Origin: Fennellomyces sp. T-0311
Taxonomy: Eukaryota > Mucoromycota > Mucoromycetes > Mucorales > Lichtheimiaceae
Length of the DNA: 64,000 nucleotides
Direction: 5' to 3'
Assembly: GCA_025266875.1 (NCBI GenBank)
Contig: JALLLT010000047.1
Location: 1-64,000 of the forward strand
Below the pieces are notes generated by a model. It ran no database searches, was not told where the DNA came from, and saw only the letters and a list, made by a program, of their open reading frames with translations. This document shows, one piece after another, positions 1-64,000 of this stretch. The position numbers and the translations under genes were made by a program. Numbering within the stretch: position 1 is the stretch's first letter; every line of letters begins with the position of its first letter.

Positions 1-1144
1 TTCATGATGTTTGCGAGAATTGCCTTGTTCCAGACACGAGCAGGTTGCCGAACTATGCCAAAGCGGGCTTGGAGGACACCGAAAGCACGTTCGATATCCT
101 TGCGGACGGACTCTTGTCTCTTGGCAAAGTACTGTATGATTCTGCCTCAGATTCCGTATACATATTGTATTACACTAACCGACTTACCTGTTCTTTTTCA
201 CCCTGAGGGGCAGGGATTGTTTTCACAAGTGTGGACCAAGCAGGATATATACCATCGGCCAAATAGTACCCTTTGGTGTATTCATGGCCGTTGACAATGT
301 ATCGAATGGATGGTGCGCGATTGTGGATTACATCATCGAAGAGAGGAGATTTATGCAAGACATTGATGTCATTGCAGGCACCAGGAACACCGAAAAAGGA
401 ATGCCATATCCATAAGTCATGGGAGGCAACAGCTTCCAAAATGACAGTGGGCTTTTTTGCTTTTCCAGAGTACATGCCCTCCCAGCCTTTTGGACAATTC
501 TTCCATTCCCAATGCATGCAGTCGAGCGATCCGAGCATACCAGGGAAACCTCGTTGCTCATTAACCGCCAGTAATCTCTTTAAATCCTCTTCGTTTGGCG
601 ATCTAAGATATTTGGCGCCGAAGCATTCGATTATACCAGCGCAAAAGTGCTGTAGCGATTCTGCTGCTGTGGATGCGCCGATCTTCAAATATTCGTCGGT
701 AGCGTCAGCCGGTCCACCGTACGCCAACATGCGCATTGCTGCAGTTCCTTTCGCGTATGGATGGAAGGACAATGCTCCTTTGGCGTCAGGTCTTTGCTGG
801 AAGTACACATATTTGCTTTCCAGCTCGCGCATAACAGCTACAAATAACGAGCGTCTCATGCGATATCGTCTTCGAAAGAACACTCCGTCGTATCGAGGAC
901 TGGGGTCAAAGTAATCTTGCATAAGAATTTTCTCGAAAAGAGGCCTATTGCGAAGAACAACTTTGCGTTTTTTCTTCAGGGGCTTTTCGGCGCTTTCTCT
1001 TCTGCGTGCTGCTTCGCGATCTTCTTCCTCGTAGCTGGCCAACTGATCATCGATCAGCAGGTTGCTCTGCTGCACGATGTTATTGATGATGAATTGCGAA
1101 AGTGTTAGGTCGTCCATTCGTAGTGTAGGAGAAGAAGTAATCAT
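1..1144 (-). CDS. PIF/Harbinger-type DDE transposase (HARBI1-like), 3' end cut by window edge
   Basis: The product resembles the nuclease of PIF/Harbinger DNA transposons, which cuts and rejoins element ends in the nucleus. The first in-frame ATG is at 1142-1144; an upstream GTG is not used. One GT-AG intron lies at 132-187; joining it restores a frame that runs off the left edge. Visible motifs: a KKKRKV nuclear-localisation-like stretch near residue 57, the GSLDCMHW block (first Asp about 208), GACNDINVL (Asp about 259) and YYLADGIYP (Asp about 297). After the intron comes RKDIERAFGVLQARF, with the catalytic Glu about 333. A complete DDE triad is therefore present and no stop or frameshift is seen in about 365 codons, so the copy may be recent or domesticated. 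The MYB-like partner ORF of PIF elements and both element ends were not found. A domesticated HARBI1-like gene is the alternative. Confidence 0.88.
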
Positions 1145-2972
1145 TTTATTTTTCAGCACCGGTTCACTTTACTGAACTTCTATGACGTGTACGTAAAGTT
1201 AAAGTCATCGTGTTAAAGCTACGGCTGTAGAAAACGAACTGTAACGCTTTAAAGTCTGACTTCAAGTCCGAAATTGCAGTCGTTTTTTTAAAGTCACGGC
1301 TGTGGATGCTCTTATATTTAGGGACTATTAATTAATTTGGAATGTCAAGTTTATAGAAGCTATTTACCGTATAATGCATCCTTTGTTATGGATGTTGTAT
1401 GCGCTTTGATGGTGGAAAGCATCATCGCAAATTCAGGGCTATTATGATTTTTGTACCAGTAGTACACACGGTATGTCTAATCCTCTCACGCAAATGTATA
1501 GTTGAAAAGTTATATATTTAATGTGGTAGGTATTAGACTTACTCCTATCACACAAATGTATACATACTAGACATCAGTCTTTGTCAACCCCATTGGAAGT
1601 CTTTTTGCAGTCTTTGCAGTGCATTACGTAGTGGTAAACATCATGATTTTGGAAGGTTCGTGGAATTTTTCTAGATGCTCCCAGTAATCATTAGATTAAT
1701 CGAATATTGATAAAGTGCCTATAGAATACAAAGTAAACATGCTGTATTGTGATGACGACAAGCACGATGCAAGATATATTGCAAGCGCATGGTGGATATG
1801 ACACAAAGCACAAGTTATTTATGTAAAAAAAGTGACGAAGTAACCCATATGTAAACTTGCTTCTGCCTTTCTCATATACCTGTGGAAGCAAACACACACA
1901 CTTATAGTATTTGCACATCATGCCAGAGTTCGTGTGCACAGTATTGCATTCATGGCAATGCACGTGCGACTAAAGTTTAAATCAGCGTTGCTAGGGAACG
2001 ATTGCTTAATTATACCATGGAAATCATGACGAACCCCACTCTTCTCTTCTGCGCCATGGGTTTCCGTCATATTCAAATGAAGCGTATTTTTATGTGTAAT
2101 CGCTTTCAGCAGTTCTCAGTCTAACAGACGTACCCATGGCTCAAGCTGTACGATTCGGCATTATGCAAACAATTGCCTCATTGGACTCGAATCCACTGCT
2201 ACATATTGTGCATTTGACCGAAACCTATTACAAATATGACAGCATTCAGGATATTACTCTTTATATGATTGACTGTGCCTCATACCGGTTCAAATGTGTC
2301 ATATGATAATATTGTACTTGTTACTTCATTGATTGTAAATTTTACCAACCACAGCCTTGTTAAGTATAACAATTACAACATACATGGTCCTAAGTCGCCA
2401 ATTTCAAGATGCTGGATCATATGGCATAGCATACGCACACTTCGTAAGTATGCAACTTGCCCGATAAGCTTCTCTTTAGTAGCACTCGAAGTAGGCTTTT
2501 AGATTCTTTGCTGTTCCTGTAAGGATTAAATAACGCACGTATGTCCTGCGACAAACATTTCGTCAATTATTTCTTCTGTGGATGTAACTCTTTCTTTAAA
2601 TAAGGCTACATATGTCTTCAGATAATGCTGCAGGTCTGTGCAGATCACTTATGCCGAAAAATTAAGGATTGAACTTACCAACATTAATATCATAGCTATT
2701 TGGTGAAGGTCTACCAGCAACAGGTAAAACCCTACCATCACATCACCTTGGTTGTACATACTTTCACACTATGTACGTATCGAGGACAAAGTTCTCACTG
2801 AGGATGACTACCATAGTTTACTGCTGGCAGCCTGTGGAAGCGGAGACATTGCTGTTTAGGCTTTTAGGCAGAGTTATCAATATTTATTTTTTATTGAAGA
2901 GTACAAAGATGCGATCATATACATATTACTGTATCTTTGCTTTTCCACGGAACAAGTTATACATGTACAATA
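1145..2972. other. Gene-poor stretch between transposase and F-box gene
   Basis: No supported gene. Immediately 5' of the transposase, at about 1213-1310, two related blocks read TAAAG(C/T)(T/C)ACGGCTGT(A/G)GA. They could be subterminal repeats of the transposon, but no terminal inverted repeat can be confirmed because the left end is outside the window. The rest is AT-rich with only short chance ORFs. Confidence 0.5.
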
Positions 2973-4968
2973 TCAGAAGCTCACACGCTCAATGCAAATT
3001 TCTTCTAAGACCATTGGATCTTCGTGTTCACCAAAGTACAGTACTTTCCAGTGACCAGAAGTGGAGTTTGTCGTACCTTTCCAATTTGCTTCTTCAATCA
3101 GTGCCTTTACTTCATGGAGCCTGAGATACTTGTCATTATCTGTTAGCACGGTATTGTAAAACTTGATGCTGAGTAAACTCTGGCTCGTGTTGAGCATTCT
3201 CCGTAAGCCTTCTTTGTCAATATACATGTATTCATTACCGCCAGACCAATCCGCATAAACCGTTTTGAGGAGCGATAAAGTAGCTAAGGCGTCAAGGATA
3301 TCAAAGCTTACATTGCGCACTTGCTGAAGATTCAAGTTTTCGATTCTAGTTTCGCGGAGCAGCCTGATAAACTCCAGTAAATCTCCGCTTGACACGGTTG
3401 AGCCAAGATCTATGTCCAATTTTTTCACTGTCTGTATCATGGCAAGCGTCTTGAGTGCTTCCAAGCCAAGTTCCGGTTTAATCCTCATGGCATACACCAC
3501 CTCCAGGTTCGAGTTGCGAGTAAATCTCTGGAAAAAAACCGCTGACAATGCGCTCTCGTTTGAAGCGCTGTTACCATTGGACGTAAATTCAACATCGTCT
3601 AGTTCGAGAGCTTTTAGACGCGCAGGACATTCAAAATGTGTTGGTATTTCGTTGAATAACTTTAAGTTCGATAGAACCAGCTTTTCCAGTGCGGGAAACC
3701 GTCCAAGAACCGTCGGCATGCAGAAGCCATCAATCAGTACGTTTTCTAGGTGTAGGTTCACGAGACATTCCATGATGCGAAGGGAGTGAAAACCAGACGA
3801 TGAAATGACCATGGCATGTGGAACGCACAAATCCAAGACTTTTAAAACAGGACACCGGTTGAGCAAAGCGATCAGCGACGCAATACTGAAATTGATTAGC
3901 CTCGCCGTCAAAAAGCGTAAGCTTGGCATGCAAAGTGATTGGAATACGGGAGACCAGTCAAAGTGATGGAAGGTGTATCTGGTAATTGACAAGTGTTCCA
4001 GTGTGCCCTGGTATCTCTTCAAACATCGCACAAGCTTGTCTACATCATAATCATCAGTCGCGTCAAGATAGCGTAGCCCATTGGAGTCTTCAAGATGTTC
4101 GATCTCCTTGGACCATGAGAAAGCGATTGAAAGGAAGGTGAGTTTTGGACACCAAGTAAAGAGTGAGTCGAGATCAACGATAGAAGATTGACCAGCGAAC
4201 GAGTCGGACACGTTAGGTGGAATAATTAAACATCTCAGCACTGGACACCTTTTGAGGATCCATTCAAGCTGCTTCTTGGTTATCATGCCTCTGTCGATAA
4301 GATAAAGGTATGTGATCTTTGTGCACGGAGAATCCAGCGAGATACTGATGTGCTGCTGAGCCATCGCATCCTCGATACATTGAAAATCACCCGTGGTAGT
4401 GTATGAAAAATGGGTAAGGCTTGGACATGCGTTGAGAACAGATAGTAACGCTATGTCGGATTCATGACGCTCCAACTCCAAGCGTGTTAAACATGACCCG
4501 AGTTGTCTGAGCAAGTCGACGAACTCATACTGTTCCTCCGTAGCACATTGCACAAGACCTAATTGATGCAGTGAGAAACTACTATAGTTTCCAACCACTG
4601 ATCTTACGAAGAGACTCGATTTTTGTACAGTTCCATTCTACAAGTCGTTGCATCAGAGTGACAGATGATACGCGTTGCAATACTACGCACTTCACATGGC
4701 TACCCAAGCACCGTTGGCGCCGGTGGTTATCCGCACGCACATCGCCTTCCTTGAATCGTAGCTCCCTCCATATCTTTTGTGTGTATTGAGGGATTGCATG
4801 GTACCAATCACGACAGACCGCCATGGACGTTAGACAATCTTGCTGCGATAGGTAGGAAAAAATCTCGATTGCAACATCAGAATGTAACGTGTGCATGAAG
4901 CTTAATTGTTGAGCTGATGGGACTTTCGAGACAGGAACGATGTCGTCGCCAGTGATTGTTGTCATCAT
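2973..4968 (-). CDS. F-box / leucine-rich repeat protein
   Basis: Probable substrate-recognition subunit of an SCF ubiquitin ligase. The N-terminal F-box would bind Skp1 and the LRR solenoid the target. The start is the first of two adjacent ATGs at 4963-4968; an upstream in-frame GTG at 5010 is not credible. One 49-nt intron (4559-4607, GTAAG...ATTAG) joins two different frames without loss (…IESLR|LVQCATEEQ…), giving 648 residues. The F-box is at about 27-70 (HSDVAIEIFSYLSQQDCL, then WYHAIPQYTQKIWREL). The remaining 550 residues are irregular LRRs of the L..L.L..C type common in Mucorales. A decayed paralogue lies on the other strand at about 28.4-29.3 kb. Substrate unknown. Confidence 0.85.
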
Positions 4969-5513
4969 TGTTGCTGTACGCGATATTGAGGAAGAGGAAA
5001 TGTGTGTCACCTTAGAAAGCTGTGCGAGTCAATTAAACTGCTGGTACACCTAATTGTGAGTATTTCGTATAGGATGCCTAATCATCAAAGTTCACTATTA
5101 AGCATCCATCGCTATATAGTTTGCTGATCGAAACCCAGACTGTTTGATCTACCCTACTATTTATCAGGTACAATTGATGAAGCAGGCATCAGCTGTGTAA
5201 AAAAGTAACTTGGGTACTGTAGAACTCATTGTACGCGTAGCTAATACCATGATAACTTTTAAACTGAGTAACATGCGGATATCGCTGCATTTTTGTGCTT
5301 GAATTGATGCACGTATATGCTCTGCATATATACCAGTAAAGAAGGGCTATACGAGCCGTTACTCACTGCCGCACGTATCCATATTACTCACCCACATAGC
5401 GCCCTTATCATCACTCCACCTTGTACGTTGTTATTGTTTATCTTTCATCTTTTTGTTGAAAAAAAAGTACTTCGTATATAGTAGAGGTGTTATGTACAGG
5501 AAACAGAACTGAT
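4969..5513. other. Intergenic, F-box promoter / C1-THF synthase 3' flank
   Basis: Contains the upstream region of the minus-strand F-box gene and the 3' flank of the minus-strand C1-THF synthase gene. No gene or repeat is seen; no clear TATA box precedes the F-box ATG. Confidence 0.5.
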
Positions 5514-8500
5514 TTAGAAAAGACCAAGAACATTGCCTTCCTCATCAAGATCGACATCAAAGAAGCAAGGGCGGGTAGGCAAACCAGGCATGGTCTGCAT
5601 GGAACCGACCAAAGGATACAAGAAGCCAGCGCCAACGGAAGCACGGATATCACGGATGGGGACGGTGAAGCCAGTGGGCACACCCTTCAATGCAGGGTCG
5701 TGACTAAAGCTGTATTGCGTCTTGGCCATACAGATTGGCAAAGAGCCGAAGCCCTGCTTGGTATACGTCTCAATCTTGCTCTTGGCCAAATCACTCAATT
5801 CGACACCATCGGCACCGTAAATCTCCTTGCAGATGGATTCGATCTTCTTCTCGATAGGCTGATCCAAATCGTACAAGAACTTGAACTTCTTGTCCTTGTC
5901 ACAGGCATCAATCACGGCCTTGCCGAGATCCACCGCACCCAGGCCACCACGAGCCCAGTGATCACATGCCACAGCATCATCAGCACCGGCATTCAAGGAC
6001 AACTTGCGGATAATTTCCATTTCAGCATCGGTGTCCGAGGTGAAACGGTTAATGGCAACCACAACCGAAATACCAAACTTCTTTGCGTTTTCAATATGCT
6101 TGACAAGGTTAGCGCAACCCTTCTCCAAGAACTCGAGGTTTTCTTCGGTGTAGGCATCAGGAAGGGGCTTGCCGGCGACAACATCAGGAGCACCACCGTG
6201 CATCTTGAGAGCGCGGACAGTGGCAACAATCACGACAGCATCGGGCACAAGACCAGAGACGCGACACTTGATGTCAAAGAACTTTTCCATGCCCATGTCA
6301 GCACCGAAACCAGCCTCGGTCACGACGTAACCTGGTTCCATATCCGTCTCACTACCTGCCAACTTGAGTGCGACTTTATCAGCCAAAACCGACGAGTTGC
6401 CGTGAGCAATGTTTGCGAAAGGACCGGCGTGTACAAGGACGGGTGTGCCTTCCAAAGTCTGCATCAAGTTGGGCTTGATGGCATCCTTCATGAGAACAGT
6501 CAAAGCACCACCGATACCCAAATCATCGGCAGTGATAGGATCACCACTCTTGCTACTGGCAACCACCATGTTACCGAGACGCTGGCGCATATCCTTCAGA
6601 TCCGTAGCCAAAGCCAACACAGCCATGACTTCACTAGCAACCGAAATGTCAAAGCCGGTGGTACGCTCCTGGCCCTTCTCAGTGGGGTTCTGACCAACGG
6701 TGATCTTGCGCAAGAAACGGTCGTTGATGTCCACAACGCGTTGCCAGGTGATAGTTTCGGGATCAATATCGAGACGAGCAAAGCGACCAATTTCTTCCTC
6801 TGTCAGTTCTTCGGGTTGCGTCTTATTGATGCCCAATTTCTATATCGACTCTAAGAACGATGCTCTCCCAATACGTATATAGCTTATTTACCTCGAGACG
6901 TTTCAGCATGACAGGAGCAAACTTGCGGACGCCCTTTTTGGCAGGACACAAACGGTTGAACAAGGCCTTGTTTGTCTGGGTATTCTCATGGAACATACGG
7001 GCATCCAGAGCAGCAGCGAGCAAGTTGTTGGCAGCAGTGACAGCATGGATATCACCAGTCAAATGTAAGTTAAACTCATCCATAGGAATGACTTGTGAGT
7101 AACCACCACCAGCGGCACCGCCCTTGATACCAAAGGTGGGGCCTTGGGAAGGCTGGCGAACACATGCAAATGCCACCTTGTTCAAGTGCGCACCGAGAGC
7201 CTGAACTAAACCGATGGTTGTGGTAGACTTGCCCTCACCCAACGGAGTGGGGGTAATACCAGTAACCACGATGTAACGACCATCTTTCCGGTGTTCGAGA
7301 CGCTTAAGCACATCCAATCCGATCTTGGCCTTAGAGGCACCGTAGAGCTCGTATTCGCCAGCACTCAAACCGAGTTCACGGCACAAAACTTCCATGTGCT
7401 TAGGAGTCTGTGATCTGGCGATTTCGATATCGCTGGGCACCGGCGTCTTGAGATCGATCGAAAGAGGTGCAATGTTGCGGGTACGGCTCAGATCGAACCA
7501 GCGCTTGGCACTAACCCAGGTATTCTCCATCAACATAGCAACGGTCATGGGACCAACGCCTCCAGGCACGGGCGTAATGGCGCTGGCAACTTCAGCTGCC
7601 TTGTTGTATTCGACGTCGCCTACCCAACGCATACCTGACTTTTTGGTTGAATCTAAAGAGAACCTTCGATGAGTCTCCCGGTTCCTCCATGCGCATGAAT
7701 GGCTAACTAACCAGGAACGCCGTTGGTACCAACATCGATGACCACAGCACCAGGCTTGATCCAGTCTCCCTTGACAAACTCGGCATTGCCGATGGCTACC
7801 ACCACAATATCGGCTTGCTTGACCTATTGTCCCTAATGTGAATAATAATCCTATGATAGAAAGGACAAGCTTACAATGCTTTCGACGTCCTGGGTTCTGG
7901 AGTGGCAAATCGTAACGGTGGCGTTGGCTGCCGTGAGAAGTGTAGCAACAGGTGCGCCCTACATGCACAAGCATAAACCTTAATTTGAATTCAAGAGCAC
8001 AAGCCCAAACTCCTTACTAACCACAATATCACTACGTCCCAACACGACGGCACGCTTGCCGTTGATATCGATGCCAGTTGAGCGAAGCAAGGTAATAATA
8101 CCCTTTGGCGTGCATGGCAAGAACAAAGGCTCGGCTGACTTTTTGGCCATGTTACCGATATTGACGGTGTGGAAACTATATGCATGCAAGGCTTAGAAAT
8201 ATTCTTGCATGCTGCAAGTATGATATTAATATTACCCGTCAACATCCTTCTGGTAGTCGATTGCTTCGACGACGGAAGTTTCATCGATATGTGGAGGCAA
8301 AGGCATTTGAACCAGAATGCCATGGATACCATAGTCATCGTTCAGCGAACGCACCTTTTCCAATAGTTCTGCTTGCGACACCGATTCCGGAAGCTTTTGC
8401 AACGTGAACTGGATGCCTGCCTATATAACTAAGCCGTTAATATTTTGATCCCTTACGTGTTACTCAGATAATACCTCCTTGGCAGCACGCTCCTTCATGC

Positions 8501-8810
8501 GAATGTACACGGATGAGTCATCGCGCTCACCCACTTGAACAATGGCAAGGTGAGGTTTGAAGTGTGGGAACTTAAGCTTGGTAGCTGCGATGTTCTCCTT
8601 GACTTGTTGGCGCACAGACCTATAGAAAAAACAGCTTTTGTAAGGGTCATTGTTGACAATGCAAGGGCTCCGGAATGGCACATACTGCGCGACGGCTTTT
8701 CCATCAATAATTGTAGCAGGCATGCTTCTGAATGAGCGTGTCGGCACCCGAACGAAACGTGAAAGTGAGAGCGTGGAAAACCGACGACAGGCAAGCGCTC
8801 CCAAAAGCAT
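5514..8810 (-). CDS. MIS1: C1-tetrahydrofolate synthase, trifunctional, with mitochondrial leader
   Basis: One polypeptide carries methylene-THF dehydrogenase, methenyl-THF cyclohydrolase and 10-formyl-THF synthetase. Together these interconvert one-carbon folates for purines, methionine and formyl-Met-tRNA. Eight exons, separated by introns 8620-8685, 8421-8474, 8176-8235, 7959-8021, 7824-7874, 7653-7711 and 6840-6891 (51-66 nt, all GT-AG), join to 963 codons, the usual family size. Residues 1-29 are Arg/Ser-rich without acids, as in a mitochondrial presequence, and are followed by a second Met at residue 30. The dehydrogenase/cyclohydrolase domain shows [12 protein letters not shown] (catalytic Lys), [12 protein letters not shown] and GRSDIVGAPVA. 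The synthetase domain shows the P-loop TPLGEGKST at about 404-412 and [12 protein letters not shown]. It ends in GLF as homologues do. Mis1 (mitochondrial) versus Ade3 (cytosolic) assignment rests on the leader only. Confidence 0.96.
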
Positions 8811-11800
8811 ATCTATTTTTTTTTAGGTTTTGCCGAGACAGGTGTGGGACTTGGATCTGGAGAGGATCTCCGCTGCTTTCTTTGCTTTTCGTATAGTTAT
8901 TGTTTGCTTCGAGGAATACTTCAAACGCCTCGGTTCCGGCAATCCGATGTCGTGACCCTATTGTGCGTTTGCCTTGTAGTTTCTTAAATACGCCTACGCG
9001 TATAAGAGTGGCGTTATATTGTGATTATGTCCTGATACTATTCAACATAAAGCCATGGGCTTTTATACCAATTGGTTTACAATTTAGTTATTATCTGATG
9101 ATGCCTTAGAGCACATCTCGGAGATATTGCGGTTGGGAACTGTGTTGTTGATGATGGACAATATACACACATGGTGACGATAATGTACTTGAGGTTGATA
9201 ATGACCTGCGGAGCTTGAGCATGCACTTGGCTGTATACATGATGACTACGTGAAGGGAAGTTCCGTGTCTCCGCCGTTGCTATATTGTCACGCCCAGATG
9301 GTCTGCCCTCGACAACTCTTGACTTGTACGCTGAGGCTTTGGTAAAGAAACCTTTGATGGTTATCAGCATTGCGTAACACTTTCCACAAAAAAATTAAGT
9401 TTTGTCTGTGCGACAGGTAGGATACACTTACCAAGTTGCCTAGTACTACTAAAGCTAGCCTTCGGCCTTTACCGCCTTGGTATGGGGTATTTTTCTCGAT
9501 CCACATAGGGAAACTGAAAGATATGTAAATAGAAGAAGCGCAAAATTATTACTAAACCCAATATTAAAGTGTACGAAGGTAAAATGGATGCATTCATGAG
9601 GTTCGTCTAGTTACCGGTGTTGCAGAGTACACATGTATTAAGCGGGCTTGTTCAAAAGAATGCTGCCCACAAAGAAGCCATAAAGTATGGCATAAATCGC
9701 GTAATAATATGTTATCATCCAGCCTAGTATAAACTACCTCTAGTTTCCAGTTTTTTTTTGTTTCTACTTGGGATGCATTAAAATGCGTGATCATGACTGT
9801 CTTATCACTCATGATAATACTGTACATAACTTGCTACATATACCAGAATCTAATCGGTTGTTCGGCAAAATGTCTGGTAAAGAAAAGACTCCGATTCTTC
9901 CATAAAAGAAATAACTATTCACTAATATTAAGTGCCCCGTTATTACTACTCCCTCTTTTCTTCTTATCATCAGTTAACTTAGGACACAAAGTAGCTTAAC
10001 GGAATGTAATACGGGTTCCAATAAATGAAACTTGGAAAAAAGCAAATTCTTCTTATTGAAAAAAAAGGAAATAACTTAAGACTTTTTTAAGTGTGGCAAT
10101 TTGCAAATCTAAATACGGTAGGTTATCCATCAACGGTTACCAGACTCTCAATCTATAACCATCTTAACATATACTTTATTTACATCTTTGACATATATAT
10201 AAACCATAATCACATCATAGCTGATACTGCTATTAGTACCGCCAGGATTAGTGTATAAGTATAAAAAGCAAAATACATCAAATGCACCGTCAGTAGTGAA
10301 AAACCAGGCGGTCTCCGTCAGAAATACGGGTACCTACTTCTTCTGAAAAGAATTCTAAGATTATTAAAGGCATGAGTAACTACGACCTATTAAAATTTGA
10401 TTCTCTTGAAGTTAGTCATAGAAGCATACTCAAAGACGATTGACCTAGTAAAACTTTCTTCCGACCAATTCAATCGATTCCAGGCCGTCTTCAAAACCCG
10501 CGTCGCGCGAAATTAAGACTAAGCAACTCTTTTATAACTGTCATTTGCAGCCCTTAAGCTATACCTCTCATGGCAGGACCTTATAACCATAAACACGCTT
10601 GCCACTGTTTAACCGCTTTCCGTGAAATACAGATGCTTCTTCGGATCTGTGATAGACAGCGCAACCATATTTAGTATATGTACTCCAATACTTTTGACCA
10701 CAGTCGATGACTGAAAATTATGTACGTAGTATGTATCTGGAAGCATGTCATCCCCGGAAATTCCAATAAGGATCCATTATCAGAAAAGTAAAGCATGGGC
10801 GCTTTTTCTAAAAAAAAAGATCGGACTCGGGGTGTGTGTGTTACTATTATCTCTGCTCGTAAGCCACTACATCGGTGCCATAGGCAGCATATCCTAATAG
10901 CCTAGCAACAGAGTAGAGCTCATGTTGCACTCTAGAAGGATTCGTAGTTAGTATGATTCAGACCATTCATACGATACCAAACAATGCGAGCGTGAAGAAA
11001 CCAATATCATTTCTATTCGCCCTTAGAATATCAATGAAATATAGCTGTTGTTTTTTTTAAAGATCTCTTTTTCGACTACGTGGGAACGACTAGTTCTATC
11101 AACGATTCATAATGATAATTTACATTGTGGTTCACGAATGTATTGCTAAACACTGTTACGCTTAGTATGCGTTACGTACACTACGGAGCTTCACGCCGGA
11201 AAACGGGAACGTGAAAATGGCGTGAAAATGAATAACAACAGCGGTAATCCGCATAAGTAAAAGCACATCAGCTGATATGGCGCTTAGTACATATCCAATA
11301 GATAGAATAGGTGTGGAGTTAACCATGCATCAAGGCTCCATAACGTATAGCCGAGTGTTCCGCTAGTCTTCTTAATTCAAAACGTGGAACCACTTATTTT
11401 CGTCAGAAGATTACACGAGGAACGAGAAAAGGAGATGGGGACTCGAATGTACGTAGTGTGTGCATCAATGACCGACTATCGATCTACCATATACGCAACT
11501 TCTTCAATTTCTATGATTCCCGGGTCATCAATAAGAAGCAAAGTACGACAAACGACTTTTTTTCCTGGATTATATTGGCTGCTAGTAAGCCGATCAGGGA
11601 CTTCGTCTAAAAAAAGTTTTTTTTTTTTTGCTGCGTGTTTTTTGCTAATATGCCTAGCCAGCACTTATGATCATTCTATCACACAGAACTAGAGAGATAA
11701 CTTGATATAAATATATTAAGAAGACCGAATATCGGAAATAATGGCCCCAGGTTACTGACTGCAAGGCGGGAAAAATGGCAGATAAAGGGCTGGTGGGAAC

Positions 11801-13351
11801 GCTTCAAATCAGCTCTTCTATATGGCCACTGGCACCTTACTTATTTAATTTCGATAGTGTATCTATTCAATAATTGCACTTATCATTGGTGGGGAACGAA
11901 TAATGGGCGCAAGTTAGTCGTTTACTTTTGGTAAGAAGACATTTTAAGAATCCAGAAGCGAAAAGACCGCTACTTCTTTTTTATTGTTACACGCTACCCC
12001 CCCCCCTCTCTACCCCACAAAAGATAATTGGCTTATCACGGCGCTCATTTCTCGATTGAAGGAGCGAGTTTATTTTTCTGACTTTACACACGCTTTCTCT
12101 CCGCATGCTTTGGAGAGGAAAGGAAAAAGATAAAAGAAAACAGATCAGTCTTGTCATAGGAATGGAGGATCTATTTCTGGATATGGGTCCGTGCTTGTCG
12201 TTTCCGTAAGATTTACCGGGATCATGTATTGCAAAACAAGTATTCTCGAGCTTCACATGGCATATAATGGATTTGGCAGGGAAAAAACTTGTGGCGATGG
12301 TAACAAGGCAAATGTTTACCAAAGTACAGGGACACCGGATAAATATGTAGAGCGTATTACATCGTGAGAATAAAAAAGGTTGTTCATATCCACTCGATTA
12401 CCATTCCGAGAGATCTACTTGATCCGATCGAGATTTATTTTAATGAATGATTTGGGCAAACTATAAGAACATCACAATGGCAATGGTGTGTGAAAGTATA
12501 CTTTGTCCAAAGGGTGTTGCGTTACACTTTTCCCCCAGTTTTTTTTTACGTATATGCTCGTGTGAACTTTGCCCGAATTGGGATACTCCGACCAAGAAAA
12601 CCCAAATACTTTCTCTCACCAAAAGAACTGCCCTCTCTGAAGGGAAGCATGGAAAAAAAATGCGGCAAGCAAGTTAAAAAAGGGTCGAATGCCGGATGGC
12701 TGGGGTAATACGGAAACATTATGAGAGATGGAACGAGCGGGGTGTACAACAATTGTTTCTCTGGCTTTTGGGATTTGACTAAAAGCGTATCGCTGGTTAA
12801 ACCTAGATACGTCTGCGTAGGCGCTGGAAAAAGCTTTTCCCCTGGTTTGTCATTACGTGATGTCGAGAAATAGTACATAAAGACCAAGGAAATTGCCCAA
12901 CACCCCGTCTAATCGATGAGATCCCAGAGTACCATCGATCGGACACTCTGTACTTGATATTCTTTTTACTTTTGAACATCGTAACGAAAAAAATGAAAAC
13001 AGTCAGACCATATTATTATATCAGGTAATTGCCAGCGTGCTGCGGGGTAGTTTGGGTGCGGGGGACTGTGCGCACCCCGCAAAAAAAGAGACTTGTCAAT
13101 TTGGTTAACGTCACAGCCCTATACAGTGGATCGACAATAAAACTGATTATAAAGTTCACGGGTGTTCCAACGGTTCCTTCCGCGGTGTAATCTGCAATAA
13201 CTTGGGCCTTTGGCCACTTCGGAAAAACTAGCGGGATTCAACAACCGAGTATAAATAACGCCTACCTTTCCTTTTGGTTTCAACGGTTCGTCACTTCTTG
13301 TCAACTCTCTTTCCTATTTTTTTTTTTTACTCTTTTCCAAAAAAAAACACC
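8811..13351. other. 4.5-kb gene-poor region
   Basis: The first 150 bp are the pyrimidine/purine-rich promoter of C1-THF synthase. On the minus strand at about 9425-9830 there are coding-like pieces with plausible splice signals (acceptor TTTCAG near 9512, donor GTAAGT near 9430), but no assembly gives a recognisable protein. From 9.85 to 13.2 kb the DNA is AT-rich with homopolymer runs and only short chance ORFs; I see no RNA gene there. A C-run at about 11998-12005 and a pyrimidine run just before 13352 stand out. Confidence 0.4.
13250..13257 (+). promoter_or_regulatory. TATA box of AP-1-like bZIP gene
   Basis: TATAAATA about 100 bp upstream of the ATG at 13352, followed by a pyrimidine-rich leader (CTTTCC...TTTTTTTTTAC), a typical fungal core promoter layout. 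Confidence 0.55.
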
Positions 13352-14969
13352 ATGATCGAGACTTTGTCCAACGCTGAAACTCCGTTGAAGAAGAAACCTG
13401 GTCGCAAGCCTAACCCAGCATCACCTGCTCTACGAAAAGCACAGAATCGAGCTGCTCAACGTGCATTTCGCGAACGAAAGGAAAGACATATTGTTGAACT
13501 GGAAGAAACGAGCAAAGTATTGCGGGAGCAACGAGACAAGTTATTGAGCGAGAACAAGGAGCTGCGGAGCAATGTTGGTATCTTGGGTTACGAAGGTTGG
13601 CATCTCAAAGGTATCGTGTTGAGTCTTCAACTAGTGTGCTTTATGCACAACGTTGCCATCCCCAACCATACGCCATACTTGGATCAAGCCTATTTGCGCG
13701 AAATTCTTGCAAGTACCTCGACCCCAGAAATTATCTCAGCTTATGTCCACGCCAAAAAGCTGCATGGATTGCCTTCAACTGACAAGGATAAGCAACCCCG
13801 ACCACCACCGACCATGGCTTCGCCACAGCGGGGTCAATATATTTCTACGGGTGTCATTGTAGTCGGCCGAGACAGTGTGCGGACGGTGATTGGAAACAGA
13901 ATATCAACGCGCATCCGTGCAACACCCCCACCACAGCCACCACCGATGCCCACAGCACGTCGACGATCCTCCGTGACTACCACCACTACCACAAGTACCT
14001 CAACGGATACAAGCGAACATTGCGAAGACCTTGAAAGTGATGAAGAAGAATCCGGTCAAAAGTCCCCAAGCTTTAGCGCGCGTCCAATCATGTTGACACG
14101 CGAGCCAATCCCTTCGTTCAATCTGGCCAGTTTTCAAACTATGCGACTTCGATTACAGCTTCAAGCTGTATGTGACAAGATGGGTGATGGAACTTTTAAA
14201 TTGGAACCTACTGTATTACAAGTATGTTGTTTGTGTGTGTGTGCTTGTGTGTGTGTCTGGGGTCATGATTTCTCAAGAATCTTTGTCATAGCTTACGGTG
14301 CCGCATGACTTGAGAATTGATTTGGTGCCCATTGCTGCTATGCGAGATCGTATGATCCTATTCCATGATTTATATGATCCTGACGATTGCTTCCGATGTC
14401 TTTTGGATGGAATGGTGTATGATAAGGGTGATCCAATCGAATCTTCAAGTTGGAAATTCCCCACCGAGTTTTACGAAAAGTACTGGTTCCTTACGCACGA
14501 TTACAGCGCCGACGAAATCAAGGAGCGGTGGCCCGGGTTGCGGAGGGACAAGATGGATAGGTTGATGGATGAGGTGGTGTCATTTGTTGGCGATTCATCA
14601 CCCTCGCTCGACCACAGTAACCTGGCAACGGGATTGTTGCCACCTTCCATGGCAAACTTCTTCGAGAATCCGGATATTTTCAACAACTTTGCATCCTCCC
14701 TTGATCAACACTATCCACCTTCGCTTTCTTCAGAAGGAGTTATTTCAACAGGATCCGAAAGTGACCCTTACCCCATGGAAAACACGGTGCCGGAAACCGA
14801 ACCAAATGACAAGTCGATTACGATCCCAATGGAAAATGACGACATACTATGGGATGACGTTGTTGCTTTGAACATGAACGATATTGGTAAGTTTTGACTC
14901 TCTCCCTCATCTGTTACAACACGAACATTTTTCTGACATACTTTTTTTTATTTAGATATGGCGGACTAA
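13352..14969 (+). CDS. AP-1-like (Pap1/Yap type) bZIP transcription factor with C-terminal DUF3425-like region
   Basis: Nuclear DNA-binding regulator. Three exons (introns 14222-14291, with a GT-repeat, and 14887-14955) give 492 residues; the last exon supplies only four residues and the stop. The basic region is at about 18-45 with QNRAAQRAFRERKERH, matching the N..AQ..FR signature of fungal AP-1 factors. A leucine zipper follows at about 48-75. The middle is low-complexity (Pro-rich, then Thr/Ser-rich, then acidic). Exon 2 (LTVPHDLRIDLVPIAAMRDRM…) resembles the DUF3425 domain found C-terminal to bZIPs in many fungi. No obvious cysteine-rich redox domain of Yap1/Pap1 is seen, so a role in oxidative stress is not established. 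The start was chosen because it follows the pyrimidine leader and the TATA box. Confidence 0.88.
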
Positions 14970-17900
14970 GCCTGGAGTTAAGCGCGCCTTTCTCTATCTA
15001 TGCCTTGTAGATTAGAAATAGATATACCCACCCAGTTATGAATGTATTATAGCCACAAAGAACTTCACTTGCATGTTGTTTCATAATTAAAGTTTTGTTT
15101 TTTTTTTAACTGAATCCAAAAAACCGCTTTGATCTGAATTGCTGTACTAAAGGCGAACTCCCGCGCTTCTTCTTTGTGTAAGCGTGATAAAGACCAACTG
15201 ACCTCCTTTTGATTACGTTTTATGTCAAAAGTGACGATCCGCGGCTATAAGTGTATGTGATCATTAGAGAGTACATTTTGAGTAGGAGTCCAACAGAATG
15301 GTTCACTATTTTCCAAAAAAAAAGTTCTGGTACGACGATAAACATTCGTTCCAGAAACTTGTTGAACAGTGCCACATTATACCATTATGCTTATTTAAAT
15401 TCACAAGTTGCCCCAACCCATCGCTGAAATGCAGTAAAGAAAAGATTTTATGTGAGGCAAATTTCATATGTGTTTGGGGTTTTAAGGCGCATCGAATTTG
15501 CCTGATAGTGACTCTGCTTAGCAATAGTCATAACGTTTAACCTTAATATGCACATGTAACGACGCCAAAATGGCGGTTTTAGGGGCCGAATCATTTACTT
15601 GCTTTTCACCACTTAACATGGTTGTAAAAAAAATGCACTATGTGTGGACAATCCGAAATGTCCCTCTGGCTATACAGAATCGCGATTGTCACATGGGCTA
15701 TACATAACTGCAAGAAAAAAAGAGGCGTAGGTTGCATATTATGAAAGCCCGATGGCCCCAATCCGTTTGCACCTCTTTTCTTTAGACCTAGCCGAAGAAT
15801 AAGTGGTCCTTAGTCATAACAATATGAAAAAAGTCTTTTCTCTTGATTGTACACGGTAATAACAAGTTTTCGATTACTCTCCTCATCCTGATAATGTATA
15901 TTTTGCGGATCCGAAAGCACGGATCTATAAAGGCAAGTGAATGCAAGGTACTCGATACAGTCTAACGAAACGATCCACAGCCGGCAAACTTTTACCGTGC
16001 GAGGGTAGCAACCAGTACCATGCATTGATTATTCCGGTAATTTATCCGAGAACTGACACTAACTAATGCATGTCCAAAGTAGCTCAGTTACATGGCCACA
16101 ACGTACTCATCAGCAGATCTCTAGGAAAATTCGTTCGGAATATTCATAATTCCGCTGCCAAGGGATGTAACATAGGCTAATCTTTAGGCATGTATAAAGT
16201 ACGTTTGCGGCTTGCCCTAAAGCTAAAAGATTTGGAGTATCGTCCTAGCAGTCTGAGATTGTTGGTGCTATTGACAGGGGTGCTTAAGAGCAATCAAGCG
16301 ACTCTTTGTACTGCAATGAACGTTAACATACTAGACAGTAAAATTCTTCCGCTGATGATGCAGGCTCATAGCGCTCTTTTTTTTTAACTATATTGGAGTA
16401 TTAAACTGTATTGGAGCGTTTATACATAATTGTGCTTTAATCTCAATATATTATTACCAGGATGTCTATGTAGTTGAAAAATATTGATTTTATTATGGAA
16501 GACTTGTTGACCTGCTCCTGTAGGTATGTGGTCGCTCCCTTGGTATACGAATATTTAGAGTTATATGAGATAGAGTGGTTGCCATGTCTGAAAAAAAACC
16601 CTAATGGGGAAAAGGCAGGCACAGGTGGAAGTAATGACGATAGAAGAGAGAAAAGAAACTGTAGAGGCTTAACGCCAGAGAGATGGTGTGACTTAATAAT
16701 ATAAAGATAACAGCATTATGTGTGGTTTCTTGTGGGTTCGGATGTGCCGCCTGAAAGGCCTCTTCTGGCGCCGGCTCGTCATCATCGTAATCCTCGTTCG
16801 GGTGGCTCAGCCTGTTGCTCTTTCTAAGGACATGTAGGAGTGCTGGTCAGGCCAGTATTGGAATGCGGTAAGCTGTTTAGGATATGATCTAGAGTTTGCT
16901 CCTCATTCCGTAGTTCCGGGGAATTGCCAATGTAGATGGATTTCTCAAGCTCTTTCTGAGAAGTTAGTGGCATAAACGTGACACCACGTATTGTGTATGA
17001 TCAAGTATAAACAAATTTTATCATTGCGTGTCATTTTTCATTTCTGCATAACATTACTTTGCTGAATAAACAGCCAATTCAAAAGAGTGTTACGTAGTTC
17101 ACAGTATAAAAGCCCAATGATTGTCACCCCAACCATTTTACGAGTTGGAAACATCAAATAATGCTATGTTGCAGCCGCTCATCTGACCACAACGCATCAA
17201 TAAGTGATAGTACATTGAGTGGTTCTTATTTACAATGAGATTGTATCTATAACGCGTGAATGGTTTTTAGAAACTAATGCATTAACGTGCATTTTTTTCA
17301 TTGTCTATATATGCACACGTACGGCCTACATGGTGTTGTCATTTCGAAGGCGAATCGAAACTATCGTTATCCCCGTCTACAAAGGGGTCTGGAATGTAAA
17401 GGGATTACACATGTACTGGGATGACGAATTACATTATTGATAATTGATTGGTTTGATTTACATGCATTCACTTTAACATATTATAGATCTCTATACGTAC
17501 AGCATGTAATTATTCACTGGTATCGTCAAAAGGTTTAGATTGAATGCCTGCGAACATTTAATGAAAGAAAGACAACACGTGGGGCTTGCAATGAAACATG
17601 TGGTCACACATGGCGTTCATACCAACGTTTAATATCAATTAGGTTTACACTATATGCTTGGACTCCTCAATAGTACATTAACTGCTCATGTGCTATGACT
17701 ATAGCAGGTAGTATATGTGTCAGCTATAGTTACCATGGAAATTGGAACAACAACAACGACATTTAACGATAGGTTCGATGTGTAGCTGCAGCTGAAATTA
17801 AATTAATCGGTCTGGATCACAGCATCTCATCGGTTTACGATAACGATGATCGATCTATGGTAAAGGGGGAAGGGAGGGCATGTTTAAATGTATTCTCTCC

Positions 17901-18695
17901 TGGGTCATGGCCTTAAAAGGAGAGAATCATATGTCAAAGCAAGGCTGTGAAAAGGGAAAAACAGATTGTACACAACATTTCTGCAAGGCGATAAACGCGG
18001 TAATCAAGTTGGAGTACTGCCATGTGTTTCTGGAAGAAATCCGAACAGGTTTCCAAAGCCATCATAAAATAAATTCCGAAGCTTAATATCGACAAAAAAT
18101 GAGAATAGTGCATATTTTACAAAACGAAAAGCTGGTGGGAATGTTGGTAAAATACGTTATCGATGAAATACCCAAATATAACAACAGAGCGTGCCATTTG
18201 AAAAGCTTCTTATTCGCTTAGACCAATATTTGTATTTATGGAAACACAGAGCGTACCTTGATCGTAGCACCCAGAAGAAGGAAGAGCCGACAATGAGCTG
18301 TTTGTTTTCTAAAGTTGCTAGTCGTCTTTTTTTTTACTGCTGCATGAGATATGTACATACCGGACAACTGGTCAACCTTGCATATTTAGAAACAAACTAC
18401 TTGTTGGCAACAATGCCGTATAGCTTATATATTATATTCTTGATTACACACTCTTTTTTTCGCATTACATAAGAACATCGATTTTCGTTACTATATCTTA
18501 TTTTTGCATGAAGAGATGTCGTGTAGCACACGGGATCAGATCACGGAGAGACTGCCGATTTGACATCGTTTTATGCGTGGGGGAGCAGAGAGGTAACCAA
18601 GGAACCAATGGGACCATGGTACCCAAAAAGAAAAGGTTTGCCGGGACACAAAAATTTGTAACCTGGAACCCGCTGCTCAGGAACAACTATAGACG
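14970..18695. other. 3.7-kb gene-poor region
   Basis: AT-rich DNA with short chance ORFs. Only the coding-like fossil at about 16705-17003 (listed separately) stands out. The 3' end of the bZIP transcript probably lies near 15040-15100, where TATTATAG and AATTAAAG precede a T-run. Confidence 0.45.
16705..17003 (-). pseudogene. Possible coding fossil, family unknown
   Basis: On the minus strand a stop-free stretch of about 60 codons (containing VTFMPLTSQKELEKSIY) is followed, one frame over, by another open stretch of about 75 codons beginning with an acidic Pro-rich segment (NEDYDDDEPAPEEAF). The GC content is higher than the surroundings. The two frames meet at a stop near 16832 with no usable intron, so if this was a gene it is frameshifted. 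I do not recognise the family; chance is possible. Confidence 0.25.
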
Positions 18696-19327
18696 ATGGT
18701 GCTTTGCTGTTTTCCGAGATCGTGTCCATTCTGCAATGTCACGGCGGAAAATGGGTTTCGAATTGTGCATGAGGTATTGAATAGATAAAAGTAGGGCGCT
18801 TGATGAACTGAGAAAGAGCAGGATGATGACCTGATTGCCTTTCACGATCGTTCGCCGGGTGCAAGTGTCCATATTCTGGTTATACCCCGTGAGCACATAA
18901 CGACAGTCAAGGCGCTGGACAGTAGCCATGTGCCGCTCTGTAAGTCGTGGATATATATAGCATGGCGTATAACTTTGGTTTTGATTGGGGTTGGGCCTCT
19001 CTTGCCATAGTGGAGAAAATGATGTTTTTGGGAAGACAGCTCCTAAGTGATCAAGGGTTCAACCCGGATGACGATACCCAGGCCCGGTAATGTTTTTTTC
19101 CTCTCCGTGTGTGCACCCCATAATAGTTCTCCCAACATCTAATGCGCTAAAGTAGCTTTGGGTTCCACGTACCCCCGTACAACTCCATCAATCATCTGCA
19201 TATGCACGCCCATGGGCTGCCGTGGAGAAGTGTCTTTCGCAAATGGATGTTCACGCGCGGTCGTGCGTGGTATGTCGAGGCTTCGCACGTCCTCGAGCGC
19301 CTGCGACAGGGTTTGGATCCAGTGTAA
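18696..19327 (+). CDS. HIT-family nucleotide hydrolase, HINT3-like
   Basis: HIT proteins of this branch hydrolyse adenosine phosphoramidates such as AMP-lysine. No exon exceeds 172 nt, so no long ORF marks the gene. Four exons (introns 18774-18821, 18940-19010, 19087-19155; all GT-AG) join in frame to 147 residues. Landmarks in order: CPFCNVTAENGFRIVHE (Cys-x-x-Cys start of the HIT fold), DDDLIAFHDRSPGASVHILV, IPREHITTVKAL, FGFHVPPYNSINHLHMHAHG. The last contains the histidine triad H-x-H-x-H that supplies the nucleophile. The C-terminal WYVEASHVLERLRQG matches the HINT3 tail. The start is the ATG at 18696, right before the conserved Cys pair; the protein is slightly shorter than human HINT3 (182 residues). 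The next gene starts 363 bp downstream on the same strand. Confidence 0.85.
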
Positions 19328-19689
19328 ACCGTGGCATGATTCCTGGGGGGGATGGAATGCACCTATCTCATTGGCTTAGAAATTCATCGCCCTGAACACA
19401 AGTGGCACGCCTTGACTTCTTCAATCGGCTTTTCTTCCTCTTTTTTTTCTTCCTTTTTCATTTGTTATACCAAGCTTTCTCCCCCAAACCTTGTTCGTAT
19501 ATAAAATAATACCAACCCTCCGACTTGACCGTGTCTCTTGTTCACCATTCGAAGCCTTGTGAGTTGCATTGGAAAGCAAAAAAAAGGGGACGCCATGTCA
19601 TGAGCTTCGTTTATTCACTTTCTGCAAACGTCTAGCATATTCTTCTCTCGTGTTTTCCGACTTTAACACTCGCGTTCGAATAACACTGT
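19328..19689 (+). promoter_or_regulatory. Promoter and leader of Srk1-like kinase
   Basis: Contains pyrimidine-rich tracts at about 19420-19465 and TATATAAAA at 19498-19506, about 190 bp before the kinase ATG. No ORF is supported here. Confidence 0.45.
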
Positions 19690-21754
19690 ATGTTTGACCA
19701 ACTCAAAAGCCTCCTTCGTCGTAGCAGCAACAACCCTAACGGCGCCGGCAGACGGCAGCCATCATCCAATCACAACAATGACGAGATCAAAAAAGATTCT
19801 GTAGAACAGAAAGGTCATGGCAACGAGTCGCAAATACCCAACTACGCTGGCCTGGAGCGCTACAGGCTCATAGAGAAACTTGGCGAGTAAGCGTGCACCT
19901 TATAAGCTTGTGCGACTTGGCCGTTGGCATAATCTGACTATTCATGATTCTTTTCATAGCGGTGCGTTCTCCAACGTGTACAGGGCCATTGATGCAGAAA
20001 CGCAGCTGGTGGTGGCCGTCAAGGCAGTGCGCAAATTGGAGTTGTCACAGACACAGGTACAATCCTTATTTTTTTTAACCCTTTTCCTATGCACACGACG
20101 CCTGAGAAGGCTCACGGATTTCATAGAAAGCGAGCGTGCTGAAGGAGGTCCAGTTAATGCGAACAATCAATCATCCGTCGATTGTGAAGTTGTACCGATT
20201 TATCGAAACAAGCGAGGTACCGTGACCGAGTCACCGGTCAAACAGAACCCTCTCCTCCCCCCACATTCCGCTTGAGCTAATCCACCACTCCATAGCACTA
20301 CTTTCTCATTTTGGAGATGTGCGAGGGCGGCGAGCTGTTCCACCGCATTGTCAGGTTGACCTACTTTAGCGAGGACCTGTCCCGTCACTGCATACGTCAA
20401 GTGGCAGAGGGCATCCGGTATCTGCACGAAGAAAAAGGAATAGTGCACAGGTTAGCGCTTGCACCCAAACAATAGAGGGTGGGAATAACACACACATACG
20501 CCTAGGGACATCAAACCCGAGAATCTTCTATTCGAACCGATCCCCTTCATGGAACGCATCTCGCCCTTGCCGCCGCAGCAGCCTGACGATGGCGACGAGC
20601 CCAAGGAGGATGAGGGCGAGTTCGTGCTCGGGCTCGGAGGCGGCGGCATCGGTCAAGTCAAGATTGCCGACTTTGGCCTGAGTAAAGTCGTTTGGGACCA
20701 GCAAACCATGACGCCATGTGGAACGGTGGGCTACACAGCGCCTGAGATTGTCAGGGATGAGCGCTACTCCAAGTCAGTGGACATGTGGGCGCTTGGCTGT
20801 GTGCTTTACACTTTGCTTTGCGGTTTTCCGCCGTTCTACGACGAGAGCATACAGGTCTTGACTGAAAAGGTCGCCCGTGGCCAATACACGTTCTTAAGCC
20901 CCTGGTGGGACACCATTTCAGATGCAGCCAAGGATTTGATTTCGCACTTGCTCTGCATTGATCCGAACGAACGCTATACCATCGACCAGTTTTTCCAGCA
21001 TCCATGGATGCATATGGGTCCCCAGGTGAGTGAGCCTCCTTCGTATATCCAGCACCAATCACTGACGAGACCTTCAAAGGCCCATGTCGATACAAACGAG
21101 AAGGAAGCATACGACGAAAGTGAGGAGCTCGATGATGAAGAAACACCCGATTCGTCAACGACGACGACAACAGACAGCGATGACGAAGTCAAAACCGATG
21201 CAGGACCCGCGACCAACGGAAGCATGACACCTTCGGCCCCACGTAATATTCCCAATGCTTCCCCTGGCAACGGCACTTGCGCGCCCACCAGTGGACGACG
21301 ACGAGAGCTCTTCTCGCCCAACATCACCTCGATGAAGGAGATGTTCGATGTGTCGTATGCTGTGCAACGAATCACCGAAGAAAAGTCTCGACGAAAGAAC
21401 ATACCAGAAACCAACGCACGCAACATGTTTGCTAATGCTCTAAACGGTAACGACGATGACGAGAACGACGAGGAATTGCTCAAGAAGCGTTTACGACGAC
21501 AGAGTAACAACCACGAAGATCAGGTTGAAGAAGCACGTGCGCAATTGGACGACGCACTTGCTATCCATGAACAGCCACAGCAACTCGTAGCACCACCATC
21601 ACATGACGAAACAAACAAGCTGTTAAACAAGGCCAAAGCACAAAAGTCCAGCAAGGCAATGTTTGAATTAAACATGATGAATGCGACTTTACTTGGACGG
21701 CGGCGTAAGCCAACGGATACCGGTAGCCCGCTGGCACGAGCTCCTTCGTCATAA
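19690..21754 (+). CDS. srk1: Ser/Thr kinase of the Srk1/Rck2 (MAPKAP kinase-like) family
   Basis: Members act downstream of the Hog1/Sty1 stress MAPK and modulate translation and cell-cycle entry. Five exons (introns 19887-19959, 20057-20126, 20217-20295, 20451-20505) give 595 residues. The kinase domain is at about 58-340: glycine loop GDGAFSNV, catalytic Lys about 87, HRDIKPEN (Asp about 181), DFGLSK (Asp about 235) and CGTVGYTAPE. Between the last two lies the family's characteristic acidic/glycine insert (EDEGEF…GLGGGGIG), seen in Srk1/Rck homologues. The C-terminal 250 residues are acidic and low-complexity, with RRRELFSPNITSMKEMFD and a final MFELNMMNATLLGRRRK block like the end of Srk1. 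Docking and phosphorylation sites are inferred from family, not visible as such. Confidence 0.93.
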
Positions 21755-22182
21755 AAACATCCTCACCAACTTCCCTTCTCTCTAATAGTTTAACCCCGAT
21801 CTTGTTTCATATACACTTCTTATACCTTGTATACAACCATCATCTGACGTCAAACAATGTGTTGTCTTCTTTCAAATTACTCTCGCGCTCCCCGTTTCCG
21901 TGTCTTTTTTTTTGTTTGGCATCATTGCTATTCGTGTAAATTAACTCAATAAATAAACGTATATTTATGTGCACAACATAAACAAGCAATAGCAATTTCT
22001 AAAATGCCGGCTGCCGCTTAAAAGAGACCATGTGAGACCCCGAGTATTTTTTGTACCATCGACATAATCACGGTCTCCATGGTATTAAAGTGACCGAGCA
22101 ACTCAACCATACTGTCATAGATAGCACGCCAGATCAGATAAAATTAACTGCTGACCAACCCCCGTCAATTTTTGGCGTCAAC
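21755..22182. other. Intergenic, kinase 3' region
   Basis: The 3' flank of the kinase gene, with AATAAATAAA near 21948-21957 as a likely polyadenylation signal. No gene seen. Confidence 0.5.
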
Positions 22183-22620
22183 TCATTTGTTGCGTTTTGG
22201 CAAAAATTTTCTGTACTCCTTGATGATGGCCTCATTCATTCGCAGCAGCTTGCTATCATAGACTGGTCATAACGCTAGTTCTGCGCAAGCCAAAGATTTC
22301 TGTACCTGAGAACATGGCAATATGCTCCTGACCTGTTCCGTCCAGGTATTCTATGTCTGCTCTGAAGGGCAAATCACCATGCATGTGTATCACATGAAAC
22401 CTATAATCTGATGAATTCTGACAGCACCAAATGGAACTTGCCTCAGTACGTTCCAGACCACATTTGCGCAAATATGAGATCCTTGCTAATCTGAATAAAG
22501 TAAAGGCTACTGCTAAGCCCTGCTCATATACGCATTCCACTTACCTCTGTACGAACGTAGCAGAGAAATTATGAATGAACGATTTTGCTATGTATCCAAG
22601 TGTTTTCTGGTACCCGTCTC
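22183..22620 (-). pseudogene. 3' end of an unassigned spliced gene, or its relic
   Basis: The minus strand carries coding pieces with good splice signals. A donor GTAAGT and acceptor TTCAG bound a 54-nt intron at about 22499-22552. A second GT-AG pair (about 22227-22269) restores frame into YDSKLLRMNEAIIKEYRKF and a TGA at 22183-22185. The intervening exon contains FHVIHMHGDLPFRADIEYL. No convincing start or upstream exon is visible, because the frame meets a stop near 22584. It may be a decayed member of a multicopy Mucorales family. I cannot name the family. Confidence 0.35.
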
Positions 22621-22780
22621 ATCTTTTGCTGTTACAAAAAATGTGATAAGCACGTCTCTTGCTAATCAGAATATACATTGCATGACTTAAAATATCTAAT
22701 ACGCGTGAATATCATAATTTAAGAGTAAAGTATATTTGAGCACAGCTTTTATAATAAATAATGAGTATATAGAATACTAT

Positions 22781-25091
22781 CTAGAATACTGGCGTGCCAA
22801 GCTTAGCTTTGGCAGCGGTGATGAAGGCAGCATGGGACCAAGTAAGATCACGAGCACCTTGCATAATACCAGTATTGCGGTTGTATTGTTCGCTCATGGA
22901 TCCGTTGGTGGCGGAATGGAAATTCATAGTAGAAAAGAACTCATCAGCAGCGAACGCAACATTGGAAACCATGTTGTTGAAAGCTTGGGTACCGGGCTTG
23001 TACACAGTACCAACAGCGGCGGACGAGTCAAACTTTTTGAAAAAGCTCAGGTTGATCGAGTTCACAGTGATAGACGGTTGCTGTTGCCATTCCAAGATGG
23101 CACGGTAGTACATTTCAGCATACGCAGCTGTGGCAATGAACCACTATTTTCTAAGTTAGAATTCATTCTTGTGATAAGGAATATATGACTTACAGGGTTG
23201 CCTTGGGAATTGCCATGGCCATCATAAGTATCTTCGGGATATCGACCAATAGCAGTACCTTTCCAATCAGGTCGATTCTGGTTAACAGCGTAAATACCGG
23301 CAAACGAATTTTCAATAGCAACAGCGGTTGCCAACATCTTGTCAGAGCCAGGAGTATAGAAGCCTACGCAGTATTCTTTTGGTAAATATCAAAGTCAATT
23401 TTTTTAAGCAAAAACTAACCATCATTCATGCTTGCTCCGTTGGCTGCAAGTAAGGTGGATACATCCAAACCGGCCTTGTTCACACCACCAGAGTATGATT
23501 GAGTAACAGTGATGTAATTATTGCTCGATGACCAGAAAGATTCAAGACGGGTCTTGATGGAAGAAGCGGTGCTTCTATAAGTGTTGGCACGCGTGGAATC
23601 GCCGTTTCGAGAAGCAAAGTCGGCACCTTCAAGCAAACCCTTACGCATGACCGAAAGTCTAAATAAGCATTTTCAATGAGTACTTCAAAAAAAAAGTTTC
23701 ACATTAACGTTTCCCTCTCCCCCGAAAAAACCTACGTATAGATATGGACACCATTGACTTCTTCCCATAGATCAAAGCAAACATTGCTCCAGGTGTTAAC
23801 AACATAGTCGAGATTGGTGTAGATAGCTGTGGCATACATTAGTAATTGGAGACCGGATTACGGTGATACCCGATTACTTACCTGGCTTCAATGTGTTGGT
23901 AATGTACGAGACATCACCGCCTTGAGCAATGAAACTGTCCGCAAACAGGATCAACGTGATAGCACGATCAGCCGGGCCATCATTTTGTGGGCGACCCCAT
24001 GCTCCCGAGTAACCCGAACCATCCTAATTCTTTTTTGTCAAAAGTGTATCATCATTTAAAAAAAAAACTACTAACCTTATTGAATTTGGGTTCACCCAAG
24101 CAGTTGCATACTGTTGCAGTCTTCATGGAGTTGATCTGGAATGTAACATAATCTTGCAGCTTGCTTCTCAAACTGGTGTCACCAGCTTCGGTTGTGTTGT
24201 ACATGTAAACCATCACTCGTGCGACCAAAGCGGCATCACGCGTCCAACAGTAGAAATAATCGGGATCATTTGTGGAAAGCGAAGCAGCGATGAAACCGGT
24301 TACTGCGCCGGAAGGATTGACATTCTTTAAAAGCGATGGCCAACTAATTTCCAATTGATCATTCACCCAGTCAGTGACAGTGGTATTGCCAGCAGGAACT
24401 TCAGTGGGGACAGAAGTAGGAGTTGAAGTTCCACTGGTAGTGGTAGTGGTTATTGTCGTAGTACTGGTAGTGGTGGTGGTGGGCGTAGGTGTGGAGTCTT
24501 CCTCGATATCTGAAACACGTAAAAGAAGGCTTTGAGTGATTTCAAATTTGACCGCTTCTAGTTAATACGTTACCATAGTTTGCATTTCCATTGTTATCAT
24601 AGTACGTAGAACCTGAAACATCATACTAAAAAGAAAATATTCTGTTTAGTCTCTCTTCCCCACTTGCGAAACACTTAAAAAGGACAAACTCTTTACTCTC
24701 AAATAGCTTTGGCTAATACCGGCGGATCCGATGGTTGTTGAAAATTCCCAGTATTCATAGTTGGTACCGGAAATAGACCCCGAATACGAGGCATCAACAT
24801 AGTTTCCGTTACCGTTCCAATTGCCAGATTCATCAGACCAGAAAACCTTGACCACTTTTGTATAAGCGATGTTTCGAATCTACGTGACGAAAAAAAGGGG
24901 TGAGTTTTTTTTTCTCTTTAACAAACAGAAATTATCGAACTACTTACAAAGATTCGACCGGCGAATACGTTATCCGAGTAAGTGTAACTTTCCAACTTGA
25001 TAGGCACAGATGGAACAGTTTGAGCATATGTGCCCATGGCTGCGGTAAGCACAACCATAAGCAGGCTTTTCCAAACAAGACTTGGTCTCAT
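22781..25091 (-). CDS. Secreted glucoamylase (GH15) with N-terminal CBM21 starch-binding domain
   Basis: Releases glucose from non-reducing ends of starch outside the cell. Nine exons (introns 24880-24947, 24626-24696, 24510-24573, 24024-24075, 23827-23881, 23659-23735, 23364-23419, 23144-23193) give 605 residues, almost exactly the Rhizopus enzyme's length and domain order. A signal peptide covers about 1-23 (hydrophobic core [14 protein letters not shown]). The CBM21 domain is at about 24-127, followed by a Thr/Ser/Pro linker at about 130-170 (a run of Thr codons) and the GH15 catalytic domain at about 175-605. DLWEEVNG near residue 337 holds the general acid, SEQYN near the C-terminus fits the catalytic base region, and [10 protein letters not shown] is typical. 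A TATA box lies 70 bp upstream. Starch inducibility is likely from biology, not shown by sequence. Confidence 0.97.
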
Positions 25092-25160
25092 TGTCAAAAA
25101 TCAATAAAGTGATTTAGTCAATAAAAGGGATAGTGTTCCTGTTAGTTCGATCGGTCATGC

Positions 25161-25167
25161 TTTTATA
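25161..25167 (-). promoter_or_regulatory. TATA box of glucoamylase
   Basis: TATAAAA on the minus strand about 70 bp upstream of the glucoamylase ATG at 25091. Confidence 0.6.
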
Positions 25168-26469
25168 CTAGATTTAAGATTCCCAAGCTAATATGAATAG
25201 TAGGTCGAAGGAATGGTCCGGAAAAGTAAGATATAATACGTAGCTTCCGGTACCAGCGCTCCTCCCAGAAACCGAGGAGTATGTTCTGTTGTTCCGTATC
25301 ACGTCTTTCATGAATTTTTAATAAATAGCTGGTGACACAACGCAACGGTAACCGGTCCACCGTATTGATAAAAGGTATGTTATTTCAGTTACAGAAATGC
25401 CATGACAGGTGTATGTAGTAATACATCATCATTTGCACAGTATTCAGTATGTGAAAGAAATTAATGCTTGATTTATGAAATTGACTTTAAGGAAATATAT
25501 TGTTTTTGAAGGATGTCAAAAGTATACTCTGATGAATGGATGGGACAGAAGCACAACACTTCGTTGAACGATGGCTGATTTCATGAGAAAAGAAAAAAGA
25601 TTAAGAACACTTTTTTTTCGTCTGGTCCCGCCGTTTCCACCCACCGGGTATCCCCAAGAAACTGAATTGCGCGGAATAGTATCGTGTGTTTCTCATCGGC
25701 GTTGCCCGTACTATTGGTACTACATATTTGCATTGCGATCGAAATTCTTCCCCGCTGTGTTACGTTTGCATCACAATTGTAGAACCTTTCAATTGTAACC
25801 CGAAAATAACTTTGTATAACGTACTATAATTTACTTCTTAATGTTTTCCATATCATAAAACAAGATGTTATTGCTAAAATTGGGGTCTATAATAGATTTT
25901 ATCGAAGCACAGTTTTGTACGGAATTCACATTATATTAGTTTGCTGAAAAAAGCACCAACTTATGTTGAGATCTTTTAAATATCCGGAAAAAGCGGGATG
26001 GCTTTCTTTGGCCAACTCTTGCGACGGCCGCGGCTTCCGCAATAGCAAGAGAACGGCCCCTTTTCAGACTCTGATGCACCTCATCGTCGATATAGTATGT
26101 CTTATTTAAGAGTTCCGCCAACTGAAACCGTCTTTGAATTTCCCAAACTTGTTACTGTAACGTTAAATGATGTACTCGTTCGCAATTCTCGGTTTTCTTG
26201 ATTCGTTCTGTCATATCCATCATGGAAAAACCTAGGTTTTGGACCCTCAACACACCACTGTTTTGTTAGCTTGCAAGGGTGATTCGTTTCAACTTGGGAT
26301 CTTCGTGCAAGCATCGTTTTTCCCACGTATCACCGTTTCGTTGTTGCTGACAGGATTTACAGATGGAACAGGACAGTTAGTCAGGAATCCAAATTTCGCG
26401 TGAAGACGATGCAAAGTTGGTTTGGGGATAACGTATCAATGAATCATCCTTCATGGTCTTTCGGATGCG
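25168..26469. other. Glucoamylase upstream region and weak coding-like remnants
   Basis: No supported gene. The minus strand at about 25936-26330 has two adjoining open stretches (one includes IDDEVHQSLKRGRSLAIAEA) separated by stops and frame changes. They may be the remains of an unknown gene or chance. No repeat or RNA gene recognised. Confidence 0.3.
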
Positions 26470-27135
26470 TACCGAATAGTAGGGTTGTCTAGAGCGACCA
26501 GAGGTGACAGCAAATCACCTGCGGCACCGAAGACTCGGAGAAGGGTATATATCATTAGCTGTGGTACTATGGTTCGCGTCATTTCACTTGGATAGACAGC
26601 GGTCCTTTTGTCGTCTTCTAGCAACTGTAGGCCAGTGCCTGTGGTATATTGAAATTTAGAGTGAATCTTGTTTAAAACCTACTCGATTCCAATCGATTGC
26701 CTTAAGGTTGCACATTGTTTAAAATTGGTAGCTGATGGACGAATAGGAACTAACGGATATAGTGTATCTGTTGGTTGCATGTCTATCATTCAAGCGCGTG
26801 TAGTCCAATCATAGACATCTTTTTGTGTTAAAAGCGGTTGTGATATGTCGTAAAAATCTGGTAAATTTGTATTTTCCCGAATGGGTGGAGTCCAATTGGG
26901 ATATCGACCTTGTATTCTTTTGTATTTTCCGAGCAGCTAATTGAGTATTGAGGTTTGACCTGATTTCTATAGGAGGAGATACTGTTCATTAAAACATCTT
27001 TTGATGGTGTAAAGTTCCAGCAGACTGTGCCTTCAATTGTTGGCGCTCAAACCGAGTATGGATGGAATTTAGAGGCCTTCACTTGTATTAGGTAGCCGAA
27101 GGCAGCGCATGCTTTTGTTGACATTGTTTTGGCCA
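26470..27135 (-). pseudogene. Broken protein-coding remnant of unknown origin
   Basis: The minus strand shows several consecutive open stretches of 25-75 codons in two frames, interrupted by at least three in-frame stops and one frame change. The longest, at about 26473-26690, has no ATG at its beginning. The pieces read like one decayed gene of 200 or more codons, transcribed leftward. The origin (transposon, integrated virus or ordinary host gene) cannot be told from sequence alone, and chance open frames are not excluded. Confidence 0.28.
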
Positions 27136-27507
27136 TACAGTCTAAACTCCGCTCTGTATTTCCTTCCATACAGATGCATATATCTGTATAGGTGATAGCT
27201 ACTATTCGGATATCAACCGTTTATAAAAAAAAGGTTTACAAGGAAAGCATATCTGACTAACGGGAGTGGCCATAGTCAAACTAGATACCGGACTTTACAT
27301 GATGGGGCGGACCTTATACTCCAGGTATGATGTAAAGAATATAGCGATCACGGTCTTGGTAGATAGGTGGGTGACTTCTGTATATCTCGAATCCCCTATT
27401 CTGCGACAAAGCAATGCTATATTAATCAGTGCTAGCCAAAAGGTATGTTTACATTACCTTTGAGGCCATATAAATTGGGTTCCAACAGAAATCAATAGGT
27501 GCTTGCC

Positions 27508-27963
27508 TCATGTCTCCCAGAATCTCTGCACCAGAATGACAAGTAGTACATTGGAAGCAAGAAAAACAGCAATGAATGCTAGTACTGTTACATTATAATC
27601 CACTTCAGACAGTAATTTTTGGGCATTGTCCGGAAGAAGATACGCACAGGAGTCTGAATATTTTTCACGTAGTTATATGCGTAGATCGATGGCCCATCGA
27701 GAATTCGCAAAACATGAATGTCTTTATACAGTAGTAGAGAGATGTACCTAATTAACATATATCAGCACCCAGTAATTGTTAAGTCGTGCAAAATCCTTGT
27801 ATACGTACTGAAAGGAAAAGCATTACATTTGTCATATATTAGAGCACCGGAAATTCCTTTGCGTGGAGACGGAGCTTCGCCGACTATATTATCTAGAATG
27901 GACCATTGTCATGTGGCAGTGTCAAGAGTAAGTACAGTACTATGCTCTTTAATTATGACTTGA
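27508..27963 (-). pseudogene. Broken coding remnant ending in a transmembrane segment
   Basis: The minus strand ends with about 50 open codons before a TGA at 27508-27510. The final 30 residues form a strongly hydrophobic helix (VLAFIAVFLASNVLLVILV) followed by a short polar tail, as in a single-pass membrane protein. Upstream there is another open stretch in a different frame, separated by stops. Whether both belong to one former gene is uncertain. Confidence 0.27.
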
Positions 27964-28369
27964 CCACTTTCGGTGGTCTCTATCTCCCCCTTTCCTGGTA
28001 TCAATAATAATACATTTTGTATATATTAGCACTCAGAATAAACATATATCTCTAAAGTAGTAAATAGTTTTTTTGTCAGGACCTGTTTGATTATGTAAAA
28101 TGAGTATAACTATCTGTTGGATGCCTATGAGATTCATTGCTTGCCGAGGACAGGTGTTCCATGGGATCTACTTCTGAACAAAGTCTCATGTAAAATATTC
28201 AGTTCTTCACGGCCCCATGTTCTTGTTGGTACATCTTGTGTGTATTCGTGTCGAATATATATGTGACGACATTGGCTTGTGGGATGTATATGACTCGTTC
28301 ATTACTTAAAGTTAAAATATTGCACTAATTATTTCGCCTTTGAAAATATGTCCTCAAAAGCTGCTCTAT

Positions 28370-29315
28370 ACTAAGGAGCGTTGTCACTATACCTAACTCA
28401 TCCAGATCAATAGCCAGTTAATCTTTTATAGCTGATCTGAACTCGGTCTTCGCTTGGCGTCCAAAAATTACATCCCATGCAGCGGCCTACCCTCGATCCG
28501 CCGAGATCGAATTTCCTGAAGGCTCAACTGGACTAAGTTGTTTCGACACAACGGATGATTATGGGCAGACAAAGTAGCACCATGTCTGGAGAGAAACCAA
28601 GGCACAATTGAGCATTTGTCAATTTCATACTTCACTGGTCTCTCGTATTTCAAGTACATTGCGTGCCAAATTTATGTGTTTTGATGGTAAGATCGATCAG
28701 ATGTTCTGCTGTGTCCCTCGTCACTGTGTATTCTCATCGAGTGTCCCACCCTAGAGTCATAAAGTTGTGCTCTTCACACACCGTAATTTAACTGCACTGC
28801 CTGACTTTCGGCCCGTTCGCATGATGGATAACCTCACGGATCTACATCTAGAGAACATATTGGTTGACGGCCTATGCGTATCGACGGCCTTTGAACAATT
28901 TGTCGCGCTGGAAAGTCTTTATCTATGTGACTTTAAGATATTTTACACACATTTGGAATGTCCTGAGAGTCTTAAAACTATCAAAGTATGCCAAGTTGGA
29001 TTGAAGCGCAATGAAGAAGATGCATCATCAGTACTTTTTCTCCAGTGACTCACTCGCAACTCGAACCTGGAGGTCGTGTTTATTAAGAGATTAAACCAAG
29101 GCTTGAATTGGAGGATTAACTCAAGGCACTTAAATATCAACAATGAAAATGCTCTACATATAGTAATGCTCAAATCCATTAAGTGATAATTTACTAGAGC
29201 GCATCAGATTGGTCAGTAAAACTGGAATCCAAGACTTGAGTCTTCAACAGGTGTGAGATTTAAGCTTTGATGCTCTCGACACACTGTCTACTTTATCGAC
29301 ACTCGAAACGTTTCT
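28370..29315 (+). pseudogene. Dead paralogue of the F-box/LRR gene at 3-5 kb
   Basis: Translation of the plus strand aligns with the LRR part of the F-box protein at 2973-4968 through several frame changes and stops. Matching blocks include FDTTDDYGQTK versus LDATDDYDVDK, NQGTIEHLSI versus YQGTLEHLSI, LHLENILVDGLCV versus LHLENVLIDGFCM, and LTRNSNLEVV versus FTRNSNLEVV. The order of the blocks is preserved over about 900 bp. Only the segment 28767-29045 is still open (92 codons). No F-box end is detectable. The duplicate is on the opposite strand from the intact copy, about 24 kb away. Confidence 0.85.
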
Positions 29316-30009
29316 TGCGTGTTGTCTATGGGCTATTATAAAAGCACGCAACACCTAAAGATAATGCTTTGCATAAGTCAGAATTCAATCACTGTCAGAT
29401 TTCGCAGACAGTGCGACGACCTCGTTTGGTGGTCGTTGGAAAGTAGCACAACTGCGCTTTGATAAAAATGAGAATCTTTTGCTGCTAGAAGAGACTACCT
29501 TTAGGCATGTGAACGTCTGATGCTTCAAGTGCATGACTGGCTTAATGAAAGCAGCTTTATAAATCATAAATTGCAAAAAGGCACGAAATACCATCATTTA
29601 TTATGTTCTCTTTTGGGATATAGACCGTTCCATCCATTGCTAAGACAGTTTAATATATATGTATGGTTATCAGATTAGCGTTGATCATCGAATATCTAGG
29701 TGCCCCTATTAGGCGTAGTGATTGATCCGCTAATCAACTTGAACTCTGATGTGTAGAAAAGCTAAGCTATGCTTACTACATACATCTCTCGGAGAGTGAT
29801 GACCTACAGAATATAATAAGAGCATGGGCGCAGTTTAGGTTGACATTATGTCACGTATGTAGTGGGTGACTGATAATCAATAGCAGGCGCAGGGGCACCA
29901 TGCATGGCTATGCAAAGCCAGGGCCCCGATGATAATGCCAAGCAGAACACGGATCAGTAGGAGGAAGACCATCTTGCCCTTTTGCTTTCACTTTCATCAC
30001 CATCCTCCC
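29316..30009. other. Intergenic upstream of acyltransferase gene
   Basis: No gene seen. The stretch holds the far 3' end of the F-box relic and the probable promoter of the plus-strand acyltransferase. The frame of the next gene is open back to an ATG at 29929. Confidence 0.4.
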
Positions 30010-31142
30010 ATGTCACTACCGCTCTGTGCCGTTGAGCCATGGGTAGACGTCACTCTCCCAAAACCCATCGTTCTGCCCGGATATGAATTAATATTGTTCT
30101 ATGCCACGGTGCTCTTGATCGATTACACAATCCTGTGCAATGAAAGTCGGATCCCGTTGACAGCAACACAATTACGTGTCCTTATGGCAATGGTCCATGC
30201 CACCATTCCACAGATTGTCGTATCGCCCAACGTATCGAACAATATGTTTTTTGCTGCATTCCCCTGGTTCGTTGTATCGTGCTGTGCATCACTTCCCTTG
30301 GAGCGTCTCACAGTGAAGCAAACGTATGATGCTTTCACAAAAATCATTCTCGCTCCGGAACCAAAAGTGGAGAACAGGAATCGTTGGGAAGGCTGTGTCA
30401 AGGTGGTACGTGGTACAGGCAAACTGATATTCCTGTCCCGATGCATCGAGCCTTGGCTTCCCAAGAATAACGCGTATCTGCTCTCGCTACCATGGCTCGA
30501 CTGGAAAAGTCTAGTGTTGACGGTACTATATGGCATCAAGGGATACTGTTTTCTTGGCGTGGTCGACATTGGAATGGGGATACAGCAGTTTGTCTTTGCA
30601 GAGCCAGTCATTGACTTGTTCAATTCCCCTATCCTATCGTCAAGCCCGAGAGACTTTTGGAGGTAACGTGAAATCGCTGATGTGAGGCGATATCTGATAT
30701 GTACTTTGAGCTTAGCCGACGATGGAATAAGGCGGTGCGAAACCTGCTTCACCATATCATATTCATGCGAGACAGTCGATTTGACGGCACGAAGGCAAAG
30801 GATGCGAAAAGACACGAGAAAGCGGTGCCATCAAAGAACATACTGGGGCTGTTGGTGTTCGTGGTGAGCGGTGTATTCCATGAGCTTCTTATCCTTAGCA
30901 TGTTTCGGAAAATGACGCTTGAAAACTTGACGTTCTTCACCTTGCAGGGAATTGCAGTGTATGTGCAGCTGACCGTCCGGAAATCGGCGGGATGGACAAA
31001 GGAGGATTCACAAGGATTAATGAGGGTACTATGTATCGGATGCCATCTGATGTTTCTCGCTGTTACGGGTCGCTTCTTCCTTGCTCCATATTTGCGATAT
31101 TACGACCCCACCAAAGATCCATACGGACATTCCCCATCGTAG
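30010..31142 (+). CDS. Wax-synthase-like membrane-bound O-acyltransferase (MBOAT_2 family)
   Basis: Polytopic membrane enzyme expected to transfer an acyl group from acyl-CoA to an alcohol; the substrate cannot be read from the sequence. Two exons with a 53-nt intron (30663-30715) give 359 residues from the ATG at 30010. An in-frame ATG at 29929 would add 27 basic/His-rich residues without family support. Several hydrophobic segments are evident, starting with YELILFYATVLLIDYTIL. The signature SSPRDFW|SRRWNKAVRN is split by the intron, and VSGVFHELLIL carries the conserved active-site His in a membrane segment. Its 3' end lies 231 bp before the next gene on the same strand. Confidence 0.82.
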
Positions 31143-31373
31143 AATTTACAGATTGGTATCCACATGATGCAATTGCATACGTTGTACATATATCCACAGA
31201 TAAAAGAGTAATAGCAAGACTTGGCAAGAGTAACGTAATGCGACCTGATGTCGTTAAAAATGGAATCGACCGTGTGAATGTATCGTCAATGTTTGTTACA
31301 CATAAGGTGGCTGGTTACCAAGCTACACCAGTGCTTGACAATTTTTGCTTTCTTGCAAACTCTAAACCGCCGA

Positions 31374-33233
31374 ATGACCAACGTAGAAGGCGACCAAGTC
31401 AATGCATCTAGGCGACAAATTACTACGCGCTGTCAAGATACCGATGGCATCCATCCTGGTTTTGACCAGCTTCTTGCCAGTGCAACCACGAATTCAAAAC
31501 TCGGTCATTTCAACGACGCGATGAACGATGCAAACAGTGCAATCAAACTGAATCCGCGCGGGTTCAAAGGATATGTTGTCGCCAGTGAAGTATACTTGAT
31601 GCAAGGCAAAGCCGATTTGGCAGCGGATGTCTTGGCCCAATGTCTACGAAATATGTCACCATATGATCCACACTATCAGACACTGGTTTCCTTTAAAGAA
31701 GCCGCTGAAATCCAGAATAGCAAAGGCATTGATTTCACAAAACTGCTTCCTGTCGAGATTGTATCCAATATTTTTGTCCGGGCGGGTGGGATTGAATCGC
31801 TCGTGGTACTCTTGATGGTCTCCAAAGCTTGGCGCATGCTCGTGCTCGAATTACCGGATCTTTGGCGAACATGCACTGCCCCCCTCAAGCTGGATGAAGA
31901 TGCAAAGATATGTGATGCTCTAACCGTGGTTGCTGGAAAGCATGTGAAGAGCTTTAATCTAAGAAGCCATCCGTCAGTGATATGCTTGAGGTATTTGGAT
32001 CATATGGAGCGCGGAACATTTTCCAGATTGTCTTCGTTATCGGTGGAAGGTATTGTATCCGCACGAGACTCAATGCCAAGCTAATGATGGATTGCGTTAG
32101 ACGGCGTGACAAGTTTGGTATCAGGAGGACGACTTTCCGAGATACTCCGCCAGTTAAAGTCGACATTGAAAGAGTTGGATATCTCGTTTAGTAATGGCCG
32201 CGAGGAAATGCTTTATGTGACGGATATCTTGGCATTATGTCCAGGACTTACGGCTCTAAAATATGCTGCTGCGCAAGGGACTGTGGAATCATCAACCGAT
32301 AGGCTAGAACCAGCTCAACCACACAATCTAGCCAAGCTTCGAATAACCTCGTCAGGGAACAACCATACGATCAGTGATAGTGGTCTACGGCTTGTCCTTC
32401 GACGATGCCCCTTATTGCGACTTATTAACTTGAACAGATCCAGTCTTGATTTCCTTGCTGCAATCGAAGAGACATGTCCACACATCGAATACATCACGAT
32501 GCAACACAGCTTAACACCAGAGATGTTCGACATCAAATTCGCAAAGGACCCTGCTGGAGGCATTATTGCATTGAATCTCATGGGTGGCACAGATATTTTG
32601 GACAGCCTGATACCGTTTTTAAACAGACACAAGGACACATTGCAAGAACTTGAAGCGCCCAACGCCATGATCCATAATACCATCCCACTATCTCATTCTT
32701 CACCTATCGATCCGATCCGACTTCCAGCCTTACAAAGTATAGGCTGCTGGATTTCGGAGACTGACCCTGGGACAGAAAGGACATTGACCAATATCATTCG
32801 ACACAGTCCGTTGCTGGAAGAAGTTTGGTTGGCGAATGGAGCGGCTTCTGAAGATACAATTTCTGCCCTAAAGGACTTGGATCATCTTGAAATACTTGGA
32901 TTGCATTATATAGATGTAGTCCAGAACGATGGTGCGCTATATGCTTTGCTTGATAAGCATATTCAGCTAGGACATAGATCACCATTGCGTCACTTTTCCG
33001 CCATTGGTCGCATGACGCGTCACTTTTTTTCAAAGCTGTCCAAAGTTGAAACTCTTCGCGAAATTGGTCTCTGGGAAGCCGATATCTCTACTGACGAAAT
33101 TGTTTTGCTCCAGTTTGTCAAAAACCTCGAGGTTTTGCCGTATTTAGAATCCGTCACATTGTCTTTTAATGCGGCTCGTACTTGTGATGAAGTGCTGGAA
33201 ATTGTAGGCAAAATTAACAGAAAGAGAAGATGA
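31374..33233 (+). CDS. TPR / F-box / leucine-rich repeat protein (Pof3/Dia2-like layout)
   Basis: Probable SCF ubiquitin-ligase adaptor. Two exons with a 51-nt intron (32050-32100, frame kept across SVE|DGVTSL) give 602 residues. A TPR-like helical region occupies about 20-110 (FDQLLASATTNSKLGHFNDA, then PRGFKGYVVASEVYLMQGK). The F-box follows at about 125-165 (DFTKLLPVEIVSNIFV…WRMLVLELPDLWRT), and irregular LRRs make up the rest. The order TPR, F-box, LRR is that of yeast Dia2 and fission yeast Pof3, but this layout is widely amplified in Mucorales, so orthology is not claimed. The open frame extends upstream to 31278; the ATG at 31374 is the first credible start. Confidence 0.83.
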
Positions 33234-33826
33234 CCGAGGGGCGGTGATAATAGCTTAGAGATGGTGTTGTAATCAACCTACATATGTACGCTGTACTTTT
33301 TGAAGGGATGAAGGTTCATCACTTTTTTTCCTTTTACCATTACATACTTCGTATTTACAATATATTACAATCAACTCTGCTAGAATTGCTACACAATGAT
33401 GCGTTCCATTTACATCTCTTTTTCATTATGTAAGCGCTTTACATAATGACAAGAACCAAGGTGACAAAAGAGATATTATTTATGTAAACTCTTAATAATG
33501 GTAAGGGCGTAAATGACTTCCGTGACTATATAGAAACTTATTATTATGAACCAACAGAAATATGGTATATGAGTACAGATACGCTGACAACGAAGGCAAA
33601 GTAAAGTGAAAGTACTTTTTACAGATGGTATCAACAGCCCAAGTTAGGTATTCAAAATCAAGTCATGGGAGTTTAATGAAAGAGAGAGAGAATGGCATAG
33701 GTATGCCCCACGAACTATGTATAAGTGCTATTCTACTGATCATTGTTGACTTACTTTATATATATATAAGCCCACATTTTTCTTCTCAGAAACCTGTATC
33801 TCTCAACTTGGCTTCCAACAAGAATA
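33234..33826. other. Intergenic; core promoter for the small cysteine-rich gene
   Basis: No gene seen in the AT-rich stretch. A TATATATATAAG box at about 33767-33778 lies 50-60 bp before the ATG at 33827, followed by a pyrimidine-rich leader (TTTTTCTTCTCAG). Confidence 0.5.
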
Positions 33827-34087
33827 ATGGCAAACTCGGAGTACAGCATTAAGAGTAATATTACTGCTGAAGCTGATGAGCCTTATGTTTGCAACATGGG
33901 TCGCCGCAGGAATTACTGCTTCACCCATGGAACCTACTATGATCTAAGCTGGTGTCCGAAATGTTCTAGTGAGTGTAAGTGCAATCAAAAATATCGATAT
34001 ACTATGAACTGCTTTTTAATTGAGTTGCAGCATAATGAGGTGTCTGTCGCTTTGAATAGCTGTCCATGTTCCGGCTCAACGCAATGA
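33827..34087 (+). CDS. Small cysteine-rich protein, function unknown
   Basis: The unspliced frame encodes 86 residues with nine cysteines. The pattern CFTHGTYYDLSWCPKC (Cys-x2-His … Cys-x2-Cys) could bind zinc like a ribbon or knuckle; this is an inference. An alternative transcript is possible: GTAAGTGCAATC near 33975 and TTGCAG near 34030 would remove about 56 nt and end the protein after about 50 residues (…CPKCSSES). A strong TATA box and leader just upstream support a real gene. No signal peptide and no family recognised. Confidence 0.5.
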   Translation: MANSEYSIKSNITAEADEPYVCNMGRRRNYCFTHGTYYDLSWCPKCSSECKCNQKYRYTMNCFLIELQHNEVSVALNSCPCSGSTQ

Positions 34088-34750
34088 CCTACTCACACAG
34101 ATTGCAGAACTACTATCATCACTTTCACTATATTTCGCCCACTTTCTCCACTTCTCAGAAGCTCCCTTGGTACTCTCACTTTCACCTTTTCACTGGTATA
34201 AAAGACGGCTGCACGAAAAAAGTAGTTATTTCTCTAATTAAAATAAAAAAACACTCACAAAAAAAGGTTACATAGAAAACACTTTGTATTAGGTTTAGTG
34301 CTCATCACGTCTATGATCTCTGTAAAAGCGAACTAGTGTATATGTTTTAAGCATCATCGCTTAATTACTATGGAAGTACTTGTATCGCGGCTATGATGTA
34401 GTCAAATCTTCTGGTCGCTCGAATGGTTTAAGACATTGTCGATATAGAGATAACGTTTGCAAAAAATAAAAAGTGCCGTTTGCGGAATCGCAATTCCGCT
34501 GAACAGGATATGATTTTCAATTCATTAGACTTATAAGCTTTGTACAGTAAATTTAGTTGTATGTTGAGCTTGCTTCCCAATAGCATGACACCATTTTCAG
34601 TGAATAAGGATTTATACTATCATCACTATTACAGAAAGCTGATAGAAACATCGGTACACTTTTTATAGATGGGCTTAGCAAATGTAAGGATATCAACGTA
34701 GTTCTACAAAGATCTAGAACTGATACGAATGTTTTTTCCGAACAATACAC
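34088..34750. other. Intergenic, nothing recognised
   Basis: AT-rich DNA with no supported gene, repeat or RNA. A GCGGAATCGCAATTCCGC hairpin-like palindrome at about 34482-34499 is the only notable local structure. Confidence 0.4.
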
Positions 34751-36294
34751 TTGGATGCACACGATGCATCTATGGAGTTAATGGCAACAGATCCTATATA
34801 TTCAGGACGCCATACGTTTTCGACGTCGAGTTATGTGTATATACTAGTACCTTTTAAAGAGAATTTAACGGTGGATCCAGTGGTGTTTGGAGTTAATCAA
34901 TCCAACGGTGTTGGAAAATTTTATTTCAAGAAGCGTAGCTTTCACTCTCTTTTTTTCGAGGTACAAGCATATTTTATTAAGCGATGACTTGTTTTGCGTT
35001 TTATGATGACTGGTACAAGCAGAGATTAGTACAGGACACTTTTGTTCGCGCTGGTAGCATATTTTGGGACCAAGGTATGAAAGTAAGTTTAAAAAACGCA
35101 GAAAATGGAAAGGTTAAAAGTGAAAAATTATAGGGAACAAAATGTACAGTATGCAAAAAAAAAGAAAAACAAACAGAATCATCTTCGAGTACGTAATTCA
35201 GCAGAAAAGCTCTATTCTCATAGTGGTTACTTTGTAACTATGGCAATCGGCCTATATATCACCGCAAGAACACCAACAGCCAAGTAGAAACCGTGGCAGT
35301 GATTATTTCTGCAGCTATATCATATTTGCTACCACAATTGTGGATTCCATTTTCAGGGAGGTGTTCGCGCTTTTTTGATATAGTCACTCAAATTGCAGAA
35401 GAGCCTGCACAGGTTGTTGAAGGGAGTATCCAAGCTTTTAAAAGTCAAGGTTAGAGTTTGAGTGAGGTACACTAAATCTTTTCAAAAAATACCCATGTAA
35501 TTTTTGTTGGGTATTCAAGGATTCGATGTGTATCGTCCCATTACACTGTTATATATTTTCGAATGATGATACAGCAGACGATACTATCACTTGATGTGTA
35601 CTTTCATGTTTGTCAAGGCAACCAAACCGCAAGAGTGCCTGCCGTACATTATGGGTCAGCATTATTTATTTTACGATCTTATCCATCATCTCGCGTAAAA
35701 GCTATAGGCGATTTTTCCAATGCAATACTACACATCTTCGTAAATTTTTCTGGAAAGTTAGAACGCAGTTGAAAGATATTAGGATTCTCGATGAAGTTTT
35801 GAATATTTGCTAAAGACTTTTTTCCCCAATGCATGGTCGGTATTGTCGGCAACCAGCGTGAGCTTTCCATTTTTAAAAGCGATACTCCATGTATGAGAGA
35901 TATAACCTATGCAACCGAGAGTAATGACCCACGAAGCAGTATTTGCGGACTAGATGGCATGCTTGTTTTTGATCGATCGATCCCTAATTCTGGGCCAGCC
36001 TTTGGTGTCTTGCTTCCCGACCCACGGCGAGAAATCCTTGTACCTTTATATACAATAGATGGCGAGCGTACAAATTGGCAATGCACTTGCAGATCTGGTA
36101 CATAGGCTGTGTGCATATAGTTATTCAAAGTTCTTTACTTTACAGTGGGAAGGTACCTTTACACGCGAGATCAATACGTATTCCGATCCAATTATTTGTA
36201 CTTTCTAAAACCTATTACGTGCGATTCAGTCCACTCAAGTGAGTTGGAGATTCCAATAACCCAAATGATAGAGAAACATGAACGCCATCTGTAA
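34751..36294 (+). other. Uncertain multi-exon candidate gene or decayed gene
   Basis: The plus strand holds a run of coding-like stretches: 34751-34987, about 34984-35130, about 35224-35455, about 35563-35772 and 35833-36294. The last is the best supported. A 48-nt GT-AG intron (36098-36145) joins a frame from an ATG at 35833 to a TAA at 36292-36294, giving 137 residues. The stretch near 35290-35455 is hydrophobic (VAVIISAAISYLLPQLW). Other junctions need frame changes I cannot justify, and the minus strand also has open frames here. It may be a real membrane-protein gene, a fossil, or partly chance. Confidence 0.25.
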
Positions 36295-37071
36295 TTCAAG
36301 TAGTTTAATATCTATGCCTTCAAATGAGGAAGAACCGATCTTCATATTTGTTGTTGTTGGGCATTCAAGAGACATGCCAACAAATGCCTGATCGCGAAAG
36401 CTACGGTATGGAGATATTCTCCGTACTGAAATTGCAGTAATGATGCCGAACTGTTGCTTTTGCTCACCGCTGTATGAGCTCATAGTACTATCGTCAAACT
36501 TTACTCGTTTACAAGTCCAAAACTTGCAGCATTACGGGAGTAAGAATCGAATCAAGTATTCAAGGAATAAGGGTACCAATTTGATAAAGAAATATACTTG
36601 TCTAGGCACTTTCTCCATAAATCATTTTCTACTGGTCTTCGTTGTTGTAGAAAGCATTGCGCAGGTATAACCATCGTTGCTGGTGACGATGGCATCCTAC
36701 ACATTGTTCAAGTATATCATGACGCAAATACGCTGGGTTGAAGTAATCATTACACTAAGAGAAAAGACTAGATCTAAACAGAGAACAATCAATCTCACGA
36801 GATTTCTGTGATTTTAAAGTACGTATACGTACCAAAGTACATGCCGGATTGAGATGTTTTTGTATCTGACGAAATCGCCTCATTTACATTTGAATGTGTC
36901 TAAAAACCAAAACACGACTTATTTTTACATTTTGAAACCATTGTATGCTCTGTACATAGAAAAACCTTTGGACAAAGATGCCCCCGCCCCCAGAACTTGC
37001 CATTTATGGATTTAACGTACATAAATGAAGAAAAAAAAAGACATCATTCGCTTTTCATCGCCCGTTCTTAC
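36295..37071. other. P450 upstream region
   Basis: No gene confidently seen. It contains the promoter and leader of the P450 gene. The frame is open upstream to an ATG at 37006 and a TTG at 36997. A C-rich run lies at 36981-36991. Confidence 0.4.
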
Positions 37072-38915
37072 ATGCTACCCATCATTGAAAGTGCACACCA
37101 CGCTCTGCAAGCCGTTGAAAGAAGGCTAAGGGATCGCGTACTCGGCATTGATGCATCCGCTAAGCGGGTACTATTAGTGCTTGGAGTAACGGGAACCATT
37201 ACTTTTGCATTCTCCAAGTACATCCTATATCGACTTTACCTTCACCCGCTTACCAAGATTCCTGGGCCACGTGTATCATGGATCCCATTCATTGGAAACA
37301 TGTGGAACATTATTACTGAAGAGGTAAAGCAATGTGAAAGGTAAAAAAAAAGAATCTTTTGTGCTTATGAGACCTTTTTTTGCCAAGGCGGGAGCCCCTC
37401 ACAAGCGATGGACCCAAGAACACGGCGGAATTGTGCGTTATCACGGAGCATGGAACCAACCACGCATCATCGTCAGCGATCCAACGCTATTGAAGCAAAT
37501 TCTGATGACTCAACAATACGACTTTATCAAGACGCCCACCGATGTGAAAATTCTTGGTCGTATTGGCGGAAATGGACTCATTGTTGCAGAGGTAGGTACA
37601 TAAGCAGCGCTTTTACAAACCCACACATTCTAAACACATTCCCTATTTAGGGTGATGTGCATCGTCGACACCGCAAAATGCTCCATCCGGCATTCTCACT
37701 GCAAGCCATTCGAGATTTGGTACCCGTCCTCTTTGTTCCTGCCGTTCACCTATGCGAAAAATGGACGCAAGAGATCAAAGAAAAACAGACAGCTGACAAG
37801 GCAGTGGCCATCGATGTATCCCATGGGATTTCACTAGCAGCACTGGACGAGATTGGGTTGTTTGCATTCGGACAAGAGTTCCATGCCATTCGAAACGATG
37901 GGACCCACAAGATCAATAGATTGGGTGCGGCGTATCATACCATTTTTGATCCCAACCATCGATCCATGCTGCAATTGTTTGGCTTGTTCTTTCCGATACT
38001 CCAAAAGGTACCCACGTCACAGAATCGATTGATCCGCAAGGCATTGAGGACGATGCATGAAGAAAGCAGAAGGGTGGTGCAGCGCGGTATAGAACGCGCA
38101 CAATCCACGTCCAAGAACGAGAATTATTTGCTGGCATTGATGATTCGCTTATCAGATGACGAGTCGGGAAATGGGTTCACGCCCGAAGAATTGAGACAGC
38201 AATGTTTGACGTTTTTGGCTGCAGGGTACAACAACGAGAAAACAAGACGATGGACTCTTTTTAAACTAATCCACACGTATGTAGACACGAAACAACCGCC
38301 GCAGCATTATCATGGTGCCTGTGGTTTTTGGCACAGAACCAAGCAATCCAAGACGCATTGCGGGCCGAGATCACGCCCATGTTTGAAAAGATCGACATGA
38401 ACGACCCGATATTCCGTGGCAATCCGTTCCAAGGTGGCAGTGACACTCCGTCCTACGAAGGCATCAACCAACTGCACCTACTCAACAATGTGTGTCGCGA
38501 AACGCTGCGACTGATGCCCGTGGTGCCAATCACGTCGCGTCTTGCCACCAAGGACACGGTTATGAATGGCCATGTGATTCCCAAGGGCACGTATTTGCAC
38601 TTGCCACTGATTGTCAATCACCACAGCAAGGAACTGTGGGGAGCGGATGCGGAAGTGTTTCGACCCGACCGGTGGGACCAAGACGTGGCAGCCAAAGTCA
38701 GTCCATATGACTATTGTCCGTTTTTGGCGGGTGGACGTCAATGCATTGGCTATCGATTCGCACTCATTGAAATCAAGATCATTCTGGCCATGCTGATCAC
38801 CAAGTTCCAGTTCTTTGAGAAACCCGGATTCGTCTGCAAGAAGCAACAGCACATTACTCTTCGCCCATCCCCAAATATGATCCTGCTCGTTCGACCTGTC
38901 GAAACCAATATCTAG
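37072..38915 (+). CDS. Cytochrome P450 monooxygenase, CYP509-like (Mucoromycota-type)
   Basis: Haem-thiolate oxygenase anchored in the ER membrane; substrate unknown. Four exons (introns 37324-37387, 37592-37650, 38226-38284) give 553 residues from the ATG at 37072, which begins MLPIIESAHHALQAVERRL after a pyrimidine leader. An upstream ATG at 37006 would add 22 residues. A membrane anchor at about 35-50 is followed by the proline hinge IPGPR. The I-helix LAAG|HETT is restored only by removing the third intron. Other motifs: ETLR (K-helix), FRPDRWD, and FLAGGRQCIG with the haem-ligating Cys at about 497. Assignment to CYP509 is by overall resemblance and needs a family search. Its stop lies 56 bp from the convergent GEP4 stop. 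Confidence 0.92.
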
Positions 38916-38971
38916 ACAATCCCCCTTTTTTTGTATACTATTTTCGCCTATAAAAAGCATATATTTTCTGA

Positions 38972-39887
38972 TCACTGTCGAATGTAATCGGCTGCCTTCT
39001 TTACAGCTGGATGAGGCGGCGGCTGCACATTCAACTTTTGCAGGAACCAGATCAGGCTATGTTCCATTCGTCGAAACTGCGTGAACCAAAAGATCAACAA
39101 GATACTCGTATAATACTCTCAATAGCACTTACAATTAATGCTGCCTTATTATCACCCTCCTCTGTTACAATCTGTCTTGTCCAGATAGTCACGTTCCCAT
39201 TCAAATTGCCAAAAATGACATCAGTCAGTATGCGATCACCCACCATGGCCACATTGGGCGGAGAAGCGTGTGAAAAGTGCCTGGCTAAAGCTTCGCCACC
39301 GGAGGGTTTCTTTTCGCTGTGGCGCAGTACAGGGACGCCTATTGTTGCGCCATCAGGAACGAGACGTTATCGCGTATAAACAAAACTCTTACCCAAGGAA
39401 GCTTCCAGCTTTGTGGCTTGTGTAAAACGATGCGTTCTTCGGTAAGTTTTTTTTTATTACAAGAGTGATTGTATTTACTTATCTTTGTAATCCTTGTCGT
39501 CGTTGGTTCCGGCGGAATTGGATACAATGGCAATATTTTCTTTACCAAATGTTTCTTTACACTCGGTCCACGCTTCCTATAAAACGCGTTAGGTGACGTT
39601 ATTGTCAGATAATGAATAAAAAGGGTGCCTGAAACTCGGGATGAATATGTGCTACGTAGGGTGCTGTTAGGCAATTGTCCTTGTCGAATGCCATGGCTTG
39701 GATGCCGCCTCGACTTTTCAAGTGTTCAAAGTGAATGTTGCGAATGTCTTTAGGAAACCATTAAGTAATCATGTTGCAATGAATGTTTATTTTTACCATT
39801 GACGATGATATGCGGGATGGCCAAGCTTGGGTTCCATAGTACTCGGAATGAGTTTATGATTCCTGCGACATTCAAACTTTGCACCAT
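38972..39887 (-). CDS. GEP4: Mitochondrial phosphatidylglycerophosphatase (GEP4-like HAD phosphatase)
   Basis: Dephosphorylates PGP to phosphatidylglycerol in cardiolipin synthesis at the mitochondrial inner membrane, matrix side. Six exons give 220 residues. Introns: 39748-39796, 39577-39628, 39437-39478, 39339-39392, 39077-39132. HAD motif I is AFDKDNCLT (D-x-D-x-T), motif II is IVSNSAG and the late motif is VGDRILTDV. The N-terminus MVQSLNVAGIINSFRVLWNP matches the family start, so the ATG at 39885-39887 is chosen. Two introns are unusual: 39577-39628 appears to use a GC donor (CAG|GCACCC), and 39437-39478 is only 42 nt. Conserved sequence on both sides (HPEFQ|EAWTECKETFG; DK|THRFTQATKLEASLG) supports both junctions. 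The gene converges on the P450 gene. Confidence 0.9.
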
Positions 39888-40797
39888 TTCAAGAAACGTG
39901 TAGAAAATGTTTGTGTCCGCTTGCCAAAATTGATTTGTTTGGCCTAAACATCATCGACCAGCAAGGACAATCAAACTGGAGTGATCATCAACAACAAAAC
40001 ATTCAGGCTGAACACAATGGGGCTCAACCATTCAACAAATAGATCGCTCATTACGCAACAATAGACCAGTTCATTATCGGGACAATGGCGTGCATGCATT
40101 CGTCGTTAAATGAAGCCACGTTAGCATATGCGGAAGATAATAAATCCGGCGAGCTTACTCATATCCATCGACTTTTTCGTAAGCGCAGATGCCTGAACGT
40201 ATATTATTAATAGCAATCTGCAAGCAAAAAAAGCATGAACAAACATTGCTTGAGCAAGATCCTGGGTAATAGACCGTGTTGAACTACTCGCATAAAACAG
40301 CGCGAGCGAGATCGGAGTCATCTTGCATATAGTTTTTTTTTTAAAAAGATCATCGTTCTATGGAGAAAAAAGGGGACGATCGTCGGTGGCGTAACCATTT
40401 CGGGGAAATACCTTTTGTCCGAAAATGCACATCATGTCAAAGTAGCATAGCGGGTTGAAGGAACTCTATTTTATTTTTGACCATGTACGTTATGCAAGTC
40501 GGATGCGCCAAGACATATTGGGGGACTTTTTTTTTTATAAAAAAAAACAAAAATACCAAGTGACTATTAATACTTTTTGTATGTAATGCATGTCAACAAT
40601 CTGCAGTTTTGTATACACGTCTTGCGTTGACTCGAACATTATCTTTGGTATATTCACGAAAGGGATTGGCCAGTGCGGTGTTGCAAAGGTTTATTAAAAA
40701 CGGTACGTACCTATTACGTACGTACTAGGTGAACTCAGATCTTTGTTGAGCAAGCATGCGTGGGTCGGAGATGCACGAGAGAGTAAAAGAAAACAGA
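39888..40797. other. Intergenic upstream of GEP4, unassigned minus-strand ORF
   Basis: A minus-strand ATG ORF at 40121-40321 encodes 66 hydrophobic residues but matches nothing I know and has no clear partner exon. The remainder is AT-rich with long A and T runs near 40525-40550. No other gene seen. Confidence 0.35.
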
Positions 40798-41038
40798 TTA
40801 TATGAAGGCACGTGCTGCACAAAAGCCAAAAGGAATTTTATTCTTGCTGCCAAGATTCAAGATGGGACGGGCTTGTGGCGAAACAAAGAGGGTTGCGTTA
40901 GTCAATATGTCGATCATCTGGAATAGATCATCGGATGCGTAAGAAAAAAACGAAAAGCAGACTGACGTTATTGCATACCTCAACCGGGTATTTACATTTA
41001 TATTGAATGTTTTTAGTAATAACTATTACAATGGGCAT
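40798..41038 (-). CDS. Candidate 59-residue protein, two exons, unknown
   Basis: The ATG at 41036-41038 starts a 20-codon exon, followed by a 61-nt intron (40918-40978, GTATGC…TTCCAG) and a 40-codon exon ending in TAA at 40798-40800. The splice keeps frame (KYPVE|MIDILTNATLF). The product is basic and moderately hydrophobic, with no signal peptide. It lies 233 bp downstream of the PDK-like gene on the same strand and could also be part of that gene's 3' UTR. I recognise no family. Confidence 0.3.
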
Positions 41039-41271
41039 AATTTATATTTGAAGTGTTGGATGATATTAACTCTGAAAAAGGGGACGAACAAATTATACAG
41101 AGGGGCAGTAGTAAAAATGGCATGGGCAATTAAAGAGTGGTATGTAGATGATGTGCGGAATATATAGATTTACATATGTTCGAAAAGATGAATATGCCAA
41201 GAGAATTGCCCCTAAAGGTCTCGGGGGTGATAAAAGGGAAATCAGAGACGGTATGCAACGAAGTTTCTTTT

Positions 41272-42799
41272 TTATGCATGGCCTACTGCAGCCGAGAGCG
41301 ATACGGAATGATGATGGGGGTTGTATAACCGTTCTGGGGTTTGAGGTTCGTGTGAGATGGCATTGATGAAGGTATCCAGCTGGATCTGGGCGGTCTGAAG
41401 CGTGAGGGCCGGCGTAGCAGCGGCAGCAGCGCGGCCGTGATGGCGCAACAACATCTTGTGAGCTGTTGCCAAAGTACGAGAAGGATAACGTTCCAAAAGC
41501 GTGGCATCGCGGTCCAATGCCAAATAAATGGAAGCACCTAATCCATCGACAGACATGACATCCAAATTGCCGCCAAAATGGCTTGCCAACACTTTGGCTG
41601 CGCGCCAGCCGCTCATGGCTTCCCAAACGGCGGAGGCGTTGTTGTCTTGCGATACGGTGCGGTCTGATGTTTGTCCGAGAATGCGGGCACATGTGGGAAT
41701 ACCGATGGGATCGCGAGGGACATCCGGGATCAAATCACTTGGGAGCAATGGCACGTTGGATTCCAGTCGAAATCCGACGCTGGTGGGTCCGCCAAACACT
41801 TGAAGTTGGATATCTTGGTCGGGATTTCGCCATTGATGCCATGTGCGTTGCAGCCAATTGCTGCTGCTTGGTTGCTGTTGTTGATGGGAAATTTTGGACC
41901 GTAGCGCCATCAAGGATGATTCATAGAGAACGCGATGAAGCACGTTGGGGATGTAGGTCAATTCGGTGTCGATACGCGAGTCCAGTCGAATTTCAGGAAT
42001 TGGGATCTGACCACCTAGTGATGTGGCAAATGCATGTCGAGCGTCGTCGATGGCTTGCTTTGCGATAGTCACTGGACATACGGACTGTGCTTCGTTGCCA
42101 TCTTGGTTGGACCACGAGAGATGTTGATCTATGAAAGAACGTATTGGTTCAGGGATGCCAAGAAAAAAAAAGGGGGGAGGGGTGAGTGGGTGGTCATTGT
42201 TCCCCTTACCAAGTAAAAGTTGAATGCCAAAGCCGATTGTATTGATATTGTCCAGCAATGTCGATGAGGATAAGGCGTAGCGAAGTCGGATCAAATTGGA
42301 AGCTTGGCGCTGTTGAAGTGTGTTGAGCACATTTCGTAAGGCGCGGGGTGAGGTACCCTGAAGTGAAGGGTGGAGTAAGGTGCAGATATCGTGGAGATAG
42401 CCGTGGGCAACGTTGCGCACGATGGGAGATTGAAGTGCGTCGGGTGACAATGTGGATAAAAGTCGCAGAATATGGGTGTATCTGACAGGTAATTCGGAGC
42501 ACAAAAAGGAAGGCGCACTGGCGGCGGGTAAGGTTTCATTGTTATGAGCACTACTAAAAGAAGGTAATGTCAATTAACCCATCATCAAAACAATTGCCGG
42601 AAAAACATACCTCTTGTTATTCGTTGGTACCACCTTTGAAAGGTGCGATAACTGTTTAAAGTAAAATTATCCATATTAGCAAAAAGTGGTTGATCGAACG
42701 TTTTTGTAAATATTTTACCGAAACGCGTGTTTCCTGAGACGCCCATAGGCCGGCTAGAATGCGACGTGGAAGGACATTGATGATTTGTGATTGAAGCAT
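41272..42799 (-). CDS. Mitochondrial PDH/BCKDH-kinase-family protein with degenerate ATP-binding motifs
   Basis: The family phosphorylates or inhibits 2-oxoacid dehydrogenase complexes in the mitochondrial matrix. Four exons (introns 42652-42718, 42554-42610, 42129-42209) give 440 residues. The basic N-terminus (NVLPRRILAGLWASQETRVS) fits a mitochondrial presequence. A helical region at about 50-180 corresponds to the PDK four-helix domain, and a GHKL-like region follows. The N-box position reads LHRVLYESSLMALR, where active PDKs have an ELFKN(A/S)MRA-type motif, so the Mg-binding Asn is missing. The D-x-G-x-G loop and the GYGLP-type G2 box are also not recognisable, although the final GLGASIYLAL strand is. 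It is probably a pseudokinase or regulatory subunit. Distant relationship makes alignment by eye imperfect. Confidence 0.78.
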
Positions 42800-44069
42800 T
42801 ATTGTATTTCTCGAAAGAAGTTGCTAACGCGGCTTTTAATATATAAAAAAAAAAGTAATAAAAAAAAGATAAAAAGAAAGGTCGTCAAGGGGAATACGGG
42901 TCTTTATATATTTCACGACTCATGTCGGGGCCTTTGCTTCTCCAGCTTCTATACAGAATACTCCCCCCTTGCATTGGCTCTCTCAATGCTCACTCCCATT
43001 CCCCTTTTACCCTCTCTCTCCTCTCCCCCCAAAAAAAACAAATCCAGATATGCATATTGTGCGTTTATAGGTACTCCGATCGACATGCACTAGTTCTTTC
43101 CAAAGTCGACATTATCGACCACTTGCAAAGAAAAAAGAAATATAGCCAATGTTAGACAACGGTGCAGCTTCGTTTTGCATATCTAGAAAATCCATTTTCT
43201 TAATTGACAAGAGGTCGCTTCGGAGCTTTTCATGCAAGATTTGTTGTTGTTGTTGTTGTTGTGTATGTGGCCCCAGTCTAAAGCAGTGCAACAACCGGCT
43301 TTCTCTAACACTTGCGATAGAAAAAGGTAAAGCATGCATCCCCCAGCCCTTGTTTGTCCCATACATCTTTTACTACTTCTTTCGGCCGCTTATCGCGTGC
43401 TCATTTGACCTTATTCACTAGCTGCAAGTTATCAACAGCGCAGTGTTGTAACGCAAACAAAAAAGGAATCTATTCTTATTTGATGGATCGGGTGTGTTAC
43501 AATCGATCTTTTTTATTATTATTAAAAAAAGGCATCTTGACTGTTTGACACATGGAAACATGTGGAACAAACCATTTAGCACGGTTGTCAACAGTGGATG
43601 AACAACAACTAGGGGAACTCGAGCAAGCCATGACAGCATGAGCTGTTTAAAGAAGGATCGACTGGGGAGCTATGGCGATTAGGCTTTGGCCATCCGTATC
43701 TGCTTCATAGAAAGGGAGATGCCTGTGGGCGAAACTTTATACCAGGACTTGGTTAAATTGGGTGCATTAAGCGAAGAGCCTATTTAGGTAATGCAAAAGA
43801 TGGAGTGGCGCCGTGCCTGTTTGTTCCTCGATGGTGGGGGGAGTGTTAGCAAACAAAAAGCATGCTCATGGCAGGATGATCATTCATTTTTTCATCTTTT
43901 TTGTCATATTTATCTTTTAAAAAAAACAAAAAAAGCAACCGCAGGAAAGAGAGAAAGAGAGAGAGAGAGCGAGAGAGAAAGAGGAAAGGGCAAGTAGGGA
44001 TGATTAATTTAGCGAACCAATCAAGTAGGAATGTACAGTGAGGGTAGAAGAAAAAGGGATCCACGTCGT
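42800..44069. other. PDK-like gene promoter and Atf1-like gene 3' flank
   Basis: Pyrimidine-rich DNA at about 42935-43030, a (TTG)7 tract at 43241-43261 and a GA-rich tract at about 43945-43990. Short coding-like stretches at about 43130-43290 (minus) and 43560-43790 (plus) do not assemble into a recognisable protein. No gene supported. Confidence 0.4.
43241..43261. repeat. Trinucleotide microsatellite (TTG)7
   Basis: Seven perfect TTG units, which would read as poly-Gln on the minus strand in a short unassigned ORF. Confidence 0.9.
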
Positions 44070-45393
44070 TTAAAATCGCAGTACACCGGACGTTCCGGCG
44101 ACCATGCCTTGTGTCTGTGGATGGCTCGAGAACGTCATCATACTCTGTTGCATGCGACCATTCGACGACGTGGATGATGTGGGTTCGGCGGGAGAAGGGT
44201 GAATCATGGACGACTTTTGGATGCCGGTGTTGCTATTGTACGCCGCCGCCTGCTGTTGCTGGGCCACCGGACAGTCTTTATGGGCCAGCAGCAAGGTTTT
44301 CAGGTTGACGATTTCCTCACGTAAGGCGTTGGCCTGCATTTGAAGCTGTTCGTTGTCGTTTGTCAAATACTCCACCTTGGCTTGCAAATTATTGAGCCAT
44401 TGCTTCTTGCGCTGTCGGCACTTTAATGCCGCTATTTTGTTTGTTTGTTTGACGGGATGAGATCATCGAGAGGACATACACACAAAAGGTCATCTTTCTT
44501 TACCTATGCGATTCCGTTCCAGAAAGTTTTTGCGCTTTTCTTCATCTTCGTCCTTTTCGTTGGATGGCCGCGTTCGCTTTTTCCGTGCTTCTTTGGTATC
44601 TTGGATCATTTTGGTATCTTGGTCTTCTTGCTTGATGGCCTGCGAGGTGGCTGTGGATGAGATGCTTGGAACACTCGCTGAACTGCTCATGGAACTGGAA
44701 CGACCATACGCGGGTGCAGGTTCATCCGCCGGGCCAGCCATGGCAAATGAAAGCGCGGGGTCTATTACATCATGTCAACATCATTTTTGTGGCTCCCTTT
44801 TTTTTTCCCACTTACCTGCAGCATAGATATGACTCGTTGGGCGTTGCTGTTGCTGCGATACAGACGAATATGGCGGCATGATTCCGAAATCAGATGGATT
44901 GGCAGGACCTTGCAACATGGATGGCGAGAGAGGGCCGGCACGCAAGGAGTTCCATGCAATCTGATTCGCTACGTCCTTTGGTAACACACCACTTCGCAAC
45001 AACGGTGGGACCGGACTGGTAATGGCAGCAACAGGCGGTAAAACCGGCTTATGGCTGCTGCTGCTGTTGCTGCTGTTGCTGCTGTTGCTGCTGCTACTGC
45101 TGCTTGAACTGCTCAAACTATCGCATGTCGCTGGTTTGGTTTCGGATTTCTCGGACACGGCCACGCTCGAGAAACTCTGCTCGAAGGGATTGGGCTCTTG
45201 ATCTAATTTCGCACTCGGGTTTAATGGTAGCACAGCCATAGGAGGGCTGTTATCCTCCTCTATAATACAGGTTCAATATCTTAAGAAACAAAAAAGAATC
45301 ATGGAAAAAGATAAAAAACGAACCTTGGGGTGATTTTTTGTTTTGGGCTGGATAGTCGACACCGGTCGCATTCGTAACATTGCCTTGGACCAT
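44070..45393 (-). CDS. atf1: Atf1/ATF-CREB-type bZIP transcription factor
   Basis: Nuclear effector of the stress MAPK pathway in other fungi. Five exons (introns 45260-45323, 44762-44815, 44432-44503 and the short first-exon junction included) give 377 residues. The first exon starts with the ATG at 45391-45393 and splices in frame into EEDNSPPMAVLPLNP. The N-terminal block KLDQEPNPFEQSFS is the conserved osmotic-stress/activation motif of Atf1 homologues. A Ser tract follows. The bZIP is split by the last intron: RKNFLERNRI|AALKCRQRKKQWLNNLQAK, followed by a zipper and EEIVNLKTLLLAHKDCPVA, nearly identical in pattern to fission yeast Atf1. The DNA target is expected to be a CRE-like site. 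If the first exon is wrong, the ATG at 45239 gives a protein 52 residues shorter. Confidence 0.92.
45054..45104. repeat. Imperfect (CTG/TTG)n repeat encoding poly-Ser/Asn in Atf1-like protein
   Basis: Seventeen consecutive near-identical triplets on the plus strand, read on the minus strand as Ser and Asn codons (SSS, SNSSNSSNSS). A likely site of length polymorphism in the activation region. Confidence 0.8.
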
Positions 45394-46106
45394 GAGGTAT
45401 ATATATTTCTTTTAATCGACCCTGTGGTTCCGAAGCTTATTGTTCCTTGGATAATCAGTGCTCCGTCGATTGGAATTTGAAAATGACCGTTCTGTGCACA
45501 CACACGCAGAAAAAAACAAAACAAACTGGGCTTTTTAACAAAAGACGTTGGTTGCGTAGAACAATGAGTGGTGGAAAAATTAGTGAATGATTGGAGAAGG
45601 AAACAAAAAAAAAGAAAAAAAGAAGGCTTGCTCCTAACGCAGCAAAGACAGGAGTGCCCAAGCAATTCATTTGATTGGCCTGCGCATACGTCATTGCTTT
45701 TTTCACGGAAATCCTGTCTATGCTTGGATAGCCACACCATATATAGCATCCCATTCTGCTACTGCCCACGGCTGCGAAGAGGGGGGTGCGGTTGTCATGA
45801 AATAGGGCAGATCCAGTTGCGTCTGTTGCCGTGTGCCCAGTGGATGACATGAAACTCGCAACAAAACGAATTGGTTTCACGGATACAGGGGAATGATGTG
45901 CCTGCCTGGGAAAAAAACAAAATTATAATTGCCGCAAAAGTTTGACAGCTTTTTCGGATGCGCAACGCTGAAAGCAAAATAGAGTGGCACCCCTCTGTGT
46001 GTGTGTTTCATTTGAGGCGGCATGGCTACCAACAACAAACGAGAAGGGCTTTAAAAGCGGACATGGTTTTTTTTGTTTCCATGTTACTTTTCCTCTTCCT
46101 TTCCAC
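45394..46106. promoter_or_regulatory. Divergent promoter between Atf1-like and Avt-like genes
   Basis: A 713-bp spacer separates the start codons of two divergently transcribed genes. It contains a GCTATATATGG box near 45730-45740 and pyrimidine-rich leaders on both sides. Minus-strand ORFs here overlap these elements and are not supported as genes. Confidence 0.5.
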
Positions 46107-48053
46107 ATGTCCTCTCCCATTCGGGTGCCCTCGAATACCCATCCCTCGCGGCTGCCGCCTAACTACGGCTCGTTGTATCCCGCAACTTCCAGCGATCAGC
46201 AAGACCATCACGTATCCGATGCCTCGCCGCGTTCTTTCCGCGATGCCGTGGAGTCCTTTGCTGGATCTTATTCCCGAGCTTCCATCCTGTACGTTGCAGA
46301 GAACCTCACTGCGCCGAGTCTCCACGAAGACATGCTACCGGATCATCGAACCATGGATGAAGAAGAACGCGGCCGCATGAGCGAAGATTCAAAGTTACCC
46401 AGGTGAGGCTATTTAAGGGGAAAGAGAGAGAGAGATTGGCGCGCAAATGGCTCACATCATCCGCTGATTCATACAGAACCCCCCACTTTGACGAGGCATC
46501 GTTGGGTCGGACACTTTCACAACGCACGGCTACGGGCGGAAACTACCACTTGTTTCCATCATTATCACGCCACACCACTGTCGGATCCGTCCTTTCGCAA
46601 CAGCTACTTCAGCAATACGAAGACACGTCCTTCACACCCGCGCCGCCTCGATCGACGTTTCTGCAGTCGGTATTCAACGCAGTCAACGTATTGATTGGTA
46701 TTGGTATCCTAGCGCTGCCACTGGCATTTCGATGCGGCGGATGGCTGGGTGGCTCGTTGATCTTTCTGTTTTGCGCGGCGGGAACGAATTACACTGCCAA
46801 AATTATTGTCCGCTGTCTGGACGCTTCAACCGGCGCTACAACGTATGGTGACATGGGCGCTGCCGCATTCAACGAAAGCGGTCGCACGTTGGTCAGTGGT
46901 GTGTTTATTGTCGAGTTGATGACCATTGGCATTGCCATGGTTGTGTTGCTCGGTGACGGCATCCAGTCGTTCTGGCCCCACATTGATCTCATCACCGTCC
47001 GCGTCGTCTCGTTCTTTGTCTTGACCCCCACTCTATTCTTACCCATGCGCAAACTGGCCCTGACCAGCCTGGTGGGCATTTTGGCATGCGTTTGTTTGTT
47101 ATTGACCGTCATTTTCGACGGATTTTCCAAAAAGACGCAGCCCGGAAGTTTATTGGATCCCATGGTTTGTTTTGGATTAAATGACGCTTGCTTTTGTGTA
47201 TGTATATATAACTCACATGGGGGGGGGAACGAAACGGATAGGATACAGAGATGGTTCCCTCTGAAATTTACAACCTGCCACTGGCCTTTGGTCTGGTGAT
47301 GGCCGGGTTCTCGGGTCATGCAGTGTTCCCATCGATTTACCGCGACATGGAGGATCCAAAACAGTACGAACGCATGGTCGACATTGCATATGTGGTCACT
47401 GCATTCGCGTACATCACGATGGCCGTGACAGGCTATCTGATGTTTGGCCAGGAAACAATGCAGGAGGTAACAAGAGAAAAAAAAAACTCAGCAACGATAG
47501 CATTTTCAATTTGAACTTTTATGTTGATAGATAACGCAAAACCTGGCATCTACCCCAGGTTATAACAAGGCCGTAACACAGTTTGGTGTTGGATTGATCG
47601 TCTTGACTCCGCTGGCAAAGTATGGATTAATGCTGAATCCCGTCAGTTTGAGTTTGGAACTCTCCCTGTTGAGCCGATTCGAAGAATGGATCAAGTTTCA
47701 GCCTTGGCGGAAACACATCATCACATCCTCCATCCGCATCATTGTCAGCCTTGTGATTGTCTATGTGGCCACCGTTTTTCCAGGCTTTGATCGTGTGGTG
47801 GTAAATATTTGACCCTTGGATCCCCCGCCTAGAGTGTCACTCTAATGTCTTTCTATATATATATATATAGTCTCTGCTAGGTGCCTTGTTCAGTTTCGGT
47901 ATCTCGGCCATCTTTCCTTTGCTCTGCTACCGTCGCTTGTTTGGAGACTCCATCACCTTCCGAGAATCCATCCTAAACAACTTTATCTTGGTGGTGTCGA
48001 CCATTATGGCCATATTCGGCACTATATGGAGCTTCCTTCCAAACAACATTTAA
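46107..48053 (+). CDS. Amino acid transporter of the AAAP family (Avt1-like, vacuolar)
   Basis: Predicted to move neutral amino acids across the vacuolar membrane by proton coupling. Five exons (introns 46403-46476, 47165-47250, 47467-47530, 47801-47870) give 550 residues. A hydrophilic N-terminus of about 190 residues precedes the first membrane segment, as in Avt1. The family start VFNAVNVLIGIGILALPLAF is clear, followed by about ten hydrophobic segments. The core block LPLAFGLVMAGFSGHAVFPS is also conserved. The second intron ends at a CAGAG|ATG junction (one AG downstream of a CAG) because only that keeps frame; using CAG would shift it. The last intron ends in a TA repeat. The substrate is inferred from family only. 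Confidence 0.9.
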
Positions 48054-48400
48054 GCCCCATGATTTATCCAACACCCTATATACCAACTTAGAAAAAAACA
48101 AAAAAGGCCTTTTTTTACAATAAAAAGTCATGTAAGACATTAAATCCACAAAAGCATATTGATAAAGAGCTACTACAAGGACAAATTGAAAGGTTGGAGG
48201 GAGGTAGGAAGAGGAGGGGGGTGGGAGGGAGAGGCGAATGGAAAGCAATAGTAAAAAAAAAGATGATGGGTTTGATGGGAGAGTGAGTAAGTTGCGTGAT
48301 CCACTTTTTTGTTTTCCACTTGTCAAACCGAGTTATATATATAGAAAAAAATATGTACTATCCTGTAAGCTTTCTAGTCATTTTGTTACCAGCCGGTGAA
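48054..48400. other. Convergent 3' spacer
   Basis: 3' flanks of the convergent transporter and SAPS genes; ACAATAAAAAG near 48118-48128 is a possible polyadenylation signal. No gene seen. Confidence 0.5.
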
Positions 48401-51400
48401 TTAGATTTCACCCTGCTGCTCTTCTTCTGACCGATAATCTTTCGCCAGCTTTGCATCTTGTTCCTCCTTGGTCTTGACCGCGCGCACATAATCATGCGTC
48501 ATGGTTTGCTTTGGATCGCTTTCCGGCGCTGCGGTCTTGTTATTTCCATCTTGAGAAATCTGTATGCTTTCAAAGCTGGACGTGAAGCCTTGGGTCCAAT
48601 CCTGGTTGTCATTTTCACTGCTGGTAAAGTCACCGAACGGATCGTCGTCGTCGTCATCCTCTTTTGGCTGCTTTTTGTTGTCTTTGTACAGATCGGATTT
48701 CTTTTCTTGATCCTCGTCCTCGTCTTCGCTAACATGGCTTTGTGTGCGATGCAACATGCTTGTTTGCGGGAATGGTGCAAACCCTCTTGACCAATCCTGC
48801 GGTATTCTTCCGGATTCCTATTTCTCGCATAAGTACATCTCGATCATCTCGCTCGCCTCTTATATATATATATACCTCATCATCATCACTTCCATATTCT
48901 TCATCATCCTCCAGTTCGTCATGCGTCCCCGCCATGTGATGGGCTGCGAGTTGGTCATTGTTGTTCATACCGAACGCACCGCCGTAGTATTCTCGATCGT
49001 AGTCATCTCGTCCACTTGAACAGTGTTAGCCCTTTTTCTTTTTCATGCCATCTCAACGGATGATCAAATAAAACTTTACGTGATCCAGTTTTCGTGCTCT
49101 TCGTCTTCGTCTTCATCTATATCACCATCGTGTCGACCGAGATATCGCGAATACTATGCAACAACTTTGAATACCTGCCGTGTCCAAATATTTATAACTT
49201 TTTTTTTAGTACCTGACCCGCGGTGGCACCTTCCAAGGGTTCTTCCTCTTCTTCTTCATCCGTGGCGGCTCCGTCCATTCCATCATTGGGACGTGGACCA
49301 GCCAAAGGAAGTCGATCCCTTTCCTTGGTTTCCTTTAGTTCAGCGTTGCAATACGCGTTCCAACGGTCCATATCAACGTCATGCTTGATCATGCCAGCAA
49401 TGGCTTCGGGATATCCTTCGAATAACTTGATGATTTCATCCGCAATAAACGTCAAATGGCCCATGTAACCCAATCGCATTCCCTTTGGTTTGGCACTTTT
49501 ATACACAAGTTATTGACTGTCCCACCCAAAAAAAATAAAACCGCCTCCAAAAATGCCCTTACCATTCCTCGTCATTGGCCTTTTGCGCTTGTACCATTCT
49601 ATCTGTCAACTTGCCATCCTTGAACACCGAAATAGCCAGGTGTCGGTTGTACCCTTTGTCCATACGGCCGTTGAAAACTTGATGAAGCATGTCGTAAATG
49701 ACGTAATGCAGAAAATTGTTCCATGGAAATGTAAAGAACAGGTCCTGGTCATATTCAGTAAGGTGGCTTTTCTTCTACTTGTCCCAATGTAACTTACAAT
49801 GCAAGTGGGCATGACACGATGTTCCACGAACTGGACTTTGAGATAGTCGCCGATGGATAAATCCTCCTTTTTCTCGTCATCAGCCGAACCAGCGGCCTCT
49901 TTCGGTGATGGTGAATTGGCTTTGGCGTCACTCTTGGTCTCCTCCTTTGGCTTCTCCTCCTTTGGTACCTCTTGCGTCGATGAAGCATCATCATCATTCT
50001 TCTCCTGATCCGCTTCATCCTCTTCGAGGGTATTCGAGTTCAAATTTGACATGTTGGAACAATGCAATAACTCTGCGAATAATTCGCATATCTTGAGCCG
50101 CTCGAACCCAAGTGGTACTTGTTCACCAAGCGTCGTACGCATCGGTCCATTCTTTTAATTACAAAAAAAAATTAGCCAATGAAACGAACAAGGAGGTTGA
50201 AACACTCTTTTTTACCACAGATCGCGGATGAACGAGCAGGTCGTTGAAATCGCCAACGTGATCCGCCAACACCTTCAACATGTCAGCCAGCGACACCGAA
50301 GTGTGTCGGATCACTGCGTTTGCATTGTACCCATAGGCTCCGTTAAGCATGGGATCGTTGTCCATATCACTGTTGTTGTGTCGGATAAGATCAATGATGA
50401 TGGTGACACCGTTGATCAGAGTCGAAGTCGAGTTGGGAGCCTTGGCGTCCAACATAAAGTTTGCCAGTTTTCGAATAACGCGTTCGCTAACAAAAAAAAA
50501 GTGTTCAGTTGAACGTTTTGCAACAAAAACAAGCAAACCCGGAGAGGCGATTCTTTTTTTTTTTACCTTTTCAAATCAATAATCAAGTCATTTAATCCGA
50601 TGCTCGGCGATTCCACCAGGCTTGTCTGTGACATGCGTATGATCTCGCATATGCATTGTTGCGCCACAGAATGCTCCTAGAACCACTTGTCAACTCTGCA
50701 TTAAACCTTTCTCCCTTCCTGTCGCTTGTTATTACCTCGCTATCCAAGTATGGATCAAGTCGATCCACCAAGTTATCCAGGAGTCCATGATCACTCAACC
50801 ACTACGATTGTCATGAGTAACGAGCTTATATATATATAACCAGGAACACACACACACCTGCACAATGCCTTTTCCTTCCGCCAGTTCCTCCACGCGCACC
50901 AACGTCAACAGCAAGTCCATGATGGCCGAAGTCTGCAAATGAGCCAGGATCTGCTTCAAATGATCTGGCTTGGACTTTATAAAGTCAAGTACCTTTTTTT
51001 TGGTTGCAGCTAAAGTCAATATCTACGCACAAAATTCGCCGAGAAAAGTGAAATGATTTACCTCGCCGGTACGTTTGGTTAGAAATACACTGATGGTTTT
51101 ACAGAAATACTGAGCTTGGAGCGAGTCCAGACCGACATCCTCTTCCTCCTCTTCCTCGTCGTTGTCCTTTTTTTCGGTTGTTGGTTCGTTTGCACGACGT
51201 CGAACGGGTGCAGGCCGGTTCAAAAATTCCCAAAACGATTCAAGCATGCCCTTGTTGTCTAGAACAATGCTATCGACAATCTGAGGGATCTCGCACGCCA
51301 TGATCTCACATGCAAGGAACGGGTACCTGTATATACAAAAAAAAAAGTTACAGCAGACGAAGACACTTTATTATTTCAACTCACTTGAACCGTCGACTTT

Positions 51401-51771
51401 CATCAAGGTCTGTTGCTGTGATATAGTTCAACAGTTTCGTCAGGTTCTCTGGCTTACAAAAGCTGCAAACAAAAAAGTTGGGTAGTCAAGGCTTGATAGG
51501 TATCCGCGTAAGCGTCATCTCACGTATATGACCTTTGCCCAAAGATGCATAAAATGGACTTTTTTTTACCATTGAATCCAAGTATTGCATCTGGTTTGGG
51601 TCATGCGCATTGTTAACAAAAAAAAGGATACTAGTCGACTAGTTTTTGATTATGAGACTTTGCCTCCTGCAGGAGATCTTCTTCTTCCAGGATATCTTCT
51701 AGTTCGATATCTTCGCGATCTAACAGCGTGTCTATTGCCGAAGGATTGTGGAACCCGAAACGCCAAAACAT
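48401..51771 (-). CDS. SAPS-domain protein (Sit4/PP6 phosphatase-associated subunit)
   Basis: Regulatory subunit that binds the Sit4/PP6 catalytic phosphatase; related to yeast Sap190/Sap185 and human PP6R. Thirteen exons give 847 residues. Introns: 51463-51631, 51327-51384, 51023-51061, 50802-50857, 50677-50735, 50487-50566, 50152-50215, 49745-49797, 49496-49562, 49154-49212, 49015-49079, 48818-48875. The N-terminus MFWRFGFHNPSAIDTLLDRE and SHNQKLVDY|FCKPENLTKLL match the family start. The SAPS helical core runs to about residue 600, interrupted by an acidic/Lys-rich insert. The tail is acidic, with DDPFGDF. Intron 51023-51061 is only 39 nt (GTAAATC…GTGCGTAG), yet its removal restores TGE|ILTLAATKKKVL. 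Confidence 0.92.
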
Positions 51772-53353
51772 GATGATCTCGCTTTCAACGGAAAAAAAAG
51801 GGGGATGAGAGAGAGAGGTTATGTATGGGCTTATTAGAAAGAGAGAGAAAAAGGAAAGGACGGTCTAAAACCAACCCGCGCGAGAGTAAGAGTAAGGTAA
51901 GAGCGCAAACCAGCCGAGGGTCACCGTTATGACATCAGAGCCATGTTATTGGCTCGCGGCCATTTTGATCTTTTTTACACTTGTAAACCTTTTCGTTAAC
52001 CAAACAACCTTTTCCATTGTCATTGTTATTTCCAATGGCAACAGCTCTTTTCTCCCTTCCAAGGAGCTCTCTTTCTCTCTCTCTCTCAGGTTCTTTGTTC
52101 TGCAATTCTCCGTTTCCCTCCCCCCTTTTTTTTATAACCCCAAAAAACAAAAAGGTTAAAGGTGTCAGTGCGCCACACGCCAGTACTACGCTCTCAGTGT
52201 ATTGGAACCTTAATTTCTGTTTGGGCCAACAAAAAAAAGGACGAGTCGAGACTTGCAAAAGGTTTCTACTTTTTATTTTCTTTGTTTTTTGTCGCGCGTC
52301 ATTCTATGATCAGCGATAGATGCCCGAATATAATTAGCAAGGTTTCAGTTTGATTTATTCTCGGGATGAGTGTTTTTCCATCAACCGAACACCTCACCTG
52401 AGCAAATGGGACGATCATCATGGATTTGTGGAACGAAAAGGTAATTGATTACCGCCTCCACCAGCCGTCCATTCTATATAGCTGTGCATCAGGTATATCC
52501 ATGTTTCAAACGCTCCGTGAATGATTGAATGAGGTCATAAAAAACCCGGTCAGATATGCGCCAAACAAATAAGCCACGTCAACCATTGCTACACGCATCT
52601 CTCTCAAGAATATCATGGAAAAATATGAATCCTTTTAATCGATAGAGTGGAAACAACTCTTTGATGGATCGTAGTAATGTACACTTCCAAAGGAACCCGT
52701 ATATAAAAAAGCGAAGCCCATTGGCAGGCCGGCTGCATGTTTCACAAGTTTGCTTGGCAACAGGCTAGCTTTGCAACCGCCTGACAACTTTTTTTTTCCA
52801 CGTAATTCATTCAAAACAATGCCAAACCGACAGCGATGTGAATGGAATTCATGTGACAGCCATGTTTAGCGTGAATTGTCCATCGCAATGCCATATGGTA
52901 TGTTCAACAAGCCATTGAACATCTATAAACGATATGCTTGAAAACAAATACATTGATCATCCGATCCCCTTCACTACTATGGATGAAGCAAGAGACAATT
53001 AGCCGAAATAGGCAACCCCTTTTTTAATTGATTGGGTCTACACAGACCCTGACAACAAGGAACCACCCGGTTCCCCTCATAAACTCGTTCGCAATGTTGC
53101 ATGCACGTACGTATCACATTATATATTGCAGTTGTACTAGCCATTGTATATGATTGGCTACCGAATTCCCGTTGGTGCGTTCATCGTCACACAAGCGTTT
53201 AAAAAATCCTGCAAGCAGATACAGATACAGATGCAAACGCACACACACACACACACAAAAAGCAATAAAATAAAAAAGTATTTATTCGCTCGATAACTGA
53301 TCAGCTCTTTGGGATACGTAGAATACCCCAATAGGTGTCACAGACACGGATGT
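51772..53353. other. Intergenic between SAPS gene and peptide array
   Basis: GA-rich tract at about 51800-51860 (SAPS promoter side) and a pyrimidine tract at about 52050-52130. An (AC)n run lies at about 53238-53255, just before the 3' end of the first peptide gene. No gene seen. Confidence 0.45.
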
Positions 53354-53689
53354 TTAATGATCATGACCCGTAATAACTGTAGTTTTGGCATTCTTGTCGT
53401 TGCTAGCCAAGACACCACCTTTGGCTGCATTGTTAAGCTAAAAAAAAAAGCAATGAGAACACATAAATGACAAAAAAAAGGTCAATGCACTTACGATACC
53501 GCCGACTTTTCCTTCATTGTTGCTTCCACCGACTATCACGTTGCTACCGTCTTCATGACTGTAGCGGCTGCCGCCATAACCGCCGCCGCCGCAGCGACCA
53601 CCGCAGCCACCGTAACCACCACCGCTGTTGTGAGCAAGAGCGACCGTGGCGACCAGAGCAAAGATTGTGGCAAGAGAAAGGACCTTCAT
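53354..53689 (-). CDS. Secreted peptide paralogue 1 (divergent, Gly/His/Cys-containing), 92 aa
   Basis: Two exons with a 57-nt phase-0 intron (53438-53494). The signal peptide is MKVLSLATIFALVATVALA, followed by a Gly/Tyr-rich segment with two Cys (about 21-45) not found in the other copies. Then come NVIVGGSNNEGKVGGI, the intron, and LNNAAKGGVLASNDKNAKTT with a short tail ending HDH. The NNEG block, the intron position and the (V/L)NN…K.G.L..N.KN block identify it as a member of the array at 53-63 kb. It is the outermost copy and the longest. A TATA box lies about 85 bp upstream. Function unknown; no known peptide family recognised. Confidence 0.85.
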
Positions 53690-53770
53690 TGTGGGTAAGA
53701 TAAAGATTTTGTTTTTTGGAAATAGACTTGTTGTGATAATGTTCTTTGGAAATGTCAAAACACATCTTGC

Positions 53771-53778
53771 TTTATATA
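53771..53778 (-). promoter_or_regulatory. TATA box, peptide gene 1
   Basis: TATATAAA on the minus strand about 85 bp upstream of the ATG. Confidence 0.6.
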
Positions 53779-55044
53779 ATCATCAAAAAAAGACGGTCGA
53801 CACCAGAATAGAATAATTAATGTTGGCGCTGTGGGCCATCGTTTTCACTGTAAAAAGATCTCCTCGGTTGCGATTAATACACTTTATTAAAAATAAAGGT
53901 GAGAGGGCTTCTTGGAAAACAACGATGGGGAGGTACATTTTCCTACGTATAGAATTTAATAAATCCCTGTTTTCATTGCCCATACATGTAGTAAGGTGAT
54001 CCTCCTTCTTTTCTTTTTTCAGTGGAACCATGTCTCCTTACTGCGTCGTTCTCATTGGTAAATACCATGCGCATGACCCCTGCAGTCCCCCGGAGACTAT
54101 GTTGCCAACGACAACGGGTTCCCTGCTGTCGTCGTCACCAGTGTCATTCCAAAATGTGAAGTTTTTTTTTTAATGAACATCCTCCAGTGATCGTATCCAC
54201 GGCCACTATGGTAACCAAAACCGTGCAAAAATTTTTGGTAAGCGTATATACCCCCAAGTACGTGAAATTCTGATAAACCGGCAATACGTAGATGGCTTTG
54301 ACCATTTTTATTATCACGATAAAGCAAGCGAAATCAAAATACTGTAAATGCTTTCTTTTGAAATGATAGGTCACCAAAGGGATATGTCTTTTTTAGCTAG
54401 TGGCCAATAATATTATTAAAGTTTCCCACCCTTGGTTGCTCACACCGGCATGCAAAACAAGGGTAGCACATATCCGCCTAAACTTTGCCCCCATCACAAT
54501 GAAAATAAAGATTTTACAGAATGTATTTTTTTCTATTACGCTAATATGTATCGCACGTACGCAATGTTTACAGAAGCAGGCCAAGAAACAGCTATTTACA
54601 GTGATACGTTCCAACTACACGTATCATAACTAGCTATAACCGTTTTACGTGTACACGATATGAAGCGCATGTAAATTGTACGTATATCTCGATTCACGAA
54701 ACAGTAAAGAATAGGTACGACACGGCAATATCCTACGTATACTTTTGATATAAAAAAAGAATATCAGCAACAGTTTACGGGTGAGAAGGGCGATCAAAGA
54801 AGGATCAGAAGTATAAAATCAATTAACCCCTCATTCCCCTTTCGCCAGCTGTTGCTGGTAAAATTACATACGGCTGAAAGTTATGCTACACTTGCTGTAA
54901 GCATTTCATAATAAGATCTTCAATTGATGAACATAGTTGATGGATGTTTTTGGTGGGTTTATTCAGAATGACCAGCTATAAAAGTAGCAAAGGATCTAGA
55001 ATATGCGCGGGTATACTTGGAATCGCATGATACGTGAAAAGATT
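53779..55044. other. Array spacer 1
   Basis: AT-rich spacer between peptide genes 1 and 2; no gene or further peptide copy seen. Confidence 0.4.
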
Positions 55045-55297
55045 TTAATAGCCGTCACCGTTGACGACCGTGGTTTCTGAATTTTTGTCGTTTCCGGTAA
55101 GCAGACCACTCTTGAGAAGATTGTTGACCTGATCGATAGGTTAGTGATACAAGGTATATGCGATAATAATAGAGCAAGTTTCTCACCATGCCGTGAACAT
55201 CGCCTTCGTTGTTGTTACCACCAGCGGAGGCACCACCATCAGCAGCAGCGACAGCAAGGAAAAGAGCAAGGACACCGAAAGCGAATGTGAACTTCAT
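55045..55297 (-). CDS. Secreted peptide paralogue 2, 64 aa
   Basis: The signal peptide is MKFTFAFGVLALFLAVAAA; mature DGGASAGGNNNEGDVHGM ends exon 1. A 58-nt intron (55129-55186, phase 0) precedes VNNLLKSGLLTGNDKNSETT and the tail VVNGDGY. Same architecture as paralogues 3-7. No Cys and no dibasic processing site. The mature peptide (about 45 residues) is Gly/Asn-rich and acidic overall. Function unknown. Confidence 0.87.
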
Positions 55298-55344
55298 TGT
55301 GATTGATACTTTTTTGTATTCCAAATCCACAAAGTCGTCCACCC

Positions 55345-55352
55345 TTTATATA
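55345..55352 (-). promoter_or_regulatory. TATA box, peptide gene 2
   Basis: TATATAAA about 50 bp upstream of the ATG on the minus strand. Confidence 0.6.
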
Positions 55353-56458
55353 TTTGAGCCGCCAACGAAATATGTTCATATCAGTAATTTTCATTGTTTG
55401 CTTCATACGGTAACATTGATCTAATATAATTTGTCATAGAGCTATTACACCATGTTGCTCCTGCTCGGCCAAAGTCTCGTAAAACCATCGATATTAATTT
55501 AATTGTTACCTTGTACGCAAACTCCTGTTCTAACCAAACACACACACAACGTGCATGGATTTCTGGGACTCCCTTGCAGTGATCGACGTTCTGCATTTCC
55601 TCGAGCATGACAATACAGCAGAACGAATTTACAAAATTGCATATCTGTCTTTAATGTGTCGACGCTTTGGATAGCACATTACATGTTTTTCTTTGATTAC
55701 CCAAAGGATACTGAAACAGGTATATTTTTCATTTACATCTCTTCCACAGATCGTTATTATAGCATCAAAGGAATACGTACGTCATCATTCCCGCGCTTTC
55801 CGCACCAAATCCGTGAGCCTTTCCGATATGCGGGATTGATTAATATCTCCTTTGTGTTTCAGTGGAGGTAAATTTACTGCCTTGTTTACATATGGTACTA
55901 TTGTAATATGTACCCCGAAACCAACGAACGGACGAATCTCCTGGATGTTTGTGGGTGCTTCGCGCCCATCGTCGGAATTCCCGTGGTATCACTTGAATCT
56001 GTACATAGAATGACTATCTCGATCGTCCCAAGCATGATAACGAACCACCTTTGTTCATAGTTAATTTTTTTTATTCCCATCACTGTCATACGCGAACGAA
56101 GCTTTGAACGTATAATTGTGCTGTACCCAAAGTCAAATACCAAATGATAGCTTGCGATGCCCTTTTTTCTATAATTATCTCCTGGAATAAATTTACAGAA
56201 ACCTATTTCTTTGTGAATAGTGGAGCTATCATTCCAAACAGAATACTCGTTACTTTTTATAATCCAGCGAATGCGATAGAGCAATCGACGAATTTTTGAT
56301 AACATTGCAAATAGTTATGGGATGAATGATGATTTCATTTATTTGTGACAAAAGAAAATGTTTTGACGATGCAAGTGGTGGTGTATAGTATAGTAACTTT
56401 GAAAGTTCACTATGATCTGATAATGGGATGATGCAAGTATGATAGAGTGCAACAGGGT
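55353..56458. repeat. Array spacer 2, duplicated with spacer 3
   Basis: Its 5'-flank part repeats in the next spacer: agtgatcgacgttctgcatt is identical at 55578-55597 and 57117-57136, and 55803-55860 resembles 57341-57399. Its right end (56311-56450, the 3' flank of gene 3) resembles 57931-58060. This shows duplication of whole gene units. Confidence 0.75.
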
Positions 56459-56714
56459 TTAGTGATCGCCGCCAACGACCGTCTTTTCCGAGTTCTTGTC
56501 GTTGCCAGTAAGGAGACCACTCTTGAGAAGGTTATTCACCTGTCAAAGAGAGAGAGAGACCGACATGATGAGTGATGCGCAACAAATAAATGTTTCAACT
56601 TACGAAACCGCCGACATCGCCTTCGTTGTTATCACCACCAGCAGAGGCACCACCATCAGCAGTAGCAACGGCAAGGAAAAGAGCAAGGACACCGATAGTC
56701 AAAGAAAGCTTCAT
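56459..56714 (-). CDS. Secreted peptide paralogue 3, 63 aa
   Basis: The signal peptide is MKLSLTIGVLALFLAVATA; mature DGGASAGGDNNEGDVGGF ends exon 1. A 64-nt intron (56540-56603, phase 0) precedes VNNLLKSGLLTGNDKNSEKT and the tail VVGGDH. Closest to paralogue 4 (exon 1 differs at few positions) and to 2 in exon 2. Function unknown. Confidence 0.88.
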
Positions 56715-56781
56715 TGTTGATAAGATAGAATTGATGGATGCGTTGTTGTTGATACTTTTCGAAACCACAAAATTGTGTGCC

Positions 56782-56789
56782 TTTATATA
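56782..56789 (-). promoter_or_regulatory. TATA box, peptide gene 3
   Basis: TATATAAA about 70 bp upstream of the ATG on the minus strand. Confidence 0.6.
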
Positions 56790-58065
56790 TGTGCCATTGC
56801 GCAGCGCATAAATATTTTCCTCGTCATCATTAATCGTTTGCTTCATAGGGTAACATTGAACGAAATAAAGTCGTCATGGTCATCTACACTACTGCTCCTG
56901 TTTGGCCATAAATCTTGCAAACCGACTGATATTAATTAACAAGTCACTTGGAATGAAGGTGCTGACATGAAGTTGTAGCAAAGAAAAAAAAAGAGGGGGG
57001 GACTTTACCCCGGATTTACGTAATAGACTAAGGCTCGTTTTAATTAATTGTTCCTGTCGATTCAGTTTCCCTCCTTTCCCCCTTTTCACATCGCACTCCA
57101 ACAGCTTTTCAGAAAAAGTGATCGACGTTCTGCATTCCCTCAAATCTGACAGCGTAATTTTTTCTGTCAATGATTATATTTGCCGTCAACAGCACGTTCA
57201 TGTGAAGCAATAGAAACAAAGCACTGCGTACTTTTTTTCCTCGTGAGTCCACTGCAGCAAGCTTCTCGGCTGGCTCACATTGCACTGTTGGTCAAGATAT
57301 CTCTATCGTTTAGTACATAATTCATCCCGGCATTGTCTTCACCAAATCCATGAGTCTTCCCGAAATACGGGATTTATTAACATTCCCGTTTGCTTCAGTA
57401 GAACAACATATCCATAACCTACTGTCATCAATTAGGGGCAACTATCATAGTAATGAATAACAATATGTGGACTCTGAAATCAATGAAGTAACGAATTTTT
57501 TTCCTGGGTATTGGTGAGTAATACGTATCGGACAGTCCTGAAACGTAATCCCTTTGGTCATGGATTCTGGCTTCGACTGGCATACCATCACCAACGAGGC
57601 ACAGCACGGACTCCAAGGTCCGCTTTCGCATGTTGATCACAATCGCGAACACGGCAGTTACTCAAAAATCACTTTATGCGTAATTCGCTCAGAATTGACT
57701 ATGATGTTTTTTTTTAAAAAAAAAAAAGCCGGTAAGCCAATATAAAATTCTGATGCCTATGAAACGTCGATTATTGCATAGCCACCATCATGATCTTATA
57801 ATGGCCTGATATAATAATGTTACAGAGATCCATCTCTCTGAGAGGGCGATAGCTGTAAACTATTTCAGATAGAATGTCTGTCATCATCGATAATTGAATG
57901 CAGCAGAGTATGTGTTGAATAATAATGGACGTAGTTATGGAACGAATGATGATTTCAATTTATTGATGACAAAAAATAGTTTCAATGATGCAAATGGTAT
58001 ATAGCAAAGCAATAGTTAGCTATAGCCTGGTATGTGTGATGCGAATACGATGAAGTGTAATCGGT
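56790..58065. repeat. Array spacer 3, duplicated with spacer 2
   Basis: Matches to spacer 2 are at 57117-57136 (identical 20-mer), 57341-57399, and 57931-58060 against 56311-56450. Between them lies unique AT-rich DNA with T and A runs near 57703-57726. No additional peptide copy seen. Confidence 0.75.
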
Positions 58066-58326
58066 TTAGTAATCGTCGCCAACGACCGTTTTTTCCGAGT
58101 TTTTGCCGTTGCTAGTAAGGAGGCCACTCTTGAGAAGGTTGTTAACCTGAATAAGAGAGATCGACATGATTAGAAATAAAAAACGAGATGCACAACAAAT
58201 AATGCTTTAACTTACGAAACCGCCGACATCGCCTTCATTGTTATCACCACCAGCAGTAACACTACCATCAGCGGTAGCGACAGCGAGGAAAAGAGCAAGA
58301 ACACCGAAAGTCAAAGAAAGCTTCAT
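58066..58326 (-). CDS. Secreted peptide paralogue 4, 63 aa
   Basis: The signal peptide is MKLSLTFGVLALFLAVATA; mature DGSVTAGGDNNEGDVGGF ends exon 1. A 69-nt intron (58147-58215, phase 0) precedes VNNLLKSGLLTSNGKNSEKT and the tail VVGDDY. Function unknown. Confidence 0.88.
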
Positions 58327-58394
58327 TGTTGATAAGATAGTGTTGATGGATGAGTTGTTGATGTATTTCGAAAAGTCGGGAAACGCACCGTCCT

Positions 58395-58402
58395 TTTATA
58401 TA
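58395..58402 (-). promoter_or_regulatory. TATA box, peptide gene 4
   Basis: TATATAAA about 70 bp upstream of the ATG on the minus strand. Confidence 0.6.
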
Positions 58403-59240
58403 CGAAACGTATCGAACCGCTTCGCTCATATTGGGCAATACCACTTTCATCATTTACTTCATACGGAAAAATTAAGGGGTCATCGAAACGGCACTGCCAT
58501 TTCCACCGTTTGTTTCTGCTCCTACTCTTTGGAATCGCTTTTAATTAAATCGGACTTGCTCTCGGCAAAGTGATTGTGATGACCCCTCCTGGCGTGTACA
58601 CGGTCACCAAGGGTACTTTTTTTTTTTTCGTCAGAACCTGGCTATCACTTCCCTATGACATCCCTAAGGGCTGTGAACTCATGCAGAACCTGGGTGAAAT
58701 TACAAAGTTCTACATCACGTTCATTACATTTATCTAAAAGCTGCCATAGAGCAAATGTCATTATCAACAAAAAAGAAGGCCCGATCCACATCCCTTGAAA
58801 GAATTCACTTGTGTAGGGATAACCGAGACTACCAATACTTTGCATGCCTTGAACGATACTGATACTTGGCATCATAACCAGCACACTCATTTTCACTCGC
58901 TTATGATAATTCCTACCCCTAACTGGAACTATTACATTCTTGATCTCCAGTCGTAATGACGCACTACAGTTAATTACTCTTTCTTTCTATCATTGATCTC
59001 GTAGAATGATCCATATTACATGTAGGTATTTTGACCTATCCAAAGATAGTAAAGGGTTATCCCAGTACCGAGCAGTGCTGGGCTAAACACGTAAGAGGAA
59101 CGTAAAACGGAAAAAAGGGATTTATTGATGTAAGTTTTAACACTCCAGATATCAGTGCCCAGTAAAATAGCTGCAGGGTATAATAGGTGATGCGGTTTCG
59201 AAATGGTGCTATTTTGAAGAGATCCTTGTACACCATCTTA
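58403..59240. other. Array spacer 4 with an unassigned ORF
   Basis: A minus-strand ORF at 58645-58890 (from an internal ATG, about 81 residues) has one hydrophobic segment (GPSFLLIMTFALWQLL) and a polar tail. It has no recognised family and no clear promoter, so it is not called as a gene. Confidence 0.3.
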
Positions 59241-59527
59241 TTAATCGTCATCTTCAAAGTAAACATTGGCCAATGCGTTCTTGTTATTTCCAGAGAGGAA
59301 GCCACCCTTGAAAAAGTTGTTAACCTAATAATAGGAGTACAAAAAAATGATTGGGTGTTAAACACATATGTCTGATTTGCCTTTTTTTTGTTCGTTGAAC
59401 TTACGAAACCATCTACTCCGCCTTCATTGTTATTACCGCCAACATAAGCAGCTTCATCTTCCCAGTCATCTGCGGCCACAACAGCGATAAAAAGAGCAAG
59501 GATGCCAAAACTCAAAGAAAGCTTCAT
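59241..59527 (-). CDS. Secreted peptide paralogue 5, 68 aa
   Basis: The signal peptide is MKLSLSFGILALFIAVVAA; mature DDWEDEAAYVGGNNNEGGVDGF is more acidic and four residues longer than in copies 2-4. An 80-nt intron (59325-59404, phase 0) precedes VNNFFKGGFLSGNNKNALAN and an acidic end FEDDD. Most diverged of the standard copies in both variable segments, while the NNEG and VNN…K.G.L blocks are kept. Function unknown. Confidence 0.86.
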
Positions 59528-59591
59528 AGTGGGTAGATCAAGATAACAGGCTTGTATGATAATTATTGCAAAAGCACAAAATAATTGCGCC

Positions 59592-59600
59592 TTTATTTAT
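59592..59600 (-). promoter_or_regulatory. TATA-like box, peptide gene 5
   Basis: ATAAATAAA on the minus strand about 65-70 bp upstream of the ATG; a weaker match than in the other copies. Confidence 0.4.
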
Positions 59601-61025
59601 GCGAAATAGCAAACCGTAACATTGGGTACGTGCAAATGCCAATCTTGACAGAGATTTCTGGCTTTGGCGGGAACTTTGCCCCCACGCCCCCTTGGCGGAT
59701 CCGGAATGCTTCCGGTGCTGCTCTTCCGGCAAAATCTGCAATAGCTTATTAATTAATCCCACTTTCTGGCATCGTCTCACGACAGCTCTTACCATCCGTG
59801 GAAAGTGATATATGCAGTGGTATCATTCCGATACAAGCAAAATCCATGAATTGATCGAGTGACAAGGTCTATATTTGACGTTATTAACCTCATCAAGAAG
59901 CAGCGACGCATACAGTTTTAACCTTATTCATAAGCAATTTGTATGAAATAAAATATTGGCACTCTAAGCATGATACTTTATCTCGTTTGTATATCGGTAT
60001 TTGTTTATGTGTTATAGTGAAGAACTTTTATTTTTCTTTATTTGATAGAGTGGGCACTGCCTATGGCTGAAACATGACATTATTCTTTTCGATAACTGGT
60101 ACTTGACGGTCATAGAGCGATCCCAAGTGTATCGATCAGTAACATGTGAAATTTAACTGTACCGCAACTTTGATTTAGATTGTGCATACGTACGATCTTT
60201 GGTACAATCATCCCTTGCTCTTGTGTCATACACACCGAGATGAAAGTACCCTTTTTCTGTAGGATGGAGGTATGTACATATTATTGGAGCGTCCTACAAA
60301 AATGCATGCACGTTAGAGGAAAACCTAGAATGACTGGTAAACTTACGTAGGGAGGCCCGACCTTAAATTTTTTTAATTACTTTTGATAACCATGCAGCGT
60401 GCGTATGGGACACTCTCCTATGATCTAGATAATACATGATGGCTCTATACAGTGGAACTCCGTTTTTTGCACAGGCGGTTTTCCAGAAAATGTAGTGCAA
60501 AAACCGGGGGTGAATTGGCAGAGAAGCTGAGCGAGTTGGCCGAGATTTTGATGCAAGAAGTGGGGGTGTGCAAAAAACGAGAGTGCAGAAAGTGGGGTTC
60601 TACTGTACACATTTCGTGTACAGTCGACCGCGCATTTTTGAATATGACATTGCGATACGTAACAATTAAAGCAATTTTATAAAAGTGCGATATAGCATCA
60701 ATTTCATTATAACAATGCTGAAATAGTGCATAAAGTAGCATCACTGTCATGTTAAGGGCCGTTGTCAACGATATAAGATAATTACGCAACAGACAAAAAT
60801 CTCAACAAATCAAAATATTTGTAAAGATAAAGCGGATTTTGCAAATTCACCGTTTACGCTATGTACCATATATCCGGATTTCGCCATTATCGGATTATTC
60901 AAGTCAAGGAGTTAAGGGGCAATTAGGATTATTTATTTGTCTTTAGAGCTGCAGCAGCCAAAAAAAGACTACAGTAAGGGTATACGATCCATGCTTCAGC
61001 AGCAAATGGTAAATTGACAAGGGAG
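59601..61025. other. Array spacer 5, contains a MITE-like element
   Basis: Apart from the inverted-repeat element at 60448-60607, no gene is seen. A TACAGTCGACCGCG motif at about 60614-60627 resembles the terminus of the element at 63.2 kb and may be a lone or degraded end. Confidence 0.4.
60448..60607. mobile_element. Short TA-flanked inverted-repeat element (MITE-like, Tc1/mariner or pogo type)
   Basis: A 156-bp element (60450-60605) with imperfect terminal inverted repeats CAGTGGAACTCCG and CAGTAGAACCCCA, flanked on both sides by TA as expected for a TA target-site duplication. Further inside, GCAAAAAACG-type sequence repeats in inverted orientation (TTTTTTGCAC near the left, GTGCAAAAAA near the right). 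It is non-coding and would need a transposase supplied elsewhere. The superfamily is inferred from the TA flank and CAGT termini. Confidence 0.65.
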
Positions 61026-61288
61026 TTAATCGTCTTTAGAAACAATGACGGTATCAGAGTTCTTGTTGTTGCTCGTAAGAAAGCCGCTCTTGAATGGGTT
61101 GTTGACCTATATGCGATCAAGTTCAGTTATAACACAGAAGTTGGAACGCTCTATCTGATCTGGTTGCTTACAAAACCACTGACGGAACCTTCGTTATTGC
61201 TTCCTCCAGCAGCAGCATAGCCATCGTCGTTGGCAGATGCAAGAGCGATAAAGAGAGCAAGGACACCGAAAGTCAAAGAAAATTTCAT
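61026..61288 (-). CDS. Secreted peptide paralogue 6, 65 aa
   Basis: The signal peptide is MKFSLTFGVLALFIALASA; mature NDDGYAAAGGSNNEGSVSGF ends exon 1. A 65-nt intron (61107-61171, phase 0) precedes VNNPFKSGFLTSNNKNSDTV and the tail IVSKDD. It forms a subgroup with paralogue 7 (GGSNNEG, VNNPFKSGFLTSN). Function unknown. Confidence 0.88.
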
Positions 61289-61346
61289 GTTGAACGTGTA
61301 GAGATGGATGGTAGAATAATACAAAATCTGAATCCATCTCGTTGAC

Positions 61347-61354
61347 TTTTATAT
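61347..61354 (-). promoter_or_regulatory. TATA box, peptide gene 6
   Basis: ATATAAAA on the minus strand about 60-65 bp upstream of the ATG. Confidence 0.55.
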
Positions 61355-62451
61355 CCAAGATGGCTTCTGTCTGTCAGCATGCATGCCAGCTTTTTACGAA
61401 AATCTAATTGATGCATAGGTAGCGTCAGGATTGGTATATGCCTCCTTCACTCTGTTCCAAAGAAAAAGAAAGTATGCATATCTGACACTTAACATTGAAA
61501 TTAAAAAAAATTCTGAAGCATGTATGTCCCTTAAGTTCTGGTAAAGTTATCAATCTGAACCGAAGAAACCTTATCTAGGGATAACGTTTTACGTATTTAG
61601 CAATGTACTGCGCTAAAATGTATCTTCTTTTGAAAAAAAATTTGCGTCAACGCAGGATTGAAATCCAACTAAGGACTAAATATTAAAGCATATTTTGCTA
61701 AAAAAGACCTTCTACAGATTTTTCATGTCAGAAATTATATTAGACCTGCACGCTTTGACGATATGGCCTATTCAGGCGATAAAAAAATTTAAACTTTTGC
61801 ATAATAGAATAATGGACGACCCCGTTCACTCCTTTGTCTCTGATATTCGTATCGAAAGGAGGAAGTATACAATTTGACGTCTATGAATGAAGCAGGTTAC
61901 ATATGCGTATCTGGCAGTGAGTCACAGTTATCTTGACTGCGCTACTCAGTTTTATATATGTAATTATGAGTACCACATTACATGATGAAAGTGAAACCAC
62001 GGAGTAGTAACTATAAATATAGCCGAAAGAAGACCTTCCAGTCCCAAAAATATATGATCCGAGATTTAAGTACATGGTATGCACGTTTGAATAACCGCCG
62101 AAAAAAGGCACATATGCACAAGCGATAAGTGGCGCATTCCAAAGTTGCTAATAAAACGAGACAGTAATTTCGTCTCCTATCATGTTCACCAACGCATTAC
62201 CTATCGAAGTTAATTCGCATCTTTCAATCGAAATATTGTGTTTGAACTATTAAAACAACAAACATTATATTACAACATTGCCGATTCGCGACTACTTGAC
62301 TACTTGAATAGTTGTATTTGGAACAATAGCTGAATTTAATTTATTCACATAAAATATATAATCCTCAGCTATTAAGCGAGTAGCACCTCTGGTTAGATAG
62401 AGCTACGGGGTATCTTGATGCGCCACGCAAGGAAACAGCCGTACAACTCAT
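61355..62451. other. Array spacer 6
   Basis: AT-rich spacer; no gene or peptide copy seen. Confidence 0.4.
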
Positions 62452-62711
62452 CTAGTCGTCTTCACGAATGATTGTAGTGTCCGAGTTTTTGTCATTGCTT
62501 GTAAGGAAACCACTTTTGAATGGGTTGTTAACCTAACCACAATAGCGGTGTGGATTAGAGCGTGTTGCATGATATGGTGTTGAATGCTTTGACTTACAAA
62601 TCCACTGACTGGACCTTCGTTGTTACTACCACCGGCAGCGGCGCCTCCGTCGTTAGCCGATGCAATGGCAATGAAGAGAGCGAGAACACCAAAAGTCAAG
62701 GAAAGCTTCAT
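62452..62711 (-). CDS. Secreted peptide paralogue 7, 64 aa
   Basis: The signal peptide is MKLSLTFGVLALFIAIASA; mature NDGGAAAGGSNNEGPVSGF ends exon 1. A 65-nt intron (62533-62597, phase 0) precedes VNNPFKSGFLTSNDKNSDTT and the tail IIREDD. Stop is TAG, unlike TAA in the others. It is the first copy at the right-hand end of the array; no further copy is visible to 64 kb. Function unknown. Confidence 0.88.
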
Positions 62712-62782
62712 GTTGGATTGGATGCGTTGATCGAGATGGAATGAGTTTGATGAGTTTTTTTCAGTTCGCAAATTATTTCGTC

Positions 62783-62790
62783 TTTATATA
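62783..62790 (-). promoter_or_regulatory. TATA box, peptide gene 7
   Basis: TATATAAA about 72-79 bp upstream of the ATG on the minus strand. Confidence 0.6.
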
Positions 62791-64000
62791 CATTATCGAA
62801 GCTGAAGCCGTGCTCGTTCCCTGAACAGAAATTTTAATCTAACAAATGTTCGCAATTAGTTGAGCAAATATTCTGTGTTATGCGAGAGTCCAAATGATGA
62901 CAAATTCTTTCCAAATTGATATTCTGCATTACTTTTTCGGTTAACAAAGGGTATGATTCTTTTTTGTATATCTGGTTATATTCTGTCAAGTAATGAAGTT
63001 TTACTTCCTCGTACCCCTGAAAACTTCCGTGAATCGGGATTGCATATTCCGATATACCTTCATTACCTCCTAGTACAGTTGTCCACATCATATATAATAT
63101 GAAAGTTGGAATGCATAGTTCTTAATGTGTATAATGCAATATGTCGGTACTTATTTGGATATGGTACGTACATAAGGGATTGTTAATGTTCTACAGTGGC
63201 CGCTTCATATAATGATGCTTTATATAACGATAATCCGATATAACGATACAATTTTCGATGCACCAAAATGGTAATCACTGCCAAATCCCATTTTATATAA
63301 CGATATTTTTTGATATAACGATAAAGTTTGGGCGGCACCATCGTATCGCTATTTAAAGCGGTCACTGTATATGCATGACTTGCATTATTGTCCATCGGAG
63401 CCACATATGCTTTCCAACTTTCAAATACATACTTCTTCAAGAAGCTTTGCTGCTTGCAACAATAATCGCTTTGAAGTCAGCCCATGGAAATGAACTTTGT
63501 TTTTCGTTTACACCTTTCTATTTTACATGATCATCTTTTCCTTTGCGGATTAGTTAAAACTTGAAATCTTTCTGGAAGAAAAATAAGGGATAGGCGGAAG
63601 GGGCCATTGTCTTAAACTGGTTATACTGTGGAAGAAGAAAGTATCTGGCTCTTGGAACAGTTCTGTCTAGAATAATTAAAGCACTTTTTAAAGGTATTTG
63701 CTTTGTCGTATACAAAAAAATTATGAATGTGCTTATACATAGACTGGAACATTTGGGAGGGTAATTTCCATTGCCTACACACGCAACCTTGAGCTTTTTA
63801 ATGGATGGCCATGGACTGAAAAAGTATAATGAATTTTTCTACAATCTGGCATCAGAATTACTTTGCTTTATTCTTTACCTGTAAGCACGGTAGAATATGG
63901 CATATACCATAAGCATGACGCGCAATGTAAGATGACTGTTATTTAAACATTAGAAATAGAACACCATCTATCTATGTATCGTATAGATTGCTTTTTTCAT
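62791..64000. other. Right flank of the array
   Basis: Contains the MITE-like element at 63192-63369. A minus-strand ATG ORF of 85 codons lies at 62834-63091 with no recognised family or splice partner. Otherwise AT-rich with no supported gene. Confidence 0.35.
63192..63369. mobile_element. Short TA-flanked inverted-repeat element with internal TATAACGAT repeats (MITE-like)
   Basis: A 174-bp element (63194-63367) with terminal inverted repeats CAGTGGCCGCTT and CAGTGACCGCTT, flanked by TA on each side. Inside, the motif TATAACGATA (or one mismatch) occurs at least four times. Non-coding. It shares CAGTG termini and a TA flank with the element at 60.4 kb but differs internally, so the two may be distinct families moved by related transposases. 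Confidence 0.72.

Follow-up and report, generated by a model that had tools for sequence, protein, structure and literature searches.

One peptide unit in a tandem array of single-unit genes and in two putative Kex2-processed repeat proteins of a Mucorales-type fungus

What does a local group of small genes produce when each member joins a putative signal peptide to a short conserved unit that matches no recognized family? This question is raised by the window (the whole stretch of DNA analyzed, 64,000 nucleotides), in which a preliminary description had claimed seven minus-strand genes of this kind. All seven were found, each at the position and on the strand given for it.

The array in the window and beyond

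The gene models, each of two exons, are as follows.
62598..62711, minus strand: array gene at 62711, exon 1 (signal peptide judged by eye, plus the first half of the unit)
62452..62532, minus strand: array gene at 62711, exon 2 (second half of the unit and stop)
61172..61288, minus strand: array gene at 61288, exon 1
61026..61106, minus strand: array gene at 61288, exon 2
59405..59527, minus strand: array gene at 59527, exon 1
59241..59324, minus strand: array gene at 59527, exon 2
58216..58326, minus strand: array gene at 58326, exon 1
58066..58146, minus strand: array gene at 58326, exon 2
56604..56714, minus strand: array gene at 56714, exon 1
56459..56539, minus strand: array gene at 56714, exon 2
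55187..55297, minus strand: array gene at 55297, exon 1
55045..55128, minus strand: array gene at 55297, exon 2
53495..53689, minus strand: array gene at 53689, exon 1, carrying a Gly-rich insert with two Cys
53354..53437, minus strand: array gene at 53689, exon 2

Splicing these models yields proteins of 63-92 aa with predicted introns of 57-80 nt (7/7 genes), and in all seven the predicted intron lies in phase 0 at the core boundary, between G(F/M/I) and (V/L)NN, as had been proposed. The core, GG.NNEG.V.G followed by NN..K.G.L..N.KN, is present in every window gene, bearing out the picture of a local secreted-type family with a conserved core and variable ends. The spacing of 0.9-1.8 kb divides into distances of 1.2-1.8 kb between starts and intergenic gaps of 0.9-1.5 kb in the window, and the tandem arrangement holds, although the count of seven only reflects where the window ends: the full array comprises 17 single-unit genes, ten of them beyond the window. 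The motif NN[ED]G.[VT].G[FIMLV] occurred 17 times in the six frames of contig C125:1-92500 and was absent from each of 20 first-order Markov sequences modelled on that region. All 17 array genes are open frames with GT-AG introns, GT and AG having been imposed as a condition of model building; in one member (66170) the lysine of the core is no longer present.

Across the genome examined (45.6 Mb), one further, dispersed single-unit gene was located on contig C13. Two polyprotein precursors map to contig C127, KEP1 with 8 and KEP2 with 11 tandem copies of the unit, bringing the family to 37 unit copies, along with a degenerate copy at C127:168029-168154. Six positions of the aligned unit (N4, G7, G11, N15, G20, and N25) are identical in 37/37. 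The genome also contains 38 places that match CotH, which together with general lineage traits suggests that the fungus probably belongs to Mucorales.

The family was described as unrecognized, and no Pfam entry exceeded its cut-off for the three of seven window proteins scanned, nor for KEP1 or KEP2 (the latter scanned as its two larger exon frames). The one candidate with a small E-value, CmlS_C, reached E 4.4e-5 for KEP1 with 24.1 bits against a cut-off of 27 over 27 repeat residues and was taken as chance; it also scores E 0.23 for one array protein, because the core is common to both. No match was found among PDB sequences with a profile or the 393-aa KEP2 frame, and the 2 and 200 pattern matches of this frame in the viral and prokaryote genome collections, where fungal genomes are not expected, were not confirmed. 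Unit-core strings were not found in paper full texts, and no description of the family appeared in literature listings.

Repeat precursors built of the same unit

All 8 KEP1 units are interrupted at the same position by an intron in phase 0. Copies inside one polyprotein precursor differ from each other, a single clade of all polyprotein units was rejected (p 0.006), and the unit of array gene 53689 groups with those of KEP2. Arg-Arg stands at every inter-unit junction (KEP1 7/7, KEP2 10/10), the totals of 8 and 10 RR in KEP1 and KEP2 comparing with means of 0.9 and 1.4 in their shuffled counterparts, and both junction arginines are kept in 17/17 despite variation in their codons (RR-codon pS 0.52 and 0.55). 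A kexin gene is present on contig C161, with peptidase S8 and P-domain and with Kexin as its best PDB match (E 1.2e-95); for a second P-domain place, on contig C104, no open frame could be resolved. The N-termini of KEP1 and KEP2, judged by eye, show Lys-2, a run of hydrophobic residues, and small side chains ahead of a possible cleavage site.

With at least three near-identical repeats, a KEX2 dibasic site between repeats, and a kexin in the organism, KEP1 and KEP2 can be classed as KEX2-processed repeat proteins (KEPs), whereas the window array genes, with one unit each and no dibasic site, are relatives of KEP units and not KEPs. Indeed, a dibasic site was found in 0/17 array preproteins; the C13 gene encodes a propeptide with Arg-Arg ahead of its unit. 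PMC7329392 reports 357 KEPs, in 38 of 39 Mucoromycota strains. KEP1 and KEP2 share with these a putative secretory N-terminus (by eye), the many near-identical repeats, the dibasic site at each junction, and the kexin gene in the organism. They differ in that the same unit also occurs in 17 tandem non-dibasic single-unit genes and a dispersed one, and KEP1 further differs in the regular splitting of its units by introns.

The predicted products of the two gene types are similar in size. Pieces following a junction Arg-Arg measure 44-46 aa in 16/17 cases and 56 aa in one; the first units fall outside this rule, that of KEP1 with a predicted release as 63 aa and that of KEP2 with no Arg-Arg ahead of it. 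Array peptides measure 44-50 aa in 16/17 and 73 aa in one if the signal peptide is cut after residue 19. This presumed position governs any mature chain length, including the 42-73 residues given earlier, and a crude cutting rule moves part of the array cuts downstream to residues 20-23, which gives chains of 40-50 aa.

Judging from these sequences, it is very probable that one peptide is made by two routes, from single genes and from KEPs, a reading that takes in predicted splicing, cleavage of the signal peptide, secretion, and cutting by Kex2. In the first design, each array gene would supply one unit freed directly by signal peptidase (for C13, after a propeptide with Arg-Arg). In the second, 8 or 11 units would be carried by one preprotein, KEP1 or KEP2, and be released by kexin cutting at Arg-Arg in the late secretory pathway.

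Selection, expression signals, and peptide chemistry

Comparisons among paralogues, in which synonymous sites are nearly saturated, gave pN/pS values of 0.15-0.26 for the core in the array, KEP1, and KEP2, and of 0.55-0.67, below 1, for the last six aligned codons. The unit core thus evolves under purifying selection in all three, and with the tail values taken into account, nothing in these paralogue comparisons points to an arms race. A TATA box lies 40-130 bp upstream of 18/20 family genes, against background rates of 7.2% at random positions and 7.4% upstream of any ATG in C125:1-92500; TATA boxes and core pN/pS are independent signs of real genes.

Codon adaptation exceeded the amino-acid-matched expectation in KEP1 (z 8.4), KEP2 (z 12.4), and the pooled array (z 7.8); the codon adaptation of individual array genes goes down to 0.22. 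The reference was EF-1alpha and histone genes, with weights from L022, L026, and L028 (L021 and L025 were excluded, having no anchor frame). Among ten long window frames, eight had z of at most 0.2 and two had z of 2.7 and 11.0, a rough background in that at least one of these frames (5460-6851, plus strand) runs antisense to a real gene.

A promoter element, first seen by eye and then scored against a background without the array, is common to 13/20 family genes at p < 0.01; support at this level was not reached in 7/20, namely KEP2, 53689, 59527 (0.011), 61288, 62711, 78671, and 79788. Its copies in the window include the following.
58457..58475, minus strand: promoter element TTAATTTTTCCGTATGAAG, 149 bp ahead of the ATG at 58326
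56842..56859, minus strand: degenerate TTAATTTTTCCGTATGAAG-type element before the gene at 56714 (leave-one-out p 0.0003)
55402..55419, minus strand: degenerate TTAATTTTTCCGTATGAAG-type element before the gene at 55297 (leave-one-out p 0.0003)

The family peptides are of about 45 residues, acidic, rich in Gly and Asn (G+N content 0.29-0.34), and nearly free of Cys, which is absent from 16/17 array peptides, KEP1, and KEP2 and occurs twice in the remaining array peptide. Computed charge is negative in 16/17 array peptides (the exception, 53689, has +1.1) and in 18/18 polyprotein pieces, and mean hydropathy is below zero in every peptide computed. The central hydrophobic pattern is borderline amphipathic, with helix-type periodicity at p 0.04-0.09 in three nested segments and strand-type at p 0.65-0.80, but conservation follows a strand-like 160-degree periodicity (p 0.011 and 0.018, without correction for testing several angles) that points the opposite way. 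The unit showed no internal pseudo-repeat when this was tested (best score 9.8 versus a shuffled mean maximum of 12.2). GN-rich proteins have been tied to amyloid character (PMC8786786).

Possible roles and a comparison with fungal repellents

Effector, antimicrobial, self-recognition, and surface-active roles had all been listed for these genes. Arg-Arg polyproteins built of the array unit connect the family with KEX2-processed repeat proteins and shorten this list, of which the surface-active peptide fits best, short of proof, and for effector and self-recognition roles no positive evidence emerged here. A role in antagonism, with antimicrobial, membrane-active, or effector peptides directed against competitors or hosts, would agree with local tandem amplification, variable ends, and a secretory N-terminus, and other KEP-derived peptides include the cytolytic candidalysin (PMC9769878). 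We nevertheless consider it unlikely: the acidic charge counts against the classical cationic antimicrobial type, pN/pS never exceeds 1 in core or tail in the paralogue comparisons, and just one array peptide has cysteines. The Candida albicans candidalysin precursor likewise yields a linear KEP-derived peptide (PMC9769878), but the units of the present family are homologous to each other and acidic. A signalling function, in which Kex2-released hormones or pheromones are read by a receptor and the array supplies single-unit versions, appears similarly improbable, even though the unit core is strongly conserved and KEPs are laid out like alpha-pheromone precursors (PMC6339444). Ascomycete alpha-pheromone precursors are multi-copy Kex2 precursors too, but the units here are far longer, their 44-46 aa pieces lying outside the 9-24 aa pheromone class of PMC6339444, and a STE13 dipeptide (XA/XP) follows the KEX2 site at 0/17 junction sites of KEP1 and KEP2; moreover, according to the same source, Mucoromycotina use apocarotenoid pheromones. 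The 37 differing copies, varying within one precursor, suit bulk use better than a single receptor, an argument softened by the statement in PMC6339444 that repeats within one pheromone precursor often vary as well.

Two further readings carry very little probability. Ustiloxin-type precursors share the Kex2-cut repeat layout (PMC7329392), which would suit dikaritin-type RiPPs, with a short core inside each unit tailored by other enzymes; this is highly improbable given that conservation covers >20 residues, including the six invariant positions, and not a short core. UstYa (PF11807, DUF3328) gave 0 matches in the genome, a weak negative as no control genome gave a match. That the genes are tandem duplicates, for the most part silent and sharing no product, with an incidental KEP resemblance, would accommodate the degenerate copy on C127, the lost lysine of 66170, and the low codon adaptation of single array genes, but it is hardly credible in view of the intact frames and introns of all 17 members, the purifying selection on the core, the TATA boxes, and the shared promoter element.

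Surface coating falls to repellents in Ustilago and, in many Dikarya, to hydrophobins. The present peptides may likewise serve in large amounts on the cell surface, forming a self-assembling coat on hyphae, sporangiophores, or spores, and we tentatively suggest, by analogy, that they could be surface-active coat peptides resembling the Ustilago Rep1 repellents. Rep1 contains amphipathic imperfect repeats of 34-55 aa with Kex2 sites and yields ten peptides 35-53 aa long plus one of 228 aa, which form surface-active amyloid-like fibrils with a role in aerial hyphae (PMC4617103). The likeness, drawn from description and not from sequence alignment, lies in the Kex2-separated imperfect repeats, in similar peptide length (mostly 44-46 aa here, with cutting predicted), and in the lack of a STE13 signature, as PMC6339444 describes Rep1. 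Unlike Ustilago, the present fungus apparently belongs to another phylum, and its peptide also comes from a large single-unit array. Hydrophobins resemble the family in proposed role alone, the family peptides being without the eight-cysteine pattern. PMC6784888 presents hydrophobins as described only in Dikarya before it and itself reports them in Caulochytrium, with one in Mortierella elongata. In the present genome, a hydrophobin search that covered PF01185 and not PF06766 gave no match, a weak negative as no control genome gave a match.

Two precursor designs combined with a surface-coat role form our best explanation overall, plausible though not quite probable. Raised codon adaptation, the 37 unit copies, and the Gly/Asn content speak for it; counting against it are the borderline amphipathic pattern with its opposing strand-like conservation, the missing pseudo-repeat, the negative hydropathy, the first units outside the length rule, the later array cuts under the crude rule, and the weakness of the hydrophobin negative. 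More speculatively, and with considerable doubt, this could represent a separate surface-coat system in a Mucorales-type fungus without a detected hydrophobin, an independent functional counterpart of the Ustilago repellents. Its peptide would come by two parallel routes, a promoter-element-sharing array and polyproteins that arose at least twice, KEP1 by symmetrical phase-0 exon duplication and KEP2 by repeat growth within one exon.

KEP-derived peptides are widespread with largely unknown functions (PMC9769878), and for the KEPs of early-diverging fungi a role is still to be found (PMC6339444). Because this genome encodes one unit both singly and in polyproteins, it allows a direct reading of where units begin and end, how they mature, and how polyproteins arise. 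If the coat role is true, the family would show how moulds with few or no hydrophobins waterproof their aerial structures.

Extent of the tandem array

The preliminary description proposed seven minus-strand genes for small secreted peptides, each with a phase-0 intron at the boundary of a conserved core, and spliced models bore this out in 7/7 cases, with one intron each in the same place. The predicted proteins measured 63-92 aa, and their alignment contained 22 invariant columns. A short core pattern occurred 17 times in C125:1-92500 (C125 being the contig whose positions 1-64000 form the window), compared with 0 in each of 20 Markov-model sequences. The seven window genes held up in all the sequence-based tests made. 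Gene 53689, named by its start position, carries a glycine-rich insert (window ~53558-53632, minus strand) holding the only two cysteines found among the 17 array peptides.

The number seven held for the window, but not for the array, which runs past it to a total of 17 genes on C125, all on the minus strand (17/17); 16 were modeled by script and the gene at 82535 by inspection. Six-frame searches of the 45.6-Mb genome (182 contigs) with four queries, in which match counts are lower bounds, located the family on contigs C125, C127, and C13 only.

Loci of the peptide family, including two polyproteins (KEP1, KEP2)
C125:53354-67315, minus strand: array block 1, ten genes
C125:76966-85292, minus strand: array block 2, seven genes
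C13:118727-119106: single-unit gene with a KEP1-like propeptide
C127:154856-156628: KEP1, 439 aa, 8 units, 8 introns
C127:165144-166901: KEP2, 544 aa, 11 units, 2 introns

The 9.65-kb gap between the array blocks (C125:67316-76965) contains minus-strand frames, with F-box-like matches in two of three scanned and LRR matches, below the cut-off, in one of three; LRR or F-box matches also occur inside the window at 2976-4637 and 31278-32081. Between two array genes, window ~60448-60607 (minus strand) has ends resembling inverted repeats by eye (TACAGTAGAACCCC ... GGAGTTCCACTGTA) and looks, on the same visual basis, akin to a small non-autonomous transposon. Other window features were a transposase-like open frame (173-1168, minus; Plant_tran PF04827, E 2.1e-67, with a DDE_Tnp_4 match below the cut-off), a cytochrome P450 (37651-38912, plus; two overlapping frames), and a formate-tetrahydrofolate ligase with a THF dehydrogenase portion (5517-8013, minus; two overlapping frames), whose 441-aa frame had the top codon adaptation among ten long window frames.

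Polyproteins and predicted processing

KEP1 and KEP2 string together many copies of the unit, with Arg-Arg at every junction (7/7 and 10/10, respectively); at these junctions the arginines are constant while their codons vary. One additional Arg-Arg lies in the KEP1 propeptide, no other dibasic pair was found in either polyprotein, and 0/17 array preproteins contain a dibasic site. Predicted pieces following a junction measured 44-46 aa in 16/17 cases and 56 aa in 1/17; the first KEP1 unit would be released as 63 aa, and the first KEP2 unit has no Arg-Arg ahead of it. Array peptides would measure 44-50 aa, with one of 73 aa, under a presumed cut after residue 19, and 40-50 aa under a cruder signal-cut rule. 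A kexin gene was located on C161; a second proprotein-convertase P-domain match lies at C104:29362-29682, with no open frame recovered around it.

Each of the 8 KEP1 units contains an intron at an identical boundary, all in phase 0, and we infer that KEP1 grew by duplication of a symmetrical exon. The KEP2 introns, in units 1 and 9, occupy the same boundary. At C127:168029-168154, an 85-aa frame contains a diverged unit flanked on each side by dibasic pairs, apparently a degenerate relative of KEP2.

Evolution and expression signals

N4, G7, G11, N15, G20, and N25 were identical in all 37 aligned units (17 array, 1 C13, 8 KEP1, 11 KEP2), the KEP units having been excised with a pattern already requiring N4, G7, V9, and G11; this pattern lost no unit, because the units caught equaled the junctions plus one. 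The pN/pS ratio was 0.15-0.26 for core codons and 0.55-0.67 over the final six codons of the alignment, alike in the array, KEP1, and KEP2. Synonymous sites were near saturation in most unit sets; the ratios are therefore approximate, and the array is for the most part old, the gene pair 58326/56714 (pS 0.26) being the exception.

The unit tree placed window gene 53689 with the KEP2 units (95/98) and, with weak support, C13 among those of KEP1. A single clade of all polyprotein units was rejected (p-AU 0.006; 0.004 with C13 included), and single clades of KEP1 alone (0.13), KEP1 plus C13 (0.09), and KEP2 alone (0.29) were not. These tests were picked after tree inspection and used 35 columns with some long branches, so the inference on origin is suggestive: the polyproteins may have arisen at least twice, or the array genes may derive from polyproteins.

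A TATA box lay 40-130 bp upstream of the ATG in 18/20 genes (the 17 array genes, C13, KEP1, and KEP2), compared with ~7% of controls. Flanks were alignable (E 1e-3) in 4/136 array gene pairs upstream and 1/136 downstream. An element near TTAATTTTTCCGTAWGAAG occurred 108-165 bp before the ATG in 13/20 promoters (11 array, KEP1, and C13; leave-one-out p < 0.01), 10 of the 13 scoring above all 2968 background segments; common descent may partly account for this sharing. The strict element (<=2 mismatches) had 5 genome matches, 4 of them before array genes (4/17), compared with 4 in total for a control pattern; therefore the signal is one of location, not number. Codon adaptation was raised in KEP1 (0.40, z 8.4), KEP2 (0.45, z 12.4), and the pooled array (0.35, z 7.8; individual genes 0.22-0.54), although EF-1alpha and histone genes reached far higher values (0.72-0.81).

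Comparison with known systems

The array peptides and polyprotein units are acidic, rich in Gly and Asn (29-34% together), and nearly Cys-free, with negative mean hydropathy and a central hydrophobic segment that is borderline amphipathic as a helix. Their negative charge argues against cationic antimicrobials, the absence of STE13 sites against an alpha-pheromone type, and the long conserved core against dikaritins. Hydrophobins, according to the portions of PMC6784888 consulted, had been described in Dikarya alone until that paper reported a few elsewhere, one in Mortierella; a PF01185 search of the genome returned no match, which is a weak negative. Judged by dose, by purifying selection, and by the length and Kex2 layout of its units, the family best fits repellents of the type of Rep1, the Ustilago maydis precursor, as excerpted from PMC4617103.

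KEX2-processed repeat proteins (KEPs) are already known, including in Mucoromycota (sections of PMC6339444 and PMC7329392). Our literature search, covering parts of these sources, found no described case in which one unit is encoded both by a large array of single-unit genes and by polyproteins, one of these having each of its units split by an intron; the family may stand in the supplementary tables of these two papers. Overall, one peptide family is very probably made by two routes, single-unit genes and Kex2 polyproteins, and a surface-coat role for the peptides is a tentative reading, with odds somewhat short of even.
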